Notes under the pieces: model-generated | What the model was told of the DNA's origin: nothing | Database searches by the model: none | Seen by the model: the letters and a program-made list of their open reading frames with translations, nothing else | Translations under genes and position numbers: made by a program | Shown: positions 1-41,283 of the stretch, in pieces | How the letters are laid out: each line of letters begins with the position of its first letter | Numbering within the stretch: position 1 is the stretch's first letter | Source of the DNA: a virus | Virus record (IMG/VR): IMGVR_UViG_3300009168_000070 | Location: 1 to 41,283 of that record | Strand: one strand, 5' to 3' | Length of the DNA: 41,283 nt

Positions 1-41
1 CCCAAACCATATCAACTACTTATAAAATGTTCGGTTTTGGA

Positions 42-224
42 TCAGGTGTTATCAGTGCTTACGCTGGCTATATACAGCCTCGCATCTTCAGGTAGGTACT
101 GCATCAGATCATGATCTCGCAGGTAGGCGATCATTTGATCGATGGTGCATCGAATCGAGGATGTCTCGGTAGCCTCTTCATAGAGCTCGCGGATGGCAAT
201 CTCAATGCGCTTCATCTGGCCCAT
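42..224 (-). CDS. Small hypothetical protein (60 aa), last gene of leftward operon
   Basis: A 60-residue acidic protein I do not recognise. It looks mostly helical, with no Cys cluster and no hydrophobic segment. The start at 224 is supported by a GAGGAAGAG ribosome binding site lying inside the last codons of the upstream coiled-coil gene, whose stop is at 229. It is the promoter-distal gene of the leftward early operon. Below 42 there are only about 40 bases before the window edge. Coding is likely from the SD and the tight spacing. Function unknown. Confidence 0.6.
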   Translation of the reverse strand: MGQMKRIEIAIRELYEEATETSSIRCTIDQMIAYLRDHDLMQYLPEDARLYIASVSTDNT

Positions 225-228
225 GATG

Positions 229-1359
229 CTACTCTTCCTCGGTTATCGCCCGCGCGTCACAGCGGAAGCAGATGTCAAACGCTCCGTCTACCCTGCACTC
301 TATCCCTACGATCTCTCCCGCGCAATACCCATCTCGCGTGTAGAGCTTATCACCTGGTTCTGGCTTCATTGGTGGTGGGTCTCTGCTGATCTTGACTCTG
401 TTGCTCAGCTCCTTCCGCTGCCTGCCTATGCGCTTTTGCATGGCCTTGTGTTCGGCCTTGAGCTGTTTGATGGTCGCTCGCTCGGCTGCGATGTCGGCCT
501 TGAGGTATTCGATCTCTCTCCACTTTTTGTTTTCTAAATCCATTGAGGTTTTTTCTACAAAATCTTTGAAATATAGCCTTCCGGAAAACTGGGCGGGTAC
601 ATTTTTGCGAAACTCCTCGATCTCGCCCCTCAGCCGCTCATTCTCGGCCTTTAGCGCCTCGTTCTTTTTTCCACACTCCATAGCCTCTGACCACCATCGA
701 TCCTCATTGGCCCTGCTCTTGGACAGATCGGCCTTGAGCTTTTCTGCCTCATCCCTGAGCTGATTGTATTTCGCGCGACCATTATCGAGCGTTTTTTGCA
801 TATCATCAATGTAGATGTCGCGCTGCTTTAGAAATTGTTTCAGCCCTATGATCTCGCCAAGTGCTGCATTATCTGCCATCGGCATATTGATCTCGTCCTT
901 GAGCTGCTTGATCTCTTCGCTCAGCCGCTCATTCTCGGCTGTGAGTTCTGCGATACGTGTTCGCTTCTCTCCCAGCTCGATGTTCAGCCGCACAGCCTCA
1001 TCAATATGCCGCTTTGCCTCGAATCTGCTCGCTGCCAGGTCTTTCTTTGACCGGCTCATCTCTGACCTGATCCACGTGTTCTCGCTGCGAGATACCTGGA
1101 ATAACGCTTTGTAATCTGGCCCTGCCCGCAATTGAGATGCGATTACCGCTTCATATTCGGGTGTCTCCACCCCTGCCATCACATACCTGATAGCATCGCG
1201 CTTTTGCTTCTTCTCTTCCTCCTTCCGCTTCTCGCTGCACTCCGGACAGAAATGCTTTTTGTCTTGCAATGTCCAGTCCTTCGGCAAAATCACATCATCA
1301 TCGATCTCTTCATACGCGTTGCAGCATGCAGTCTCGCATTCAATAATTCGCCTGATCAT
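229..1359 (-). CDS. Coiled-coil protein with N-terminal zinc-binding-like cysteines (376 aa)
   Basis: Residues 1-45 carry C8, C12, C13 and a C38-P-E-C41 pair, the pattern of a small zinc ribbon. From about residue 50 to 320 the protein is rich in E, K, Q, R and L with heptad-like spacing, so a long coiled coil is expected. The last 45 residues form a separate small domain with four more cysteines. The start at 1359 has a GGAGGAG site and overlaps the upstream stop by 4 bp. The role is unknown. The shape suggests a structural or DNA-associated phage protein that may oligomerise. No enzyme motif is visible. Confidence 0.75.
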   Translation of the reverse strand: MIRRIIECETACCNAYEEIDDDVILPKDWTLQDKKHFCPECSEKRKEEEKKQKRDAIRYVMAGVETPEYEAVIASQLRAGPDYKALFQVSRSENTWIRSEMSRSKKDLAASRFEAKRHIDEAVRLNIELGEKRTRIAELTAENERLSEEIKQLKDEINMPMADNAALGEIIGLKQFLKQRDIYIDDMQKTLDNGRAKYNQLRDEAEKLKADLSKSRANEDRWWSEAMECGKKNEALKAENERLRGEIEEFRKNVPAQFSGRLYFKDFVEKTSMDLENKKWREIEYLKADIAAERATIKQLKAEHKAMQKRIGRQRKELSNRVKISRDPPPMKPEPGDKLYTRDGYCAGEIVGIECRVDGAFDICFRCDARAITEEE

Positions 1360-1934
1360 GTCTCCTCCTTCATCACGTAAAACGCCCTATCGTATTTGAG
1401 CCTGTTCAAACGCCGCAAGCCCTCCTTGCCACCGCGCTCGAATAAGGCCTTGGTTGATTTACGCTGTAGCCAGCCCAGTGCCTTTCGGAGTGTGGCCTTG
1501 TTGCCGAGCTCCTTGACCGCGCCATGCTCAATCGCGGCAAGACGGTAGTCGCTATGAGCCTGCTCCTCGCTGATGCCCGCCACCGCTGCGAGGTCGCAAA
1601 GATGCCGGTCCCACCACTGAGCGTGCAAGCGGTCGCTATCCCGGCCTCCGTACCAGCGTGTCATGAACTTGGCGATTGCCATAGCCGATCTCCGGCGCTG
1701 CTGGAGCGGGTCGAGGTCGAGCCACAGGCACACGTCCAAGAAGCGCTCGGACCCGCGCAAGAAATACCAGGCTGTGTCGTGGTCCTGCTGATATGTGCTG
1801 CCATGCTGGGTGAAGGCAGCGCAATCATGCTCGGCCTGGTCTATCACGGCCTTCCAGAGCCGGCGCTCTGGCTCTTCGCGGTCCGGCTCTACATTCGGAA
1901 GCTCGGACAGGATGGTTTGGTGTGTTGTGGTCAC
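1356..1934 (-). CDS. Conserved phage-type hypothetical protein (192 aa)
   Basis: The likely start is GTG at 1934, overlapping the upstream lipoprotein stop as GTGA, with a G-rich site just before it. The first half contains a Trp/Phe-rich helix (AWYFLRGSERFLDVCLWLDL) of a kind common in uncharacterised phage proteins. The second half is basic and helical with a possible helix-turn-helix (KALGWLQRKSTKALFERGG). It may bind nucleic acid, but I see no catalytic motif and do not assign a function. It is followed with 4-bp overlap by the coiled-coil gene. Confidence 0.7.
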   Translation of the reverse strand: MTTTHQTILSELPNVEPDREEPERRLWKAVIDQAEHDCAAFTQHGSTYQQDHDTAWYFLRGSERFLDVCLWLDLDPLQQRRRSAMAIAKFMTRWYGGRDSDRLHAQWWDRHLCDLAAVAGISEEQAHSDYRLAAIEHGAVKELGNKATLRKALGWLQRKSTKALFERGGKEGLRRLNRLKYDRAFYVMKEET

Positions 1935-2389
1935 GGCCTGTCCCCCATGCGCACGACGGATGTCCCCGAGTAGTCATGACCTCGGCCCACAATCACGTTG
2001 TGCGAGCCTGTGCGGTCGCAGTACTCTGAATCAGCGTCGTAGGGGAGCTCATTATAGCCGACCAGGATGTTGCCGAGGCCATTGCCGGTCGAATCGGTTC
2101 GACCAAGACCATTGCGGAGCTGCAAGTTGACGCCATCAAAAACGATGGTGTCGCCGTTGACATGGGTCACCTCGAAAAATGCTTCGATCGAGGTCTGATA
2201 CTGCTCGTAGACGGTCATACGTGAGCGCAACATCGACACCTGATTCTGTAGGTCAGACACCTGCCGCATGAGGTCGATCACCTTCTCCCGCGTGACTGCC
2301 TCTGACTCTGTGAGCCTGGTGTCGTCATAACCCGGCGCCACCTCGCATGCGACTAACATCATTACCACTACTACGATAACTGATTTCAT
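1931..2389 (-). CDS. Predicted lipoprotein with coiled coil and surface-repeat motif (152 aa)
   Basis: The N-terminus is a short hydrophobic signal ending in the lipobox L-V-A-C, with the lipidated cysteine at residue 15. Residues about 25-70 are helical (coiled coil). The C-terminal part has a Gly/Asn-rich motif, GNGLGNILVGYNE followed by TGSHNVIVGRGHDYS, which resembles beta-solenoid surface proteins that I associate with deltaproteobacteria. The start at 2389 has a perfect AAGGAGGA site. A lipoprotein in an early operon suggests surface modification or superinfection exclusion; this is inference. The motif occurs only once, so the protein may be a short form of a longer family. The upstream space holds the pentamer array. 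Confidence 0.75.
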   Translation of the reverse strand: MKSVIVVVVMMLVACEVAPGYDDTRLTESEAVTREKVIDLMRQVSDLQNQVSMLRSRMTVYEQYQTSIEAFFEVTHVNGDTIVFDGVNLQLRNGLGRTDSTGNGLGNILVGYNELPYDADSEYCDRTGSHNVIVGRGHDYSGTSVVRMGDRP

Positions 2390-2410
2390 GATGTCCTCCT
2401 TGGTTGAAAT

Positions 2411-2570
2411 GCCTGCCTCTCCTCACCTCGCCATCCATTCCATGCCTCGCCTGGCCTTGCCTGCCTTGCCATGTTTCTGCCTCGCGCATCCTAGCCTAGC
2501 CTGCCAATCCCAGCCTCGCCGGGCCGCGCCTGGCCCGTCCTGTCCCCGCCCCGCCCGTCCTCGCCTGCCG
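2411..2570 (-). repeat. Degenerate 5-bp-period GC-rich array I (GGNNN on the transcribed strand)
   Basis: The plus strand reads as successive pentamers NNNCC (for example tcgcc gggcc gcgcc tggcc). The CC dinucleotide stays in 5-bp register for most of 160 bp while the other three bases vary; a few 4-bp units break the register. It fills the space between the stop of the gene ending at 2575 and the SD of the lipoprotein gene. It is not a CRISPR array (no constant repeat) and not coding. A transcript would be a GG-rich RNA with 5-nt spacing. Function unknown. Confidence 0.8.
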
Positions 2571-2574
2571 CTTC

Positions 2575-3165
2575 TCAGTTGCTTGCCCGTAATGCATTAT
2601 TGCACGTGTTCAGCGCTTCGATTGCGATTGCCAGTGACGCCAATCGATCCGGCTTGTGCGTATCGCCGGCCAATCGCTTCAGGTGTTCGATGTCACGCCG
2701 GAACGCCTCAATCGAGGCTTGGTATTTGAGCAGCGCTTCCACATACTTGTCTTCTTGCGACACAACCTGATTCGGTGTCTCGAATGCCGATGACGACTCT
2801 ACCTTGATGTGAGTCAGCACTCCTTTTTTCGGCTCTTCCTCGGTCAGGATGCGGACCGACACAATGAGCTGCCCAGCCTGGTTGATGCGGTACTTTTCGG
2901 CGGCCTTGCTGTCGTCCCACTCGAACGCGCAGTGCAGTGGCGCGCTTTCCTCTCTCGACTCTTCGAGAAGGAGACGTCCCGTAAGCTTACCGTGCTTCGC
3001 CTTGACCCGCTCGGTCTCTTCTACCACCATTTCCGGGGTGATGCCTTGCGGTGCCCTGAATCCATCGCGGAAAATGTACTCTCCAATCCGCCTCCGCATG
3101 GCTGCTACCTGTGGATGATCTCGCAAATGCCCCTTCTTGCTGTTTCGCTTTTGCACTGTCGCCAT
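2575..3165 (-). CDS. Conserved phage-type hypothetical protein flanked by pentamer arrays (196 aa)
   Basis: A basic N-terminus (NSKKGHLRDHPQVAAMRRRI) is followed by a central segment HCAFEWDDSKAAEKYRINQA and a helical C-terminus (about residues 135-190). The central segment is a motif I associate with unassigned phage early proteins. The start at 3165 has an AAAGGAGGG site. It stands apart from its neighbours, with a 185-bp and a 200-bp gap on either side, both filled with the GG-rich pentamer repeat. That makes it look like a separately inserted cassette. No catalytic residues are recognisable. Possible nucleic-acid role only by context. Confidence 0.75.
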   Translation of the reverse strand: MATVQKRNSKKGHLRDHPQVAAMRRRIGEYIFRDGFRAPQGITPEMVVEETERVKAKHGKLTGRLLLEESREESAPLHCAFEWDDSKAAEKYRINQAGQLIVSVRILTEEEPKKGVLTHIKVESSSAFETPNQVVSQEDKYVEALLKYQASIEAFRRDIEHLKRLAGDTHKPDRLASLAIAIEALNTCNNALRASN

Positions 3166-3191
3166 GATGCCCTCCTTTGAAAGTTGTTAAG

Positions 3192-3364
3192 AAGCCTGCC
3201 GTGCCGCGCCGGTCCACGCCGAGCCACGCCTGTCCCCGCCCTGCCTGCCTCGCCTCTCCTCTCCGCGCCTGTCCCCGCCCTGCCTGCCTCGCCTCTCCTC
3301 TCCGCGCCCTCCTCTCCGGGCCGGGCCGGGCCTTGCCTCGCCAAGCCAGGCCTGCCTTGCCTCT
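3192..3364 (-). repeat. Degenerate 5-bp-period GC-rich array II, with a 39-bp tandem duplication
   Basis: Same design as the array at 2411-2570: pentamers NNNCC on the plus strand (GGNNN on the transcribed strand), in register over about 170 bp with occasional 4-bp slips. Inside it, 3231-3269 and 3270-3308 are identical 39-bp copies, showing recent slippage or unequal exchange. It lies between the stop of the gene at 3370 and the SD of the gene starting at 3165. Confidence 0.85.
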
Positions 3365-3369
3365 CGATG

Positions 3370-4008
3370 TTACTCCGATACCAGCTTGAACGTGCCCCAG
3401 CCTAAGCCGGCGCTGCTCTTGCTATCGGGCCTGCCCTCGCCAATGCCGACCTGCATGCCGACCCGAAGCATGAGGTTGGTTACATCTGCAACCGTGAACT
3501 GATCCGAATCGTACTGCACCCGGATCTCCGCGTCCCAATGCCGCCACATCGGACGGATACGGATATCAGCCACGCCAGTAGCATTGCGCGTTGCCATCTC
3601 GATCTTTTCCGGCACGCCATTGAACTTGACAAGGGGGATGCCATCAACGCGGTCCACACCATCGGCAGCCACGAAAACCGACATTTTGGCGATGGTCATC
3701 TTGTAGCCTACCAGCCGGCAGGCCGATATCATCGCATTCCGAAAGGCACTTGCTGGAATGCCCTGCCAGCCCTCCTCGCTGATGTGCTTCGCCTGCTCGT
3801 AATCGTCATCAAAATTTCGAGGGTCTTTCTTTTTCCCCTTTGAAGCCACCGATCCAGCCTCGTGCTTGGCGTGCATCGCCTGCATGGCCTTGGCTGAAAA
3901 TCGAGCCTGCACCATGGGTGCAGTGCCCTCGATCTTGAATCTGACCGTTTCGATTTTCGGTGGCGAAATCGCCACCTGATCTAGCACCACTGTTTTTTTT
4001 GCAACCAT
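3370..4008 (-). CDS. Conserved phage early protein (212 aa), function unknown
   Basis: I recognise this only as a conserved phage early protein. Conserved-looking blocks are GWQGIPASAFRNAMISACRL, a middle segment RNATGVADIRIRPMWRHW, and a C-terminal Gly-rich block VGIGEGRPDSKSSAGLGWG. The last looks like a phosphate- or nucleic-acid-binding loop, but no Walker motif is present. The start at 4008 follows a GGGAG site and a good promoter at 4050-4079 with an inverted repeat between promoter and start. It may therefore head its own transcription unit for genes down to 42. A nucleic-acid-binding role would fit but is unproven. Confidence 0.75.
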   Translation of the reverse strand: MVAKKTVVLDQVAISPPKIETVRFKIEGTAPMVQARFSAKAMQAMHAKHEAGSVASKGKKKDPRNFDDDYEQAKHISEEGWQGIPASAFRNAMISACRLVGYKMTIAKMSVFVAADGVDRVDGIPLVKFNGVPEKIEMATRNATGVADIRIRPMWRHWDAEIRVQYDSDQFTVADVTNLMLRVGMQVGIGEGRPDSKSSAGLGWGTFKLVSE

Positions 4009-4027
4009 CTTTAACTCCCGGTTATTC

Positions 4028-4043
4028 GAGGCATCATCGCCTC
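4028..4043. promoter_or_regulatory. Inverted repeat, operator-like (GAGGC-N6-GCCTC)
   Basis: A 16-bp perfect dyad with 5-bp arms lies 6 bp downstream of the predicted -10 box and 19 bp upstream of the ATG at 4008. The position suits a repressor site or a 5'-UTR hairpin. I did not find a second copy at the other predicted promoters. Confidence 0.4.
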
Positions 4044-4049
4044 AAATAA

Positions 4050-4079
4050 ATGCTACTACTGTGAAAGAGCATTTGTCAA
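4050..4079 (-). promoter_or_regulatory. Sigma70-type promoter for the distal leftward genes
   Basis: On the minus strand TTGACA (4079-4074, 6/6) is followed after 18 bp by TAGCAT (4055-4050, 4/6). It reads into the gene starting at 4008. The -35 box overlaps the stop codon of the small reading frame 4076-4165. Confidence 0.55.
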
Positions 4080-4165
4080 GTGCTTTTTTCGTCGTTGGCG
4101 TCCATCGATAAATGCATGGCGCAGGAAATATACAATCTCCGTGCTCTCCATCCGCATATGTTCAT
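4076..4165 (-). CDS. Possible 29-aa small protein
   Basis: An ATG at 4165 follows a very strong GAGGAGGA site at good spacing and opens a 29-codon frame (starting MNICGWRARRLYISC) that ends in TGA at 4076. It sits in an otherwise empty gap of 186 bp in the operon. The stop codon is embedded in the -35 box of the next promoter. The peptide has no recognisable domain. It may be a real microprotein or a leader peptide that couples translation to transcription of the next gene. Confidence 0.4.
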   Translation of the reverse strand: MNICGWRARRLYISCAMHLSMDANDEKST

Positions 4166-4194
4166 GTCAATTTCCTCCTCTGTTGCGTTTTCGG

Positions 4195-4485
4195 TTACAG
4201 GTCAATGGTTACCTGCGTGTTTGTCACCCGTTCTCGGTACTGCACGAACCTCTCTTTGAGCTTTTGCCTTTTCTCTTCACTCATTGGCTGCTTCGGTGTC
4301 CGATACGGGTTCTTCCCCAGTCGGAATGGGTAGAGTGGGCACCGTGGATCGGTACAGGTCTTCACCATCTCACTCGACCCCCCGCAACAGTCGAGACATT
4401 GACCGCGAATTGCCCGCAACGGACTTTTAATCGTGATCTTCTCCGAGGGTCGCTGTTCTGTTTCTTTTTTGGCCTTGTCTACCAT
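4195..4485 (-). CDS. Cys-rich zinc-binding phage protein (96 aa)
   Basis: Residues about 20-60 contain the conserved block AIRGQCLDCCGGSSEMVKTC followed by a CPLYPFR-type segment, the signature of a family of small phage proteins with a C-x2-C-C ... C ... C zinc site. The remainder is a basic helical tail (SEEKRQKLKERFVQYRERV). The start at 4485 has CGGAGG at 8-bp spacing, lying over the stop of the preceding 35-codon frame. Family members sit among phage replication and recombination genes, as here beside RusA. A nucleic-acid-binding role is likely but unproven. Confidence 0.8.
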   Translation of the reverse strand: MVDKAKKETEQRPSEKITIKSPLRAIRGQCLDCCGGSSEMVKTCTDPRCPLYPFRLGKNPYRTPKQPMSEEKRQKLKERFVQYRERVTNTQVTIDL

Positions 4486-4491
4486 GGGTGT

Positions 4492-4599
4492 TTACCTCCG
4501 GGAATCGATTATCTTGCTTGGGTTAATGGTTCTATATACCCACAGGCGCGATCGTTCGTCCTGGATCGCTGGACCCTGGTAAAATACGTGCTTGGTCAC
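4492..4599 (-). CDS. Possible 35-aa small protein overlapping the rusA stop
   Basis: A GTG at 4599 overlaps the RusA stop as GTGA, the same junction type used throughout this operon. It opens a 35-codon frame (starting MTKHVFYQGPAIQDERSR) ending in TAA at 4492, where the SD of the next gene begins. It fills the only gap between rusA and the Cys-rich gene. Composition looks protein-like (aromatic and charged residues well spread). No domain can be named. Confidence 0.45.
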   Translation of the reverse strand: MTKHVFYQGPAIQDERSRLWVYRTINPSKIIDSRR

Positions 4600-5084
4600 G
4601 GTATCAAAATTTCACCCAAGTATTCCGACCTCCGAGTGGTGTTGTTGTACGCTATGCGAAGCAACTCTTCTGCGTATTCCCCGATCTTCTCGCAGATCCT
4701 GATCTCTACCCCCACAGGGTGGTCGTCTGCGTACCACTTCCCCCCGCATCTGCCCACGCATTGACAGTCATCGCGGTAGACTATCCCCGTCATCGCGTCG
4801 TAGACGGCTCGGAGCAGCTTGTCATCATCTGGCGCCGTGATCGGGTACGGCCGCTTCGCGCGTTTCACGGATTTTGGTCGTGGCAGATAGAAATCTACCA
4901 CGATCCAGACCGGGCCATCAACAGGAGGCCTACCTCCCATGGCTGATTTCGCGGCATAGCTCACCGCGTCCTGCCATGGCCGGGTCTCCGAGCTGTCGTT
5001 GATCATGCGAGCATGCTTGCCGCACCTAATCGTCCGCATGCTCCCCTTGGGAGCCGGGATACCTACCACTGAAAATGTGATCAT
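4596..5084 (-). CDS. rusA: RusA-family Holliday junction resolvase (162 aa)
   Basis: RusA enzymes cut four-way DNA junctions as dimers, resolving recombination and replication intermediates before packaging. The family hallmark is visible: an acidic cluster P-D86-D87-D88-K89, then D96 in the AVYDAMTGIVY helix, D105-D106 after it, and K116 in GGKWYA. This matches the catalytic Asp/Lys arrangement of RusA. The N-terminal strand FSVVGIPAPKGSMR is also typical. Length is slightly above the 120 residues of E. coli RusA because of a C-terminal extension. It overlaps its upstream neighbour by 4 bp. It probably works with the annealing protein and SbcCD encoded on the other operon. Confidence 0.93.
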   Translation of the reverse strand: MITFSVVGIPAPKGSMRTIRCGKHARMINDSSETRPWQDAVSYAAKSAMGGRPPVDGPVWIVVDFYLPRPKSVKRAKRPYPITAPDDDKLLRAVYDAMTGIVYRDDCQCVGRCGGKWYADDHPVGVEIRICEKIGEYAEELLRIAYNNTTRRSEYLGEILIP

Positions 5085-5284
5085 GTCCCCTCCTTCGGCC
5101 CGGTGCAGGGCAGCGGATGATAACGAAGCGGTGTGTCGAATTTATCCCCCGGCATCTCATAGTTGTAGACGGCCCAACCCGTCCCGAAATCGATCAGATG
5201 TCTGATAATTCCGCAGTGCTCACATGTGCCGTGGTACACCTTCCCCTCCGGCCGCCACTTGTGCTTGAATTTTTTGTCGCTCAT
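5081..5284 (-). CDS. Small zinc-ribbon-like protein (67 aa)
   Basis: The start is taken at 5284 (MSDKKFKHKW) because an AAGGAGGGG site lies directly before it and it overlaps the upstream stop as ATGA. A longer form from 5305 is less likely. It carries C-E-H-C-G with a following His, and a later Cys near the C-terminus, the pattern of a short zinc finger. The segment KFKHKWRPEGKVYHGTCEHC suggests a basic face. Likely nucleic-acid binding. Specific role unknown. Confidence 0.7.
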   Translation of the reverse strand: MSDKKFKHKWRPEGKVYHGTCEHCGIIRHLIDFGTGWAVYNYEMPGDKFDTPLRYHPLPCTGPKEGT

Positions 5285-5544
5285 AGCCCCTCCTTGTCGA
5301 GCCATTGCATAAGCTCGCTTTCGTTGAAAGACACAAGCAGCCCAAGGCGTGAGCGATCCAGCACGACGCCAAGCGGACTGCCTCGCCCTGCCAAATACGC
5401 ACGCATGCCGCGCTTACCGCGCCTGCCAGGAAGTATCAGATCGACCCGACCAAACAGGCCGAAACAGCTTTCTCGCAAATTGTCCCAGCCAACGTATTTT
5501 GGGACGACAATCAGGTTTTCGCACAATCTTTTCGGCTCTATCAT
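5281..5544 (-). CDS. Hypothetical protein (87 aa)
   Basis: Good SD (GGGAGGGG) before the ATG at 5544, with ATGA overlaps at both ends. It is a compact alpha/beta-looking protein with a glycine/arginine-rich centre (LILPGRRGKRGMRAYLAGRG). No family is recognised. It lies between the putative helicase loader and the zinc-ribbon gene. Confidence 0.65.
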   Translation of the reverse strand: MIEPKRLCENLIVVPKYVGWDNLRESCFGLFGRVDLILPGRRGKRGMRAYLAGRGSPLGVVLDRSRLGLLVSFNESELMQWLDKEGL

Positions 5545-6065
5545 TCGCCCCTCCCTGTCGCATCGGCGTAGCTCGTCGGGCCACTGTAGCCGGCGAGATC
5601 CGCGATTGTTTGTGGTAGCTGCTCTGGCTGGCTTTCGAGTAGGTAATCGCCGTAAGCCTGCACCGTCGCTGTTTCCGGGTCGAACCCGGACCGGATGTGC
5701 TGATCGGTAAGCACGTCGACCCGATACCGAGCCTCTTGTGACAACGAGCGCATCTTCTCGAGGATGTCCCTGTACCAGATGTGATGGGCAAGCTGTACCG
5801 GGCCTTGCGGCCTGTACTCTTGCTGATCGTAAGTCTGCACCGGCTTACTTGAATCACACACCATAACCCTGAAATCGTGTGGCGACGGGCATTTGTCGAG
5901 CTGCCTCACCGCTCGCACTACTGCGGCCTCGATTTTATCTATCGGCAGGTCTTCGAGCGCCATCAAATACGGCCGCCGCATTTCTGGCTTGACAATGTTA
6001 GACCAGCCATACTTGAGATCGTCGATAGCCTGCTCAAAACGCTTCATGTCGGTATTCTTATCCAT
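5541..6065 (-). CDS. Putative replicative helicase loader (174 aa)
   Basis: The N-terminal 75 residues (LKYGWSNIVKPEMRRPYLMA, then LEDLPIDKIEAAVVRAVRQL and PSPHDFRVM) match the pattern of small helical phage proteins that deliver helicase to the origin, such as the G39P-like loaders. These share the features short helix bundle, hydrophobic D-L-P, and CPSP/FFP-type turn before the last helix. The C-terminal half is polar and probably flexible. It directly follows the initiator gene (they share one base at 6065), the usual place for a lambda P-like partner. No ATPase motif is present, so it would be a loader without ATPase. Family call is inference. Confidence 0.55.
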   Translation of the reverse strand: MDKNTDMKRFEQAIDDLKYGWSNIVKPEMRRPYLMALEDLPIDKIEAAVVRAVRQLDKCPSPHDFRVMVCDSSKPVQTYDQQEYRPQGPVQLAHHIWYRDILEKMRSLSQEARYRVDVLTDQHIRSGFDPETATVQAYGDYLLESQPEQLPQTIADLAGYSGPTSYADATGRGE

Positions 6066-6994
6066 CAGATCAATCCTTCTGCCCAGTGCTTCTTTACCGG
6101 GGCCTCATGTTTTTCGGCCGGCTGAGTTACCGAGTTTGCAATGAATCGCTCGACATGCGAACCGCCTCGGCATATCAGCTCCAGGTCAACCCACATCTGG
6201 CCGGTATCATTCTCGCCACGGTTGAATGGGGTCATCAGGCAGCCGGTAACGGCCTGGCATAGCTGCTCGATCGTGTAGCCCTCGGTCAACCTTGCCTGCA
6301 CCTTCCTCAGCCTTGCCTTCGTGAATTTCCAGGATTCTGGATTGCCTGGTATCCCGAGTCTACCTGCCTCTTTTTTCCAGTGCTCGAAAATTATCTTCGG
6401 ATCGGGTTTCGGTGTTTTTGCGGCTTCCTCGACATCAAGATCAGGATTTGGATCGAAAACTTGATCCGGATCCGAAACAGGTCGATCGAAAGATCGACAT
6501 ATCTCTTCTTCCTGTTCCTGTTCCTGTTCCTGTTCCTGTTCCTGTTCCTGATTAGGCCAGCCCTGACGAAAGGCTTTGCCAAAGCCTTCCCCTAAGCCTT
6601 CCGTGAAGGCTTTAAGTTTTTGATATGCTTTTGTTTTTATGTGGCAGTTCGGAATGTCCTGAAAATGCTTCCCCCAACCACGCACAACATTCGGGGATTC
6701 GGGGGGATTATGGTCTATCGCTTTCGGGATCCAGATCACCCGAAGTTTTTCGTCTGCTTCCACTAAGCCTTCACGAAAGACTTCCCGAAAGGCTTCCGAA
6801 AGGCTTTCCGGATCCCATCCAAGATCGTCGGCAATCGCTCCCCTTCCGGCGACAAAAAGCCCCGGTATGCTGGTAGAGTATGGGCAGGTAAGTAGATACA
6901 GCCAAAGGCCTTGGCCGCATGGTTTAATTCGAGACAATCGGACGAATCGTTCGTCTCGCCAAACCCTTGGTTCAACTTTTTTGTATCGAGCCAT
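6065..6994 (-). CDS. Phage replication initiator, O-like (309 aa)
   Basis: The start is set at 6994 (MARYKKVEPRVW), overlapping the upstream stop, rather than the longer frame from 7108. Residues 1-110 form a winged-helix-like domain (RVWRDERFVRLSRIKPCGQG, then LGWDPESLSEAFREVFREGL) common to phage replisome organisers. The middle holds a (QE)7 linker. The C-terminal domain (IFEHWKKEAG, then KFTKARLRKVQARLTEGYT) matches the conserved tail of such initiators. In lambdoid phages the origin lies inside this gene, and here the gene contains two clusters of AAGGCTT repeats in 12-bp register. It probably binds its own coding sequence and recruits the loader encoded next door. Confidence 0.75.
   Translation of the reverse strand: MARYKKVEPRVWRDERFVRLSRIKPCGQGLWLYLLTCPYSTSIPGLFVAGRGAIADDLGWDPESLSEAFREVFREGLVEADEKLRVIWIPKAIDHNPPESPNVVRGWGKHFQDIPNCHIKTKAYQKLKAFTEGLGEGFGKAFRQGWPNQEQEQEQEQEQEQEEEICRSFDRPVSDPDQVFDPNPDLDVEEAAKTPKPDPKIIFEHWKKEAGRLGIPGNPESWKFTKARLRKVQARLTEGYTIEQLCQAVTGCLMTPFNRGENDTGQMWVDLELICRGGSHVERFIANSVTQPAEKHEAPVKKHWAEGLI
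6481..6498. other. Perfect 7-bp hairpin with GAAA loop inside the initiator gene
   Basis: GTCGATC-GAAA-GATCGAC lies close to the iteron-like region and the hexamer repeat, inside the linker-coding part of the initiator gene. It may be a DNA structure of the candidate origin or a coincidence of GATC-rich codons. Nearby 6437-6476 also holds several GGATC motifs. Confidence 0.4.
6509..6550. repeat. Hexanucleotide microsatellite, 7 x TTCCTG
   Basis: Seven perfect TTCCTG units in tandem encode a (Gln-Glu)7 linker in the initiator on the minus strand. Length change by one unit keeps the frame, so the linker can vary without loss of the protein. Confidence 0.9.
6570..6806. repeat. Iteron-like AAGGCTT/AAGCCTT clusters, candidate phage origin
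   Basis: The 7-mer AAGGCTT or its complement starts at 6570, 6582, 6594 and 6606 (exact 12-bp steps). It starts again at 6765, 6789 and 6800, with a one-base variant (aagactt) at 6777. Neighbouring copies form inverted repeats (8-bp arms 6570-6577/6581-6588, and 6594-6601/6605-6612). An A/T-rich stretch, 6610-6640, touches the first cluster. The arrangement resembles the lambda origin inside gene O. The same codons give a 4-residue protein periodicity, so a protein-level cause is also possible. Confidence 0.55.
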
Positions 6995-7194
6995 CACCCT
7001 TCCCCCTTCGGCCACCTGCCGATGATGGCCTGAGCATCGGACTCGGTGGCGCAATGCTTCACCCGGTGAGTGTGCCCGTCTGGATAGACGCGCACGATCC
7101 ACCAGCAACTCCGGCCACCGCCGATGTCCTCACGCTCTACAGCCCAGCGTGTTACCTCGCCATCGGTACAAGATATGAGCGGGGAGTTAGTCAT
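6994..7194 (-). CDS. Hypothetical protein (66 aa)
   Basis: The start is chosen at 7194 (MTNSPLISCTDGEVTRW), which overlaps the upstream stop region and has a GGTGG site; the longer frame from 7233 lacks one. The protein is a small beta-rich candidate with two Trp and the segment SCWWIVRVYPDGHTHRVKHC, then a short helix (SDAQAIIGRW). Two Cys and two His could bind a metal, but no family is recognised. It precedes the initiator gene. Confidence 0.65.
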   Translation of the reverse strand: MTNSPLISCTDGEVTRWAVEREDIGGGRSCWWIVRVYPDGHTHRVKHCATESDAQAIIGRWPKGEG

Positions 7195-7396
7195 TGTGGC
7201 CACCTTTCCCCAGCTCGCACACGCAAAAATCACGGTGGACTTGCTGCATTTTCTCTAGCGCTGCCAGCCAGTTAGGGATGTCTCGCGGGGCATTGTAGAT
7301 GCACATTACCGAAAGCCGGCGGCTCTCGGATAGGAACGCGTCAACCTCATTGATATACATATCGATCTGGCTAATCGACCTGGTTGTCTGGCTCAT
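7187..7396 (-). CDS. Hypothetical helical protein (69 aa)
   Basis: A GGAGGAGA site precedes the ATG at 7396, which overlaps the upstream stop as ATGA. The first half is helical (ISQIDMYINEVDAFLSESRR). The second half has a Trp-Leu-Ala helix and two cysteines near the end (FCVCELGKGG). Unrecognised. It belongs to the set of three short genes read from the promoter at 7701-7729. Confidence 0.65.
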   Translation of the reverse strand: MSQTTRSISQIDMYINEVDAFLSESRRLSVMCIYNAPRDIPNWLAALEKMQQVHRDFCVCELGKGGHND

Positions 7397-7590
7397 GGTA
7401 TCTCCTCCACCGATTTCTTGGCCATCCTGAATAATTCTGATATTCCGTGTCGCATTTCGCGAAGGCTGTCGTATGCTGCATCAGCGCGAACATTCGTCAT
7501 CACCTGGTTTTCTTTGCCGACCTGTCTTACGTCCACGCCCAGCTCCTTCAAAGCCGAAATCTGCTCGGCCGAAAATAATTCTGTTGTCAT
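7393..7590 (-). CDS. Hypothetical protein (65 aa), first gene after an internal promoter
   Basis: The start is set at 7590 (MTTELFSAEQISALKELG) on the strength of TAGGAGCG seven bases upstream; the longer frame from 7719 reads through the promoter. It is a mostly helical small protein with no known domain. Its N-terminal 20 residues look like a short helix-turn-helix, but this is weak. It begins a sub-operon leading to the initiator. Confidence 0.65.
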   Translation of the reverse strand: MTTELFSAEQISALKELGVDVRQVGKENQVMTNVRADAAYDSLREMRHGISELFRMAKKSVEEIP

Positions 7591-7700
7591 TTTCGCTCCT
7601 AAAATGGTGCCCGGTTGGAGGAGCCTGGGGAAGGCCACCCTTGCGGGTCCGGGCATAATGTATTGTGGGGTTGTCCCCGCGTGCCTCCAAGCACTGGTTG

Positions 7701-7729
7701 AGGATACTCTTACTCGCAATCAAAGTCAA
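7701..7729 (-). promoter_or_regulatory. Sigma70-type promoter upstream of the replication genes
   Basis: On the minus strand TTGACT (7729-7724, 5/6) is spaced 17 bp from TATCCT (7706-7701, 4/6). It lies in the only non-coding gap of this part of the operon, about 110 bp before the ATG at 7590. It would give separate control of the initiator, loader and RusA genes. Confidence 0.6.
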
Positions 7730-7746
7730 GTCGCATTTGGCCGCGC

Positions 7747-7797
7747 CTACTGCATGCCGCCGAACCAAGGAAACGGAGCCTTGAGAAGGTCATTCAT
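7747..7797 (-). pseudogene. N-terminal remnant of a D12-class adenine methyltransferase
   Basis: Directly after the Dam stop, an ATG at 7797 opens a 16-codon frame MNDLLKAPFPWFGGMQ, then stops. The K-A-P-F-P-W-F-G-G string is the N-terminal motif (AdoMet-binding FxGG) of D12-class DNA adenine methyltransferases, which normally continues for 250 residues or more. The rest is missing and the DNA downstream is non-coding and holds a promoter. This looks like a deletion scar of a second methylase gene. Confidence 0.6.
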
Positions 7798-7800
7798 GTT

Positions 7801-8301
7801 TCAGATCACCTTTCCCAGCAACATGAAACTCTCCAGAAACAGGTCAGCGTTTGGCCCGATATAGAACGCCACCTGGCCGCGATTGTTGTTTTCAAGAGGC
7901 TGAAGGTCGGGTCCGAGGAACGACACCCGATGGTTGAGGAAACAGATCCCGCTCTGAAGCTCAAGCAGTCGCTGGAACCACCACGTCTCGGTCGCGTTGT
8001 TGACGAGGACGACGGCCCGATCGACCGTGCACGAGCCGTTTACCGCGCTGTAGAGCTTCTGGACAAATTTGTCGATCACCCCCCTGGTGTAAGGCGGGTT
8101 TAACCAAACACGGCCGTGCCATGGCTGTTTGAGCCCGTCATCCTTCAACGAGTAGAAATTTTTCGCCTTCACAATCTCGTTTGCCGCAGCGCATGACGCC
8201 GGGTCGAGGTCGATCCAGGCCATGGCCTCACGCGCTGCCTCGACAATGTAAGCGGGCGTGTAAAATTCACAGGTCTTGCTGCTCTGCGTGAGATGCGTCA
8301 T
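7801..8301 (-). CDS. dam: Phage DNA N-6-adenine methyltransferase, Dam type (166 aa)
   Basis: The enzyme methylates adenine in DNA using S-adenosylmethionine. The phage Dam family layout is visible: an N-terminal E-F-Y-T-P motif (12-16), DLDPAS at 31-36, and the catalytic N-P-P-Y at 68-71 within VWLNPPYTRG. Residues about 95-110 (RAVVLVNNATETWWFQ) and GQVAFYIG complete the fold. Length is normal for the compact phage Dam family. An AAAGGGGAAG site precedes the ATG at 8301, which overlaps the upstream gene by 4 bp. Likely role: protection against host restriction, or marking of phage DNA. A remnant of an unrelated methylase follows it. Confidence 0.92.
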   Translation of the reverse strand: MTHLTQSSKTCEFYTPAYIVEAAREAMAWIDLDPASCAAANEIVKAKNFYSLKDDGLKQPWHGRVWLNPPYTRGVIDKFVQKLYSAVNGSCTVDRAVVLVNNATETWWFQRLLELQSGICFLNHRVSFLGPDLQPLENNNRGQVAFYIGPNADLFLESFMLLGKVI

Positions 8302-8696
8302 TTCTTCCCCTTTCCGTGGCGCTTGGCCAGCATCCGCCGGACGTGCCGGTTCAGCGCCGTTCCTGGCCGGTAGTTGACCACCCTTGGGCAGTCGGTGAAG
8401 GGCCGGTCATATGGGCACCGACCCGGCAGCGGACCGAGCCCGCATTCAGCGCACCGGGCCTTGATGGTTAACCTATCTCTATCCAGCTCGGCCAGCTTTT
8501 CAATATCAGTTCCGTTGGCCAGCTGGATTACCGATTTGACCGGGTCATGCTTACTATCTTCCCATTCTGATCTTGTTTTTTCCATATCTTCTCCTCTGCA
8601 AACAAGTTTTCGGATCAACCAATACACTCGCTTTTCGATCGCAGCCAGGCCGCAGGGCGGTTTGAGTATCGTGTCTCTTGGCCAGCAGTCAGTCAT
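8298..8696 (-). CDS. Cys-rich protein, zinc-binding-like (132 aa)
   Basis: Taken from ATG 8696 (MTDCWPRDTILKPPCGLA), which overlaps the upstream stop at 8689. A second in-frame ATG at 8585 (MEKTRSEWEDSKHD) has a much better GAGGAGAA site, so a 95-residue short form may be made as well or instead. The C-terminal part carries C-A-E-C-G, then C-P-Y-D and C-P, a four-Cys zinc pattern, followed by a very basic tail (NRHVRRMLAKRHGKGKK). Probably nucleic-acid binding. It is directly upstream of dam. Confidence 0.65.
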   Translation of the reverse strand: MTDCWPRDTILKPPCGLAAIEKRVYWLIRKLVCRGEDMEKTRSEWEDSKHDPVKSVIQLANGTDIEKLAELDRDRLTIKARCAECGLGPLPGRCPYDRPFTDCPRVVNYRPGTALNRHVRRMLAKRHGKGKK

Positions 8697-8898
8697 GGGC
8701 CAGCCTTTTCCCAATATCTACTATTTTTGGAAGGTCCGATAAGTACCGCATATCCCAGCACGCATCTTCGCGCATCAGCACGATCCTCCTGACCACCAGC
8801 CCTCGCACAACATCGGCCACCTCGACCCCAGCCGACCCGCACGCCGTTGAAAGCGTGTCGTAATCGCTATCGCTCAAGTAGCATTGCACGCGCTTCAT
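8689..8898 (-). CDS. Ribbon-helix-helix-like protein (69 aa)
   Basis: The start at 8898 is fixed by a GGAAGGGAG site and an ATGA overlap. The N-terminus KRVQCYLSDSDYDTLSTACG followed by VEVADVVRGLVVRRIV has the beta-strand, helix, turn, helix pattern of CopG/Arc-type DNA-binding proteins. These form dimers and act as autorepressors, often in pairs with an enzyme gene. Here it follows the nuclease-like gene directly, so it might regulate it or the operon. The longer frame upstream is not supported by any ribosome site. Confidence 0.65.
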   Translation of the reverse strand: MKRVQCYLSDSDYDTLSTACGSAGVEVADVVRGLVVRRIVLMREDACWDMRYLSDLPKIVDIGKRLAHD

Positions 8899-9404
8899 TT
8901 GTGACTCCCTTCCGAGATACGATATCGTATCCTTTCGGCTATCGTGTCCTTCAGCCCCCATATCCGCATGCAGCCAAGGTGCAAGAGCTTCAACCGCTCT
9001 TGCTCCGTGATCTTGCGCGCGCCTTGGTTCTGCTTGGGCTTGCGGATGGTCTCCGCTTTCAACGCTGTGTGCCAGGTGCCAAGGCTGACCGATATTATCC
9101 CCGCGGATTCCGGTATGGCTGGGTGTTGTGCGAGATGTTCTGGTACGGCGAACCATAGCGCCCTGATTTTGTTCGACGCATGCCGATGCCTTTTTTTCAG
9201 GTCCCGCACGATGTCGGAAGCGGCGACCTTGATTTCTACCTCCTCGGCATACCCGCTTGAATGCAGGATCAGCATATCGCATTCGTGATCGAGGCCTAGC
9301 CCCCACCACACATTCGGAACGATGATATTCCGCCGGTAGCAGAAATGCCTTGCTACCGCTCGTTCAACATCGAGAGCGTTTGCGACAAGTCTAAGATCAG
9401 CCAT
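8895..9404 (-). CDS. PD-(D/E)XK nuclease-like protein, MmcB-related (169 aa)
   Basis: The region CDMLILHSSGYAEEVEIKVA contains the D ... E-x-K core of restriction-endonuclease-fold nucleases (D43 and E57-I-K59 in this numbering). It is followed by SDIVRDLKKRHRHAS, close to the pattern of the MmcB DNA repair family. A Trp/Val strand LWFAVPEHL follows, and the C-terminus is basic and helical. The start is ATG 9404 (or GTG 9407), with GGGGG upstream. Possible roles are DNA repair, recombination or degradation of foreign DNA. The substrate cannot be read from the sequence. Confidence 0.65.
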   Translation of the reverse strand: MADLRLVANALDVERAVARHFCYRRNIIVPNVWWGLGLDHECDMLILHSSGYAEEVEIKVAASDIVRDLKKRHRHASNKIRALWFAVPEHLAQHPAIPESAGIISVSLGTWHTALKAETIRKPKQNQGARKITEQERLKLLHLGCMRIWGLKDTIAERIRYRISEGSHK

Positions 9405-9417
9405 CACAACCCCCTTT

Positions 9418-9897
9418 TCACCATGTCGATTTTGACCTGCCAGGTGCTTTCATCAGGTCTCGAAGAGTGGTAACAGCAACTGTTGGCTCTTCGAGGTCGA
9501 GCTCGCCTTGGGCGCCCTGGATGATCAGCGATGTGGGCCCAGCCGCAGCTATTAGGGCCAGCTCTGGCAGCATATCGCGGATGCTGCTGACGGTGAGACA
9601 CACGATCTCAAGCCCAAGGATAACGACTCCGTTATCATCTACCGTGAAATCACCGGGCCTGATGTGGCAGGTGATGGAGGCAAGCCCGCCAAGGCTGGCC
9701 TTGTGCAGTCCAAGGCCATCAGCGACCCGGACCTTCGATATTACAGGCCGGCCGGCGTCGTTAAGGTGATCAAACGGTTCGTTGTCATGCAGTAGCTCGA
9801 ACATCACATCGCCGTCGGCAACGAGCCCGACCTTGACGCGGATCTCCTTGCCCTTGATTACGATCTGCTTGATCGTGGCTTCTGTTTCGATGTTCAT
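9418..9897 (-). CDS. Hypothetical protein (159 aa)
   Basis: An AAAAGGAG site precedes the ATG at 9897, which overlaps its neighbour as ATGA. The protein looks beta-rich in the first 100 residues (KQIVIKGKEIRVKVGLVADG, then VVILGLEIVCLTV) and helical at the end. No signature is recognised. It lies between the small Cys-rich protein and the nuclease-like gene. Confidence 0.65.
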   Translation of the reverse strand: MNIETEATIKQIVIKGKEIRVKVGLVADGDVMFELLHDNEPFDHLNDAGRPVISKVRVADGLGLHKASLGGLASITCHIRPGDFTVDDNGVVILGLEIVCLTVSSIRDMLPELALIAAAGPTSLIIQGAQGELDLEEPTVAVTTLRDLMKAPGRSKSTW

Positions 9898-10121
9898 GTC
9901 GTCTCCTTTTTATGGTAGAGTTCACAGGTGTGACCGGCCCATCCATGCCAGCTTTCGTTAACGTGGCAGACTCCTTCGTCTTTCGGCTCATATTGATCTT
10001 CGTCGCCATAAAAATCATAGTACGACTCGAAGTGTTCGCAGGTCAGGCAGTCTGGTTCGAGCTCCTTGATGCAATCTCCGCATGGCCCTTGCTTCATGAT
10101 ATCGGCTACGGTGATTTTCAT
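9894..10121 (-). CDS. Cys/His-rich microprotein (75 aa)
   Basis: The start at 10121 (MKITVADIMKQGPCGDC) overlaps the RNA ligase stop and follows a GGGGTGGGG stretch; the longer frame is a shadow of the ligase. It contains C-G-D-C, C-L-T-C-E-H, and later Cys/His residues (VCHVNESWHGWAGHTCELYH), so one or two zinc sites are likely. It is strongly acidic in the middle. Translation appears coupled to the RNA ligase gene. A partner or adaptor role for the ligase is possible but unproven. Confidence 0.7.
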   Translation of the reverse strand: MKITVADIMKQGPCGDCIKELEPDCLTCEHFESYYDFYGDEDQYEPKDEGVCHVNESWHGWAGHTCELYHKKETT

Positions 10122-10708
10122 GCTATTCCCCACCCCTTCCTCTGAGTGCGCACGAGCCCAAAATCGCGGAGCTTGCATTTTGCCATCCGGCCGTCTGGAT
10201 GATGCCAGACCACACCCTCGATATCGATATCGGAGAAAAAGACCTTGATCTCGTGGTATGATCTCGGCATAGCCGGGGCAAGCCACAACCCATGCCGTAT
10301 AAGCGAGTGGTCGAACAAGCGCTCAGGGTTGCCTCCGATTTTTGGGCCGCAGAGCTCATAAGTGCCGTTGTACTGATCTATTGGTAGACTCATGTTGGGC
10401 TCTAAATCTGACCAGGCCTCGCGATGCCACTGGTCACCTGGCCCAGGACCGACAGGTATCCAACCCGGCCAATGCCCGGTCACCTCGTCCGGCTCTTGAC
10501 AGGGCTCGAAATCTGGGGGAGGAGTCTTGCCGCGCTTGCAGTCATAGCGCTTATAGAGCTTTCCATTGCGGATCATGCAGGCAGTTCCGTCAAGCTTTAC
10601 CGTAGCCTCGCCCTCGCCGGCGATCACCCACTCGCATCCCGGCGTGACCTGCTCCGTCACAAGCCCGGTCTCGAAATCACGAATAAAGAGAGATGGTATT
10701 TTTTTCAT
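10118..10708 (-). CDS. RNA ligase-like covalent nucleotidyltransferase (196 aa)
   Basis: RNA and DNA ligases activate themselves by attaching AMP to a lysine, then seal nicks. The motifs are visible in order: motif I V-K38-L-D-G41 with the nucleophile lysine, motif Ia around LYKRYD, motif III YELCGPKI (E118), motif IV I-E164-G-V-V-W, and motif V M-A-K177-C-K179. The spacing fits the short RNA-ligase-like family found in phages and actinobacteria (DUF5565 type). There is no OB or C-terminal domain, so it is a minimal ligase. It overlaps the HTH gene by 4 bp and is the second gene of the leftward operon. A role in repair of tRNA cut by host defence is plausible inference. Confidence 0.8.
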   Translation of the reverse strand: MKKIPSLFIRDFETGLVTEQVTPGCEWVIAGEGEATVKLDGTACMIRNGKLYKRYDCKRGKTPPPDFEPCQEPDEVTGHWPGWIPVGPGPGDQWHREAWSDLEPNMSLPIDQYNGTYELCGPKIGGNPERLFDHSLIRHGLWLAPAMPRSYHEIKVFFSDIDIEGVVWHHPDGRMAKCKLRDFGLVRTQRKGWGIA

Positions 10709-10932
10709 GCCTCCACCTCCTTCAGCATTTCAGCCGTCACCTCGCCCCTGGTCCCCTTGACCAGTATCGGGATCATCAACCGGGACGGATGGATCTTCCC
10801 GGTCTCGTACCTGCTCAAACGAGAGGCAGAGATATCGTACCCGCTGCGGTCGCTGATCAGTTCTGCCGCTTCAATCTGGCTCCACCCATGCCGGAGCCTC
10901 CACATCAACATTGGATTTTTTGTCCTGTCCAT
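10705..10932 (-). CDS. XRE-family HTH regulator, Cro/CI-like (75 aa)
   Basis: The start is at 10932 (MDRTKNPMLMWRLRHGWSQI) with AGGAGGTG five bases upstream; the longer frame reads through the promoter. Residues 18-50 (WSQIEAAELI, then ISASRLSRYETGKIHPS) form a helix-turn-helix of the lambda repressor type. It lacks a C-terminal cleavage or dimer domain, so it resembles Cro or a minimal repressor. As the first gene of the leftward operon it probably binds the divergent promoter region and controls its own synthesis. Confidence 0.85.
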   Translation of the reverse strand: MDRTKNPMLMWRLRHGWSQIEAAELISDRSGYDISASRLSRYETGKIHPSRLMIPILVKGTRGEVTAEMLKEVEA

Positions 10933-11058
10933 AATGCACCTCCTACGATAGTCTATTACACGGCAGAAATGTTTTGTCAACTATTTTTTGATGGTAGTAA
11001 AATAATTGTTGACACGGTAATTATGTCGTGGCAAAGTTTACGATCAGGAGGTGCAACA
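10933..11058. promoter_or_regulatory. Divergent early control region with back-to-back -35 boxes
   Basis: Leftward: TTGACA (10980-10975) with TAGACT at 19 bp (10955-10950), or TAATAG at 16 bp. Rightward: TTGACA (11009-11014), whose -10 box is poor. The two -35 boxes form an inverted TTGTCAAC ... GTTGACA pair about 30 bp apart, separated by an A/T-rich stretch. ACACGG occurs next to each promoter, and GACA-N9-TGTC (11011-11027) overlaps the rightward -35. These are likely operator elements for the HTH protein. Both first genes have AGGAGGTG sites. Confidence 0.55.
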
Positions 11059-11217
11059 ATGACATTCGACTACGAGCGCCACGAAGCCCAGCTCTATCAG
11101 CGGTTCCTTCAGCTCGACCGGCAGCGCCGGCTTGAGCGCAATGTCTTGCTGGCCGGGATCATCAGCCTGGCCGTGGTTACCACGGTGATCGTGGCGTGGT
11201 TCGTCAATGCATACTGA
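11059..11217 (+). CDS. Small membrane protein (52 aa), first rightward gene
   Basis: ATG 11059 follows a perfect AGGAGGTG site. Residues 1-28 are charged and helical (FDYERHEAQLYQRFLQLDRQ). Residues 29-49 are a single hydrophobic segment (LLAGIISLAVVTTVIVAWFV). The topology suggests a one-pass inner-membrane protein with the N-terminus inside. As the first gene of the rightward early operon it could be an exclusion or host-interaction protein, but nothing specific can be read. Confidence 0.7.
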   Translation: MTFDYERHEAQLYQRFLQLDRQRRLERNVLLAGIISLAVVTTVIVAWFVNAY

Positions 11218-11407
11218 TAACGCCAGTACCATCCGCCGGCGCATACACTACTTGCACTCGCTGTCTCGTGCAGCTCTGGCAGGGCATACGCCGCGCGGAT
11301 TGGCCGCACGGGCAATAATGGAAGCAGCAACCTATCTCCCCCCACTCCTCGGTTTGCCGTGGCTGGCCGGGAGATTAACAGAGAAAATGGAGGATAATCA
11401 TGGTTGA
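11207..11407 (+). CDS. Hypothetical small protein (66 aa)
   Basis: It overlaps the membrane protein gene by 11 bp and the next gene by 8 bp and has only a weak GTGGCGTGG stretch as ribosome site, so translation is likely coupled. Basic N-terminal half (STIRRRIHYLHSLSRAAL), then a Pro/Leu-rich segment (ATYLPPLLGLPWLAG). No family recognised. Confidence 0.5.
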   Translation: MHTDNASTIRRRIHYLHSLSRAALAGHTPRGLAARAIMEAATYLPPLLGLPWLAGRLTEKMEDNHG

Positions 11408-12407
11408 GAACACGAAGGCGCTTGCGCGCCGAGAGAACACAGGGGTGGCCTTGAGCCAGGTCAATGCATCGGCGATCAAGCAGCTCGCCGAGTACCAGCA
11501 GAAGAATTACAACATCCTCACGCCGATCGCCATGACGGAGTACCCTGAAGGATCTCGATTGTCTGTAAGGGCGGAAAAGGTCGAGCTTGCTGATACCTAC
11601 AACGTGAACGGCAAGCAGGCGCTGAAGGGGAACACTATCGACAGGCTTGCCACCTGTGCCGGAATCACGTGGACCAGGGTCAAAAGGATTGACGATCGTA
11701 AGCACCCGCATTACTGCGAATACGAAGTCTGGTGCAGGATCGTTGATATTGATGGCACCGTTCGCGACGGTTTTGGAACCAGGTCCATTGATCTCCGGGA
11801 AGATGCCGGAGGAGGGATAAGGGGCGCGGATCTAGAGGATATCATATGTGACGCGAAAGAAAAAAATAGGAGCCCTGAAAAAGAGATCCGAATGGCACGC
11901 AAGTTCATCGTCTCGCTCTGCGAATCAAAGGCCAAGAACCGGGCCATGCGGCATCATATCAACATCAAGGGTGCGTACACAAAAGAGGAGTTATCGAAGC
12001 CGTTCGTTGTGGTGAAGATTCTCCCGGACTATGGAAACGTAGAGAATAAGCGCATGCTATCGGCCCAGCTCATGGGAGCAACGGCAGCGCTTTACGGGCA
12101 TACTCAGGCTGGTGCTGATGTTGTCGAGGACGCCGAGTATGACGAGCCCGAGGCCCAGCCCGAGCCCGGCCAGGTGCCGGAGCAGGACCAAAACTCCGAG
12201 CCCGACCAGGCACCGGAACCGGCAGCCGACGGCAAGGAGCGGGTTATAGATGCTTGGAAGCAGTTCAAGAAAGGTGGAGGCACGCCCCAGGCCTGGAGAG
12301 CGCTGGTGCTGAAGGCAACAGGGAAAGATGCCGAAGCAGATTTTACCGAAGATGAAGTGTTCGACATCATGAACGCCGTGTTTGAAGCGGATGGGGGAGC
12401 GCAATGA
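11400..12407 (+). CDS. Putative single-strand annealing / recombination protein (335 aa)
   Basis: The first 230 residues form the folded part: LTPIAMTEYPEGSRLSVRAE, then ALKGNTIDRLATCAGITWTR, YEVWCRIVDIDGTVRDGFGT and ESKAKNRAMRHHINIK. This order (strand, helix with AGI-W, strand, S-K-A-K-N-R-A-M-R helix) resembles Rad52-like phage annealing proteins, though I cannot place it in a named family. A Pro/Glu-rich acidic linker (residues about 240-275) joins a small C-terminal helical domain. A GGAGG site precedes ATG 11400. It overlaps sbcD by 4 bp, which supports a recombination role. Confidence 0.5.
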   Translation: MVENTKALARRENTGVALSQVNASAIKQLAEYQQKNYNILTPIAMTEYPEGSRLSVRAEKVELADTYNVNGKQALKGNTIDRLATCAGITWTRVKRIDDRKHPHYCEYEVWCRIVDIDGTVRDGFGTRSIDLREDAGGGIRGADLEDIICDAKEKNRSPEKEIRMARKFIVSLCESKAKNRAMRHHINIKGAYTKEELSKPFVVVKILPDYGNVENKRMLSAQLMGATAALYGHTQAGADVVEDAEYDEPEAQPEPGQVPEQDQNSEPDQAPEPAADGKERVIDAWKQFKKGGGTPQAWRALVLKATGKDAEADFTEDEVFDIMNAVFEADGGAQ

Positions 12408-13564
12408 AGATAGCACATGTAGGAGACCTTCACGTCGATTCAAGGTCTGGCGAGCACGGTCACAGCCTGGACTCGCAGGAAGAGATCCTGAAATGGATAG
12501 GCAATGACGCCGAATCGCATGGGGCAAGGCTTATGCTGGTGGCCGGCGATGTTTTCGACCGCAAGACCGAGGCCTGTGAGCGCAATCTCATTTCTCGGAT
12601 CATGTTCAAGTGGTCAACCTGCTTCCCGGTTGTCATCGTTCGCGGCAATCACGACGGCGAAGGCGAGCTTGAATACATTCAACAAATGCGGTCGATATCT
12701 AATATTTTCGCGGTGTCCGCAGTTGAAACGGTGCATTTTCAAGGCGGTGTAATAGCCTGCCTGCCATGGCCCAGCAAGGCCGCTGTTGTCGCTGACGCTG
12801 GATCTGAATCGTGTATCGAAACCAGGGCACAGGCCCAGGCAGCGCTCCGGACTATTTTTGACGGCTGGCGATCTGATCGAGAAAACTCGCAGCTCCCCCT
12901 CATCGTGCTTGGCCACGTCGATGTTGGAGGGGCAGCCATGGACAGCGGTCAGCCTGTTTCCGCTGCATCAGAGCTATCGGTAAGCGCTCACGACCTGCTC
13001 GACATCGGGGCCGACTACTACGCCCTCGGTCACATCCACAAGCATCAGATACTGCATGAGCGCATTTGCTACGCTGGCAGCATCAGGCAAACCGATTTCG
13101 GGGAGGATACCGTCAAGGGATATTGCCTGGTCGACGTCGAACGCGGCCACGCACCAGTTATTGAGCACCACCGCGCGCCGGGTCGAAAGCTCTATACTAT
13201 CGAGGCTGGTTGGGCCACGAACCAAGGCCAACTTGAGACCGATAACGGAGTCAGAGCAGTAGACGAGGCCATCATACCAGGGCACTCGTACCGGCTACAA
13301 TATACCGTGTCCTCCGATATCCGGGAGCAGGCCCGCGCACAAGCGGAAACAGCAAAACAGCGCTGGCTCAAGGCCGGAGCTGCCTCGGTGAAAATCGACG
13401 CCAAGACAACGCAGATGTTCCGAACCCGGTCCGAGGCCATCCAGACCGCGAAAACGCCAGCGGACAAGCTCGAAGCCTATTGGAAAAGCATCGGCTATGA
13501 GCCCACCGACTGCATCAGGGAAATGGCAAGGGCACTTGAAAGCGAGGTCGGCAATGAAGATTAA
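12404..13564 (+). CDS. sbcD: SbcD/Mre11-like nuclease subunit (386 aa)
   Basis: A metallophosphoesterase-type nuclease that with SbcC cleaves DNA ends and hairpins. All metal motifs are present: G-D8-L-H10 (I), A-G-D49-V-F-D (II), R-G-N82-H83-D84 (III), L-G-H171-V (IV) and L-G-H210-I-H212 (V). Residues about 245-386 would form the capping and SbcC-binding domains. The length is normal for SbcD. The start at 12404 overlaps the upstream stop as ATGA. sbcC follows with an 11-bp overlap. Likely acts in phage recombination and in processing replication intermediates. Confidence 0.95.
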   Translation: MKIAHVGDLHVDSRSGEHGHSLDSQEEILKWIGNDAESHGARLMLVAGDVFDRKTEACERNLISRIMFKWSTCFPVVIVRGNHDGEGELEYIQQMRSISNIFAVSAVETVHFQGGVIACLPWPSKAAVVADAGSESCIETRAQAQAALRTIFDGWRSDRENSQLPLIVLGHVDVGGAAMDSGQPVSAASELSVSAHDLLDIGADYYALGHIHKHQILHERICYAGSIRQTDFGEDTVKGYCLVDVERGHAPVIEHHRAPGRKLYTIEAGWATNQGQLETDNGVRAVDEAIIPGHSYRLQYTVSSDIREQARAQAETAKQRWLKAGAASVKIDAKTTQMFRTRSEAIQTAKTPADKLEAYWKSIGYEPTDCIREMARALESEVGNED

Positions 13565-15872
13565 AAAGTTGAAGATACGTGACATCGGGCCAAGGTGGAG
13601 CACCGGCGAGATCGTGGAGGTAGATTTCGATCAGCTTGGAGCAGCCAAGCTGATCGCGATCAAAGGCAGGAATGGAGCCGGTAAGACCAGCCTGATCGAA
13701 TGCATCCCCGGAGCAGTGTACCGGCAGCTCCCGTCAAGGGGATCTGTCGCCGATCAGGCAACGGGGAAGGAGAGCCTGATCGAGCTCGACCTTGATGCAG
13801 GCAAAAGCTACCGCTGCCAGGTCCAGATAGACGGAACATCGAAAACGAAAAAGCAATCCGCTTATCTTGACCAGGCCGAAGCTCAAGGCCCATTGAACGA
13901 CGGCAAGGTCACAACCTACGATGAGCAGATCGCCAAGTACTTCCCCCCGCGTCAGCTCTACCTATCCTCGGCGTTCGCTGCCCAGGGCGGTCAAGAATCA
14001 TTCCTGAATCTCGACAAAGCCGAGCGCAAGCAGCTCTTCGCCCGCATGCTGGGCTTGGGTCGGATGCAGATCATGAGCGACAAAGCCGGAGAGAAAGCGC
14101 GCGCTGTTTCCGGGGCGATATCACAGGCAGAAGCCACGAGGGGTGTCTACGCCCAGGCAGCCGAAAAAATGGGCCGGATTGCGGTCGATATCGATATCAA
14201 AAAGGAACAGCTCATGCAGGCCAATGAGGATCTCGATCTGGCGCAAGTGAGCGCAGAACAATCGGCGGAAGTGCTGAGGATGTGGGAGGAGTCAAGGCAG
14301 AATCTTGAGCTCGACCTCGTTGAAAAACGAGCCCAGGCGAAAACAGCGGATTCGGAATGGGCAGCCACGGCCAAAGAGCGCACGCGGATCAGGAGCAGGA
14401 TCGAGGATGTGGCATCAGAGCACGAACGAGCCGTTGCATTGCTTGAAGACCGCGCCCACTACGAAGAGCAGGCCCTGACTATCTCGATCAAGGAGGCCTG
14501 GCTCGCCGAAGTTGAGACAAGGCTTGCAGAATGTGTTAAGGCAGCATTGGATTACCGAGAGCGCAGGCAGGCTTGGGAACTGGCAGTCAAGGACGCGGAG
14601 TCGGATATCAAGCGGCTCGAATCCGAGCACAAGCAAGAGCAACAGCGCTTCCGCGACGAGGTGGCACAGCTCTCCCGCGATTTCGGAAAAGCGGAAGCGG
14701 CCAAAGCAGAGCTGGAAGAAGTGCCATGCTTCGGAGAATCAAAGTTCCGTGGTTGCCCGCTCATCAGTACCGCAGCCCAGTTATCGGCCTCCCATGCCGA
14801 GCTCGGCAAGAAGCACGCCGAAGCCATGAACAGGCTTGTAGACATACAATCCGAACCCGTTGCCGTCGCCGTTGCCAAGGCCAGACTCGCAAGCCTCCGC
14901 GATAATGTTCCGTCCCAGGACGCTGTTATAGCCCTCGGAATGATATCGGATCATGAGCGGCATCTACAACGGGCGCGCGAAGAGCTTGACGCGGCGAAGC
15001 TCTGCACGGCCAAGCTTGAAGCCATGGGCGATGCACAAGAGCGAGCCGTCAAGCTCTGTCATGAACTTGAGAAATTGAGGTTGGAGCTGGCGACCGCATC
15101 TGACCAGGTCGAAAAATCGGAAGCTCGGTACTTCGTGGCCGGGTCCGAAGTTGGAGCAGCGGACACAGCGCTGAAAGACATCGAGCTGAAGCGGCCGCAG
15201 GCGGTTGACGAAAGCGATCTCTCCAGGCTCCAAACCCAGGTCACCGATCTCACCGCTGCCGTTGCCGTGCTTGAGCGCCAGCTCGCGGATGCAGCTAAAG
15301 CAAAGGAGAGGGCAGAAGCGCAGAACCTGCACATCATCAACCTGAAATCCAACATGGACGATTGGAAGGCGCTGCAACGGGCTTATGGAAAGGACGGCAT
15401 CCAGGCACTTGAAATCGATGCCGCAGGGCCGGAAGTATCGGGCATTTGCAATGACCTCCTTCACGCTTGTTATGGCGGCCGGTTCACGGTCGCGCTGGAA
15501 ACGACCGCGTTGAAAGCTGATGGCAAAGCCACGAAAGAAGTTTTCGACCTCAGCGTAATCGACACCGAGCTCGGGACCGAGGGCTCTGCATCCGACAAAA
15601 GCGGAGGCGAGCGCGTAATCATCAGCGAGGCCCTGAGCCTGGCCATCGCTATTTTCAACACCCGCAAGAGCGAGATACCCATGCTGGATCTTTTCCGCGA
15701 TGAGTGTTCGGGGGCCCTGAGCCAGGACCATGCGCCGCTCTACCTCGGCATGCTCCGCAAAGCGATTGAGCTCGGGGGATTCCACCGCTGCTTTTTCATC
15801 GCGCATCAGCCGGAGCTATGGGAGCTTGCGGACAGAACAATCACGATCGAAAACGGAAAGGTGGTGATGTGA
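13554..15872 (+). CDS. sbcC: SbcC/Rad50-like ATPase subunit with variant hook (772 aa)
   Basis: An ABC-type ATPase with a long coiled coil that partners SbcD. Walker A is GRNGAGKT (38-45), the Q-loop is near A-A-Q-G-G-Q (142-147), the signature is S-G-G-E-R (683-687), Walker B is near D716-E717 in LFRDE, and the H-loop is H751. Residues about 190-650 are coiled coil. At the apex the usual C-x2-C zinc hook is replaced by VPCFGESKFRGCPL (C392 and C401, C-x8-C). The start at 13554 (MKIKKLKIRD) has a GAGG site. It is shorter than E. coli SbcC, typical for phage versions. Confidence 0.93.
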   Translation: MKIKKLKIRDIGPRWSTGEIVEVDFDQLGAAKLIAIKGRNGAGKTSLIECIPGAVYRQLPSRGSVADQATGKESLIELDLDAGKSYRCQVQIDGTSKTKKQSAYLDQAEAQGPLNDGKVTTYDEQIAKYFPPRQLYLSSAFAAQGGQESFLNLDKAERKQLFARMLGLGRMQIMSDKAGEKARAVSGAISQAEATRGVYAQAAEKMGRIAVDIDIKKEQLMQANEDLDLAQVSAEQSAEVLRMWEESRQNLELDLVEKRAQAKTADSEWAATAKERTRIRSRIEDVASEHERAVALLEDRAHYEEQALTISIKEAWLAEVETRLAECVKAALDYRERRQAWELAVKDAESDIKRLESEHKQEQQRFRDEVAQLSRDFGKAEAAKAELEEVPCFGESKFRGCPLISTAAQLSASHAELGKKHAEAMNRLVDIQSEPVAVAVAKARLASLRDNVPSQDAVIALGMISDHERHLQRAREELDAAKLCTAKLEAMGDAQERAVKLCHELEKLRLELATASDQVEKSEARYFVAGSEVGAADTALKDIELKRPQAVDESDLSRLQTQVTDLTAAVAVLERQLADAAKAKERAEAQNLHIINLKSNMDDWKALQRAYGKDGIQALEIDAAGPEVSGICNDLLHACYGGRFTVALETTALKADGKATKEVFDLSVIDTELGTEGSASDKSGGERVIISEALSLAIAIFNTRKSEIPMLDLFRDECSGALSQDHAPLYLGMLRKAIELGGFHRCFFIAHQPELWELADRTITIENGKVVM

Positions 15873-16180
15873 TGCGTGGTCCAAAATGGAAAACTCTAAT
15901 GGACGGTGGATATGTGGAAGTGTGGCGGCGGTCCCGGCCAAAGCTCCTTCCAACTATGACGCTTGGGATGGCACGGAAAATACTGTCGAGCGCGAAGGGG
16001 GGAGCACGGCAATCCAGAATCAACCCAGCGCTGACTAAGCAACTAGCGCTAGATATTTTCGCTCAATATTTGCTCGTGAAATCAGAAGGGGACGATTCCT
16101 ACAAAATCGATCCGATCATAGCAAAAAATATAGCCCGCGAATTTGGACCCGATTATCTGCTGAAAAACGAGGTGATGTGA
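15872..16180 (+). CDS. Hypothetical basic protein (102 aa)
   Basis: Overlaps the sbcC stop as TGATG; a GGAAAGG stretch serves as ribosome site. The protein is basic in its N-terminal half (MRGPKWKTLMDGGYVEVWRR) and helical later (IIAKNIAREFGPDYLLKNEV). No domain is recognised. Its place directly behind sbcDC suggests a recombination accessory or simply a passenger gene. Confidence 0.65.
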   Translation: MRGPKWKTLMDGGYVEVWRRSRPKLLPTMTLGMARKILSSAKGGARQSRINPALTKQLALDIFAQYLLVKSEGDDSYKIDPIIAKNIAREFGPDYLLKNEVM

Positions 16181-16491
16181 TGAGAACGACGTGCAAGGAT
16201 TGCCTGTGCTATCAACCGAATGAGACTATGCCGTGGGGATCGTGTCGCAGGCATGCCCCAGTGAGCACAGAGGAAGGAGGGGCCTTCCCTTGCTCTGGGC
16301 CGAATGATTGGTGTCTCGAAGCGATTCCGGTTGGCAATGCTTTTGTTGTGCAGATCACCAAAAAATATTATGAAGAGCTCGTTGAAGCCCAAGCCAAGCT
16401 GGACGCGCTAGAAGGGGCTGGCGTGGACAACTGGGAAGGGTATGACGACGCGATGGAGAGGCTTGCCGAGTCAGGGGAGGGCGAGGAATGA
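16180..16491 (+). CDS. Cys-rich zinc-binding-like protein (103 aa)
   Basis: The N-terminal 45 residues carry C-K-D-C-L-C, then GSCRRHAP and a final P-N-D-W-C pattern. This is a widespread small phage/bacterial motif (C-x2-C ... C-R-x-x-P ... W-C) that likely binds zinc or a metal cluster. The C-terminal 50 residues form an acidic coiled coil (KKYYEELVEAQAKLDALEG). TGATG junction with the upstream gene and ATGA junction with the next. Function unknown. Confidence 0.7.
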   Translation: MRTTCKDCLCYQPNETMPWGSCRRHAPVSTEEGGAFPCSGPNDWCLEAIPVGNAFVVQITKKYYEELVEAQAKLDALEGAGVDNWEGYDDAMERLAESGEGEE

Positions 16492-16706
16492 CGACCAAAA
16501 AGGAAGGATGCCCGTATCCGTATTACGGGATGGGACCACACACGAGAGTTGTTGCGCACGGATGTCGCATCAGCACTGAGTTGCCGCGCGATGAATGGCC
16601 CGACAATTACCAGGAGAATCACGAATCACCTGGTTGCGGAGTATACGAGTGCCCGCGTCAGGAAAAGTGCGATACCTGCGATCTGAATTTCGGGGGTGGA
16701 GAATGA
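16488..16706 (+). CDS. Cys-rich microprotein (72 aa)
   Basis: It contains seven cysteines, including G-C-G-V-Y-E-C-P and C-D-T-C near the C-terminus, suggesting a zinc-stabilised fold with little other secondary structure. Overlaps its neighbours by 4 bp on both sides. No family recognised. Confidence 0.65.
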   Translation: MTTKKEGCPYPYYGMGPHTRVVAHGCRISTELPRDEWPDNYQENHESPGCGVYECPRQEKCDTCDLNFGGGE

Positions 16707-16945
16707 CTACCTGTACATCATGTAGATATAGTCGGTATGGGGTGTGCGCGCACCCGAGTGTGTGGGGGATTGTTATGGTGTACGGTGCCAAGCCAGACTG
16801 CAATCTTCACCGGGACCGCACGAAGCGGACAGGCCGCACTAAACCGCCATACTGCGAGACCTGCGGCGAGCGAGTGCCGCGCGGTGATCGGTTCTGCGTG
16901 GATTGCCTGGAGAAGCTGCCGGAGATCACCGAAGCGAAGCGATAA
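16703..16945 (+). CDS. Double zinc-motif protein, last rightward gene (80 aa)
   Basis: The start is ATG 16703 (MTTCTSCRYSRYG), overlapping the upstream stop as ATGA; the longer frame from 16595 is a shadow. The N-terminal C-T-S-C with later Cys forms one motif. The C-terminal Y-C-E-T-C-G ... F-C-V-D-C is a classic zinc ribbon. Its 3' end overlaps the opposing gene 16926-17138 by 20 bp, so the two transcription units converge tail to tail with no terminator hairpin visible between them. Confidence 0.7.
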   Translation: MTTCTSCRYSRYGVCAHPSVWGIVMVYGAKPDCNLHRDRTKRTGRTKPPYCETCGERVPRGDRFCVDCLEKLPEITEAKR

Positions 16946-17138
16946 CCGCGCGCTGCCGCTCGTCCCGCAGCTCTTCGAGCACCGCCTCTGACCTGGAGAG
17001 CATGAGCCTGGCTCGGGCGAGCTCTGAAGCGATCGCAAGCGATTGCTGATCGGAAGCGATCGCGATCGCGGCCCGCGTCCGCTCCCGTAGATCGAGGAGC
17101 GAAGCGATCGCTGCCTCGACCTCCTTTAGCGATCTCAT
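16926..17138 (-). CDS. Helical protein with AIAS repeats (70 aa)
   Basis: The start at 17138 (MRSLKEVEAAIASLL) has a GGGAGGAGGTG site and overlaps the previous stop. The whole protein looks like two antiparallel helices. The peptide A-I-A-S occurs three times (plus V-I-A-S), each encoded by GCGATCGCTTC-like DNA. A DNA-level reason for these repeats (GCGATCGC palindromes) is possible. Function unknown. Confidence 0.65.
   Translation of the reverse strand: MRSLKEVEAAIASLLDLRERTRAAIAIASDQQSLAIASELARARLMLSRSEAVLEELRDERQRAVIASLR
17027..17111. repeat. Cluster of AAGCGATYGC repeats (GCGATCGC palindromes)
   Basis: AAGCGATCGC or AAGCGATTGC begins at 17027, 17037, 17054 and 17102. The copy at 17054 runs into a second overlapping GCGATCGC. 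A further AAGCGAT lies at 16937 in the opposing gene. This is a high local density of GATC sites, which may be sites for the phage Dam or for a DNA-binding protein. Confidence 0.7.
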
Positions 17139-17341
17139 CACCTCCTCCCATCGAGGCTGTCGGCTAGTGCCGCGACCTCGGCGCACATTTGAGTGGCGCT
17201 GATATCGGGGCGCCTGAGCGCCTCGATACCAATCCTGATGCACCTGCACAGGCAGGGTATCGGCTCTTCGCCGCGCAGGGTGGCGAGGTCATGGACGTCG
17301 GCAACCAGGCCGACGGGGATCTGGATGCTGATGGATTTCAT
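17138..17341 (-). CDS. Small protein, RHH-like N-terminus (67 aa)
   Basis: TAGGAGCG site before ATG 17341, ATGA-type overlap upstream and TGATG downstream. The N-terminus KSISIQIPVGLVADVHDLA followed by a helix CLCRCIRIGIEAL resembles a ribbon-helix-helix protein, but the fit is weak. It might regulate this short operon. Confidence 0.6.
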   Translation of the reverse strand: MKSISIQIPVGLVADVHDLATLRGEEPIPCLCRCIRIGIEALRRPDISATQMCAEVAALADSLDGRR

Positions 17342-17562
17342 GGTGCGCTCCTAAAATCTGGGTGCTCCAAGGCTTCGGCCCTGGTTTTATACCGATACGC
17401 TGCCTCGGCTGTGCCGTTGCACAGCCCCACTGTTACGAGCCAATATGCCCTCGTGCAAGAGGGCTCGTTTTTTGGTGTGGCTCGTTCGAGCACGGTCTCT
17501 ATGGGCCACTCGGACCCGTTGACGATCCGGGTCCCCATCCGTTTTACGAGAACAATTTTCAT
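17338..17562 (-). CDS. Hypothetical protein (74 aa)
   Basis: TAGGAGCACC site before ATG 17562 and ATGA overlap with the next gene. It is a basic, probably alpha/beta protein (KIVLVKRMGTRIVNGSEWPI, then AYRYKTRAEALEHPDF). No family recognised. Confidence 0.6.
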   Translation of the reverse strand: MKIVLVKRMGTRIVNGSEWPIETVLERATPKNEPSCTRAYWLVTVGLCNGTAEAAYRYKTRAEALEHPDFRSAP

Positions 17563-17630
17563 GTGGTGCTCCTACGGGCTTGATTGCCCAGGGCTGCCGA
17601 CCACAGCGGTGATCGGCAGGGCCTCGGAAA

Positions 17631-17951
17631 TCAATCCTCGTCTGCTATCAGATTGAGCATCTGCAATATCCTGGTCGCTGCACACCCGCGCGACCTGTCG
17701 GTCAAACACAGCCCTGGTCCTGTCAACACCAGGTTGCAGCCGTTGTTTGGGGTCTCCTCGATCCGGCCACACGTCTCGATCTCATTGCCGTCCCAGTCGG
17801 CCGGGTCATCCCCGTTTTCAAGCTCGCGGATGTCCTCTGCGAGCTGGGTAAGGTAGTCATAGCTACCATCATAGCTATGACAGTACCCGGCCGCTTGCAA
17901 GTGCAGCCCGCCACCGTTATCCTCGTATACCTCGTAAGCTGTTTTTTTCAT
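17631..17951 (-). CDS. Acidic hypothetical protein (106 aa)
   Basis: GGAGGAGAGG site before ATG 17951. The N-terminus KTAYEVYEDNGGGLHLQAAG is followed by an acidic helix (YLTQLAEDIRELENGDDPAD). This gives the look of a small beta-plus-helix domain. The protein is strongly acidic overall. An acidic small early protein could mimic DNA or inhibit a host factor, but nothing proves it. Confidence 0.65.
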   Translation of the reverse strand: MKKTAYEVYEDNGGGLHLQAAGYCHSYDGSYDYLTQLAEDIRELENGDDPADWDGNEIETCGRIEETPNNGCNLVLTGPGLCLTDRSRGCAATRILQMLNLIADED

Positions 17952-18001
17952 CTTCCTCTCCTCCGCCCCCTCGGGGCGTTGTTGTCAGTGACTCAGTGTG
18001 G

Positions 18002-18019
18002 GGGGTGATTGCTCACCCC
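18002..18019. other. 7-bp stem hairpin sharing TGATTGCTCAC with the upstream dyad
   Basis: GGGGTGA-TTGC-TCACCCC sits just after the 58-aa gene (stop at 18026). No T-run follows, so it is a weak terminator candidate. Its core TGATTGCTCAC (18006-18016) recurs at 18271-18281 next to the predicted promoter, so it may instead be a protein-binding site. Confidence 0.45.
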
Positions 18020-18025
18020 TCCCTC

Positions 18026-18202
18026 TCAATCACCGATCTGCTCTACTGTGTAGAGATCCGCGCCGTAGAGCCGCTTCGCCTGCTCCACCTCAGCCGCGTT
18101 TTTCCTTAGCAGCCGTAGCACGGCCGCTTGTGTGTTATCGATCGTCGTGTGTCTCGACATGATCGCTCCATCGATTTTTCTGATTTGATACTTTACTTTC
18201 AT
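18026..18202 (-). CDS. Small hypothetical protein (58 aa)
   Basis: ATG 18202 follows a perfect AAAAGGAGG site and opens a 58-codon frame (starting MKVKYQIRKIDGAIMSRHTT, ending in VEQIGD) with stop at 18026. The C-terminal half is an amphipathic helix (AAVLRLLRKNAAEVEQAKRL). It is the first gene of the short operon 18202-16926 and has its own predicted promoter. Function unknown. Confidence 0.75.
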   Translation of the reverse strand: MKVKYQIRKIDGAIMSRHTTIDNTQAAVLRLLRKNAAEVEQAKRLYGADLYTVEQIGD

Positions 18203-18259
18203 GATGTCCTCCTTTTGTTGTGTGTGTCCGTCTCGCCATTGGCCTCCACCGGCCCCCTG

Positions 18260-18281
18260 GTGAGCAGCATTGATTGCTCAC
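18260..18281. promoter_or_regulatory. Operator-like dyad GTGAGCA-N8-TGCTCAC
   Basis: Two 7-bp arms lie immediately downstream of the predicted -10 box (18288-18283) of the 18202 promoter. The right arm is part of TGATTGCTCAC, which also occurs in the hairpin at 18002-18019. The position suits a repressor site. Confidence 0.45.
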
Positions 18282-18282
18282 A

Positions 18283-18311
18283 ATACTATATATAAGCAAG
18301 TGCCATGCCAA
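18283..18311 (-). promoter_or_regulatory. Predicted promoter for the 18202-16926 operon
   Basis: TTGGCA (18311-18306) with 17-bp spacing to TAGTAT (18288-18283), in an A/T-rich TATATATAG context. It reads into the 58-aa gene about 80 bp further on. Confidence 0.5.
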
Positions 18312-18815
18312 GTTTGCCAAAGCACTAAGTTGTTGATTTTATTAGATACCATGTTTTCTCGGAATGGCTCAACTGACAGTTTACGTCACTGTTTTTGTCG
18401 CGTTTTGGCGATAAAATCTGGTAAGGCAGCACAATCATTACAGAATTTCAGGTGACAATTTACGGCACCGGGTTTGCCCAAAATTGTCAGTCAGGGTCGA
18501 CCACTGGATTGTCTGAAATCTGGACAATCGACAAGTCAGAAATCACATGACGCATCGCGTAAAACTGACAAAAATTGTCACCTGGTTACGGCAGGACGGT
18601 CATAGTGCAAGTAAACTGCCGTAAGCATTACTGTATTTTGGTGGCGGAAATTGTCAGATAGGTGACGCAGATTGTCGGTCAGTACCGTGAGAATGTAATT
18701 ACATTTGTGGCATAAAGTAATTACATGAAATTATGTAGCAATACCGGGTAGTTACTCGAAACAACGTCACATATCGTCTATAAACCATCGTAATCGTTCG
18801 ATTATTGTGTTTCTG

Positions 18816-18842
18816 TAGACAAAAATCGTTGCTGACTATAAT
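18816..18842 (+). promoter_or_regulatory. Possible plus-strand promoter facing the lysis genes (antisense)
   Basis: TAGACA (18816-18821) and a perfect TATAAT (18837-18842), with a short 15-bp spacer. It would transcribe rightward, antisense to the end of the lysis cassette. The -10 lies inside CTATAATATAG, a short palindrome, so chance is possible. Confidence 0.3.
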
Positions 18843-18848
18843 ATAGTG

Positions 18849-19160
18849 TCATCTCCGCACCTCCTCCCACCCCCACCAGGCCACCCCTACTGCCATGCCC
18901 CCCAGGACCACCCCAGCCCCCAGCCATAGCCAGCGCTGCCAGCGGGCGAGCTCGCGCACCTCGACAGTCGGTCGGCAGGCCCTCATCTCTATCATTACTC
19001 CACCGCACTCTATGAGCGCATCCTCGACCTGATCGTACTCGCCCTCGGTCAGGCACACCAGCGACGAGCCGTCAACGGTCGCCGGCACGATACCTGCGGT
19101 TGAGCTCGATGACCCGGCGCAATCGCTCACTGCCAGGAGCAAGAGAGCCACGAATAGCAT
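18849..19160 (-). CDS. Spanin-like protein with N-terminal signal and C-terminal membrane segment (103 aa)
   Basis: The start at 19160 (MLFVALLLLAVSDCAGSSS) has CGGAG just upstream. The N-terminus is a signal sequence whose Cys14 could be lipidated, though Asp at -1 is not canonical. A membrane segment lies near the C-terminus (LWLGAGVVLGGMAVGVAWWG). Outer-membrane lipid anchor plus C-terminal inner-membrane helix is the layout of a unimolecular spanin. It overlaps the i-spanin-like gene by 89 bp in another frame, the layout of Rz/Rz1 pairs. Last gene of the late operon. Confidence 0.6.
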   Translation of the reverse strand: MLFVALLLLAVSDCAGSSSSTAGIVPATVDGSSLVCLTEGEYDQVEDALIECGGVMIEMRACRPTVEVRELARWQRWLWLGAGVVLGGMAVGVAWWGWEEVRR

Positions 19161-19344
19161 CAAGCTCCGCTTGATAGCCGGCCTGATCCTGCACCCGTTG
19201 CCTCTCCCCCTCGACCCTCGCATTGAGCTCTGCATCTCTCACCTCCCTGGCTATGCTGTCCTGGCCCCTGCGGTACATCCACACGCTCACAGCCGTAATG
19301 GCCGCCAGCACTGCCGCGCCGATCGCGCCCCAGATAGCGGTCAT
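19072..19344 (-). CDS. Inner-membrane spanin-like protein, Rz type (90 aa)
   Basis: A single N-terminal membrane segment (AIWGAIGAAVLAAITAVSVW) is followed by a charged helical region (REVRDAELNARVEGERQRVQ) that fits the periplasmic coiled coil of an i-spanin. It overlaps the downstream lipoprotein-like gene, as in Rz/Rz1, and the 41-aa gene upstream by 4 bp. It lies behind amidase and holin genes. Spanins fuse inner and outer membranes in the last step of lysis, which implies a Gram-negative host. Confidence 0.65.
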   Translation of the reverse strand: MTAIWGAIGAAVLAAITAVSVWMYRRGQDSIAREVRDAELNARVEGERQRVQDQAGYQAELDAIRGSLAPGSERLRRVIELNRRYRAGDR

Positions 19345-19466
19345 TGCTTGGACTCGTCAAATATTTCCCAGTCATCGATAGAGCATCTGCCGTCGACCCG
19401 CTGGCCGAGCTGGATATTTGCTCCACGGCTGAAATAGATGCAATTACCGCACACCGGGAGGATCAT
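19341..19466 (-). CDS. Cys-motif microprotein in the lysis cassette (41 aa)
   Basis: A 41-codon frame (starting MILPVCGNCIYFSRGANIQL) fits exactly between holin and spanin, with ATGA overlaps at both ends. It carries C-G-N-C-I-Y-F and a later G-R-C-S-I-D-D-W, the same kind of Cys motif seen in the protein at 16180-16491. Such a perfect fit in the chain is strong evidence of coding. A metal-binding microprotein is likely; its role in lysis is unknown. Confidence 0.7.
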   Translation of the reverse strand: MILPVCGNCIYFSRGANIQLGQRVDGRCSIDDWEIFDESKQ

Positions 19467-19729
19467 TGCCCGCCCGCCTTGGCCAGGTGCTCACGCACAT
19501 TGGCCCAGAAACTGGCACCCGCCAGTGCCGTTACCGACCCGGCAAAAGTCGCATAGATGACGGCGTTGTCACCGCTCCCCTTTGTCATGTAGAGCCCGCC
19601 CACGAGGGCGAGCAGCGACAGGCAGAACGCGGTGAATTTCTGCCAGCGTGGCTGCTTGCTGGCCTCCGGTTCCTCGATCTTCTCGACCTCGGCCCCTGCT
19701 GGGGTCACACCGATTTGCTGGTCTGGCAT
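19463..19729 (-). CDS. Holin-like membrane protein (88 aa)
   Basis: Residues 1-31 are polar. Two hydrophobic segments follow (about 32-49, FTAFCLSLLALVGGLYM, and 56-76, AVIYATFAGSVTALAGASFW) with a short loop and a charged tail. This two-span layout next to an amidase gene is typical of a class II holin, which forms the membrane lesion that releases the endolysin. The start at 19729 has AGGAGG and overlaps the amidase gene by 25 bp. Confidence 0.75.
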   Translation of the reverse strand: MPDQQIGVTPAGAEVEKIEEPEASKQPRWQKFTAFCLSLLALVGGLYMTKGSGDNAVIYATFAGSVTALAGASFWANVREHLAKAGGQ

Positions 19730-20292
19730 AGCGCATACCTCCTGATCACGCTCTCGAGCGTGTCACATATTTTCTCTCGGCCGGCCAGGCTATAGAGATA
19801 GGCCCGGTCGTCTGGGTGTGTCGCGTACCCACACTCGATGAGTATGGCATCGCATTTGTGCGCCGACACAAGTACATGAGCATTCCGGCGCCAGTCCTCT
19901 ACGCTCGTCTCATAGTAGCCATGCTGACATTGGAGCTGGTACGGGGCGAAAAACAGGATGTCCCGCGCCAGCGCCGAGGTGCGCTCATTGCCGGGATAGA
20001 CATAGCACTCAAGCCCGTGCCAATCCTCGCCCACCTCCTGAGCATTGACGTGGATGATTACGGCGAGGTCCGCCTTGAGCTTCGCCGACTTCTCCCCCCT
20101 GGCCTTGGGTGGCATGCTGATATCGCTGGTGCGGATCATGTGGGTGGCGATCGAAGGGTCGATGGTAAAACGCTTCCGCAGGCGCTGCGCGAAATCCAGC
20201 GTCCAGTCGGCCTCGTCCAGGGTCATGCCAGGGATCCGGAGACTGGTCCCGCGATTGCTACCACCGTGGCCGGCGTCGATTGCGAGGATCAT
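19705..20292 (-). CDS. Endolysin: N-acetylmuramoyl-L-alanine amidase (Amidase_3 type, 195 aa)
   Basis: The enzyme cuts the amide link between the sugar chain and the peptide of peptidoglycan at lysis. The zinc ligands and catalytic Glu of the family are visible: A-I-D-A-G-H9-G-G, E27 in MTLDEADW, I-I-H81-V-N, and the catalytic I-E153-C-G-Y. It has no signal peptide, so it needs the holin encoded next to it. There is no separate cell-wall-binding domain, as usual in phages of Gram-negative hosts. Confidence 0.9.
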   Translation of the reverse strand: MILAIDAGHGGSNRGTSLRIPGMTLDEADWTLDFAQRLRKRFTIDPSIATHMIRTSDISMPPKARGEKSAKLKADLAVIIHVNAQEVGEDWHGLECYVYPGNERTSALARDILFFAPYQLQCQHGYYETSVEDWRRNAHVLVSAHKCDAILIECGYATHPDDRAYLYSLAGREKICDTLESVIRRYALCQTSKSV

Positions 20293-20579
20293 CGGCGGCC
20301 TCGCATCGCTGCCCTGATCTCGTCTTTCAGACCGCGCATGTCCTCACGCTGCTCTGACCTGGCCTGGTCGACCGCCGCTTTGATGGCAGCGACATCCGCC
20401 TTGAGCGCCGAGGCCTCTCGCCCGTCCTGCACCTGCGTGGTCCGGATCACGGCTATGGCCTGGTCGTGGTCGGTAACGGTGGCCCTGAGTGCTCCCCAGG
20501 CTATGAGCGCTGCCGCTGCCGTCGTTATCGCGATACCGCCGAACACGCTGACAGACCAATGCGGCTTGGGGATCGTCAT
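20289..20579 (-). CDS. One-pass membrane protein with coiled coil (96 aa)
   Basis: GGAGG site before ATG 20579. A hydrophobic segment (about residues 10-31, VFGGIAITTAAAALIAWGAL) is followed by a charged helical region with heptads (ALKADVAAIKAAVDQARSEQ). The shape is that of an i-spanin or a lysis regulator, upstream of the amidase. With the pair at 18849-19344 this gives a second candidate spanin. ATGA overlap with the amidase gene. Confidence 0.6.
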   Translation of the reverse strand: MTIPKPHWSVSVFGGIAITTAAAALIAWGALRATVTDHDQAIAVIRTTQVQDGREASALKADVAAIKAAVDQARSEQREDMRGLKDEIRAAMRGRR

Positions 20580-20593
20580 GGTTGCCTCCGTTG

Positions 20594-20953
20594 TTACTTC
20601 GCCTCGACATCCTTGATCGTCATCGTGCGGCCCTTGGCGGCCTCGACCGCGATGAGGGCCTTGGTGTCCTCGATCAGCACCTCTTTCTGGTACCGCGCGT
20701 TACACCGCCATTGCAGCGTAGTATCGGGGAGCGTCACCACTCCGCAATCGAGCTCGGTGAGGTCCGCGATCGCCTTGCCCTCGAGCACCCCGGTGATGCC
20801 CGACAATGCGGTAGCCGCCTGTGCCGAGGTCCAGGTCCAGGCCAGCGGACCTTCGAGCACGGTGTTACCGGGTTTTGCGCCGCCCACGAGTAGCATGGCC
20901 GCCATACCAGCCACAAATGCGCCTGCGATGATTGTTCCTTTGGTCGCGTCCAT
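20594..20953 (-). CDS. Exported or membrane-anchored protein (119 aa)
   Basis: The N-terminus KGTIIAGAFVAGMAAMLLVG is a signal or anchor sequence, followed by an alpha/beta region with two cysteines (ELDCGVVTL and QWRCNARYQ). TAAGGAGA site before ATG 20953. No known family. One of four neighbouring late genes whose products carry export signals. Confidence 0.6.
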   Translation of the reverse strand: MDATKGTIIAGAFVAGMAAMLLVGGAKPGNTVLEGPLAWTWTSAQAATALSGITGVLEGKAIADLTELDCGVVTLPDTTLQWRCNARYQKEVLIEDTKALIAVEAAKGRTMTIKDVEAK

Positions 20954-20963
20954 GATGATCTCC

Positions 20964-21785
20964 TTACGGGCAGCCTGTAATCAGGCCGCCGGTGATTGTT
21001 ACTTGACATTTCGTGCTGCAATCGGCTGCCGTGCACAGCCAATACGAGGTGTTGTTCGTGAGCCCGGTTGCCGCGCCGACGGCGTAGCCTGTAGCCGAGG
21101 TCACAGCGCCAGTATTCGCCACGCGAAATTTCACGGCCCCGCCGGCCTTGGCTTTGATGAATGACTGCTCGCCGCTTCCCACGGCGGTTTCCGTGATATC
21201 GAATATGAGATAATTATTTTCCGCGCTTCCTGACGCTTGATTCATTGTTGGAGCGATACGAATAATGCTCTGGCTCCCGGTGTTAGTAGTCGTGACCGAG
21301 TGCTCGAATATGCCCCCCGTGCCGGGGTTGCCCGTGTAGCCCTCGAATCTCGTTGCCTTGACCCAAGTGTTCGCGGTTACCGACGATGTGTTCGGGATCG
21401 TAACCGCGCCCTTGAGCGTCGAAGTTCCTCCAACCTCCAATTTTTGCTCGGTGCAGATGTCTCCCGCAGCCGTGCAACAGGCGGTCCAGGAGTAAGTTCC
21501 GTCACCGGCCTCGATGCAGTCGCGGACGTCGATGTTCCCGCTGCCGTTCGCATCAAGCACGATATCCCCATTCGCGGTGGTCGTAACGGTTCCTCCGGCC
21601 GTCAAGGTCAGGTCGCCCGTCAGGGATTGCGCTGTCGTTATATCGACGTTGCTGTCGCCAACGGATAGACGCTTCGTGTTATTGGTGTAGATCAACCGCG
21701 TTCGTCCCGGTCTGCACGAAATCGTTGCCCGCGCAATCGCTCGACAGCTCAATCGGATTGCCTCGGCTGCAGGTCTCATTGTCAT
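20964..21785 (-). CDS. Surface/fibre-like protein, 3' part (frameshifted)
   Basis: This frame contains the larger part of a broken gene, the 5' part of which is 21679-22014. Only the sequence from about 21700 on (LIYTNNTKRLSVGDSNVDI) looks real; the first residues from 21785 are a shadow. It then has beta-rich, Gly/Thr/Ser-rich repeats typical of fibre proteins (LTGDLTLTAGGTVTTTANGD, then NTGAVTSATGYAVG). It ends in a small Cys-containing segment (YWLCTAADCSTKCQVTITGG). Joining the two frames would give a protein of about 350 residues. Confidence 0.6.
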   Translation of the reverse strand: MTMRPAAEAIRLSCRAIARATISCRPGRTRLIYTNNTKRLSVGDSNVDITTAQSLTGDLTLTAGGTVTTTANGDIVLDANGSGNIDVRDCIEAGDGTYSWTACCTAAGDICTEQKLEVGGTSTLKGAVTIPNTSSVTANTWVKATRFEGYTGNPGTGGIFEHSVTTTNTGSQSIIRIAPTMNQASGSAENNYLIFDITETAVGSGEQSFIKAKAGGAVKFRVANTGAVTSATGYAVGAATGLTNNTSYWLCTAADCSTKCQVTITGGLITGCP

Positions 21786-22014
21786 CTACGCTTAGCCGGA
21801 GCGTGTCGTTTGAGTAAATTCCCACGCCATTTGTCACACCCTTGACGTAGTCGTTGCCGGTGCATGCGCTCGACAGCTCAAGCGCTGACCCGTCCATGCA
21901 GGTCGTGAGATTGCTGGTGTCGCGGTCGTCGAACGCCAGCGCGTAGCGGTAGAGCGCACCGCCCCCGATCAGGCCAAGCGCCGAGCCGAGAATGATGATC
22001 TGCCATAGCCTCAT
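21679..22014 (-). CDS. Surface/fibre-like protein, 5' part with signal sequence (111 aa)
   Basis: TAGGAGG site before ATG 22014. Signal sequence (LWQIIILGSALGLIGGGALY), then two imperfect repeats: LELSSACTGNDYVKGVTNGV and IELSSDCAGNDFVQTGTNAV. The second repeat should continue as IY-x-N-x-T-x-R-L-S-V like the first, but that continuation is in another frame (about 21690-21700). Comparison of the repeats suggests loss of two bases or a programmed shift. The frame as read stops early at 21679. Confidence 0.6.
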   Translation of the reverse strand: MRLWQIIILGSALGLIGGGALYRYALAFDDRDTSNLTTCMDGSALELSSACTGNDYVKGVTNGVGIYSNDTLRLSVDDNETCSRGNPIELSSDCAGNDFVQTGTNAVDLHQ

Positions 22015-22015
22015 A

Positions 22016-22546
22016 TCAGCCTCCTACCGAGCTGCCGAGCCTGACGTTGAATTTCACGGTGTCTGATGTGCCCGATGTCACCCAGGACCGGCACCGCATC
22101 CGCGATGCGCAGACATTGAAATGATGCGATATCCGGCCGCTCACTGAGCTTGTCCATGTCCAGGTCCGGACCGACTTTGCGCCAGTGTTGCTCTCAGTCA
22201 TGATCGGAGCCCATGTCGAACCGTTATCGTGCGAAACATCGCACTGCATGATTACCGCCGTTCCGGCCACCCGCACCAGGGCTATCGTCACCGCAGCCTG
22301 GTCGAACCCGGCCACCACGATCTCCCCGGTATTGGCGCAGGTAAGATCAGCGGTAGCGTCAGTACTCCCTCCCATATCAGATGCCGTGGTGGAGCAGTCG
22401 GTATCGGCATCCTGAGCCACGTTGATGAGCGGGAGCGCTGGACCGGCCTGGGCCTGGTTGTCAGCACTAGAAACATTTTTCATCGGCACGAACCGGAAGC
22501 CCATGGCGGCGAGCGCCAGAATGGCTAGAATACAAGCTCTCCTCAT
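22016..22546 (-). CDS. Exported late protein (176 aa)
   Basis: The signal sequence RRACILAILALAAMGFRFVP is followed by a beta-rich mature domain with several cysteine pairs, probably disulphide-bonded outside the cytoplasm. The segment VIMQCDVSHDNGSTWAPIMT resembles sialidase-like or beta-sandwich strands. GGAGAAAG site before ATG 22546, overlapping the previous stop. It may be a virion accessory or a host-surface factor. Function unknown. Confidence 0.6.
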   Translation of the reverse strand: MRRACILAILALAAMGFRFVPMKNVSSADNQAQAGPALPLINVAQDADTDCSTTASDMGGSTDATADLTCANTGEIVVAGFDQAAVTIALVRVAGTAVIMQCDVSHDNGSTWAPIMTESNTGAKSVRTWTWTSSVSGRISHHFNVCASRMRCRSWVTSGTSDTVKFNVRLGSSVGG

Positions 22547-22839
22547 TTGCTTTCTCCTTCTAGCAGGTCAAATGCCTGCCCTACGATCAAGGGTGTGTGT
22601 CGCCGGCCGATATGGTCCTTGAGCACGGCCACCTCTTCCACGCTGATGCTATCGGGATCGCCATTGATGCGCACCGCAAGCCTGAAATTTCGGGCCTTGT
22701 CTATGCCGCTTAGGTGCGAAGTCTTCTCCCCGTCCAAGAGCGCCATGACCGCCACGTCGCGCAGCGTGATCGGCATGCCGCCATCGGAGAGCGCCTTGCC
22801 GTTGATGTCCTTTAGTGCTTGGTTGAAATCGATCTTCAT
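22543..22839 (-). CDS. Conserved phage small late protein (98 aa)
   Basis: ATAGGAGCC site before ATG 22839 and ATGA overlap on both sides. The protein (MKIDFNQALKDINGKALSDG, then ITLRDVAVMALL) belongs to a type of small cytoplasmic phage protein that I associate with tail regions in other phages. Mixed alpha/beta, no catalytic motif. A chaperone or assembly role is possible. Confidence 0.65.
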   Translation of the reverse strand: MKIDFNQALKDINGKALSDGGMPITLRDVAVMALLDGEKTSHLSGIDKARNFRLAVRINGDPDSISVEEVAVLKDHIGRRHTPLIVGQAFDLLEGESK

Positions 22840-23090
22840 CTTTGGCTCCTATCGAATGCGTTGCTTGCGCACCGTTGCAGCCAGGCCGCCAGGTCTGGCT
22901 TGCCGTCTTTGTCGATGCAGTCGTGCGCCTCGGCATCCTTCGCGTTGGCCACATGAGTAATGTAGCTTAAATCCTCCCGGAGGTCGAGCAGCTTCTTGTG
23001 CTCGGCCTTGTATTCTGCCTCCCAATGCGTGGCGGCCTTGATGATCGGGCAGTCTTCTGGCACGTCAAATTTGTCGCATACGAACGCCAT
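22836..23090 (-). CDS. Hypothetical helical protein (84 aa)
   Basis: GTAGGAGGA site before ATG 23090. Mostly helical and charged (EYKAEHKKLLDLREDLSYIT) with four cysteines. It immediately follows the large tail-fibre gene, where chaperones of fibre assembly are often encoded. That role is only inferred from position. Confidence 0.6.
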   Translation of the reverse strand: MAFVCDKFDVPEDCPIIKAATHWEAEYKAEHKKLLDLREDLSYITHVANAKDAEAHDCIDKDGKPDLAAWLQRCASNAFDRSQR

Positions 23091-23099
23091 AGAATCCTC

Positions 23100-26000
23100 C
23101 TACGCTAATTGAATGTAGTCATAAGTTTCTTTTCCGCTGTAATATGAGTAGACATAGAGTCTATCGTTTGTCGAATCATACCACAGCGTAGCATAGCCGG
23201 CCTCCCCAGTTGGAGCGGATCCGCTGCCCTTTATCTTCACGTTTCCCTCTACCTGCATTTTTTCGCTCGGTGTCAATGTACCCACTCCAAAGCTATTCAT
23301 TACAGCGCAATCGCCGTTGCTATCGAGTTTGCACCGCACAGCGGAGCTTGAGTTGTAGACGCTAAATGAATAATTGGTTGCGCCGTCGACCATGCGCATA
23401 TTCCCAGACACAGGCCGCATGTTGAGGTTGCCGGCCACGCTTCCGGCTACTGTTGTAAGGATTGCCGCCGAGGTATCGCCGCTGAATTTGAGCTCTGAAT
23501 TTGTGCCACCGAAATCGATATGCAATCGAGATCCAGGGGTAACGGTGCCGACACCAAAATTGGCAGGCACGAAAGAATCACCTACGGAGTCCAGCTTGCA
23601 TGCGGCCGCACCGCCAGCGTAAACGCTGATGCTATAGTTTGCCGTCCCGACGCCATCATAGAGAAGGAGCTGTGTTGAGACGGGCCGAAGGTACAGGTGC
23701 CCGTTCAGCCCACTCCCGGCCACCGTGGTGAGAATAGCCCCATGAGCCGACCCGCTGATTTTGAGCTCGGCGTCGTCCTTGATGTGGAGCTTTGCGGTCG
23801 GGTTCGTTAGCCCGACCCCGAAATCTCCACCGTTGAAATAGGTATCTCCATTAGCATTCAGCTCAAGAGCTTTCGTGGCCGCATTGTAAGCGCTGAATTT
23901 ATAGGCGTTGGTGCCGTCGTAGGCCCGTACCTCAAGGCTTGCCGGAGCGAATGTAAGATGCCCGGTCGAGCTGCCCGTTGTCGTCACCAGGGCGATCCCG
24001 GTCGTTCCGGCGTGAAATTGCACGGTGGCTTTCCCAGCGCCGTCTCCAATCTGCACCTTGCCAGCCACGTCCGAGGTGACGCCAAAGCCGGTGTTGCCGC
24101 CGTTCAGGTAGCTGAAACCGGAAGAATTGACAACGCCGGCCAGGGTCGCGCCAGCGTACACATCCATCAGGTTATCCACGCCTGAGCGGTAGAGCCGCGT
24201 TCGCCCGCCCTCGGGCATTATATAGAGATAACCGGGGGATGTGCCTTTAACGTCAGCTCCTACGAACCCGCCGTTTGTGCTGCCATAAAAATACGTGTCT
24301 GCATAATTCGCGTTCGTCTCTCTCATATGCAGATGGTACGAGGGAGTAGTGATCCCAAGCCCGAGCCGTCCATCCTTTGTCAGCCGTCCATGCTCGGTCA
24401 GCACCCCGGCCACGGCCCCCTTGAACGTCACATCAGCGCTGTTATCAGCGCCGTTCCTCAGCGCTCCGAGCTGTGCCATCTGCACAGAACTGCCACCGGT
24501 GGCGAGCGTGTAGAGCCCGATGCCTGCACCATGCCCGTCCCCTAGCGCGGATGATTTCTCAACGGTGAGCTTGAGGCCCTCGAAGATTGAGTTGGCCGCG
24601 GTGCCGCTCCTGTAGAAGTGGGGGATGTCGGTCCCAGCGGTGCTTGTGGTTATCTTCCCGTCAGGGACAGTAGTCCCGATCCCAAGCCTGTTATTGGTCG
24701 GGTCCCAAAACAGGTCATCTGATCGGCGCATCGCCCCGTTGTCGAAGAATGGGACGAAGCCGGTCTCAAGCGTCCCCTGATAGTTCAGGCCGTGACCAAG
24801 CCATCGGTTGCGTCCCCTTGGAGAGTCGAAAAATTTGAACCCGCTTGTGGTCGGCACGGCCGGCCCAGTCCAAGCCAGTTGCCATTTGATGCGGCCGTTC
24901 ATGATGTCGGGCTCTTTGGAGATCACCTCCCATTTCGTCGAGGTCGTCACGCCATCATACCCTGGACCGCAGGGCATGAAATCAACGCGGGTGATGAAGT
25001 CCCCGACCTGCACGGCCAGCTCACCGAGGCCCCTTGTTTCGCCTGAGATAATTTGGCACCCGTCCTCGAACCGGTTCAACACCGCCTCGCAGTAATCCAC
25101 CACAGGCGTGATATCGATAACGGCTGCAAGGATTGGATGCAGCGCGGCGGCCGTGCCAAGCTGCGCCCGCGTCACATTCGTGTAGGAGATCAGATACCCT
25201 GTTGCAAGTGACTCGGTCCCGCCCTCTGGGTCGGTTACCGACACCGTTGGATAAATGGCCGTGATAGCGCTAGTGCTGCACTTCACAATTTCTCCGGTGT
25301 CGAGAAAACGCAGATAGACCGACCTTCCGCTGGCTACCGTCGCCGTTCGCTTGGCGTCTTGCGTTGGACCCGCTGTCACGCCGCCGGTGCAGCACATTCC
25401 GTGATTTTCTACGCTGCCGTTGATCGCCTCCGATCCGGTCTGGATCACAAGCGCAACCGCATCTATCGCTATCTCGGCCGACAGCAGGCCAATGCCATTG
25501 CAAAAATCGGTCTTCGCCTCGTGATCGAAAACAGCCGGCGTCGTACCGGCATCCATCGAATAATTGGCTTGCTTATCGGCTCGCTCGGCAATGTACTCAT
25601 ATACCAGGGCCTTGTCATCACTATCGGTGAAGTAAAACCGGTATGGGATTTTGCAGCTCACACGGTTGATCATGTTCGCCGCGCTGGTCTGGATCTCACT
25701 CACATTCGTGAAATCGTCATCGCTCCAATTAGCGACAGCAGCGGTATCGGGGTCGAAGCGCCCCACCTCAAGCTTGCCCGACTCCCGCTCATAAAGACTG
25801 GCATTGGCAAGGCCCAGCACATCCCGCACCAGCCCCAGCGCCTCTTGCCGCTCCGGGACGATTGGAGCATCAACGGTGAGGTAGGACCCGGCCGCTAGCT
25901 CGATGATGAAGGGGAGGCCTTCGGATTTCACCCACACCGATCCGCTTACACCCACGGAGGAGCTGATAACAACGCCTTGATTAGTCGTGGTAGGAGCGCT

Positions 26001-26939
26001 GAAAACGACGCGGTAATGACATCCGCTGCTCAACAGACCCGATCTGGTGAGGCTTCCGAACCCTACCAGATTAGCGTTTCCGCCGGCACTGCTCTTGTAG
26101 AGGTGGACGAGTATTTGAGACTCGGTAACGCCACCGCCGAATGTCCAAACCTTGATCTCAACCCTTGGGTATATTTTCCCGGGGGCCGCAGAATCGCTGG
26201 TGTCACTCGACACGCCAGACATTTCCCAGCCATGCACTCGGGCATCAACAATGGCCCCGGTCGCGTCAACGCTCATCACCCCGGCTTCATCTCCGGCCCC
26301 ATCAGATTTCGCATACCCTCCGGTCCACTGCGTGTCTTGATACCGTGCGATGTAGTGGCTAATCGTCGCGTCGGCATCATAAGCGAAAGTCGAGGCGGTG
26401 TATTGATCGCTCGACAGCCCGCAGCGCTGGATGATGTCGAGCGCCATCTCGTAATGGTGCTTATTGCTCCACAGCCCGGTATGCTCTTGCTCAAGCAGGG
26501 CCATTGTGCAGCCCTTGCAGCGCAAGCTTATCTTTCCTGGTGAAGGGATAATGTCATCGATGATCCCGCCCCAATGCGGCGCATAGTCTGCTATGGCCAC
26601 CCCCGCCACGCCCACGGTCACAGTCACGAACTGATTTTTAATATAGCAGGTCTCGACAATATTCCGAATGAAGCTCCCGGTCCCGCTGTCGATCACATCA
26701 ATCGTCATGTCCCCGCGCGAAGTCTCACGCGTGATGGGGTCGACGGTGAACGCGACCGGGGACACGGAGTCAATCACGGCCGGGATGGTCTCTCCGCTAT
26801 CTTCCAGCGTCTTGCCCGATTGGCACATCTTGATAGTCTTCGTCCCGCCGGCGATAACATTGACCGTCATCTCAACATAGATGATTGGATCGCAAGGACC
26901 CTTGAAGGCCGCCGCCAGTGCTGTGTTGAGCGTGAGCAT
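23100..26939 (-). CDS. Tail hub/tip protein fused to a repeat-rich fibre (1279 aa)
   Basis: Residues 1 to about 720 are beta-rich and resemble tail hub proteins, with segments such as TSRGDMTIDVIDSGTGSFIR and VPERQEALGLVRDVLGLANA. After a linker (GHGLNYQGTLETGFVPFF), the C-terminal 550 residues form a fibre with L/F-G-(I/V)-G-T-x-x-P motifs. Three modules of about 88 residues, at about 952-1039, 1040-1127 and 1128-1216, share the order FGVG, I/LTT-V-A-G-S, L-x-x-R-P-V, Y-x-x-S-V/A-Y and LD/N-S/A-x-G-D. No autoprotease chaperone domain is seen at the end. TAATG overlap with the upstream gene. Likely the host-recognition fibre. Confidence 0.75.
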   Translation of the reverse strand: MLTLNTALAAAFKGPCDPIIYVEMTVNVIAGGTKTIKMCQSGKTLEDSGETIPAVIDSVSPVAFTVDPITRETSRGDMTIDVIDSGTGSFIRNIVETCYIKNQFVTVTVGVAGVAIADYAPHWGGIIDDIIPSPGKISLRCKGCTMALLEQEHTGLWSNKHHYEMALDIIQRCGLSSDQYTASTFAYDADATISHYIARYQDTQWTGGYAKSDGAGDEAGVMSVDATGAIVDARVHGWEMSGVSSDTSDSAAPGKIYPRVEIKVWTFGGGVTESQILVHLYKSSAGGNANLVGFGSLTRSGLLSSGCHYRVVFSAPTTTNQGVVISSSVGVSGSVWVKSEGLPFIIELAAGSYLTVDAPIVPERQEALGLVRDVLGLANASLYERESGKLEVGRFDPDTAAVANWSDDDFTNVSEIQTSAANMINRVSCKIPYRFYFTDSDDKALVYEYIAERADKQANYSMDAGTTPAVFDHEAKTDFCNGIGLLSAEIAIDAVALVIQTGSEAINGSVENHGMCCTGGVTAGPTQDAKRTATVASGRSVYLRFLDTGEIVKCSTSAITAIYPTVSVTDPEGGTESLATGYLISYTNVTRAQLGTAAALHPILAAVIDITPVVDYCEAVLNRFEDGCQIISGETRGLGELAVQVGDFITRVDFMPCGPGYDGVTTSTKWEVISKEPDIMNGRIKWQLAWTGPAVPTTSGFKFFDSPRGRNRWLGHGLNYQGTLETGFVPFFDNGAMRRSDDLFWDPTNNRLGIGTTVPDGKITTSTAGTDIPHFYRSGTAANSIFEGLKLTVEKSSALGDGHGAGIGLYTLATGGSSVQMAQLGALRNGADNSADVTFKGAVAGVLTEHGRLTKDGRLGLGITTPSYHLHMRETNANYADTYFYGSTNGGFVGADVKGTSPGYLYIMPEGGRTRLYRSGVDNLMDVYAGATLAGVVNSSGFSYLNGGNTGFGVTSDVAGKVQIGDGAGKATVQFHAGTTGIALVTTTGSSTGHLTFAPASLEVRAYDGTNAYKFSAYNAATKALELNANGDTYFNGGDFGVGLTNPTAKLHIKDDAELKISGSAHGAILTTVAGSGLNGHLYLRPVSTQLLLYDGVGTANYSISVYAGGAAACKLDSVGDSFVPANFGVGTVTPGSRLHIDFGGTNSELKFSGDTSAAILTTVAGSVAGNLNMRPVSGNMRMVDGATNYSFSVYNSSSAVRCKLDSNGDCAVMNSFGVGTLTPSEKMQVEGNVKIKGSGSAPTGEAGYATLWYDSTNDRLYVYSYYSGKETYDYIQLA

Positions 26940-27838
26940 TAGACCTCATCCTCATAGAGCCGGCCGCCTTGCTCTTTGGCTGGGAGCTCCCAGGTGCGAT
27001 TATGCAGCGCCTGCTTGGGCCGCGACAACGCGGGGTTGCTCATGCGCATCTGGAACGCCACATTCGGCAGGCTGTAGGGGAGCCTGCACCAGACGAAGGG
27101 ATTTCGGCCGCACACGGTCTCTCGATAGAACCGGAGCACAGCGGTATCAACGGTATCGGACCCGGAAAAAAAGGAGGCGTTCAAGATGCGCTTGCCTGTG
27201 TACTTGCCGACCGTGCTTACTACGCCTGATTGCGATTCGGTCTCTTCAAACCCCCCCTCCAACTCGTCAGGATCGAATGGGTAGTTCGGCTGAATCGGCA
27301 TCTGGCACTGTTCGCCGGCTGCAAATTCCCATACCAGGGGCCGGCAGGTGTCCCCGCCCCCAGCGTCGAATTTGATCTTGATGACGGTGCAGCCCGACCA
27401 CTGTACCTGTTGGGTGCCACTGTATCCAGTCATCAGTAAGGCCGGCGAGAACAGCCGACCGTATGCGCTGAAATCAGCTTTAGCAAGGCTGGTGATCTCG
27501 TTGTTCGTTGAGTCATCGCTCGCGTAAAAGGTGATGGTATCAACGTCTGCGAGATTCGTTGCCAGCATGAAAATTGAGTCAACGATCTGTTGTGCCGTGT
27601 TCAGCGTGCACCTGAGCCACCATACCTGTTGCGCCTGATTGCCGCGCGTGTAGACAGCGCTGTGTCCGTCATCCAGGGCTGTGACCGGGTAATCGGTGTC
27701 GGTGTGATCGTCATCGGCAGCCGCCCCGGTGTCGCACCACTTCGCCGAGGTGAGACGAGAGCAGGCGAGCATGCTCGGCTTATCAGCCAGGTAATACCCG
27801 TTCGCTGTCGCTCCTACGGCCGCATTGCTGATCGCCAT
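26939..27838 (-). CDS. Tail protein behind tape measure, distal-tail-like (299 aa)
   Basis: Placed between tape measure and hub, the usual place of the distal tail (Dit-like) component. A beta-rich protein with segments QQVWWLRCTLNTAQQIVDSI, then IKIKFDAGGGDTCRPLVWEF. The C-terminal half (RLPYSLPNVAFQMRMSNPAL) is polar. The GAGGGC site is short and the start overlaps the tape measure stop region. Family not recognised from sequence alone. Confidence 0.65.
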   Translation of the reverse strand: MAISNAAVGATANGYYLADKPSMLACSRLTSAKWCDTGAAADDDHTDTDYPVTALDDGHSAVYTRGNQAQQVWWLRCTLNTAQQIVDSIFMLATNLADVDTITFYASDDSTNNEITSLAKADFSAYGRLFSPALLMTGYSGTQQVQWSGCTVIKIKFDAGGGDTCRPLVWEFAAGEQCQMPIQPNYPFDPDELEGGFEETESQSGVVSTVGKYTGKRILNASFFSGSDTVDTAVLRFYRETVCGRNPFVWCRLPYSLPNVAFQMRMSNPALSRPKQALHNRTWELPAKEQGGRLYEDEV

Positions 27839-27839
27839 C

Positions 27840-29753
27840 TCATGCCCTCAGAAAATCCAAATGCCCGGACCGGTACAGATCCTTGAGCACTGGTACATAG
27901 ACCTTCAAAAAATGCCTCTCCGTCTCGGCCTTGTCGTAGGCCCCTGGCATCACCTGTAGATTGATGGTAGGGGCTTGGCCTGTAACAGTTGGCGAAGGGC
28001 CAGGAGTGCCGGGAGGGAGGAAACGCTCCTGACCCCGCGCCAACACCAGCCGCTCCTGTGAAGGAGAGCCGGGAACCACGCCGCCGGAGTGGAACTTCGG
28101 CGGTGATGCAATTTTACCGAGGAGACCCGCAAATAGTGACCCCATGGCCCCGACCGCAGCGACAGCGAGAATCGGACCGATAAAGGGAATCATTGCCTGA
28201 GAGCTCGCAGCATTGGCCATGGCGTCGATCATGCGCGCCATGACGGAGGCCTGGACCTGCTGAATGATTATCTGCATCGAGCGGCTTGCCACACCGGCCA
28301 TGATCTGACCAAATGATTTCTCCCCGGACATGGCGTCATCGATAACGCTGGTCAAAAGCCCGGTTGCAATCGTCGCGTATTTCTGCATCGATTGCTCACG
28401 CGACTTCGCTAGCTTGTCAGCCGACGCGGCCATTTTCTTGTCGAGCGCTATCGCATACTCAGATTGCCCAGCCCGCATTTCCTCGATCTTGCTCGCATAC
28501 AGTTGTTCGGCTTTTTCGCGCTCGCTGAGATTATGATCGTATATTTTCAGGCCCTCAGCAACACTGGCCTTAAGCGCTTTCAGGTCGTCTTCTCCCCAAA
28601 ACTTATCGAGTGCCTTCCCAGCGCTATCAAAATTTTCACCCAGCTCGACCGCACCATGCCCGGCAGCGGACATTGCATTACGGACCCGAGTCAGCGCTGA
28701 GTCTGCGAGCAACGCGAAATCCTCTATGCTCTCTCCTGATTTGTCGGCACCTCGCGCCATATCAGCCAACCCGGTCTGCACCGAATCCAGACCAGCTATG
28801 GCCTTGTCAGCGTACTCGACCAGGATATTGTCATCCTTGCCGATGATCTTCCAGATCGTTCGATAGCCCTCGACTATCGATTTTATCATGCCGATGAAAA
28901 CCCCGGCATAGGTAGAGGCTGCACTTATAATCGTCGCAAAAGCCTTGCCTATGCTGGACGCGCCCGCAACCATAAACGATGTAAACGCCAATACCTTGTC
29001 TGCGAGCTGCGCCATTGTGTCTCGAAGTGCGGCAGAACTTGGCAAATTTTCAAAAAGAATATCTCCAATTTTTTTCATTCCTGCAACGAAGGCCGCGTTA
29101 TTCGTGATCGATCGTCCGATTTCTTGGCGGTAATCCTTGAGAGTGTTAGATGATCTTTCAACCTGCCCGGATAAAGTAAGGAGCTCCGCTGCAAGCGATG
29201 GGGCATACTGTTCAGCTAAAATCTTAATCGCTTCTCCTGAACGTAGTTGTTCTTTGGTCATATTTTTGATCTGCGGCACATAGCGAGATAGCACGCTAGT
29301 CTGTCCGGACAGCGTTTGCGACAACCCCCGCATAGCCGTATCGGTTCCAAGGCCAAGTGCCTTGTTGAGAGCCATTGCAGCCATTGTCATGCTCTCTACG
29401 TGTTCGGTGTTCCTGCTGTATTGTAGCGCTTGATTTTGGAGGGTGAGGATTTGATCGGCGCTTAGCGTGGATTGATTCGCCATTTGTGTTGCGAATGCTT
29501 CCATTTTTCCGAATGCTGCCTCTACGTCCTTGCCATAACTTGCGACAGTCACCTTCAACTGCATGATCGTTTTTTCGAGTTGCATCGCGTCTGCTACGCC
29601 AGCCTTGAATTGCCCGAATGCCGCGCTCGCTATCTTCATCACACCCAGTGCTGCCGCCACGCCGAGGATGGTGGTTTTCAACGATGATATCTCGCTCCCG
29701 ACCTTCTGGAAGCCTTCAGCGCTGGCCTTGAGCATGATATTCAGCGTTGACAT
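27840..29753 (-). CDS. Tail tape measure protein (637 aa)
   Basis: It sets tail length and is ejected with the DNA. The N-terminal third is alpha-helical with a hydrophobic stretch (TTILGVAAALGVMKIASAAF) and the tape-measure-like block ALGLGTDTAMRGLSQTLSGQ. Two further hydrophobic regions (AFTSFMVAGASSIGKAF and MIPFIGPILAVAAVGAMGSL) could insert in the membrane. It follows the G/GT frameshift genes, as in lambda. A tape measure of this length would suggest a tail of about 95 nm if the usual 0.15 nm per residue holds. Confidence 0.85.
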   Translation of the reverse strand: MSTLNIMLKASAEGFQKVGSEISSLKTTILGVAAALGVMKIASAAFGQFKAGVADAMQLEKTIMQLKVTVASYGKDVEAAFGKMEAFATQMANQSTLSADQILTLQNQALQYSRNTEHVESMTMAAMALNKALGLGTDTAMRGLSQTLSGQTSVLSRYVPQIKNMTKEQLRSGEAIKILAEQYAPSLAAELLTLSGQVERSSNTLKDYRQEIGRSITNNAAFVAGMKKIGDILFENLPSSAALRDTMAQLADKVLAFTSFMVAGASSIGKAFATIISAASTYAGVFIGMIKSIVEGYRTIWKIIGKDDNILVEYADKAIAGLDSVQTGLADMARGADKSGESIEDFALLADSALTRVRNAMSAAGHGAVELGENFDSAGKALDKFWGEDDLKALKASVAEGLKIYDHNLSEREKAEQLYASKIEEMRAGQSEYAIALDKKMAASADKLAKSREQSMQKYATIATGLLTSVIDDAMSGEKSFGQIMAGVASRSMQIIIQQVQASVMARMIDAMANAASSQAMIPFIGPILAVAAVGAMGSLFAGLLGKIASPPKFHSGGVVPGSPSQERLVLARGQERFLPPGTPGPSPTVTGQAPTINLQVMPGAYDKAETERHFLKVYVPVLKDLYRSGHLDFLRA

Positions 29754-30082
29754 TTTAGCGTCCCGCTCGCAACGAGTACGAGCTGTACCTGATCCCAGCT
29801 TGAACCATCAACATCGAGCACCCTTGGATCGGCATCGTGGTATCGACCCCAGTCATAGAGCGAGTGGTATACCGGCGGCAACGAGCAGGGGCATTCATCG
29901 AGAACGAGCGCCCAGGTCTTGATTCCTTTGTGCTGTGTCGGCTGCAATCCATACCGGTATTTCCCATCGTCCCCAATCTGAGCATCACATACCCCAGCCG
30001 GGCCGTGGTAATGGCCCGCAGCTATGACTGCACAGAACAACTCAAACTTTTTTTTAACGCGGCGAAAGTTGCGCCGTTGCAC
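29741..30082 (-). CDS. Tail assembly chaperone, GT extension by -1 frameshift
   Basis: This frame has no good start of its own and overlaps the upstream frame at 30022-30082. The overlap contains A8 (30056-30049 on the minus strand). In frame 0 the codons AAA AAA, with a preceding A, allow a -1 slip. The product would be about 258 residues, made of 156 from the upstream frame followed by KFELFCAVIAAGHYHGP and on. This is the lambda G/GT arrangement, in the right place before the tape measure gene. Confidence 0.7.
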   Translation of the reverse strand: MQRRNFRRVKKKFELFCAVIAAGHYHGPAGVCDAQIGDDGKYRYGLQPTQHKGIKTWALVLDECPCSLPPVYHSLYDWGRYHDADPRVLDVDGSSWDQVQLVLVASGTLKCQR

Positions 30083-30516
30083 CGGCCGTAGACTTCCTCG
30101 GCCACGGCCGACAGCACGTCAGCCCATGCAGGGGCATTGAGCCGCATCATGTCGGCCCAGGTCTGGCAGCCCTCGATCCCAGGTGGAGCGCAAAAGGGCT
30201 CGATGATTTTGGCCACTGCCGACCTGTCATAGCTCGATTGCTCCCTAAGCAATGGCGTGCACATCCGGATCAGGCGAGGGTCACCACATGCGACCTCGAC
30301 ATCGCCGCCGTGGTCCTGGATTATCGCCTCCGCGTCTGGCCGCTGTAGTATCTCGGCCATGGCGGTTTCAAGCGACGCCTTGCTTAGGTGCTGTTTGAGC
30401 TCTTCGATGATCCCAAGTCCGGGGATCGATACATCGAAGCCCCAGGCTTCGCCGCCGAAAATCTCAAGCGCTGGCACATTGAATCGAAAACAGGTAATGA
30501 GCTTCGCCCCTCCCAT
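30022..30516 (-). CDS. Tail assembly chaperone, G-like (164 aa)
   Basis: Start at 30516 (MGGAKLITCFRFNVPALEIF) with AGGGGG upstream. The helical C-terminal half (WADMMRLNAPAWADVLSAVA) ends at KKSLSCSVQS. Just before the stop lies an A8 tract that would allow -1 frameshifting into the next frame. Short and long forms in a set ratio are needed to coat the tape measure during tail assembly in lambda-like phages. Assignment rests on position and the slip site. Confidence 0.65.
   Translation of the reverse strand: MGGAKLITCFRFNVPALEIFGGEAWGFDVSIPGLGIIEELKQHLSKASLETAMAEILQRPDAEAIIQDHGGDVEVACGDPRLIRMCTPLLREQSSYDRSAVAKIIEPFCAPPGIEGCQTWADMMRLNAPAWADVLSAVAEEVYGRCNGATFAALKKSLSCSVQS
30049..30056 (-). 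promoter_or_regulatory. A8 slippery site for -1 ribosomal frameshift
   Basis: On the minus strand the frame-0 codons read TTA AAA AAA AGT, so the heptamer A AAA AAA is perfect for a -1 slip. The new frame continues for 102 codons to 29741. Confidence 0.7.
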
Positions 30517-30529
30517 GGAGCACCCCCTA

Positions 30530-31603
30530 TTAGAAACATGCGGTTGTGTTGTCGACCACCTTCAAGTCCACGCTGCTTTCGTTACAATAACAAAGGTAGT
30601 GCGATGTCGAGTTCCAAAACACGGCACCCTCTCCATACCCGGCACCAGCGCAAGGATCAGCAGTCACTCCCTTGGGGTGAAATGCCCCACCAGCAGTAAG
30701 CGTACTGGTGCTTTCCAGCGCCCCCGTTACCTTGACGGTGCCATTGGTTGCGTTATCAATGGTCTCGGCATTCTGCAGGATGATGTCGGTCGTAAACGTC
30801 CCGGAGTCCAGATTGATACCATTGGTCCAAGTGTCGGCCTCGCAGTCGAGCACATTGCTGGTAGTGATGGTCCCACTATTGCTGAGGTCTGCATGGAAAT
30901 TCGATGCAGCGGTAATAGTGGCCCCGCTGTTGGTGTAGACGTCCGACTGCACGCCATAGGCTGCCGCGCCGGTCTTGCCGCTGGTGCGCTGGTACGCCTT
31001 TCCGAGCAGGCCTATGATCTTGCTTGACCCAGTGAAATCTTGATCACAGGTAGCCTTGCCCTCGGCGCCGATCAAAATCTTATCGGTCTGGCTGTCCCCA
31101 GTGGCATCAATCTGGATCGCGAAAAATCCGCCCTCCATCTGAGACTTGGTGCTGAAGGGGGTGTCGCCGGTCAGCTTGCCAGTAAACGATCCCATGTGCT
31201 GATAGGTGTAGGCGCTGGCGTCGGTGACGCTCTGGAAATAGCTGGATGCCAGCCGGCCGTTGACGGTGTGCTGATCGGTAACGGCGTTGCCAAGGGTGAC
31301 GTTGCCATCCACCGCCAAGGTGCTGGTGAGCCCGACCGCCCCGCTAAACGTGCCCTGGATGGCGGTCAGGTCGCCGTCCTTGTCTACCTTGAATGTCTCG
31401 ACCGCCGAGCTAGTCAGGCCCGAGTACATATCGCCGGTGCCGTCAGATTGTGACGATACCCGCCCGTTTGCTGTCGCATATGTTCCGACAGCAAGGGCTT
31501 TTCTCACGCGCAGGTAGTCGGAGAAAAAACCGCCAGTAGCGGCGATACAGGCCAGGGCGGCCAGCCCCAGCACGAACCCGAAAACAACATGCCTTTTGTT
31601 CAT
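30530..31603 (-). CDS. Fibre-like protein with signal sequence, between tube and chaperone (357 aa)
   Basis: The start is set at 31603 (MNKRHVVFGFVLGLAALACI) because TAAGGAGA precedes it; the longer frame from 31690 is a shadow. The first 25 residues form a signal or anchor with a possible lipobox (L-A-A-L-A-C). The rest is beta-rich and repetitive (LTSTLAVDGNVTLGNAVTDQ, then GKLTGDTPFSTKSQMEGGFF), as in fibre or coat-decorating proteins. It lies inside the tail operon, where an export signal is unusual. The C-terminus is Cys-rich (SHYLCYCNESSVDLK). Confidence 0.65.
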   Translation of the reverse strand: MNKRHVVFGFVLGLAALACIAATGGFFSDYLRVRKALAVGTYATANGRVSSQSDGTGDMYSGLTSSAVETFKVDKDGDLTAIQGTFSGAVGLTSTLAVDGNVTLGNAVTDQHTVNGRLASSYFQSVTDASAYTYQHMGSFTGKLTGDTPFSTKSQMEGGFFAIQIDATGDSQTDKILIGAEGKATCDQDFTGSSKIIGLLGKAYQRTSGKTGAAAYGVQSDVYTNSGATITAASNFHADLSNSGTITTSNVLDCEADTWTNGINLDSGTFTTDIILQNAETIDNATNGTVKVTGALESTSTLTAGGAFHPKGVTADPCAGAGYGEGAVFWNSTSHYLCYCNESSVDLKVVDNTTACF

Positions 31604-31613
31604 CGTAGTCTCC

Positions 31614-33125
31614 TTAGTAGAAAATGATTGACATTTGTCCATAAAGCGTTGTGTCTCCGTCATACGTCGAGAACGGGCTGGACGCCTCATATACCTGATT
31701 GACCGGAAGATCCTTCGGCAACCCTTCCGACAGCCGGCAGTTGTAGAGATTCATTTCGACGCTTGACCCGGCCGCCGGAGCGGCTACAACCTTGAGATCA
31801 AACGCCGTCCGCGCGTCCATGTCGCGCCCGAGCTGGTACTTGGTGGTGTCGAGGACATAGGTCATGGACCCGGTGCCCTTGATCTGCTCGTTGTGCAATC
31901 CGCTCCGGTACTCGCTCCCGCTCTGGTCTGGGTCGTGTACGTGCCCGGTGTCGAGTGTGTACTGTAGTGCCCTGAGCTTGTACGCTGACCCGTCCTTGGT
32001 ATTGGTCCAGTGCCTGGTCCCAATCTCTACGCCACTCTCAGCCCAGGTCGGGTCGGGAGCGTATGGGGTGACTGCCGTGCTGATGGCGTGGGTGGCGCCG
32101 CTGGTACTCATTTGAGCTCTGGCGATAGTGCAGACACCGGTCGTGCTATTAGCAACACTGATTCTTACGACCTCGCTTTCGATCTGGGCGAGAATCGCAA
32201 GCCCGGTATGCGATACCTCCGGCCGGCCGTCCCTGATGCATTTCACTCCGGCGATGGTCATGGACACGCCGTCAGTGCTCTCGATGGCTGCTCCTAGCGT
32301 GGTCGCAGCCATTTCCCAGTGGCCGGCAGCATCGCCGCTATGGGTGATAGACGGGTTTTCCCCGGACCGTCCGAAATCGATCATGATCTGCTTGCAGACG
32401 CAGCCGAACAAATACTCCCCGATCAGTGCATCGCGGTCGTACCGGTACATCGATACGGTATCGGCAGGGTTCGCGGTGCTGGCCTTGAATTCCACCTGAT
32501 CGCTGGCATTGGCTGCTGTTGCGAAACTATCGTCACTACTCGCAATCGATATCCAGTATCCTGTTTCGGCTACCGCTGTTACGGCATCGCTGGCGACAGT
32601 GGACGCCACCCCGGTGATAGCCTCAATAGCTGTCTCAAGAGCTGTCGCCATTTCTTCATCGCTGGTGGCGGAGTTGCCGACATCGAAATCGGTGCCCTGT
32701 ACCAGCGCGGTGCTTGTGGTGACACCGGTTTTTTTATTGATTACCGATACCGTAACGGTCTTGCCCTGCACGGCAAACCCAACCACGGTCACTACGCTCT
32801 GGCTCGACCGCGTTGTTTTGGTGAGCCCTGCCGCGTTTTCGAGCAGCGTGATCAGTGCCGGAATAACGGTCCCCGCCGAACCGGACCCGATCAGCCTATG
32901 CTTGATAGACCAGGGAACCGGCTCAAGGCTGCCGCGCTTCTCGTCGGTAGTGACTCCGCGATGCGCGGCATACGGTGTCACTGGCTCGGCACTCATCACC
33001 TGGTCGCCAAATTTCACCTCGTCGGCCTTGATGGCATCGGTCAGCGCGAACTGGGTATAGGTGAACGCCTCCGATTCCTTCTTGATGAAAACCGTTTGCG
33101 GACCCATCATTTTTGTACCGGGCAT
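31614..33125 (-). CDS. Major tail tube protein, with inserted domain (503 aa)
   Basis: The place after the connectors and before the G/GT genes fits the tail tube protein. The end blocks look tube-like (residues about 1-90: VFIKKESEAFTYTQFALTDA, and about 410-503: SMTYVLDTTKYQLGRDMDAR, then SSVEMNLYNCRLSEGLPKDL). The centre (VTVSVINKKTGVTTSTALVQ) looks like an immunoglobulin-like insertion. At 503 residues it is long for the family. TAAGGAGA site before ATG 33125. Confidence 0.65.
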   Translation of the reverse strand: MPGTKMMGPQTVFIKKESEAFTYTQFALTDAIKADEVKFGDQVMSAEPVTPYAAHRGVTTDEKRGSLEPVPWSIKHRLIGSGSAGTVIPALITLLENAAGLTKTTRSSQSVVTVVGFAVQGKTVTVSVINKKTGVTTSTALVQGTDFDVGNSATSDEEMATALETAIEAITGVASTVASDAVTAVAETGYWISIASSDDSFATAANASDQVEFKASTANPADTVSMYRYDRDALIGEYLFGCVCKQIMIDFGRSGENPSITHSGDAAGHWEMAATTLGAAIESTDGVSMTIAGVKCIRDGRPEVSHTGLAILAQIESEVVRISVANSTTGVCTIARAQMSTSGATHAISTAVTPYAPDPTWAESGVEIGTRHWTNTKDGSAYKLRALQYTLDTGHVHDPDQSGSEYRSGLHNEQIKGTGSMTYVLDTTKYQLGRDMDARTAFDLKVVAAPAAGSSVEMNLYNCRLSEGLPKDLPVNQVYEASSPFSTYDGDTTLYGQMSIIFY

Positions 33126-33135
33126 CGGGGTCTCC

Positions 33136-33933
33136 TTAGTCCAGGGGCTCTTGCACCATCACCGTGAACGATATGGTGGAATGAGCCCTGTAAAGCGTGT
33201 TGTACGAATCCATTTCGGCCATTGAATAGCCTGTGCTATAGGCCGCGCTGACCTGCCCATGGAGGTCGGTATTGCCGTCGTGGATGGCATCCACTGCAAT
33301 GTCTGATAGCATCAGCACATGACGGCCAAGCAAATTTACCTCATCACCAGAAGGCGTATTGCAGGCCTCATACAGCCGGCCCTCGATGGAATAGGTCGGG
33401 TGCTCCATATCGTCACTGCACTCGACACCTGTCAAGGAGAAGGTGAATGCCGGGTATGCCGGGATCATGTCGTCCGCCGCCTGGTCCTGCATCTTGAAAA
33501 ACTCGATGTCTCGTAGCGGGTGATAGTTGTAAATGGTATTGGTCACGATGCCAAGGATGGTGTTGATCGTCCCCGCCCCGACCTTGATCGAGCAGCTTGC
33601 CCCACGCGTCTTGACGTAGATTTCAAGATGGCGCGCTCCAAGGGTGGTGGTCGCGGTGAAGATAGCCGAGAATGCGGCAACCGCGTTGAGAACCGCCGCA
33701 AGCTGGGCTGCGGTGTATGTCCCTGCCGAGATTGTAGCGGTAATCGCAGCACCGTTATTCAGCGAGAGTATGAGCGTCTTTGACGCCGATAGCACATACG
33801 GCCCGGCAAGATGCGCCACAATGTCAGCGCTCGTTGCCGCGTTTGCCGTGGCAATTTTCGCCGGCATGGCTGCCGAGAGCGTGTAGATCAGGCTCTCAAT
33901 GGCGTTGATGGCTCCGTGCTTATCGCTTCTCAC
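33136..33933 (-). CDS. Tail terminator-like protein with inserted domain (265 aa)
   Basis: Starts with GTG 33933, overlapping the upstream stop by 14 bp. Position after the gpG-like gene and before the tail tube suggests the tail terminator (Mu gp37 place). The middle (TLILSLNNGAAITATISAGT, then YTAAQLAAVLNAVAAFSAIF) looks like a flagellar-hook-type repeat domain inserted in the smaller core. The ends (INAIESLIYTLSAAMP and TISFTVMVQEPLD) could belong to the terminator fold. Inference from position. Confidence 0.55.
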   Translation of the reverse strand: MRSDKHGAINAIESLIYTLSAAMPAKIATANAATSADIVAHLAGPYVLSASKTLILSLNNGAAITATISAGTYTAAQLAAVLNAVAAFSAIFTATTTLGARHLEIYVKTRGASCSIKVGAGTINTILGIVTNTIYNYHPLRDIEFFKMQDQAADDMIPAYPAFTFSLTGVECSDDMEHPTYSIEGRLYEACNTPSGDEVNLLGRHVLMLSDIAVDAIHDGNTDLHGQVSAAYSTGYSMAEMDSYNTLYRAHSTISFTVMVQEPLD

Positions 33934-34423
33934 GAGCTGCCTTTGCTATGCGCTCCTTGTAGCGCTCAATTTTTTTCTGATTCAGTTTTTCCAGATCCGC
34001 CATCTGCCCGGATGTGGCTGCCGCAAGCGGTCGCTGCGCGAATACAGCGTGATAATACTTGGCCGCGCTTTTGAGCCCTGGGATGCCGATGATGAGCTTT
34101 TTGCGACCAACCCTCACCACTTGCCCGCCGCCCCTGGCCCCGGTGTAGCTGCTGGCCCCGGTCATTACGCTGTAAAGCGAACCAGTCATGAAGTTGATTT
34201 GACCAGGCTTTTTACTGTCCGAGTTCAGCCGCTTCCATTTGCCGTATTGCTCTGAAAGCGGCTTCCAGCTCGACCCGATCCTGCTGCCGCTGCTTTTGAA
34301 CACAAGCCGCGATTCCTTGCGAAACCAGGTCACAATAGCGCGAAAGAACCCCTTCGGGTGCCCGAAGGTCTTTCCCATCTCATCAGCCATGCGCACCAGT
34401 GACGCGGTATCGATTGCAATCAT
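33920..34423 (-). CDS. Mu gpG-like virion morphogenesis protein (167 aa)
   Basis: The block SSGSRIGSSWKPLSEQYGKW, with the G-x-x-W-x-x-L pattern, is typical of the phage virion morphogenesis family. This family acts in tail completion or head-tail joining (Mu gpG). The protein is basic and ends in a charged helix (NQKKIERYKERIAKAAREKR). Overlaps both neighbours. Confidence 0.75.
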   Translation of the reverse strand: MIAIDTASLVRMADEMGKTFGHPKGFFRAIVTWFRKESRLVFKSSGSRIGSSWKPLSEQYGKWKRLNSDSKKPGQINFMTGSLYSVMTGASSYTGARGGGQVVRVGRKKLIIGIPGLKSAAKYYHAVFAQRPLAAATSGQMADLEKLNQKKIERYKERIAKAAREKR

Positions 34424-34884
34424 AACTCGTGATCCAGATAGCTTATTCGCACGTCATCAATCTCGGTGCGTGTTGTTAGTCCATGCTGAAACCGCGACCG
34501 CTTCGTACTCGATGTGATCGTGATCTCGCCAATGCGTTCCCCGGTCCGAAATTCATTGAGCTTGTTTTTTGTGGTCGCCCACATTTTCGCCAAGTCATCG
34601 GCGTCGAAAAGATGCCGATGAGCTGTCGCCAGATTGAGCGCCGCAAGCTGAGCAATGGCGCGGTGGATTATCCAGTAAGCCTTTGGATTGGTGGATGTGG
34701 TCGCGGTCGGCTCGCCAAAGCCGCCCTCAAGCAATGCGTCGAGTACATCGGCTGCCGCCGTCTCAAGAAATTCACCGCCAGCGTCAAGCTCGGCTTGTCC
34801 TGGCAAGGTGTTGCCAGACACCTGCCACTGTGGCAGGTATTTCATTACCACCGCCGCGTCAACGCCGTAGGTTGCCAGGCTCAT
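34420..34884 (-). CDS. Head-tail connector, DUF1320 / Mu gp36-like (154 aa)
   Basis: The N-terminal L-P-G-Q-A-E-L-D region and the long helices AYWIIHRAIAQLAALNLATA and ADDLAKMWATTKNKLNEF fit the DUF1320 family of Mu gp36-like connectors that close the capsid portal. Place in the order capsid, small gene, connector, gpG supports this. ATGA overlaps at both ends. Confidence 0.7.
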   Translation of the reverse strand: MSLATYGVDAAVVMKYLPQWQVSGNTLPGQAELDAGGEFLETAAADVLDALLEGGFGEPTATTSTNPKAYWIIHRAIAQLAALNLATAHRHLFDADDLAKMWATTKNKLNEFRTGERIGEITITSSTKRSRFQHGLTTRTEIDDVRISYLDHEL

Positions 34885-35123
34885 CGGCTGCCGCGCTTTC
34901 TGCGCCCGCGCTTGTGAGGTGCCGGGTCCGGACTATCGGAGTCTTGCTCGATGACCAGCTCACCCCCGAATAGTCCGGCCCGTTGCGACGGCTTGAGCTT
35001 GCAATAGAGCTCGTCTCCGATCTCTACTTGCTCGCCTGGGCTGTACGTGCGGCCACCAACAGTGAGCCCGCACGTACCGTCCGCATTTAATCCTCGCCAT
35101 TCGTAGAGCATTTCAGCCCCCAT
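34881..35123 (-). CDS. Small protein after major capsid gene (80 aa)
   Basis: Start at 35123 (MGAEMLYEWRGLNADG) or the in-frame ATG at 35111. A small beta domain (CGLTVGGRTYSPGEQVEIGD), then a very basic tail (HKRGRRKRGSR). It may bind DNA at the portal or act as a head-tail accessory. Family not recognised. Confidence 0.6.
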   Translation of the reverse strand: MGAEMLYEWRGLNADGTCGLTVGGRTYSPGEQVEIGDELYCKLKPSQRAGLFGGELVIEQDSDSPDPAPHKRGRRKRGSR

Positions 35124-35126
35124 TTA

Positions 35127-36092
35127 TCAGGTCAAGCAGTTCGCGATCAGGTAGCCCGCGATGGAATCCTTGTCGGTCGTGTTGTCGATGCCGGTGAATT
35201 CCTGAGTGTAGGCATGCTCAACCTCGATCCATTGCGCGGACTTGTGGTCCTTCTCAGGGGCCTCGAACTCCTTCACGGAGTAGTTCTCGGAATAGATGGT
35301 CCGGCCGAAGCTGACATCCTGATCTGCCGGCTGTTCGCCGCTGCCGAGCTCGGGGATGTAGCACACGATCGCGTTATCGCCCCAGACCGGGGTCCAGGTG
35401 GAGCCGCTGAGATAGCGGGCCTTGGCGATGATGATCTTGAGCTCAAAGATCGAATAGAAATCTTCCTCGCTCAGCCGTCCGGCCTGGGTGTATTTCATGA
35501 GTTCGAGAAGCTGAGTGTGCTTCTGCAACGCCCGCCAGACCTTGAGGTCGGTAACGAGCGCGTTCGGGAACACGTTGCCATCCTCGACCTTGTTGACCGC
35601 CGTCAGGATGTTACTGAAAACATCGGCGTCGGCGTTATCCCAGGGGGTTGAGAGGCTGGTGCTGTAGTTGGTTTCGTAGTTCCCGGACGTGGTGAGCTTT
35701 GTGGCTAGCTTCAGCTCTTTGATGAGCATGAGCTGATCCACGAGCTTCTTGGTCTTGGCGAAGCGGAGCTTGTCGCCGCCAAGGCCGCCGGCATCGGCCA
35801 TGCTCATCTCGCGCTGACCAACAACGTCCTTGAGCGCTTCGGTGATCGTGGTGTAGCTGACGTATGACGGCTCGGGAGACACAATGCTCTTGGCCTCGCC
35901 GTTCACGGCCCGGACAGCATCATCCGGGATCTTCATGTTGTTTGAGTCCCAAACCGCAAACTGGCCTGTTTCAGCCCCGAGCTTGTTGAGCGGTGGGAAT
36001 ACGATATCCGCAATAAAGCCCTTCGGGCTGTATCGCTGAGCGACTTCATCCAGTACCGGGGTCACCGGCATTAATTGAGTTCGAGAAGGCAT
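35127..36092 (-). CDS. Major capsid protein (321 aa)
   Basis: AAAGGAGAT site before ATG 36092. It follows the decoration-protein gene, in the standard head order. Segments PVTPVLDEVAQRYSPKGFIA, FPPLNKLGAETGQFAVWDS and PNALVTDLKVWRALQKHTQL fit phage capsid proteins with a short N-arm, and the length is right for a HK97-like fold without large insertions. C-terminal part VSFGRTIYSENYSVKEFEAP. Family by context and pattern. Confidence 0.8.
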   Translation of the reverse strand: MPSRTQLMPVTPVLDEVAQRYSPKGFIADIVFPPLNKLGAETGQFAVWDSNNMKIPDDAVRAVNGEAKSIVSPEPSYVSYTTITEALKDVVGQREMSMADAGGLGGDKLRFAKTKKLVDQLMLIKELKLATKLTTSGNYETNYSTSLSTPWDNADADVFSNILTAVNKVEDGNVFPNALVTDLKVWRALQKHTQLLELMKYTQAGRLSEEDFYSIFELKIIIAKARYLSGSTWTPVWGDNAIVCYIPELGSGEQPADQDVSFGRTIYSENYSVKEFEAPEKDHKSAQWIEVEHAYTQEFTGIDNTTDKDSIAGYLIANCLT

Positions 36093-36126
36093 GATCTATC
36101 TCCTTTAGCTCATTGAGCCGGTGTTG

Positions 36127-36495
36127 TTAGGCCTTCAGCCCGCCGTTGCGGAGCAGCGCCCTGAAATGGGTTGCGGTCGCTGCTTCCATCGCGATCCCGC
36201 AGATCTGATCGCCGCTGGCCGCATCCTTCACATAGCCGTCGTTCCCGCCATCGGGGCATATCTCCGCGCCCTCGGTGGCGGTCCCATAAACGGTGTGCAC
36301 GTTGCCGTCCAGCATCTCGCATTGCACGGCCTCTCCGGACGCTGCGTCGGCGGTGGCCACGCCGATCGCGAAATCGGTATCGGCCGCCGTCTTGACGACA
36401 TAGGGGTAGTTGTTGGTGGCGTCGAGCATGATCAGCCATCCCCTTGAGATGGCTGCGCCCGCGATGAACCCGCCTTGTTTGTTGGCAGTGGTCAT
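36127..36495 (-). CDS. Capsid decoration/cement protein, DUF2190-like (122 aa)
   Basis: The pattern GAAISRGWLIMLDATNN, then FAIGVATADAASGEAVQCEM and GTATEGAEICPDGGNDGYVK matches the capsid cement family (DUF2190), which binds the outside of the shell. ATAAGGAGAT site before ATG 36495. Placed between protease and major capsid protein, as usual. Confidence 0.8.
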   Translation of the reverse strand: MTTANKQGGFIAGAAISRGWLIMLDATNNYPYVVKTAADTDFAIGVATADAASGEAVQCEMLDGNVHTVYGTATEGAEICPDGGNDGYVKDAASGDQICGIAMEAATATHFRALLRNGGLKA

Positions 36496-36507
36496 GATCG
36501 TATCTCC

Positions 36508-37089
36508 TTATAGATTGATTTCTTTCGAGCCCTTTTCGATCGCCTTACAGGCCGCAAAATAGACCTGGTCGAATTCCTTGTCCCGGTGCTTGTCGTGGTA
36601 GTCCTTCGCCAGCTCAAGCGCCTGGTTGGTCTCGTTGACAAGCTCCTGCCCGTTGCCTTGCCCGCCCACAAAGGATCGCGGCGGAAGCTCGATCGGAAGC
36701 ATCGCCGCAAATTCGATGAAGCTCTGCGGATCGTCGTAGGCAAGGGTTTGCAGCCGCGTCGGCTTGCCCTCTGCGTCAAAGAGGTGCTTCTCCTTGATGT
36801 GCCCGGCAGCGGTGAACTTTTCAATCAGCGCATTCCCGCGCTCTTGCTTGCGCTCGGCCTCAATTGCCTGCAAGCGCTTTTCCATCGCGCTATTGCTGGC
36901 CTTGAACGCCACGAGCTGTTGCTCTTGCGCCTGCATCTTGGCCTGCATTTCGGGAGCCGGTGCGGGTGCTTCGGCAGGTTCCTTGTCTTCGGCCGGCTTT
37001 TCATCCCCGGCCATGGCCTTTTGGATCTCGGCGATTGCCGCCGCCAGCGCGGCGATCTGGGCTTGCAGCTCTTTCAGTTGCTCTTCCAT
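36508..37089 (-). CDS. Nested scaffold protein, Mu Z-like (193 aa)
   Basis: In-frame ATG at 37089 (MEEQLKELQAQIAALAAAIA) has AAGGAGA at 8-base spacing, a strong internal ribosome site. The product would be the coiled-coil scaffold without the protease, as in Mu I/Z and lambda C/Nu3. Confidence 0.65.
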   Translation of the reverse strand: MEEQLKELQAQIAALAAAIAEIQKAMAGDEKPAEDKEPAEAPAPAPEMQAKMQAQEQQLVAFKASNSAMEKRLQAIEAERKQERGNALIEKFTAAGHIKEKHLFDAEGKPTRLQTLAYDDPQSFIEFAAMLPIELPPRSFVGGQGNGQELVNETNQALELAKDYHDKHRDKEFDQVYFAACKAIEKGSKEINL

Positions 37090-37608
37090 CTTGTTGTCTC
37101 CTTGTGTCGGCGGCTGTAGGCTCGCCTCAAATTGTTCTTGCAGCATCGGTTGTGTTTTCCAGTGGGGATCGTTTACGATGCCCGCGCCAAGCAGCGCCGG
37201 GCCGCGTTGTGAGCCAAGCATATCCCTGAAGTCCATCGTGAAAGCAGCGCTGATGTATCCGTATTCCTCGGCCTCTATCATTGCCATCGCCCGGTCAGAC
37301 CACCTGATATCGGCAGCGAGATAGGCTTTACCGTCGTCACCGGGCTCGACAGCCGCCGATGCCGCGATAATCCAGCCCACGGCGGGGGATGAGGCCATGT
37401 CTGGATGGGCTATTGTTACTGGCCGCTCTGGACCGAGGTCTCCAGACTGCAGAAGCGCGACCATTGATTGTAGTGTCGCATCAGTGACGAGAATCGACCG
37501 CCCCTGATACTCGTAGTCCATCGCTGCAAGGATCGGATGGCGCTTGATGTTCTCGGTTTTCGTCGCCCTGAAATTTTTCAGCTTGATAGCAGTGGACAAT
37601 TCGATCAT
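36508..37608 (-). CDS. Head maturation protease, Mu gpI-like, with C-terminal scaffold (366 aa)
   Basis: Residues 1-165 are the protease domain: VTDATLQSMVALLQSGDLGP, then PVTIAHPDMASSPAVGWIIA and GYISAAFTMDFRDM, ending in LLGAGIVNDPHWKTQP, the family's signature. After residue 170 comes a Gln/Ala-rich coiled coil (EEQLKELQAQIAALAAAIAE), the scaffold part. The scaffold is probably also made separately from the ATG at 37089. ATGA overlap with the portal. It cuts scaffold and possibly portal during head assembly. Confidence 0.85.
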   Translation of the reverse strand: MIELSTAIKLKNFRATKTENIKRHPILAAMDYEYQGRSILVTDATLQSMVALLQSGDLGPERPVTIAHPDMASSPAVGWIIAASAAVEPGDDGKAYLAADIRWSDRAMAMIEAEEYGYISAAFTMDFRDMLGSQRGPALLGAGIVNDPHWKTQPMLQEQFEASLQPPTQGDNKMEEQLKELQAQIAALAAAIAEIQKAMAGDEKPAEDKEPAEAPAPAPEMQAKMQAQEQQLVAFKASNSAMEKRLQAIEAERKQERGNALIEKFTAAGHIKEKHLFDAEGKPTRLQTLAYDDPQSFIEFAAMLPIELPPRSFVGGQGNGQELVNETNQALELAKDYHDKHRDKEFDQVYFAACKAIEKGSKEINL

Positions 37609-38969
37609 GTGTAATTGCCCTCGCTCTCTCGAATCCGGTTGTCTGGTGCATCAGCATGCCATGATTTATCAAGCTCTCCACCGGGAGCTGCCGGAGCTGT
37701 TTTTGCCGCGTCGATGCTGGCTTGTGCTTCCGCTGTCTCTTCCGGCCAGCCATAGGCAAGGCGGAAATGATCTCGAATAGGTTTATCCCAGACCAAGCCC
37801 TGAGATGTGGCGAGCCTGACCGCTGCCTCGGCCTCTTCCTTGAGCGTAAATTCCTCGTGGTAAATGGCCTTGAGCTCGGGGTAGACGCGCTGTGGTCCGA
37901 AATTCAGATCGACGTAATAGTCGATGATTTTTTGAATCTGGCTCGACAGCCACTCGAAATAATAACGCCGCAGATTGCGTTGCTCGGCGGTGTCAGTTTC
38001 CGATGCGGCATTGCTCCCGTAAGCAGCGAGCAGCCCCCGGCCAAGCCACTGCGAGGCGAACGACAAGAGTATCTGGATATCGGCGTGGTTCTCGGCTTCT
38101 ATGGCCTTGCTGATGGCGTCAGACTGGGCATAGGCCGGCTCAACGCTTTCGCACCAGCCCGGTATATTGACAGCGCCCTGTTCGTGGATGAAGAGATCAC
38201 CGAGCTCGGCCACGGTTTCATCGACATCCTCTTGCGCTGTCTCGTGCTCTTCGCGCTCCTTCACGAGCAGTGTTCCAAACAGCGCCTTTTGCACCGCAAT
38301 GAACCTGATTTTGCGAATGCTCTCCTTCTCAAGGTGCTCATTGTAAATAGGCCTGAGCACTGACTCGCCGAAAAGCCCCTCGCCAAACACAGGCCAGAAC
38401 AGCACGCCAGCGCCGGGTGTTCCAGGGCTGTCGTACCGAACCGATTGAGAAAAGCCTTGGTTGTTGTAGAAGCGCTGCGTGGCCCTTATCCACTCGCCGT
38501 CGGCTGTGTCGTCTGTCCCGACTCGCTCCACAGTGTAAAGGTCAAACGTGCGCGGTGGCCTGTAATCAAGGTCTGCGAGCCACACCTTGCCGTCCTCGAT
38601 TTTACTGATCATCTCATGCGGTGCAAACCCGTATGCTGGCGCTTTGAGAATGGTGTTGATGTAATCGCCGAATCTTTTTTTCGGCCTGTCGAAAAGCAGC
38701 TCTCGAACGAAGGCCAGCACGCGCCTCGGAATGCGCGGATCATCGGTGAGATCATAATCAACACTGGTAAGGGTGGCCACCATCGACAGATAGCCGATCC
38801 GGACGGTCGGATTGGTGGCGAGCATACGGTCAATGATCCCGATCTCGCCCAGGGTGCCGACAAGACGCGGTGCATGCAGCGCTGAGTTTTTTTCGTAGAG
38901 GCTGTAATTCGAGCCGTGCTGTGACAGCTCTCGTTGCCCTACCGCGCTATCGTGGATATTCGTAAGCAT
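37605..38969 (-). CDS. Portal protein, DUF935 / Mu gp29-like (454 aa)
   Basis: The ring through which DNA enters and leaves the head. The block GEGLFGESVLRPIYNEHLEK, then SIRKIRFIAVQKALFGTLLV with basic residues in the stem region, and the central helix AISKAIEAENHADIQILLSF fit the Mu gp29 family. GGAGG site before ATG 38969. Order terL, HTH gene, portal, protease is as in Mu-like heads except for the inserted HTH gene. Confidence 0.8.
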   Translation of the reverse strand: MLTNIHDSAVGQRELSQHGSNYSLYEKNSALHAPRLVGTLGEIGIIDRMLATNPTVRIGYLSMVATLTSVDYDLTDDPRIPRRVLAFVRELLFDRPKKRFGDYINTILKAPAYGFAPHEMISKIEDGKVWLADLDYRPPRTFDLYTVERVGTDDTADGEWIRATQRFYNNQGFSQSVRYDSPGTPGAGVLFWPVFGEGLFGESVLRPIYNEHLEKESIRKIRFIAVQKALFGTLLVKEREEHETAQEDVDETVAELGDLFIHEQGAVNIPGWCESVEPAYAQSDAISKAIEAENHADIQILLSFASQWLGRGLLAAYGSNAASETDTAEQRNLRRYYFEWLSSQIQKIIDYYVDLNFGPQRVYPELKAIYHEEFTLKEEAEAAVRLATSQGLVWDKPIRDHFRLAYGWPEETAEAQASIDAAKTAPAAPGGELDKSWHADAPDNRIRESEGNYT

Positions 38970-39032
38970 GCAGCCTCCACAGCAAAGGATGCATGCCTGG
39001 CGATCATTGGTCTATTCGCGTATTATTATTTA

Positions 39033-39227
39033 TTACTCGTTTTGTTCTGGTTTGTGCTGTTTAAACACGCTCAAAACATCCGACCTCTTGATCCGGAATC
39101 TCACGCGCTCTCCGCACTGGCGAGAAAACGCAGCCAGATGGCCTTGCGCAATCCATCTGTAGATGCTTTGCACTGTGACTCCTAGCTCAAACGCTGCCTC
39201 GCTCGGACTAAGCCATTTCTCGTCCAT
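39033..39227 (-). CDS. Excisionase-like winged HTH protein between terL and portal (64 aa)
   Basis: Start at 39227 (MDEKWLSPSEAAFELGVTVQ), with AAGGGAG upstream; the longer frame from 39410 is a shadow of terL. Residues 7-30 (SPSEAAFELGVTVQ-SIYRWIAQG) form the helix-turn-helix of excisionase/MerR-type proteins, and RVRFRIKRSDV is the wing. It may regulate late genes or act in packaging. Unusual place for such a gene. Confidence 0.75.
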   Translation of the reverse strand: MDEKWLSPSEAAFELGVTVQSIYRWIAQGHLAAFSRQCGERVRFRIKRSDVLSVFKQHKPEQNE

Positions 39228-39228
39228 G

Positions 39229-40665
39229 TCATATCTCCCTTGTTTCTCGTTGTGGTCTCGGTGCCCTCGAACCGCCCCTTGCCGCTGGTATTGCAACACC
39301 CTTATGATCCCATGCCGCGTAAGACAAGGCATCGCCTCCATCCGGCGAACGCCCGAGCCGCTTGACCATGCGGCGCTTGTCCTCGATGAAAACCGCTCGC
39401 CCCTCCTCAAAATACCGATAGGCCTGTAGATCGTCGGCCATACGCTGATCCCATGCCGTCAGATGCAATTGCCCAAGCCTCAATTTTTCCCTCAGCTCCC
39501 ATAGCGCTTGCGCTCTGAGATTGGCGTAGGACTGGGCTGATCCAAAACGCTTCTCCGGATGGTCGGCACCGTTGAATTTCCGGCATAGCCATCCTTTGGC
39601 CTTGAGTACTGCCCATAGCCCAGCCCCTACGCCCACCGTGTCAATCACGATGTTTTTGGCCGGGACCGGCCACATAGACTCCTCAGCCATTTTGATTACG
39701 TGATCGGCAAGCAGCTCCTCGGCCAATTTCGAGCCGGTGTTCTCAAAACGCATGTACTCGGGGGGGTAGACCATATTGCCGACTACTCGCACGATAGCAT
39801 TTTTATCATGGCCATAGTCGCCGCCGGCAACATCGATGCCAAGCCTCGCCGGACCCGGAAGCGGTTCGACGCCCAAGGCATCATTGATCCACTCGTAGCG
39901 GATGAGCTGGTTGGGATCTGTGTCATACTCCCAGATACCATCGCGCAGGCGCTGCCGTTTCGCTGTCGATTCGATCTCATCGAGGGATCGAGTATAGTGC
40001 TTGCTGGTATAGGGATTGTCGGATGCCAGCGATTTTATGAATGCGTATTCTTTTGGGAGCTCGTTCACCGTCCACGGCCGGTAGAACTTGGTGTAAAGCC
40101 AATTTTTCTCTGGGTTGCAGGTCAACAAAAGCTTCGGCGCAAGCCCGTATTGGTCATTCAAGCAGCGCCCGACCCGGCTCTTCAGCGTGTCGAACGCCCC
40201 AAATTCAACTTCTTGCGCCTCGTCAATCCAGCCTCCTGTAAATTCGAGGCTCCCGAAACGATCGTATTCCGGATCTCGCGGGTAAGCCGCTCCCTCAAAA
40301 AGATCAATCCTCACCTCGGTCGGGCGAAATATGATAAAATTGCCATGGGCATTGTACTGGAACAGATCCTCGCTGACCCCGGCCTTCCTGCACACCGTCC
40401 AAAAAGTAAGCAGGGTTGATTTTTTGATGGCCTGGAGCTGGTTGCGCATGATGAACCACTTCGATTGCGGGAATTGTAGACAGTTGAGAAGCATCCAGAT
40501 CGCGCCCAGGAATGTTTTTCCTCCGCCCGCTGCCCCTCCATAGAGCAGATAGAGAGTGGTGCTATCGCGTAGTATTTTTAGCGCCTCGACCTGACGTCGA
40601 AACGCCTTAATCTTTAGCTCCGTGGTCGACCTCCTGCTGGATCGAATCCACCTCTGACTCATCAA
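39229..40665 (-). CDS. terL: Terminase large subunit (478 aa)
   Basis: The DNA packaging motor and nuclease. Walker A is GGAAGGGKT (43-51), Walker B is G-G-W-I-D148-E149, and the coupling motif is L-L-T-C-N-P (181-185). The nuclease acidic residues are D278 (L-G-I-D-V-A-G-G-D), D342 (I-V-I-D-T-V-G) and D445 (P-D-G-G-D-A-L). The ATG at 40665 has no ribosome site and lies inside terS. An excellent AGGAGGT lies near 40630 just before ACG 40623, so the true start is uncertain. The essential domains begin after it. Confidence 0.93.
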   Translation of the reverse strand: MMSQRWIRSSRRSTTELKIKAFRRQVEALKILRDSTTLYLLYGGAAGGGKTFLGAIWMLLNCLQFPQSKWFIMRNQLQAIKKSTLLTFWTVCRKAGVSEDLFQYNAHGNFIIFRPTEVRIDLFEGAAYPRDPEYDRFGSLEFTGGWIDEAQEVEFGAFDTLKSRVGRCLNDQYGLAPKLLLTCNPEKNWLYTKFYRPWTVNELPKEYAFIKSLASDNPYTSKHYTRSLDEIESTAKRQRLRDGIWEYDTDPNQLIRYEWINDALGVEPLPGPARLGIDVAGGDYGHDKNAIVRVVGNMVYPPEYMRFENTGSKLAEELLADHVIKMAEESMWPVPAKNIVIDTVGVGAGLWAVLKAKGWLCRKFNGADHPEKRFGSAQSYANLRAQALWELREKLRLGQLHLTAWDQRMADDLQAYRYFEEGRAVFIEDKRRMVKRLGRSPDGGDALSYAAWDHKGVAIPAARGGSRAPRPQRETREI

Positions 40666-41167
40666 TAACGATGCTGATCCGGCTCACAGGCTCCCATTGC
40701 ATGGTCCCGGAAATATCCTGCCGTTCAGATTGGCCAAGGTATTGGATGCCAAGCCACCGTGCGGCGGCGATCTTACCACCGCTTAGCAGGTCCCATTGCG
40801 CGCGCCGAATCACCGCATCCCTTCGGGCCTGTGTGGCCTTCAAAAACATGCCCCAGGCCTTGCCGGAAAACGATTCATACTGCCGCATCAATTCCGGCAG
40901 TGGCAGGCCGTAGTAATCCGCAAGCTTATCCTCCGGACAGCCCTGAATGAGGAGAAGTTCGGCACCGCGCCAGTCGATTGCGTCTTGCCGGGTAACGTCG
41001 TCATAGTATTTGGCCGCAAGTTCTTTGAGCCGACACTTCTGATCGGCGAGGCAGCGGCGCTCGAGCGTGCGGTCGGCAGTGCCCAAAGATTCGGCGATCG
41101 CCTTGATGGTCTCACCACTCGCCATCCTTGCCGCGATAACTGGCCAGTCGAAGTGGATCTTGATCAT
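40607..41167 (-). CDS. terS: Terminase small subunit (186 aa)
   Basis: It recognises the packaging site on phage DNA. The N-terminal helix-turn-helix (GETIKAIAESLGTADRTLER) and the central helical region (FLKATQARRDAVIRRAQWDL) fit small terminase subunits. It overlaps terL by 59 bp. A GAGG stretch precedes ATG 41167. First large gene of the late operon, behind a promoter with palindromic operator. Confidence 0.75.
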   Translation of the reverse strand: MIKIHFDWPVIAARMASGETIKAIAESLGTADRTLERRCLADQKCRLKELAAKYYDDVTRQDAIDWRGAELLLIQGCPEDKLADYYGLPLPELMRQYESFSGKAWGMFLKATQARRDAVIRRAQWDLLSGGKIAAARWLGIQYLGQSERQDISGTMQWEPVSRISIVIDESEVDSIQQEVDHGAKD

Positions 41168-41179
41168 TGTCGCGTTGCC

Positions 41180-41269
41180 TCACTGATTTAAGTCTATCCG
41201 ACAATGGCACAAATGTAAAGTTTCTTTACACTTTTTGGCTGTAATGTCGCATTTGTCCCGAAAACACAT
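41180..41269 (-). CDS. Possible 29-aa leader peptide before terS
   Basis: ATG 41269 follows GAGGAGCG, the same site used by several genes here. The frame codes for a Cys-rich peptide (starting MCFRDKCDITAKKCKETLH) and stops at 41180, 13 bp before terS. The predicted promoter lies within this frame, so it may be a leader used only by longer transcripts, or chance. Confidence 0.35.
   Translation of the reverse strand: MCFRDKCDITAKKCKETLHLCHCRIDLNQ
41191..41219 (-). promoter_or_regulatory. Predicted late promoter for the terS-lysis operon
   Basis: TTTACA (41219-41214, 5/6) with 17-bp spacing to TAGACT (41196-41191, 4/6), about 25 bp before terS. The -35 box lies in a perfect palindrome. Confidence 0.55.
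41214..41230. promoter_or_regulatory. 17-bp palindrome overlapping the late -35 box (operator)
   Basis: TGTAAAG-TTT-CTTTACA, perfect 7-bp arms, covers the -35 box of the promoter before terS. Likely binding site of an activator or repressor that times late gene expression; the HTH protein of 39033-39227 or the regulator at 10705 are candidates. Confidence 0.55.
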
Positions 41270-41283
41270 AGGCGCTCCTCGGG

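What the first reader, a model, noticed from the sequence alone, without database searches (positions are those of the whole stretch)
3192..3364. Second pentamer array with a perfect 39-bp tandem duplication
A second copy of the same design flanks the other side of gene 2575-3165. Two identical 39-bp blocks (3231-3269 and 3270-3308) show the array is actively expanding or recombining. Two arrays bracketing one gene suggest a cassette that moves by homologous exchange between arrays.
Basis: partly seen in the sequence, partly recalled or inferred. Interest (0 to 1): 0.7.

Follow-up and report, generated by a model that had tools for sequence, protein, structure and literature searches.

The report
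Phage guide-RNA array, VIPR type
The five-base repeats are very likely guide-RNA genes of VIPR, a recently described phage system in which a small relative of CRISPR proteins reads two letters of every five, probably to silence rival phages; the perfect 39-base duplication looks like one duplicated guide.

Summary
In detail: a pentamer array at 3192-3364 holds a perfect 39-bp tandem duplication, and a sister array lies at 2392-2584. The explanation is not a mobile cassette. On the coding (minus) strand the arrays read (NNGGC)n, broken every 5n-1 bases by a one-base joint GGC-A-GGC. The gene upstream (3370-4008) folds as a Csm3/Cas7-like RAMP, and its family profile hits the vipr gene of phage SUSP1, the model phage of the VIPR preprint (PMC13142463, main text read). 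The bracketed gene 2575-3165 sits beside vipr in 241 of 268 loci, always on the same strand: an accessory (vap) gene. Of 120 loci picked by array pattern alone, 103 carry vipr or vap. NN usage fits codon positions 1-2 best, as the published one-base-skip rule predicts, but I found no natural target. The 39-bp block is one unit (eight triplets, seven NN); two near-identical relatives differ by 39 bp in the array. Verdict: new member of a known kind. Side result: GTC replaces GGC in six loci, tracking one G-loop residue.

The parts
3370..4008 (-). vipr: 212-aa RAMP (Csm3/Cas7-like) protein, phrog_4652; proposed guide-RNA-binding subunit
   Evidence: AF2 model pLDDT 83.5; Foldseek top hits Csm3/Cas7 of type III and VII CRISPR; VIA Z 10.7 to Csm3, rmsd 3.2 over 148 residues; profile of 50 relatives hits SUSP1 vipr at E 6.6e-7
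3192..3364 (-). array B (the finding): head-to-tail guide units, scaffold GGC/GGA + NN, joints GGC-A-GGC at 3350-3356, 3282-3288, 3243-3249, 3194-3200
3246..3284 (-). 39-bp unit (8 triplets, 7 NN: AG GG CA GC GA GA GA, then the single A of the joint); one period of the perfect tandem duplication reported at 3231-3269 / 3270-3308
3197..3245 (-). 49-bp unit (9 NN: AG GG CA GT TC GT CC GC AC); shares its first three NN with the 39-bp unit
3285..3352 (-). 68-bp stretch between joints with an internal phase slip; holds part of the second copy of the duplicated block
2575..3165 (-). vap candidate: 196-aa conserved neighbour, phrog_15946, function unknown
   Evidence: homolog in 241 of 268 vipr loci, all same strand; same pairing in Cy-LDV1, mycobacteriophages and Gordonia phages; AF2 pLDDT 88 but no PDB match at E<=0.001
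2411..2569 (-). array A: units between joints at 2563-2569, 2499-2505, 2459-2465, 2411-2417, including a clean 64-bp unit with 12 NN (2502-2565)
4050..4079 (-). sigma-70-like promoter match upstream of vipr (TTGACA-18-TAGCAT); could drive vipr-arrayB-vap-arrayA as one transcript
   Evidence: 1 found against 0.8 expected by chance, so position only

Best explanation
The arrays are vrRNA (guide RNA) genes of a VIPR system. The RAMP protein at 3370-4008 is thought to coat a transcript of the array, gripping each GGC/GGA triplet and presenting each NN pair. The NN pairs together name a DNA target read as NNxNNx..., with every third base skipped, mostly the wobble base of a codon in another phage. 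Binding would repress that gene; the neighbour at 2575-3165 is the accessory (vap) protein. Units are joined head to tail by a one-base joint, GGC-A-GGC, which I take to mark guide boundaries. The 39-bp duplication is one unit copied by recombination or slippage. Shown here: array architecture and strand, RAMP fold (by prediction), homology to the published Vipr, linkage to vap, codon-like NN usage, unit gain/loss in relatives. Inferred from the preprint: RNA expression, RNP formation, DNA binding, repression, target phages. Inferred by me: the joint as boundary.
For: RAMP fold. Profile hit to SUSP1 vipr (ALH47069.1), which lies about 110 bp from a GGYNN array on the same strand. Arrays in 64 of 77 first relatives, 97 on the gene's strand and 0 opposite; in the wider set in 258 of 268 vipr loci, 112,924 array bases on the gene's strand and 867 opposite. 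Unbiased direction: 120 loci picked by array pattern alone, vipr in 96, vap in 92, either in 103. 1276 distinct joint contexts: joint base A 0.92, NN positions near 0 bits away from the joint, unit lengths 5n-1 with mode 49. Vap pairing. NN usage: codon positions 1-2 fit best, bootstrap 95% intervals against all five other phases above 0 (165 loci, 4351 NN), lost when each NN is reversed or replaced by uniform pairs. Published mechanism: PMC13142463 main text.
Against: No natural target found: the 12-NN window unit (10 NN used), one Saal unit and one ODay unit gave 0 hits in viral contigs; two Bradyrhizobium units gave 1 one-mismatch hit outside any ORF of 90 aa or more (265 genomes) and 0 hits (257 genomes); local scans did not clearly separate skip 1 from controls. 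The window's scaffold is GGC/GGA, not GGY, and the 39-bp unit has 8 triplets against the 9-16 repeats reported for the clades studied in the preprint. No SUSP1-like tail was seen, and the vap profile does not match SUSP1's neighbour gene. Three inter-joint stretches of the window are irregular. 17 of 120 array loci showed neither gene (some are contig ends), 10 of 268 vipr loci no array by the GGC mask. No expression data.
Confidence: 0.9

Rival explanations
1. Recombination cassette: the arrays are homology tracts by which gene 2575-3165 is swapped.
For: Two arrays bracket the gene; perfect 39-bp duplication; array indels between near-identical relatives.
Against: The gene is a conserved partner of vipr in 241 of 268 loci; arrays occur in other positions too; NN letters are hypervariable, which would defeat homology.
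Confidence: 0.03
2. dsDNA sites (iterons or annealing sites) for a phage recombination or replication protein; Cy-LDV1 has bet and exonuclease genes nearby.
For: Short-period repeats near replication genes; RusA-like gene close by.
Against: Strict orientation with the gene strand, hypervariable but codon-like NN pairs, and linkage to a RAMP protein rather than to recombinases.
Confidence: 0.04
3. Simple slippage-prone low-complexity DNA without function.
For: GC-rich period-5 DNA; tandem duplication; RNA folding no better than shuffles (z -0.51).
Against: Same architecture in many different phages beside the same two genes, with conserved joint and strand.
Confidence: 0.01
4. Coding repeats: the array is translated (an open + strand ORF, 2388-2729, crosses array A).
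For: Open frame of 113 aa.
Against: Arrays lie between stop codon and ribosome-binding site on the gene strand; unit lengths such as 44, 49, 59 and 64 are not multiples of 3.
Confidence: 0.02

Closest known systems
VIPR systems (PMC13142463; SUSP1 and Pseudomonas fulva prophage, called type II there)
   Same: Phage-borne RAMP gene, GG-pyrimidine/NN pentamer RNA genes in intergenic regions on the gene strand, small accessory gene next door; profile homology to SUSP1 vipr; codon-like NN usage.
   Different: Window has concatenated units with one-base GGC-A-GGC joints and no tail seen, where SUSP1 has four separate tailed vrRNAs (preprint); scaffold GGC/GGA rather than GGT/GGC; accessory gene not alike at sequence level. 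[quoted passage not shown] S18, not seen), so the type is not assigned here.
CRISPR type III Csm3 / Cas7 (RAMP backbone subunits)
   Same: Predicted fold (Z 10.7) and glycine-rich loop.
   Different: No spacer-repeat array; about 13% identity; period 5, where Cas7 subunits disrupt pairing at every sixth base (preprint text).
CRISPR arrays
   Same: Head-to-tail guide units separated by a constant element; units gained and lost.
   Different: Constant and variable letters alternate every few bases; the separator is one base between two GGC triplets.

Membership tests
VIPR | Vipr protein: RAMP homolog with RRM core and G-loop | tested here: met
   profile hit to SUSP1 vipr E 6.6e-7, alignment over the G-loop half
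VIPR | Guide genes of alternating GGY (or a related consensus) and hypervariable NN | tested here: met
   met in the broad form: the window uses GGC and GGA (26 GGC, 9 GGA, 0 GGT in array B)
VIPR | Arrays in intergenic regions flanking vipr, accessory vap gene | tested here: met
   that the neighbour acts as a vap is inferred from its position
VIPR | Target read by the one-nucleotide skip rule | tested here: inconclusive
   indirect support from codon-phase usage; no direct target
VIPR | vrRNA transcribed and bound by Vipr; DNA binding and repression | not testable with these tools
   needs small-RNA sequencing, pull-down and reporter assays
VIPR type II (SUSP1 clade) | Invariable structured 3' tail after each guide | tested here: not met
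   the two arrays run from GGCAGGC into about 30 nt holding the next gene's ribosome-binding site; no shared tail apparent in 30 of 279 array ends read by eye; no Rfam match
VIPR type II (SUSP1 clade) | vap1 of SUSP1 (taken here as its neighbour gene ALH47068.1) | tested here: inconclusive
   vap profile scores E 0.03 in a three-protein search, no real match; folds not compared
CRISPR-Cas class 1 | CRISPR repeat-spacer array and cas gene set | tested here: not met
   repeats are pentamers with two free letters, not long repeats with spacers; four genes beside the arrays matched no cas model in PADLOC

The most novel reading that the evidence does not exclude
The constant triplet of the guide is itself a second, protein-read code that phages have rewritten several times. 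In six loci the scaffold is GTC/GTT instead of GGC, with at least four separate changes forced by well-supported branches, and the switch goes with the residue after GEGRP in the glycine-rich loop (D195 in the window; N or S in 5 of 6 GT loci, 10 of 191 GG loci). If D195 reads the middle scaffold base, VIPR systems with different scaffolds would be orthogonal, and the GGC-A-GGC joint would be a cutting or loading mark in a head-to-tail guide array.
Probability: 0.3. Interest if true: 0.7.

Novelty: new member of a known kind. Interest (0 to 1): 0.5.

Why it matters
It places a repeat that looks like junk or a recombination hot spot inside an RNA-guided inter-phage system proposed to pre-date CRISPR. 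It gives a large set of loci with a tail-less, one-base-joint array layout (over two hundred fetched here, plus mycobacteriophages that infect M. smegmatis, an easy laboratory host), shows that guides turn over as whole units, supports wobble skipping without needing to know any target, and names one residue to test for reading the scaffold.

Tried and rejected
Cassette exchange: rejected on the constancy of the bracketed gene and its linkage to vipr.

Direct target search, negative or inconclusive: window unit 2502-2565 (10 of its 12 NN) 0 hits in viral contigs; one Saal unit 0; one ODay unit 0; Bradyrhizobium lablabi units: 1 one-mismatch hit in 265 genomes, outside any ORF of 90 aa or more, and 0 in 257 genomes, where the reversed control pattern had 2. 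Local scans: 1.64 Mb, skip 1 gave 3 one-mismatch and 35 two-mismatch hits, other skips 0-4 and 11-21, reversed NN order at skip 1 gave 0 and 25; 2.67 Mb, perfect 8-NN windows 6 for skip 1 against 1-5 for other skips and 1-5 for shuffled or reversed NN at skip 1.

No Rfam match, no tRNA, no special RNA fold (z -0.51), no Pfam family (one spurious Ycf1 match in 1 of 50 members), no convincing PADLOC match (LeoC at E 0.0081 for the accessory protein). Pattern search for relatives of 2575-3165 found none in viral contigs; the family was then built by iterated HMM search in fetched loci. The accessory model had no Foldseek match at E<=0.001; best VIA Z 7.7, over the C-terminal helical hairpin only, so its fold is undecided. 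Paper searches; only PMC13142463 was read (main text), the rest seen as search listings.

Scaffold residue test: column 195 was picked after scanning 198 columns; label permutation gives 0.0125 (5 of 400), but independent pairs only 4:0, median sign p 0.125. Against it, 10 of 191 GG-type loci also carry N/S, among them mycobacteriophage Saal. The quick tree used 95 of 131 chosen rows.

Full report
Observation. The array at 3192-3364 and its 39-bp perfect tandem duplication are in the sequence as described. The lag-39 identity run is 43 bp; resampled sequence of the same composition never exceeded 16 bp in 500 trials. Period-5 identity stands about eight standard deviations above the window mean. 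The sister array lies at 2392-2584. A third stretch over the same threshold, 18834-18896, is C-rich DNA without the NNGGC pattern.

Anatomy. The window is a 41,283-bp virus record. The genes here lie on the minus strand, in the order 3370-4008, array B, 2575-3165, array A, 1931-2389. On that strand the arrays read GGC or GGA followed by two free letters, and every 5n-1 bases the two letters shrink to one, giving GGC-A-GGC. The 39-bp block is one such unit: eight triplets, seven NN pairs and the joint. The clean units hold 7, 9 and 12 NN; the other three inter-joint stretches (68, 40 and 48 bp) carry phase slips.

Relatives. A search with the 3370-4008 protein gave 76 viral loci; with Cy-LDV1 that is 77, of which 64 carry arrays by a strict chain detector, 97 arrays on the gene's strand and none opposite; a control with permuted letters gave no array. 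Later sets bring vipr-bearing loci to 268 (233 distinct by sequence); 258 have arrays, with 112,924 array bases on the gene's strand and 867 opposite. All 16 bacterial-genome loci found have a period-5 stretch. Annotated phages with the gene are 25 Mycobacterium, 5 Gordonia and one cyanophage record, 31 of 50,697; Saal has about 250 bp of array just upstream of it.

Array statistics. Over 1276 distinct joint contexts the joint base is A in 92%; NN positions away from the pairs that touch the joint carry 0.00-0.14 bits, while the two scaffold Gs mostly carry 0.7-1.6 bits; unit lengths are mostly 5n-1, commonest 49, 54, 44 and 59.

Proteins. The AlphaFold2 model of 3370-4008 (pLDDT 83.5) matches Csm3/Cas7 subunits: nearly all of the 50 Foldseek rows shown are type III or VII CRISPR RAMP chains, best E 2e-5, and VIA gives Z 10.7, rmsd 3.2 over 148 residues. 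The C-terminal GIGEGRPDS...GLGWG stretch is taken as the glycine-rich loop (name from the preprint and recall). Gene 2575-3165 belongs to phrog_15946; its family is found in 241 of 268 vipr loci, always on the same strand. Its model is confident (pLDDT 88) but matches nothing well.

Identification. A paper search for pentanucleotide repeats in phages led to PMC13142463, whose whole main text I read (supplement not seen). It describes VIPR: a phage RAMP homolog, guide RNAs of GGY/NN repeats, DNA reading with one skipped base, repression of competing phages, accessory vap genes and seven types. As a direct link I searched SUSP1, its model phage: an array is at 29174-29226, and the profile of the window's family hits the annotated gene ALH47069.1 (28474-29061) at E 6.6e-7, over the half that holds the G-loop.

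Decoding. If each NN names codon positions 1-2 of a target, NN usage should resemble those positions. Using gene profiles from the same loci, NN pairs fit sense codon positions 1-2 best (-3.999 bits per NN), then antisense 1-2 (-4.084); the other four phases give -4.134 to -4.298. Bootstrap intervals of the first against every other exclude zero (165 loci, 4351 NN). Reversing each pair drops the fit to -4.206, and uniform pairs give -4.166. By locus the best phase is sense 1-2 in 84 of 165 and antisense 1-2 in 37 of 165. The fit is not complete: NN drawn from that phase would give -3.849. No direct target was found, which weak sampling could explain, but it leaves this step indirect.

Turnover. 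Of 135 near-identical pairs, 44 are identical throughout; I inspected four of the other 91. L284 and L289 differ by 39 bp in the array with 6 mismatches; L282 and L289 by 137 bp with 2 mismatches; L017 and L018 show no indel; the L153-L293 comparison did not cover the array upstream of the gene. Metagenome assembly could collapse tandem units, so these indels need reads.

Scaffold switch. L214 (Gemmatales), L064, L213 and three further contigs from a GTC pattern scan use GTC or GTT in place of GGC, all with vipr homologs; in L064 the joint is GGC-A-GTC. On a quick tree (95 of 131 rows) the trait needs six changes, at least four by starred branches. The residue matching D195 is N or S in 5 of 6 GT loci against 10 of 191 GG loci. 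This is a hypothesis chosen after the fact, with the limits told under Tried and rejected.

Judgement. The finding is a real, functional-looking element and a member of a kind described in 2026. The cassette reading is not supported; unit turnover is.

Noticed in passing
L214 (about 4520-5500 and on), L064 2060-2650, L298, L299, L300, L213: VIPR-like arrays whose scaffold is GTC/GTT rather than GGC; L064 keeps a GGC-A-GTC joint.
   Followed up: partly
L293 3574-3808 (Mycobacterium phage Saal): GGCNN array just upstream of gp51 (vipr homolog) and gp52 (vap homolog), both annotated hypothetical; a culturable model for this layout.
   Followed up: partly
window 6509-6550: Perfect (TTCCTG)7 tract inside the replication-protein-like ORF 6065-7108(-), coding a Glu-Gln run.
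   Followed up: no
window 10118-10708: RNA ligase family protein (phrog_14301, E 3.6e-70) in the same phage.
   Followed up: no
window 12404-15872: SbcCD-like nuclease pair on the plus strand.
   Followed up: no
window 17029-17111: Four GCGATCGC octamers within 83 bp (6 in the window, 2.4 expected); this octamer is common in cyanobacteria (recall), and the nearest annotated vipr relative is in a cyanophage, so the host might be cyanobacterial.
   Followed up: partly

Follow-up and report, generated by a model that had tools for sequence, protein, structure and literature searches.

We find that the replication initiator gene of this phage very probably carries its own origin of replication, since palindromic repeats inside it are kept as DNA despite changes of reading frame. 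The window analysed, i.e. the whole 41,283-nucleotide stretch of IMG/VR record IMGVR_UViG_3300009168_000070, holds two clusters of iterons within this gene, and the array is in all likelihood the initiator-binding part of the origin, with a nearby hexamer tract as its probable opening or loading element. The features concerned are as follows.

6065-6994, minus strand: replication initiator gene, 309 aa (MARYKKVEPRVW...), from PHROG matches; start placed at an M that is conserved in 80+ relatives
6659-6994, minus strand: N-terminal DNA-binding domain, about aa 1-112, predicted winged helix-turn-helix (AlphaFold2)
6773-6811, minus strand: codons of predicted helix 62-74, candidate recognition helix, overlapping iteron cluster A (AlphaFold2 secondary structure)
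6800-6806, no strand assigned: iteron A1, AAGSCTT at gene nt 188 (motif search)
6789-6795, no strand assigned: iteron A2, 11 bp from A1 and in a different reading frame (motif search)
6777-6783, no strand assigned: iteron A3, variant AAGWCTT, fitting the 12-bp lattice (read directly)
6765-6771, no strand assigned: iteron A4 (motif search)
6613-6645, no strand assigned: A/T-rich stretch adjoining cluster B, 73% AT, a level reached by 175 of 41,250 windows
6606-6612, no strand assigned: iteron B1 (motif search)
6594-6600, no strand assigned: iteron B2 (motif search)
6582-6588, no strand assigned: iteron B3 (motif search)
6570-6576, no strand assigned: iteron B4, 28 bp ahead of where GGAACA first occurs in the hexamer tract (motif search)
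6509-6550, minus strand: hexamer tract (CAGGAA)7, gene nt 444-485, read QEQEQEQEQEQEQE (sequence reading; relatives)
6125-6403, minus strand: C-terminal helical domain, about aa 198-290, a module exchanged between relatives (AlphaFold2; PHROG 16167)
5541-6065, minus strand: next gene, 174 aa, its start overlapping the initiator stop (ATGA-type); its position alone makes it a candidate helicase loader

The initiator matches PHROG 25711 (E 4e-24), the DnaD-like helicase loader PHROG 1701 (E 1.5e-21, over residues 39-283 of the long ORF, i.e. the N-terminal and central part) and the replication initiation protein PHROG 16167 (E 5e-21), together with a weak match of its C-terminal part to PHROG 18020, 'replication initiation O-like' (E 1.5e-5). 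Searches against Pfam and NCBIfam gave no match, and the RepA_N domain PF06970 was not found in the N-terminus. In 76 of 122 relatives, a DnaB helicase, DnaC, loader or primase-helicase gene lies within 1.5 kb downstream of the initiator, often joined to it by an ATGA overlap; these neighbours and the PHROG matches bear out the assignment of the gene as a replication initiator in an earlier note on this DNA. The 174-aa next gene of the window had no match in family searches; it is a candidate loader in that helicase loaders of relatives occupy this position.

AlphaFold2 modelled the N-terminal domain with a mean pLDDT of 90.9 and an order of helices and strands consistent with a winged helix, and the best Foldseek matches of this domain include plasmid initiator / Rep-DNA entries, all of them weak (E 0.02-0.08, TM about 0.4). 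In this model, helix 62-74 occupies the position of a recognition helix, making it a candidate for that role, and cluster A lies within its codons. The C-terminal domain was modelled as five helices (mean pLDDT 83); Foldseek supported no named fold for it, with no match better than E 1.2, and a DnaD-type fold found no support in this search. C-terminal domains are swapped among relatives, with the exchange point just downstream of the hexamer tract. One pair of relatives (L054 and L056) shows such a module exchange, having near-identical C-terminal halves and different N-terminal halves with the tract at the junction.

An either-strand motif search of the window located seven AAGGCTT/AAGCCTT copies in the array, at 6570, 6582, 6594, 6606, 6765, 6789 and 6800, and an eighth, variant copy at 6777 reads AAGACTT on the plus strand; the seven copies and one variant described previously were thus exact in their coordinates. 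Counted on the gene strand, cluster A lies at nt 188, 199, 211 (the variant) and 223, and cluster B at nt 382, 394, 406 and 418. The steps are 12 bp, as had been described, with the sole exception of an 11-bp interval from 6789 to 6800. The whole window contains 15 AAGGCTT copies on either strand against 4.6 expected, the other eight being scattered, while under within-gene shuffling of synonymous codons the seven AAGSCTT sites of the initiator gene compare with a mean of 1.87, and seven or more occurred in 3 of 20,000 shuffles. No other palindromic 7-mer is strongly repeated in the gene, the runner-up having two copies.

Two further parts of the earlier description need qualification. That the copies pair as inverted repeats is true but uninformative, because each AAGSCTT is already a palindrome. 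The A/T-rich stretch touching the first cluster is real (6613-6645), but it is not a conserved feature of relatives, and an A+T-rich DUE was accordingly dropped as a conserved element. The (CAGGAA)7 tract beside the first cluster, absent from that description, belongs to the same structure. GC skew across the window tracks gene orientation and was for this reason set aside as evidence on the replication start. A DNA search of a phage collection with the array region as query gave no match.

Relatives were gathered in two ways. The peptides of the first scan included EQEQEQEQ, which the hexamer encodes, and a second set was therefore collected by N-terminal profile alone, from IMG/VR and one genome per GTDB species. 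Titles in the GTDB set are mostly of Proteobacteria, with additional MAGs labelled Spirochaetes, Planctomycetes, Acidobacteria and Nitrospirota, and the GC content of the relatives' initiator genes ranges from 37% to 72%. Among 146 non-identical N-termini picked without regard to the tract, 126 genes have at least three AAGSCTT sites. MAGs labelled Thermoplasmata (L344, L323/L324) carry the same initiator and iterons, and may be misbinned phage contigs.

Across 168 representative genes, AAGSCTT occurs 745 times against about 182-184 expected under synonymous-codon shuffling, counts that are not readable as probabilities because the relatives share ancestry, and it is a clear outlier among the 128 palindromic 7-mers; AAGWCTT, the form of the variant copy in the window, is the second most enriched palindrome. 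The excess lies entirely in the two clusters, A with 285 sites against 67 and B with 436 against 100, and the remainder of the gene is at expectation. All three reading frames are used (frame 1, 476 sites; frame 0, 251; frame 2, 18). Neighbouring iterons in the same frame are 12 bp (343 cases) or 24 bp apart. Of 37 pairs of cross-frame neighbours, 34 have a distance of 11, 23, 35 or 47 bp, although a frame change by itself would permit 14, 17 or 20 bp and the like just as well. In addition, where the tripeptide KPS occurs it is encoded AAGCCTTCN, which contains AAGCCTT, in 112 of 143 cases, compared with about 7% predicted from background codon use. The sequence of the array is thus selected as DNA in both clusters, with helical spacing kept across reading frames, and sequence comparison indicates that the iterons are kept at this level across hundreds of related phages despite frame changes.

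These data bear on the alternative that selection acts on the protein, which the earlier note had raised for a 4-residue repeat. In this view the selected features are an amphipathic repeat of four residues (EAF/KAF) and an acidic linker that is disordered (QEQEQE), and the DNA repetition is a by-product. Most sites of the window do lie in one frame, helix 62-74 holds the conserved A68 and F69, and a few relatives of high GC content have (EP)n or (QP)n where others have (QE)n, as a flexible linker would permit. Against this stand the synonymous shuffling, the use of three frames with spacing preserved, the 11-bp steps of the sister families described below, and the fact that the same DNA gives KPS instead of KAF and GTGTGT instead of QEQEQE. 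We consider this explanation highly improbable, and refuted as a sufficient one by the shuffling, the frame changes and the 11-bp steps. The check that had been suggested, whether third bases in the repeats vary freely among relatives, came out in favour of DNA-level selection, as seen from the KPS codons, the three frames and the 11/12-bp phasing, which supports reading the iterons as parts of a putative origin over reading them as a peptide repeat.

The hexamer is also present in initiators having other N-terminal domains. Two sister families were gathered by N-terminal-only scans, comprising 46 RDYSKVS-type and 56 RDYGKVH-type representatives, and each has its own palindrome: RDYSKVS-type genes contain 137 AAGSSSCTT sites against 10.8 expected, and RDYGKVH-type genes contain 343 AASSSTT sites other than GSC against 59.8 expected. 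Each excess is confined to its own family, AAGSCTT being depleted in RDYGKVH genes (7 against 20.6), and the palindromes occupy the same two places in the gene as the AAGSCTT clusters. The commonest iteron spacing in these families is 11 bp, with a rotating reading frame (sites in the three frames: 53/72/12 in RDYSKVS and 130/104/109 in RDYGKVH), and because 11-bp steps rotate the frame, no peptide repeat can explain these sites. Iteron identity therefore changes with the family of the DNA-binding domain, and this shift of the sites with the N-terminal domain family points indirectly to the initiator as the protein that would bind them. Six relatives without AAGSCTT (L014, L052, L053, L057, L059, L105) have other repeats preceding the tract, e.g. 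GNGSGNGS, PDTVPDTV and PQSFPQSF/PQSL, which are possibly further iteron types.

The hexamer tract has one strand of about 85% purine and a GC content of 50%, in which it differs from classical DNA-unwinding elements, which are A/T-rich. It was found in 117 of 146 relatives of a set selected without it, in 138 of 168 main-family genes (a set partly selected on EQEQ), and in 39 of 46 RDYSKVS and 33 of 56 RDYGKVH genes. From the last iteron to the tract the distance is 17, 29 or 41 bp in frame 0, or 28, 40 or 52 bp in frame 1, values that continue the iteron lattice. The usual reading is QEQEQE, and some relatives read GTGTGT or GAGTGT from the same DNA, GCGAATCAGGAACAGG (main family: L026, L028, L032, L050, L053, L265, L323; sister families: L102, L130, L149); several GTGT-type tracts are preceded by GAATCAGGA, bases that read NQE elsewhere. 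Codon use in the tract deviates from the rest of the gene, with CAG at 0.90 compared with 0.60, and GAA at 0.62 compared with 0.39 in GC-rich genes. Both the distance from iterons to tract and the tract itself are thus kept across reading frames. A minority of relatives carry other tract units (EP, QP, AACAGT-like), for which reason we regard the constraint on the tract as weaker than that on the iterons. Matches reading RNRNRN in frame 1 were rejected as competing open frames, the real gene being in the QE frame (e.g. L143, on the same contig as L081), and GTGTGT matches in tail or structural genes (e.g. L083, L098, L110, L121) as unrelated low-complexity repeats. A search of open-access literature text for QEQEQEQ together with phage, and for GGAACAGGAACA, returned nothing relevant.

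A reading in which the iterons are real but the tract is a microsatellite that is neutral or under weak constraint, and has grown by slippage at the module-exchange junction, seems unlikely to us. Its copy number of 2 to 16 among relatives, the change of C-terminal domains exactly downstream of it and the (EP)n variants would fit such a history. However, the same hexamer recurs in three families of initiator, each with its own iterons, at a lattice-fixed distance and in frame-shifted versions, and a neutral repeat should decay or change its unit over a divergence in which N-terminal identities go down to about 30%.

The layout of the window resembles that of lambda O, in which iterons and a strand-asymmetric tract lie mid-gene and the helicase-loader gene is next (PMC7466680, PMC5043065). 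The earlier note had proposed the plan of the lambda origin with a different repeat unit, and with regard to layout this holds, for ori-lambda and its Stx-phage relatives alike, in that iterons and tract are inside the initiator gene. The E. coli K-12 phage PhiR5_2 has the order cI-cro-cII-O-dnaC, with a sister initiator annotated O that carries AAGSSSCTT sites and an AACAGG tract, and the same layout is seen in E. coli phage Fraca, Acinetobacter phage B1251 and one Klebsiella phage. In contrast to lambda, the window has a 7-bp palindromic core, 11/12-bp steps and two clusters, one of them in codons of a DNA-binding-domain helix; its 50% GC hexamer tract replaces the A+T-rich element, and the N-terminal domain is of a different family. 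Sequence homology to lambda O was not found, with no Pfam or NCBIfam match and a PHROG 18020 match that is weak. Of the hallmarks of an in-gene origin, the initiator gene product and phased, DNA-selected sites in the coding sequence are both present; an adjacent A+T-rich stretch occurs in the window only, and relatives have the purine-rich hexamer instead.

A second comparison is with the RepA_N-type Rep of the staphylococcal plasmid pSK41, which has four Rep boxes central in rep, where the encoded segment is dispensable, and whose N- and C-terminal domains are structurally like DnaD (PMC5703833). Boxes within the initiator gene are common to both systems, and the window's weak Foldseek matches to initiator/Rep-DNA entries and its match to the DnaD-like PHROG 1701 point the same way. 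Unlike pSK41 Rep, the window initiator has different repeats and a hexamer tract, shows no significant sequence or structure match to it, and has relatives in phages with proteobacterial and other hosts. By sequence, the initiator stands outside the lambda O and RepA_N families and probably works like them. Winged-helix Reps of the RK2 TrfA type can bind one strand of the repeats in the unwinding element (PMC4081077). RK2-type iteron plasmids likewise combine a winged-helix initiator with iterons that adjoin another set of repeats within a strand-specific element, although in RK2 this set consists of A+T-rich 13-mers outside the gene, whereas the window has hexamers within it. By analogy, it is plausible that the hexamer tract is a single-strand target like the RK2 element.

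The sites might instead be bound, by the initiator or by some other protein of the phage, in the service of autoregulation, copy control (handcuffing) or partition, with no part in the replication start, which we judge unlikely. The clusters are about 170 bp apart, which would permit looping; a protein bound within the coding region could keep its own gene from being transcribed; and one Klebsiella phage has a ParB-like gene (L526, 1689-2483) immediately upstream of its sister initiator. An origin is favoured by the constant spacing between iterons and hexamer, by the location within a replication module and by the likeness to the layouts of lambda O and pSK41 Rep, and regulatory and origin roles are compatible, neither excluding the other.

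For the origin reading, we infer a course of events from binding by the initiator through strand opening at the tract and helicase loading to the start of replication. The N-terminal winged-helix domain would bind the palindromic iterons, of consensus about CGRAAGSCTTYCG, which form two clusters with steps of roughly one helical turn. At the strand-asymmetric (GGARCA)n tract beside them the strands would be opened or captured and a host-type replicative helicase loaded, a step that would fall to the C-terminal module exchanged between relatives and to the next gene. Priming by DnaG at CTG on the strand complementary to the hexamer was left as speculation, since CAAGAG-type tracts are without CTG.

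We also put forward, tentatively and with less than even confidence, that these initiators represent an undescribed, large class of phage origins in which the codons of the recognition helix are the iterons that the helix reads, with the universal (GGARCA)n as a common single-strand or helicase-loading element. On the same tentative footing, the hexamer would be common to initiators with different iterons in hosts as far apart as Proteobacteria, Spirochaetes and Planctomycetes, and the QEQEQE stretches would thereby be explained. For hundreds of phages and prophages that are so far uncharacterised, the sequence rule points to candidate replication origins; it would also allow QEQEQE tracts of phage replication proteins to be reinterpreted as DNA elements. 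If cluster A is bound, the bases encoding the DNA-recognition helix would also be its target, placing limits on the evolution of specificity, for which the two sister families that switched iterons offer a test ground. The common hexamer also prompts a concrete question, that of the shared factor, from host or phage, by which it is read.

In Citrobacter phage Chris1 and Actinobacillus phage pPE4, related N-termini are combined with a DnaT domain, and the repeats are degenerate. In the window itself, a RusA-type Holliday-junction resolvase (4596-5084, minus strand) and a Dam-type methyltransferase (7801-8301, minus strand) flank the initiator region, and a 196-aa RNA ligase (10118-10708, minus strand; PHROG 14301, E 4e-70; Pfam RLIG1 above cut-off) adjoins the replication region.
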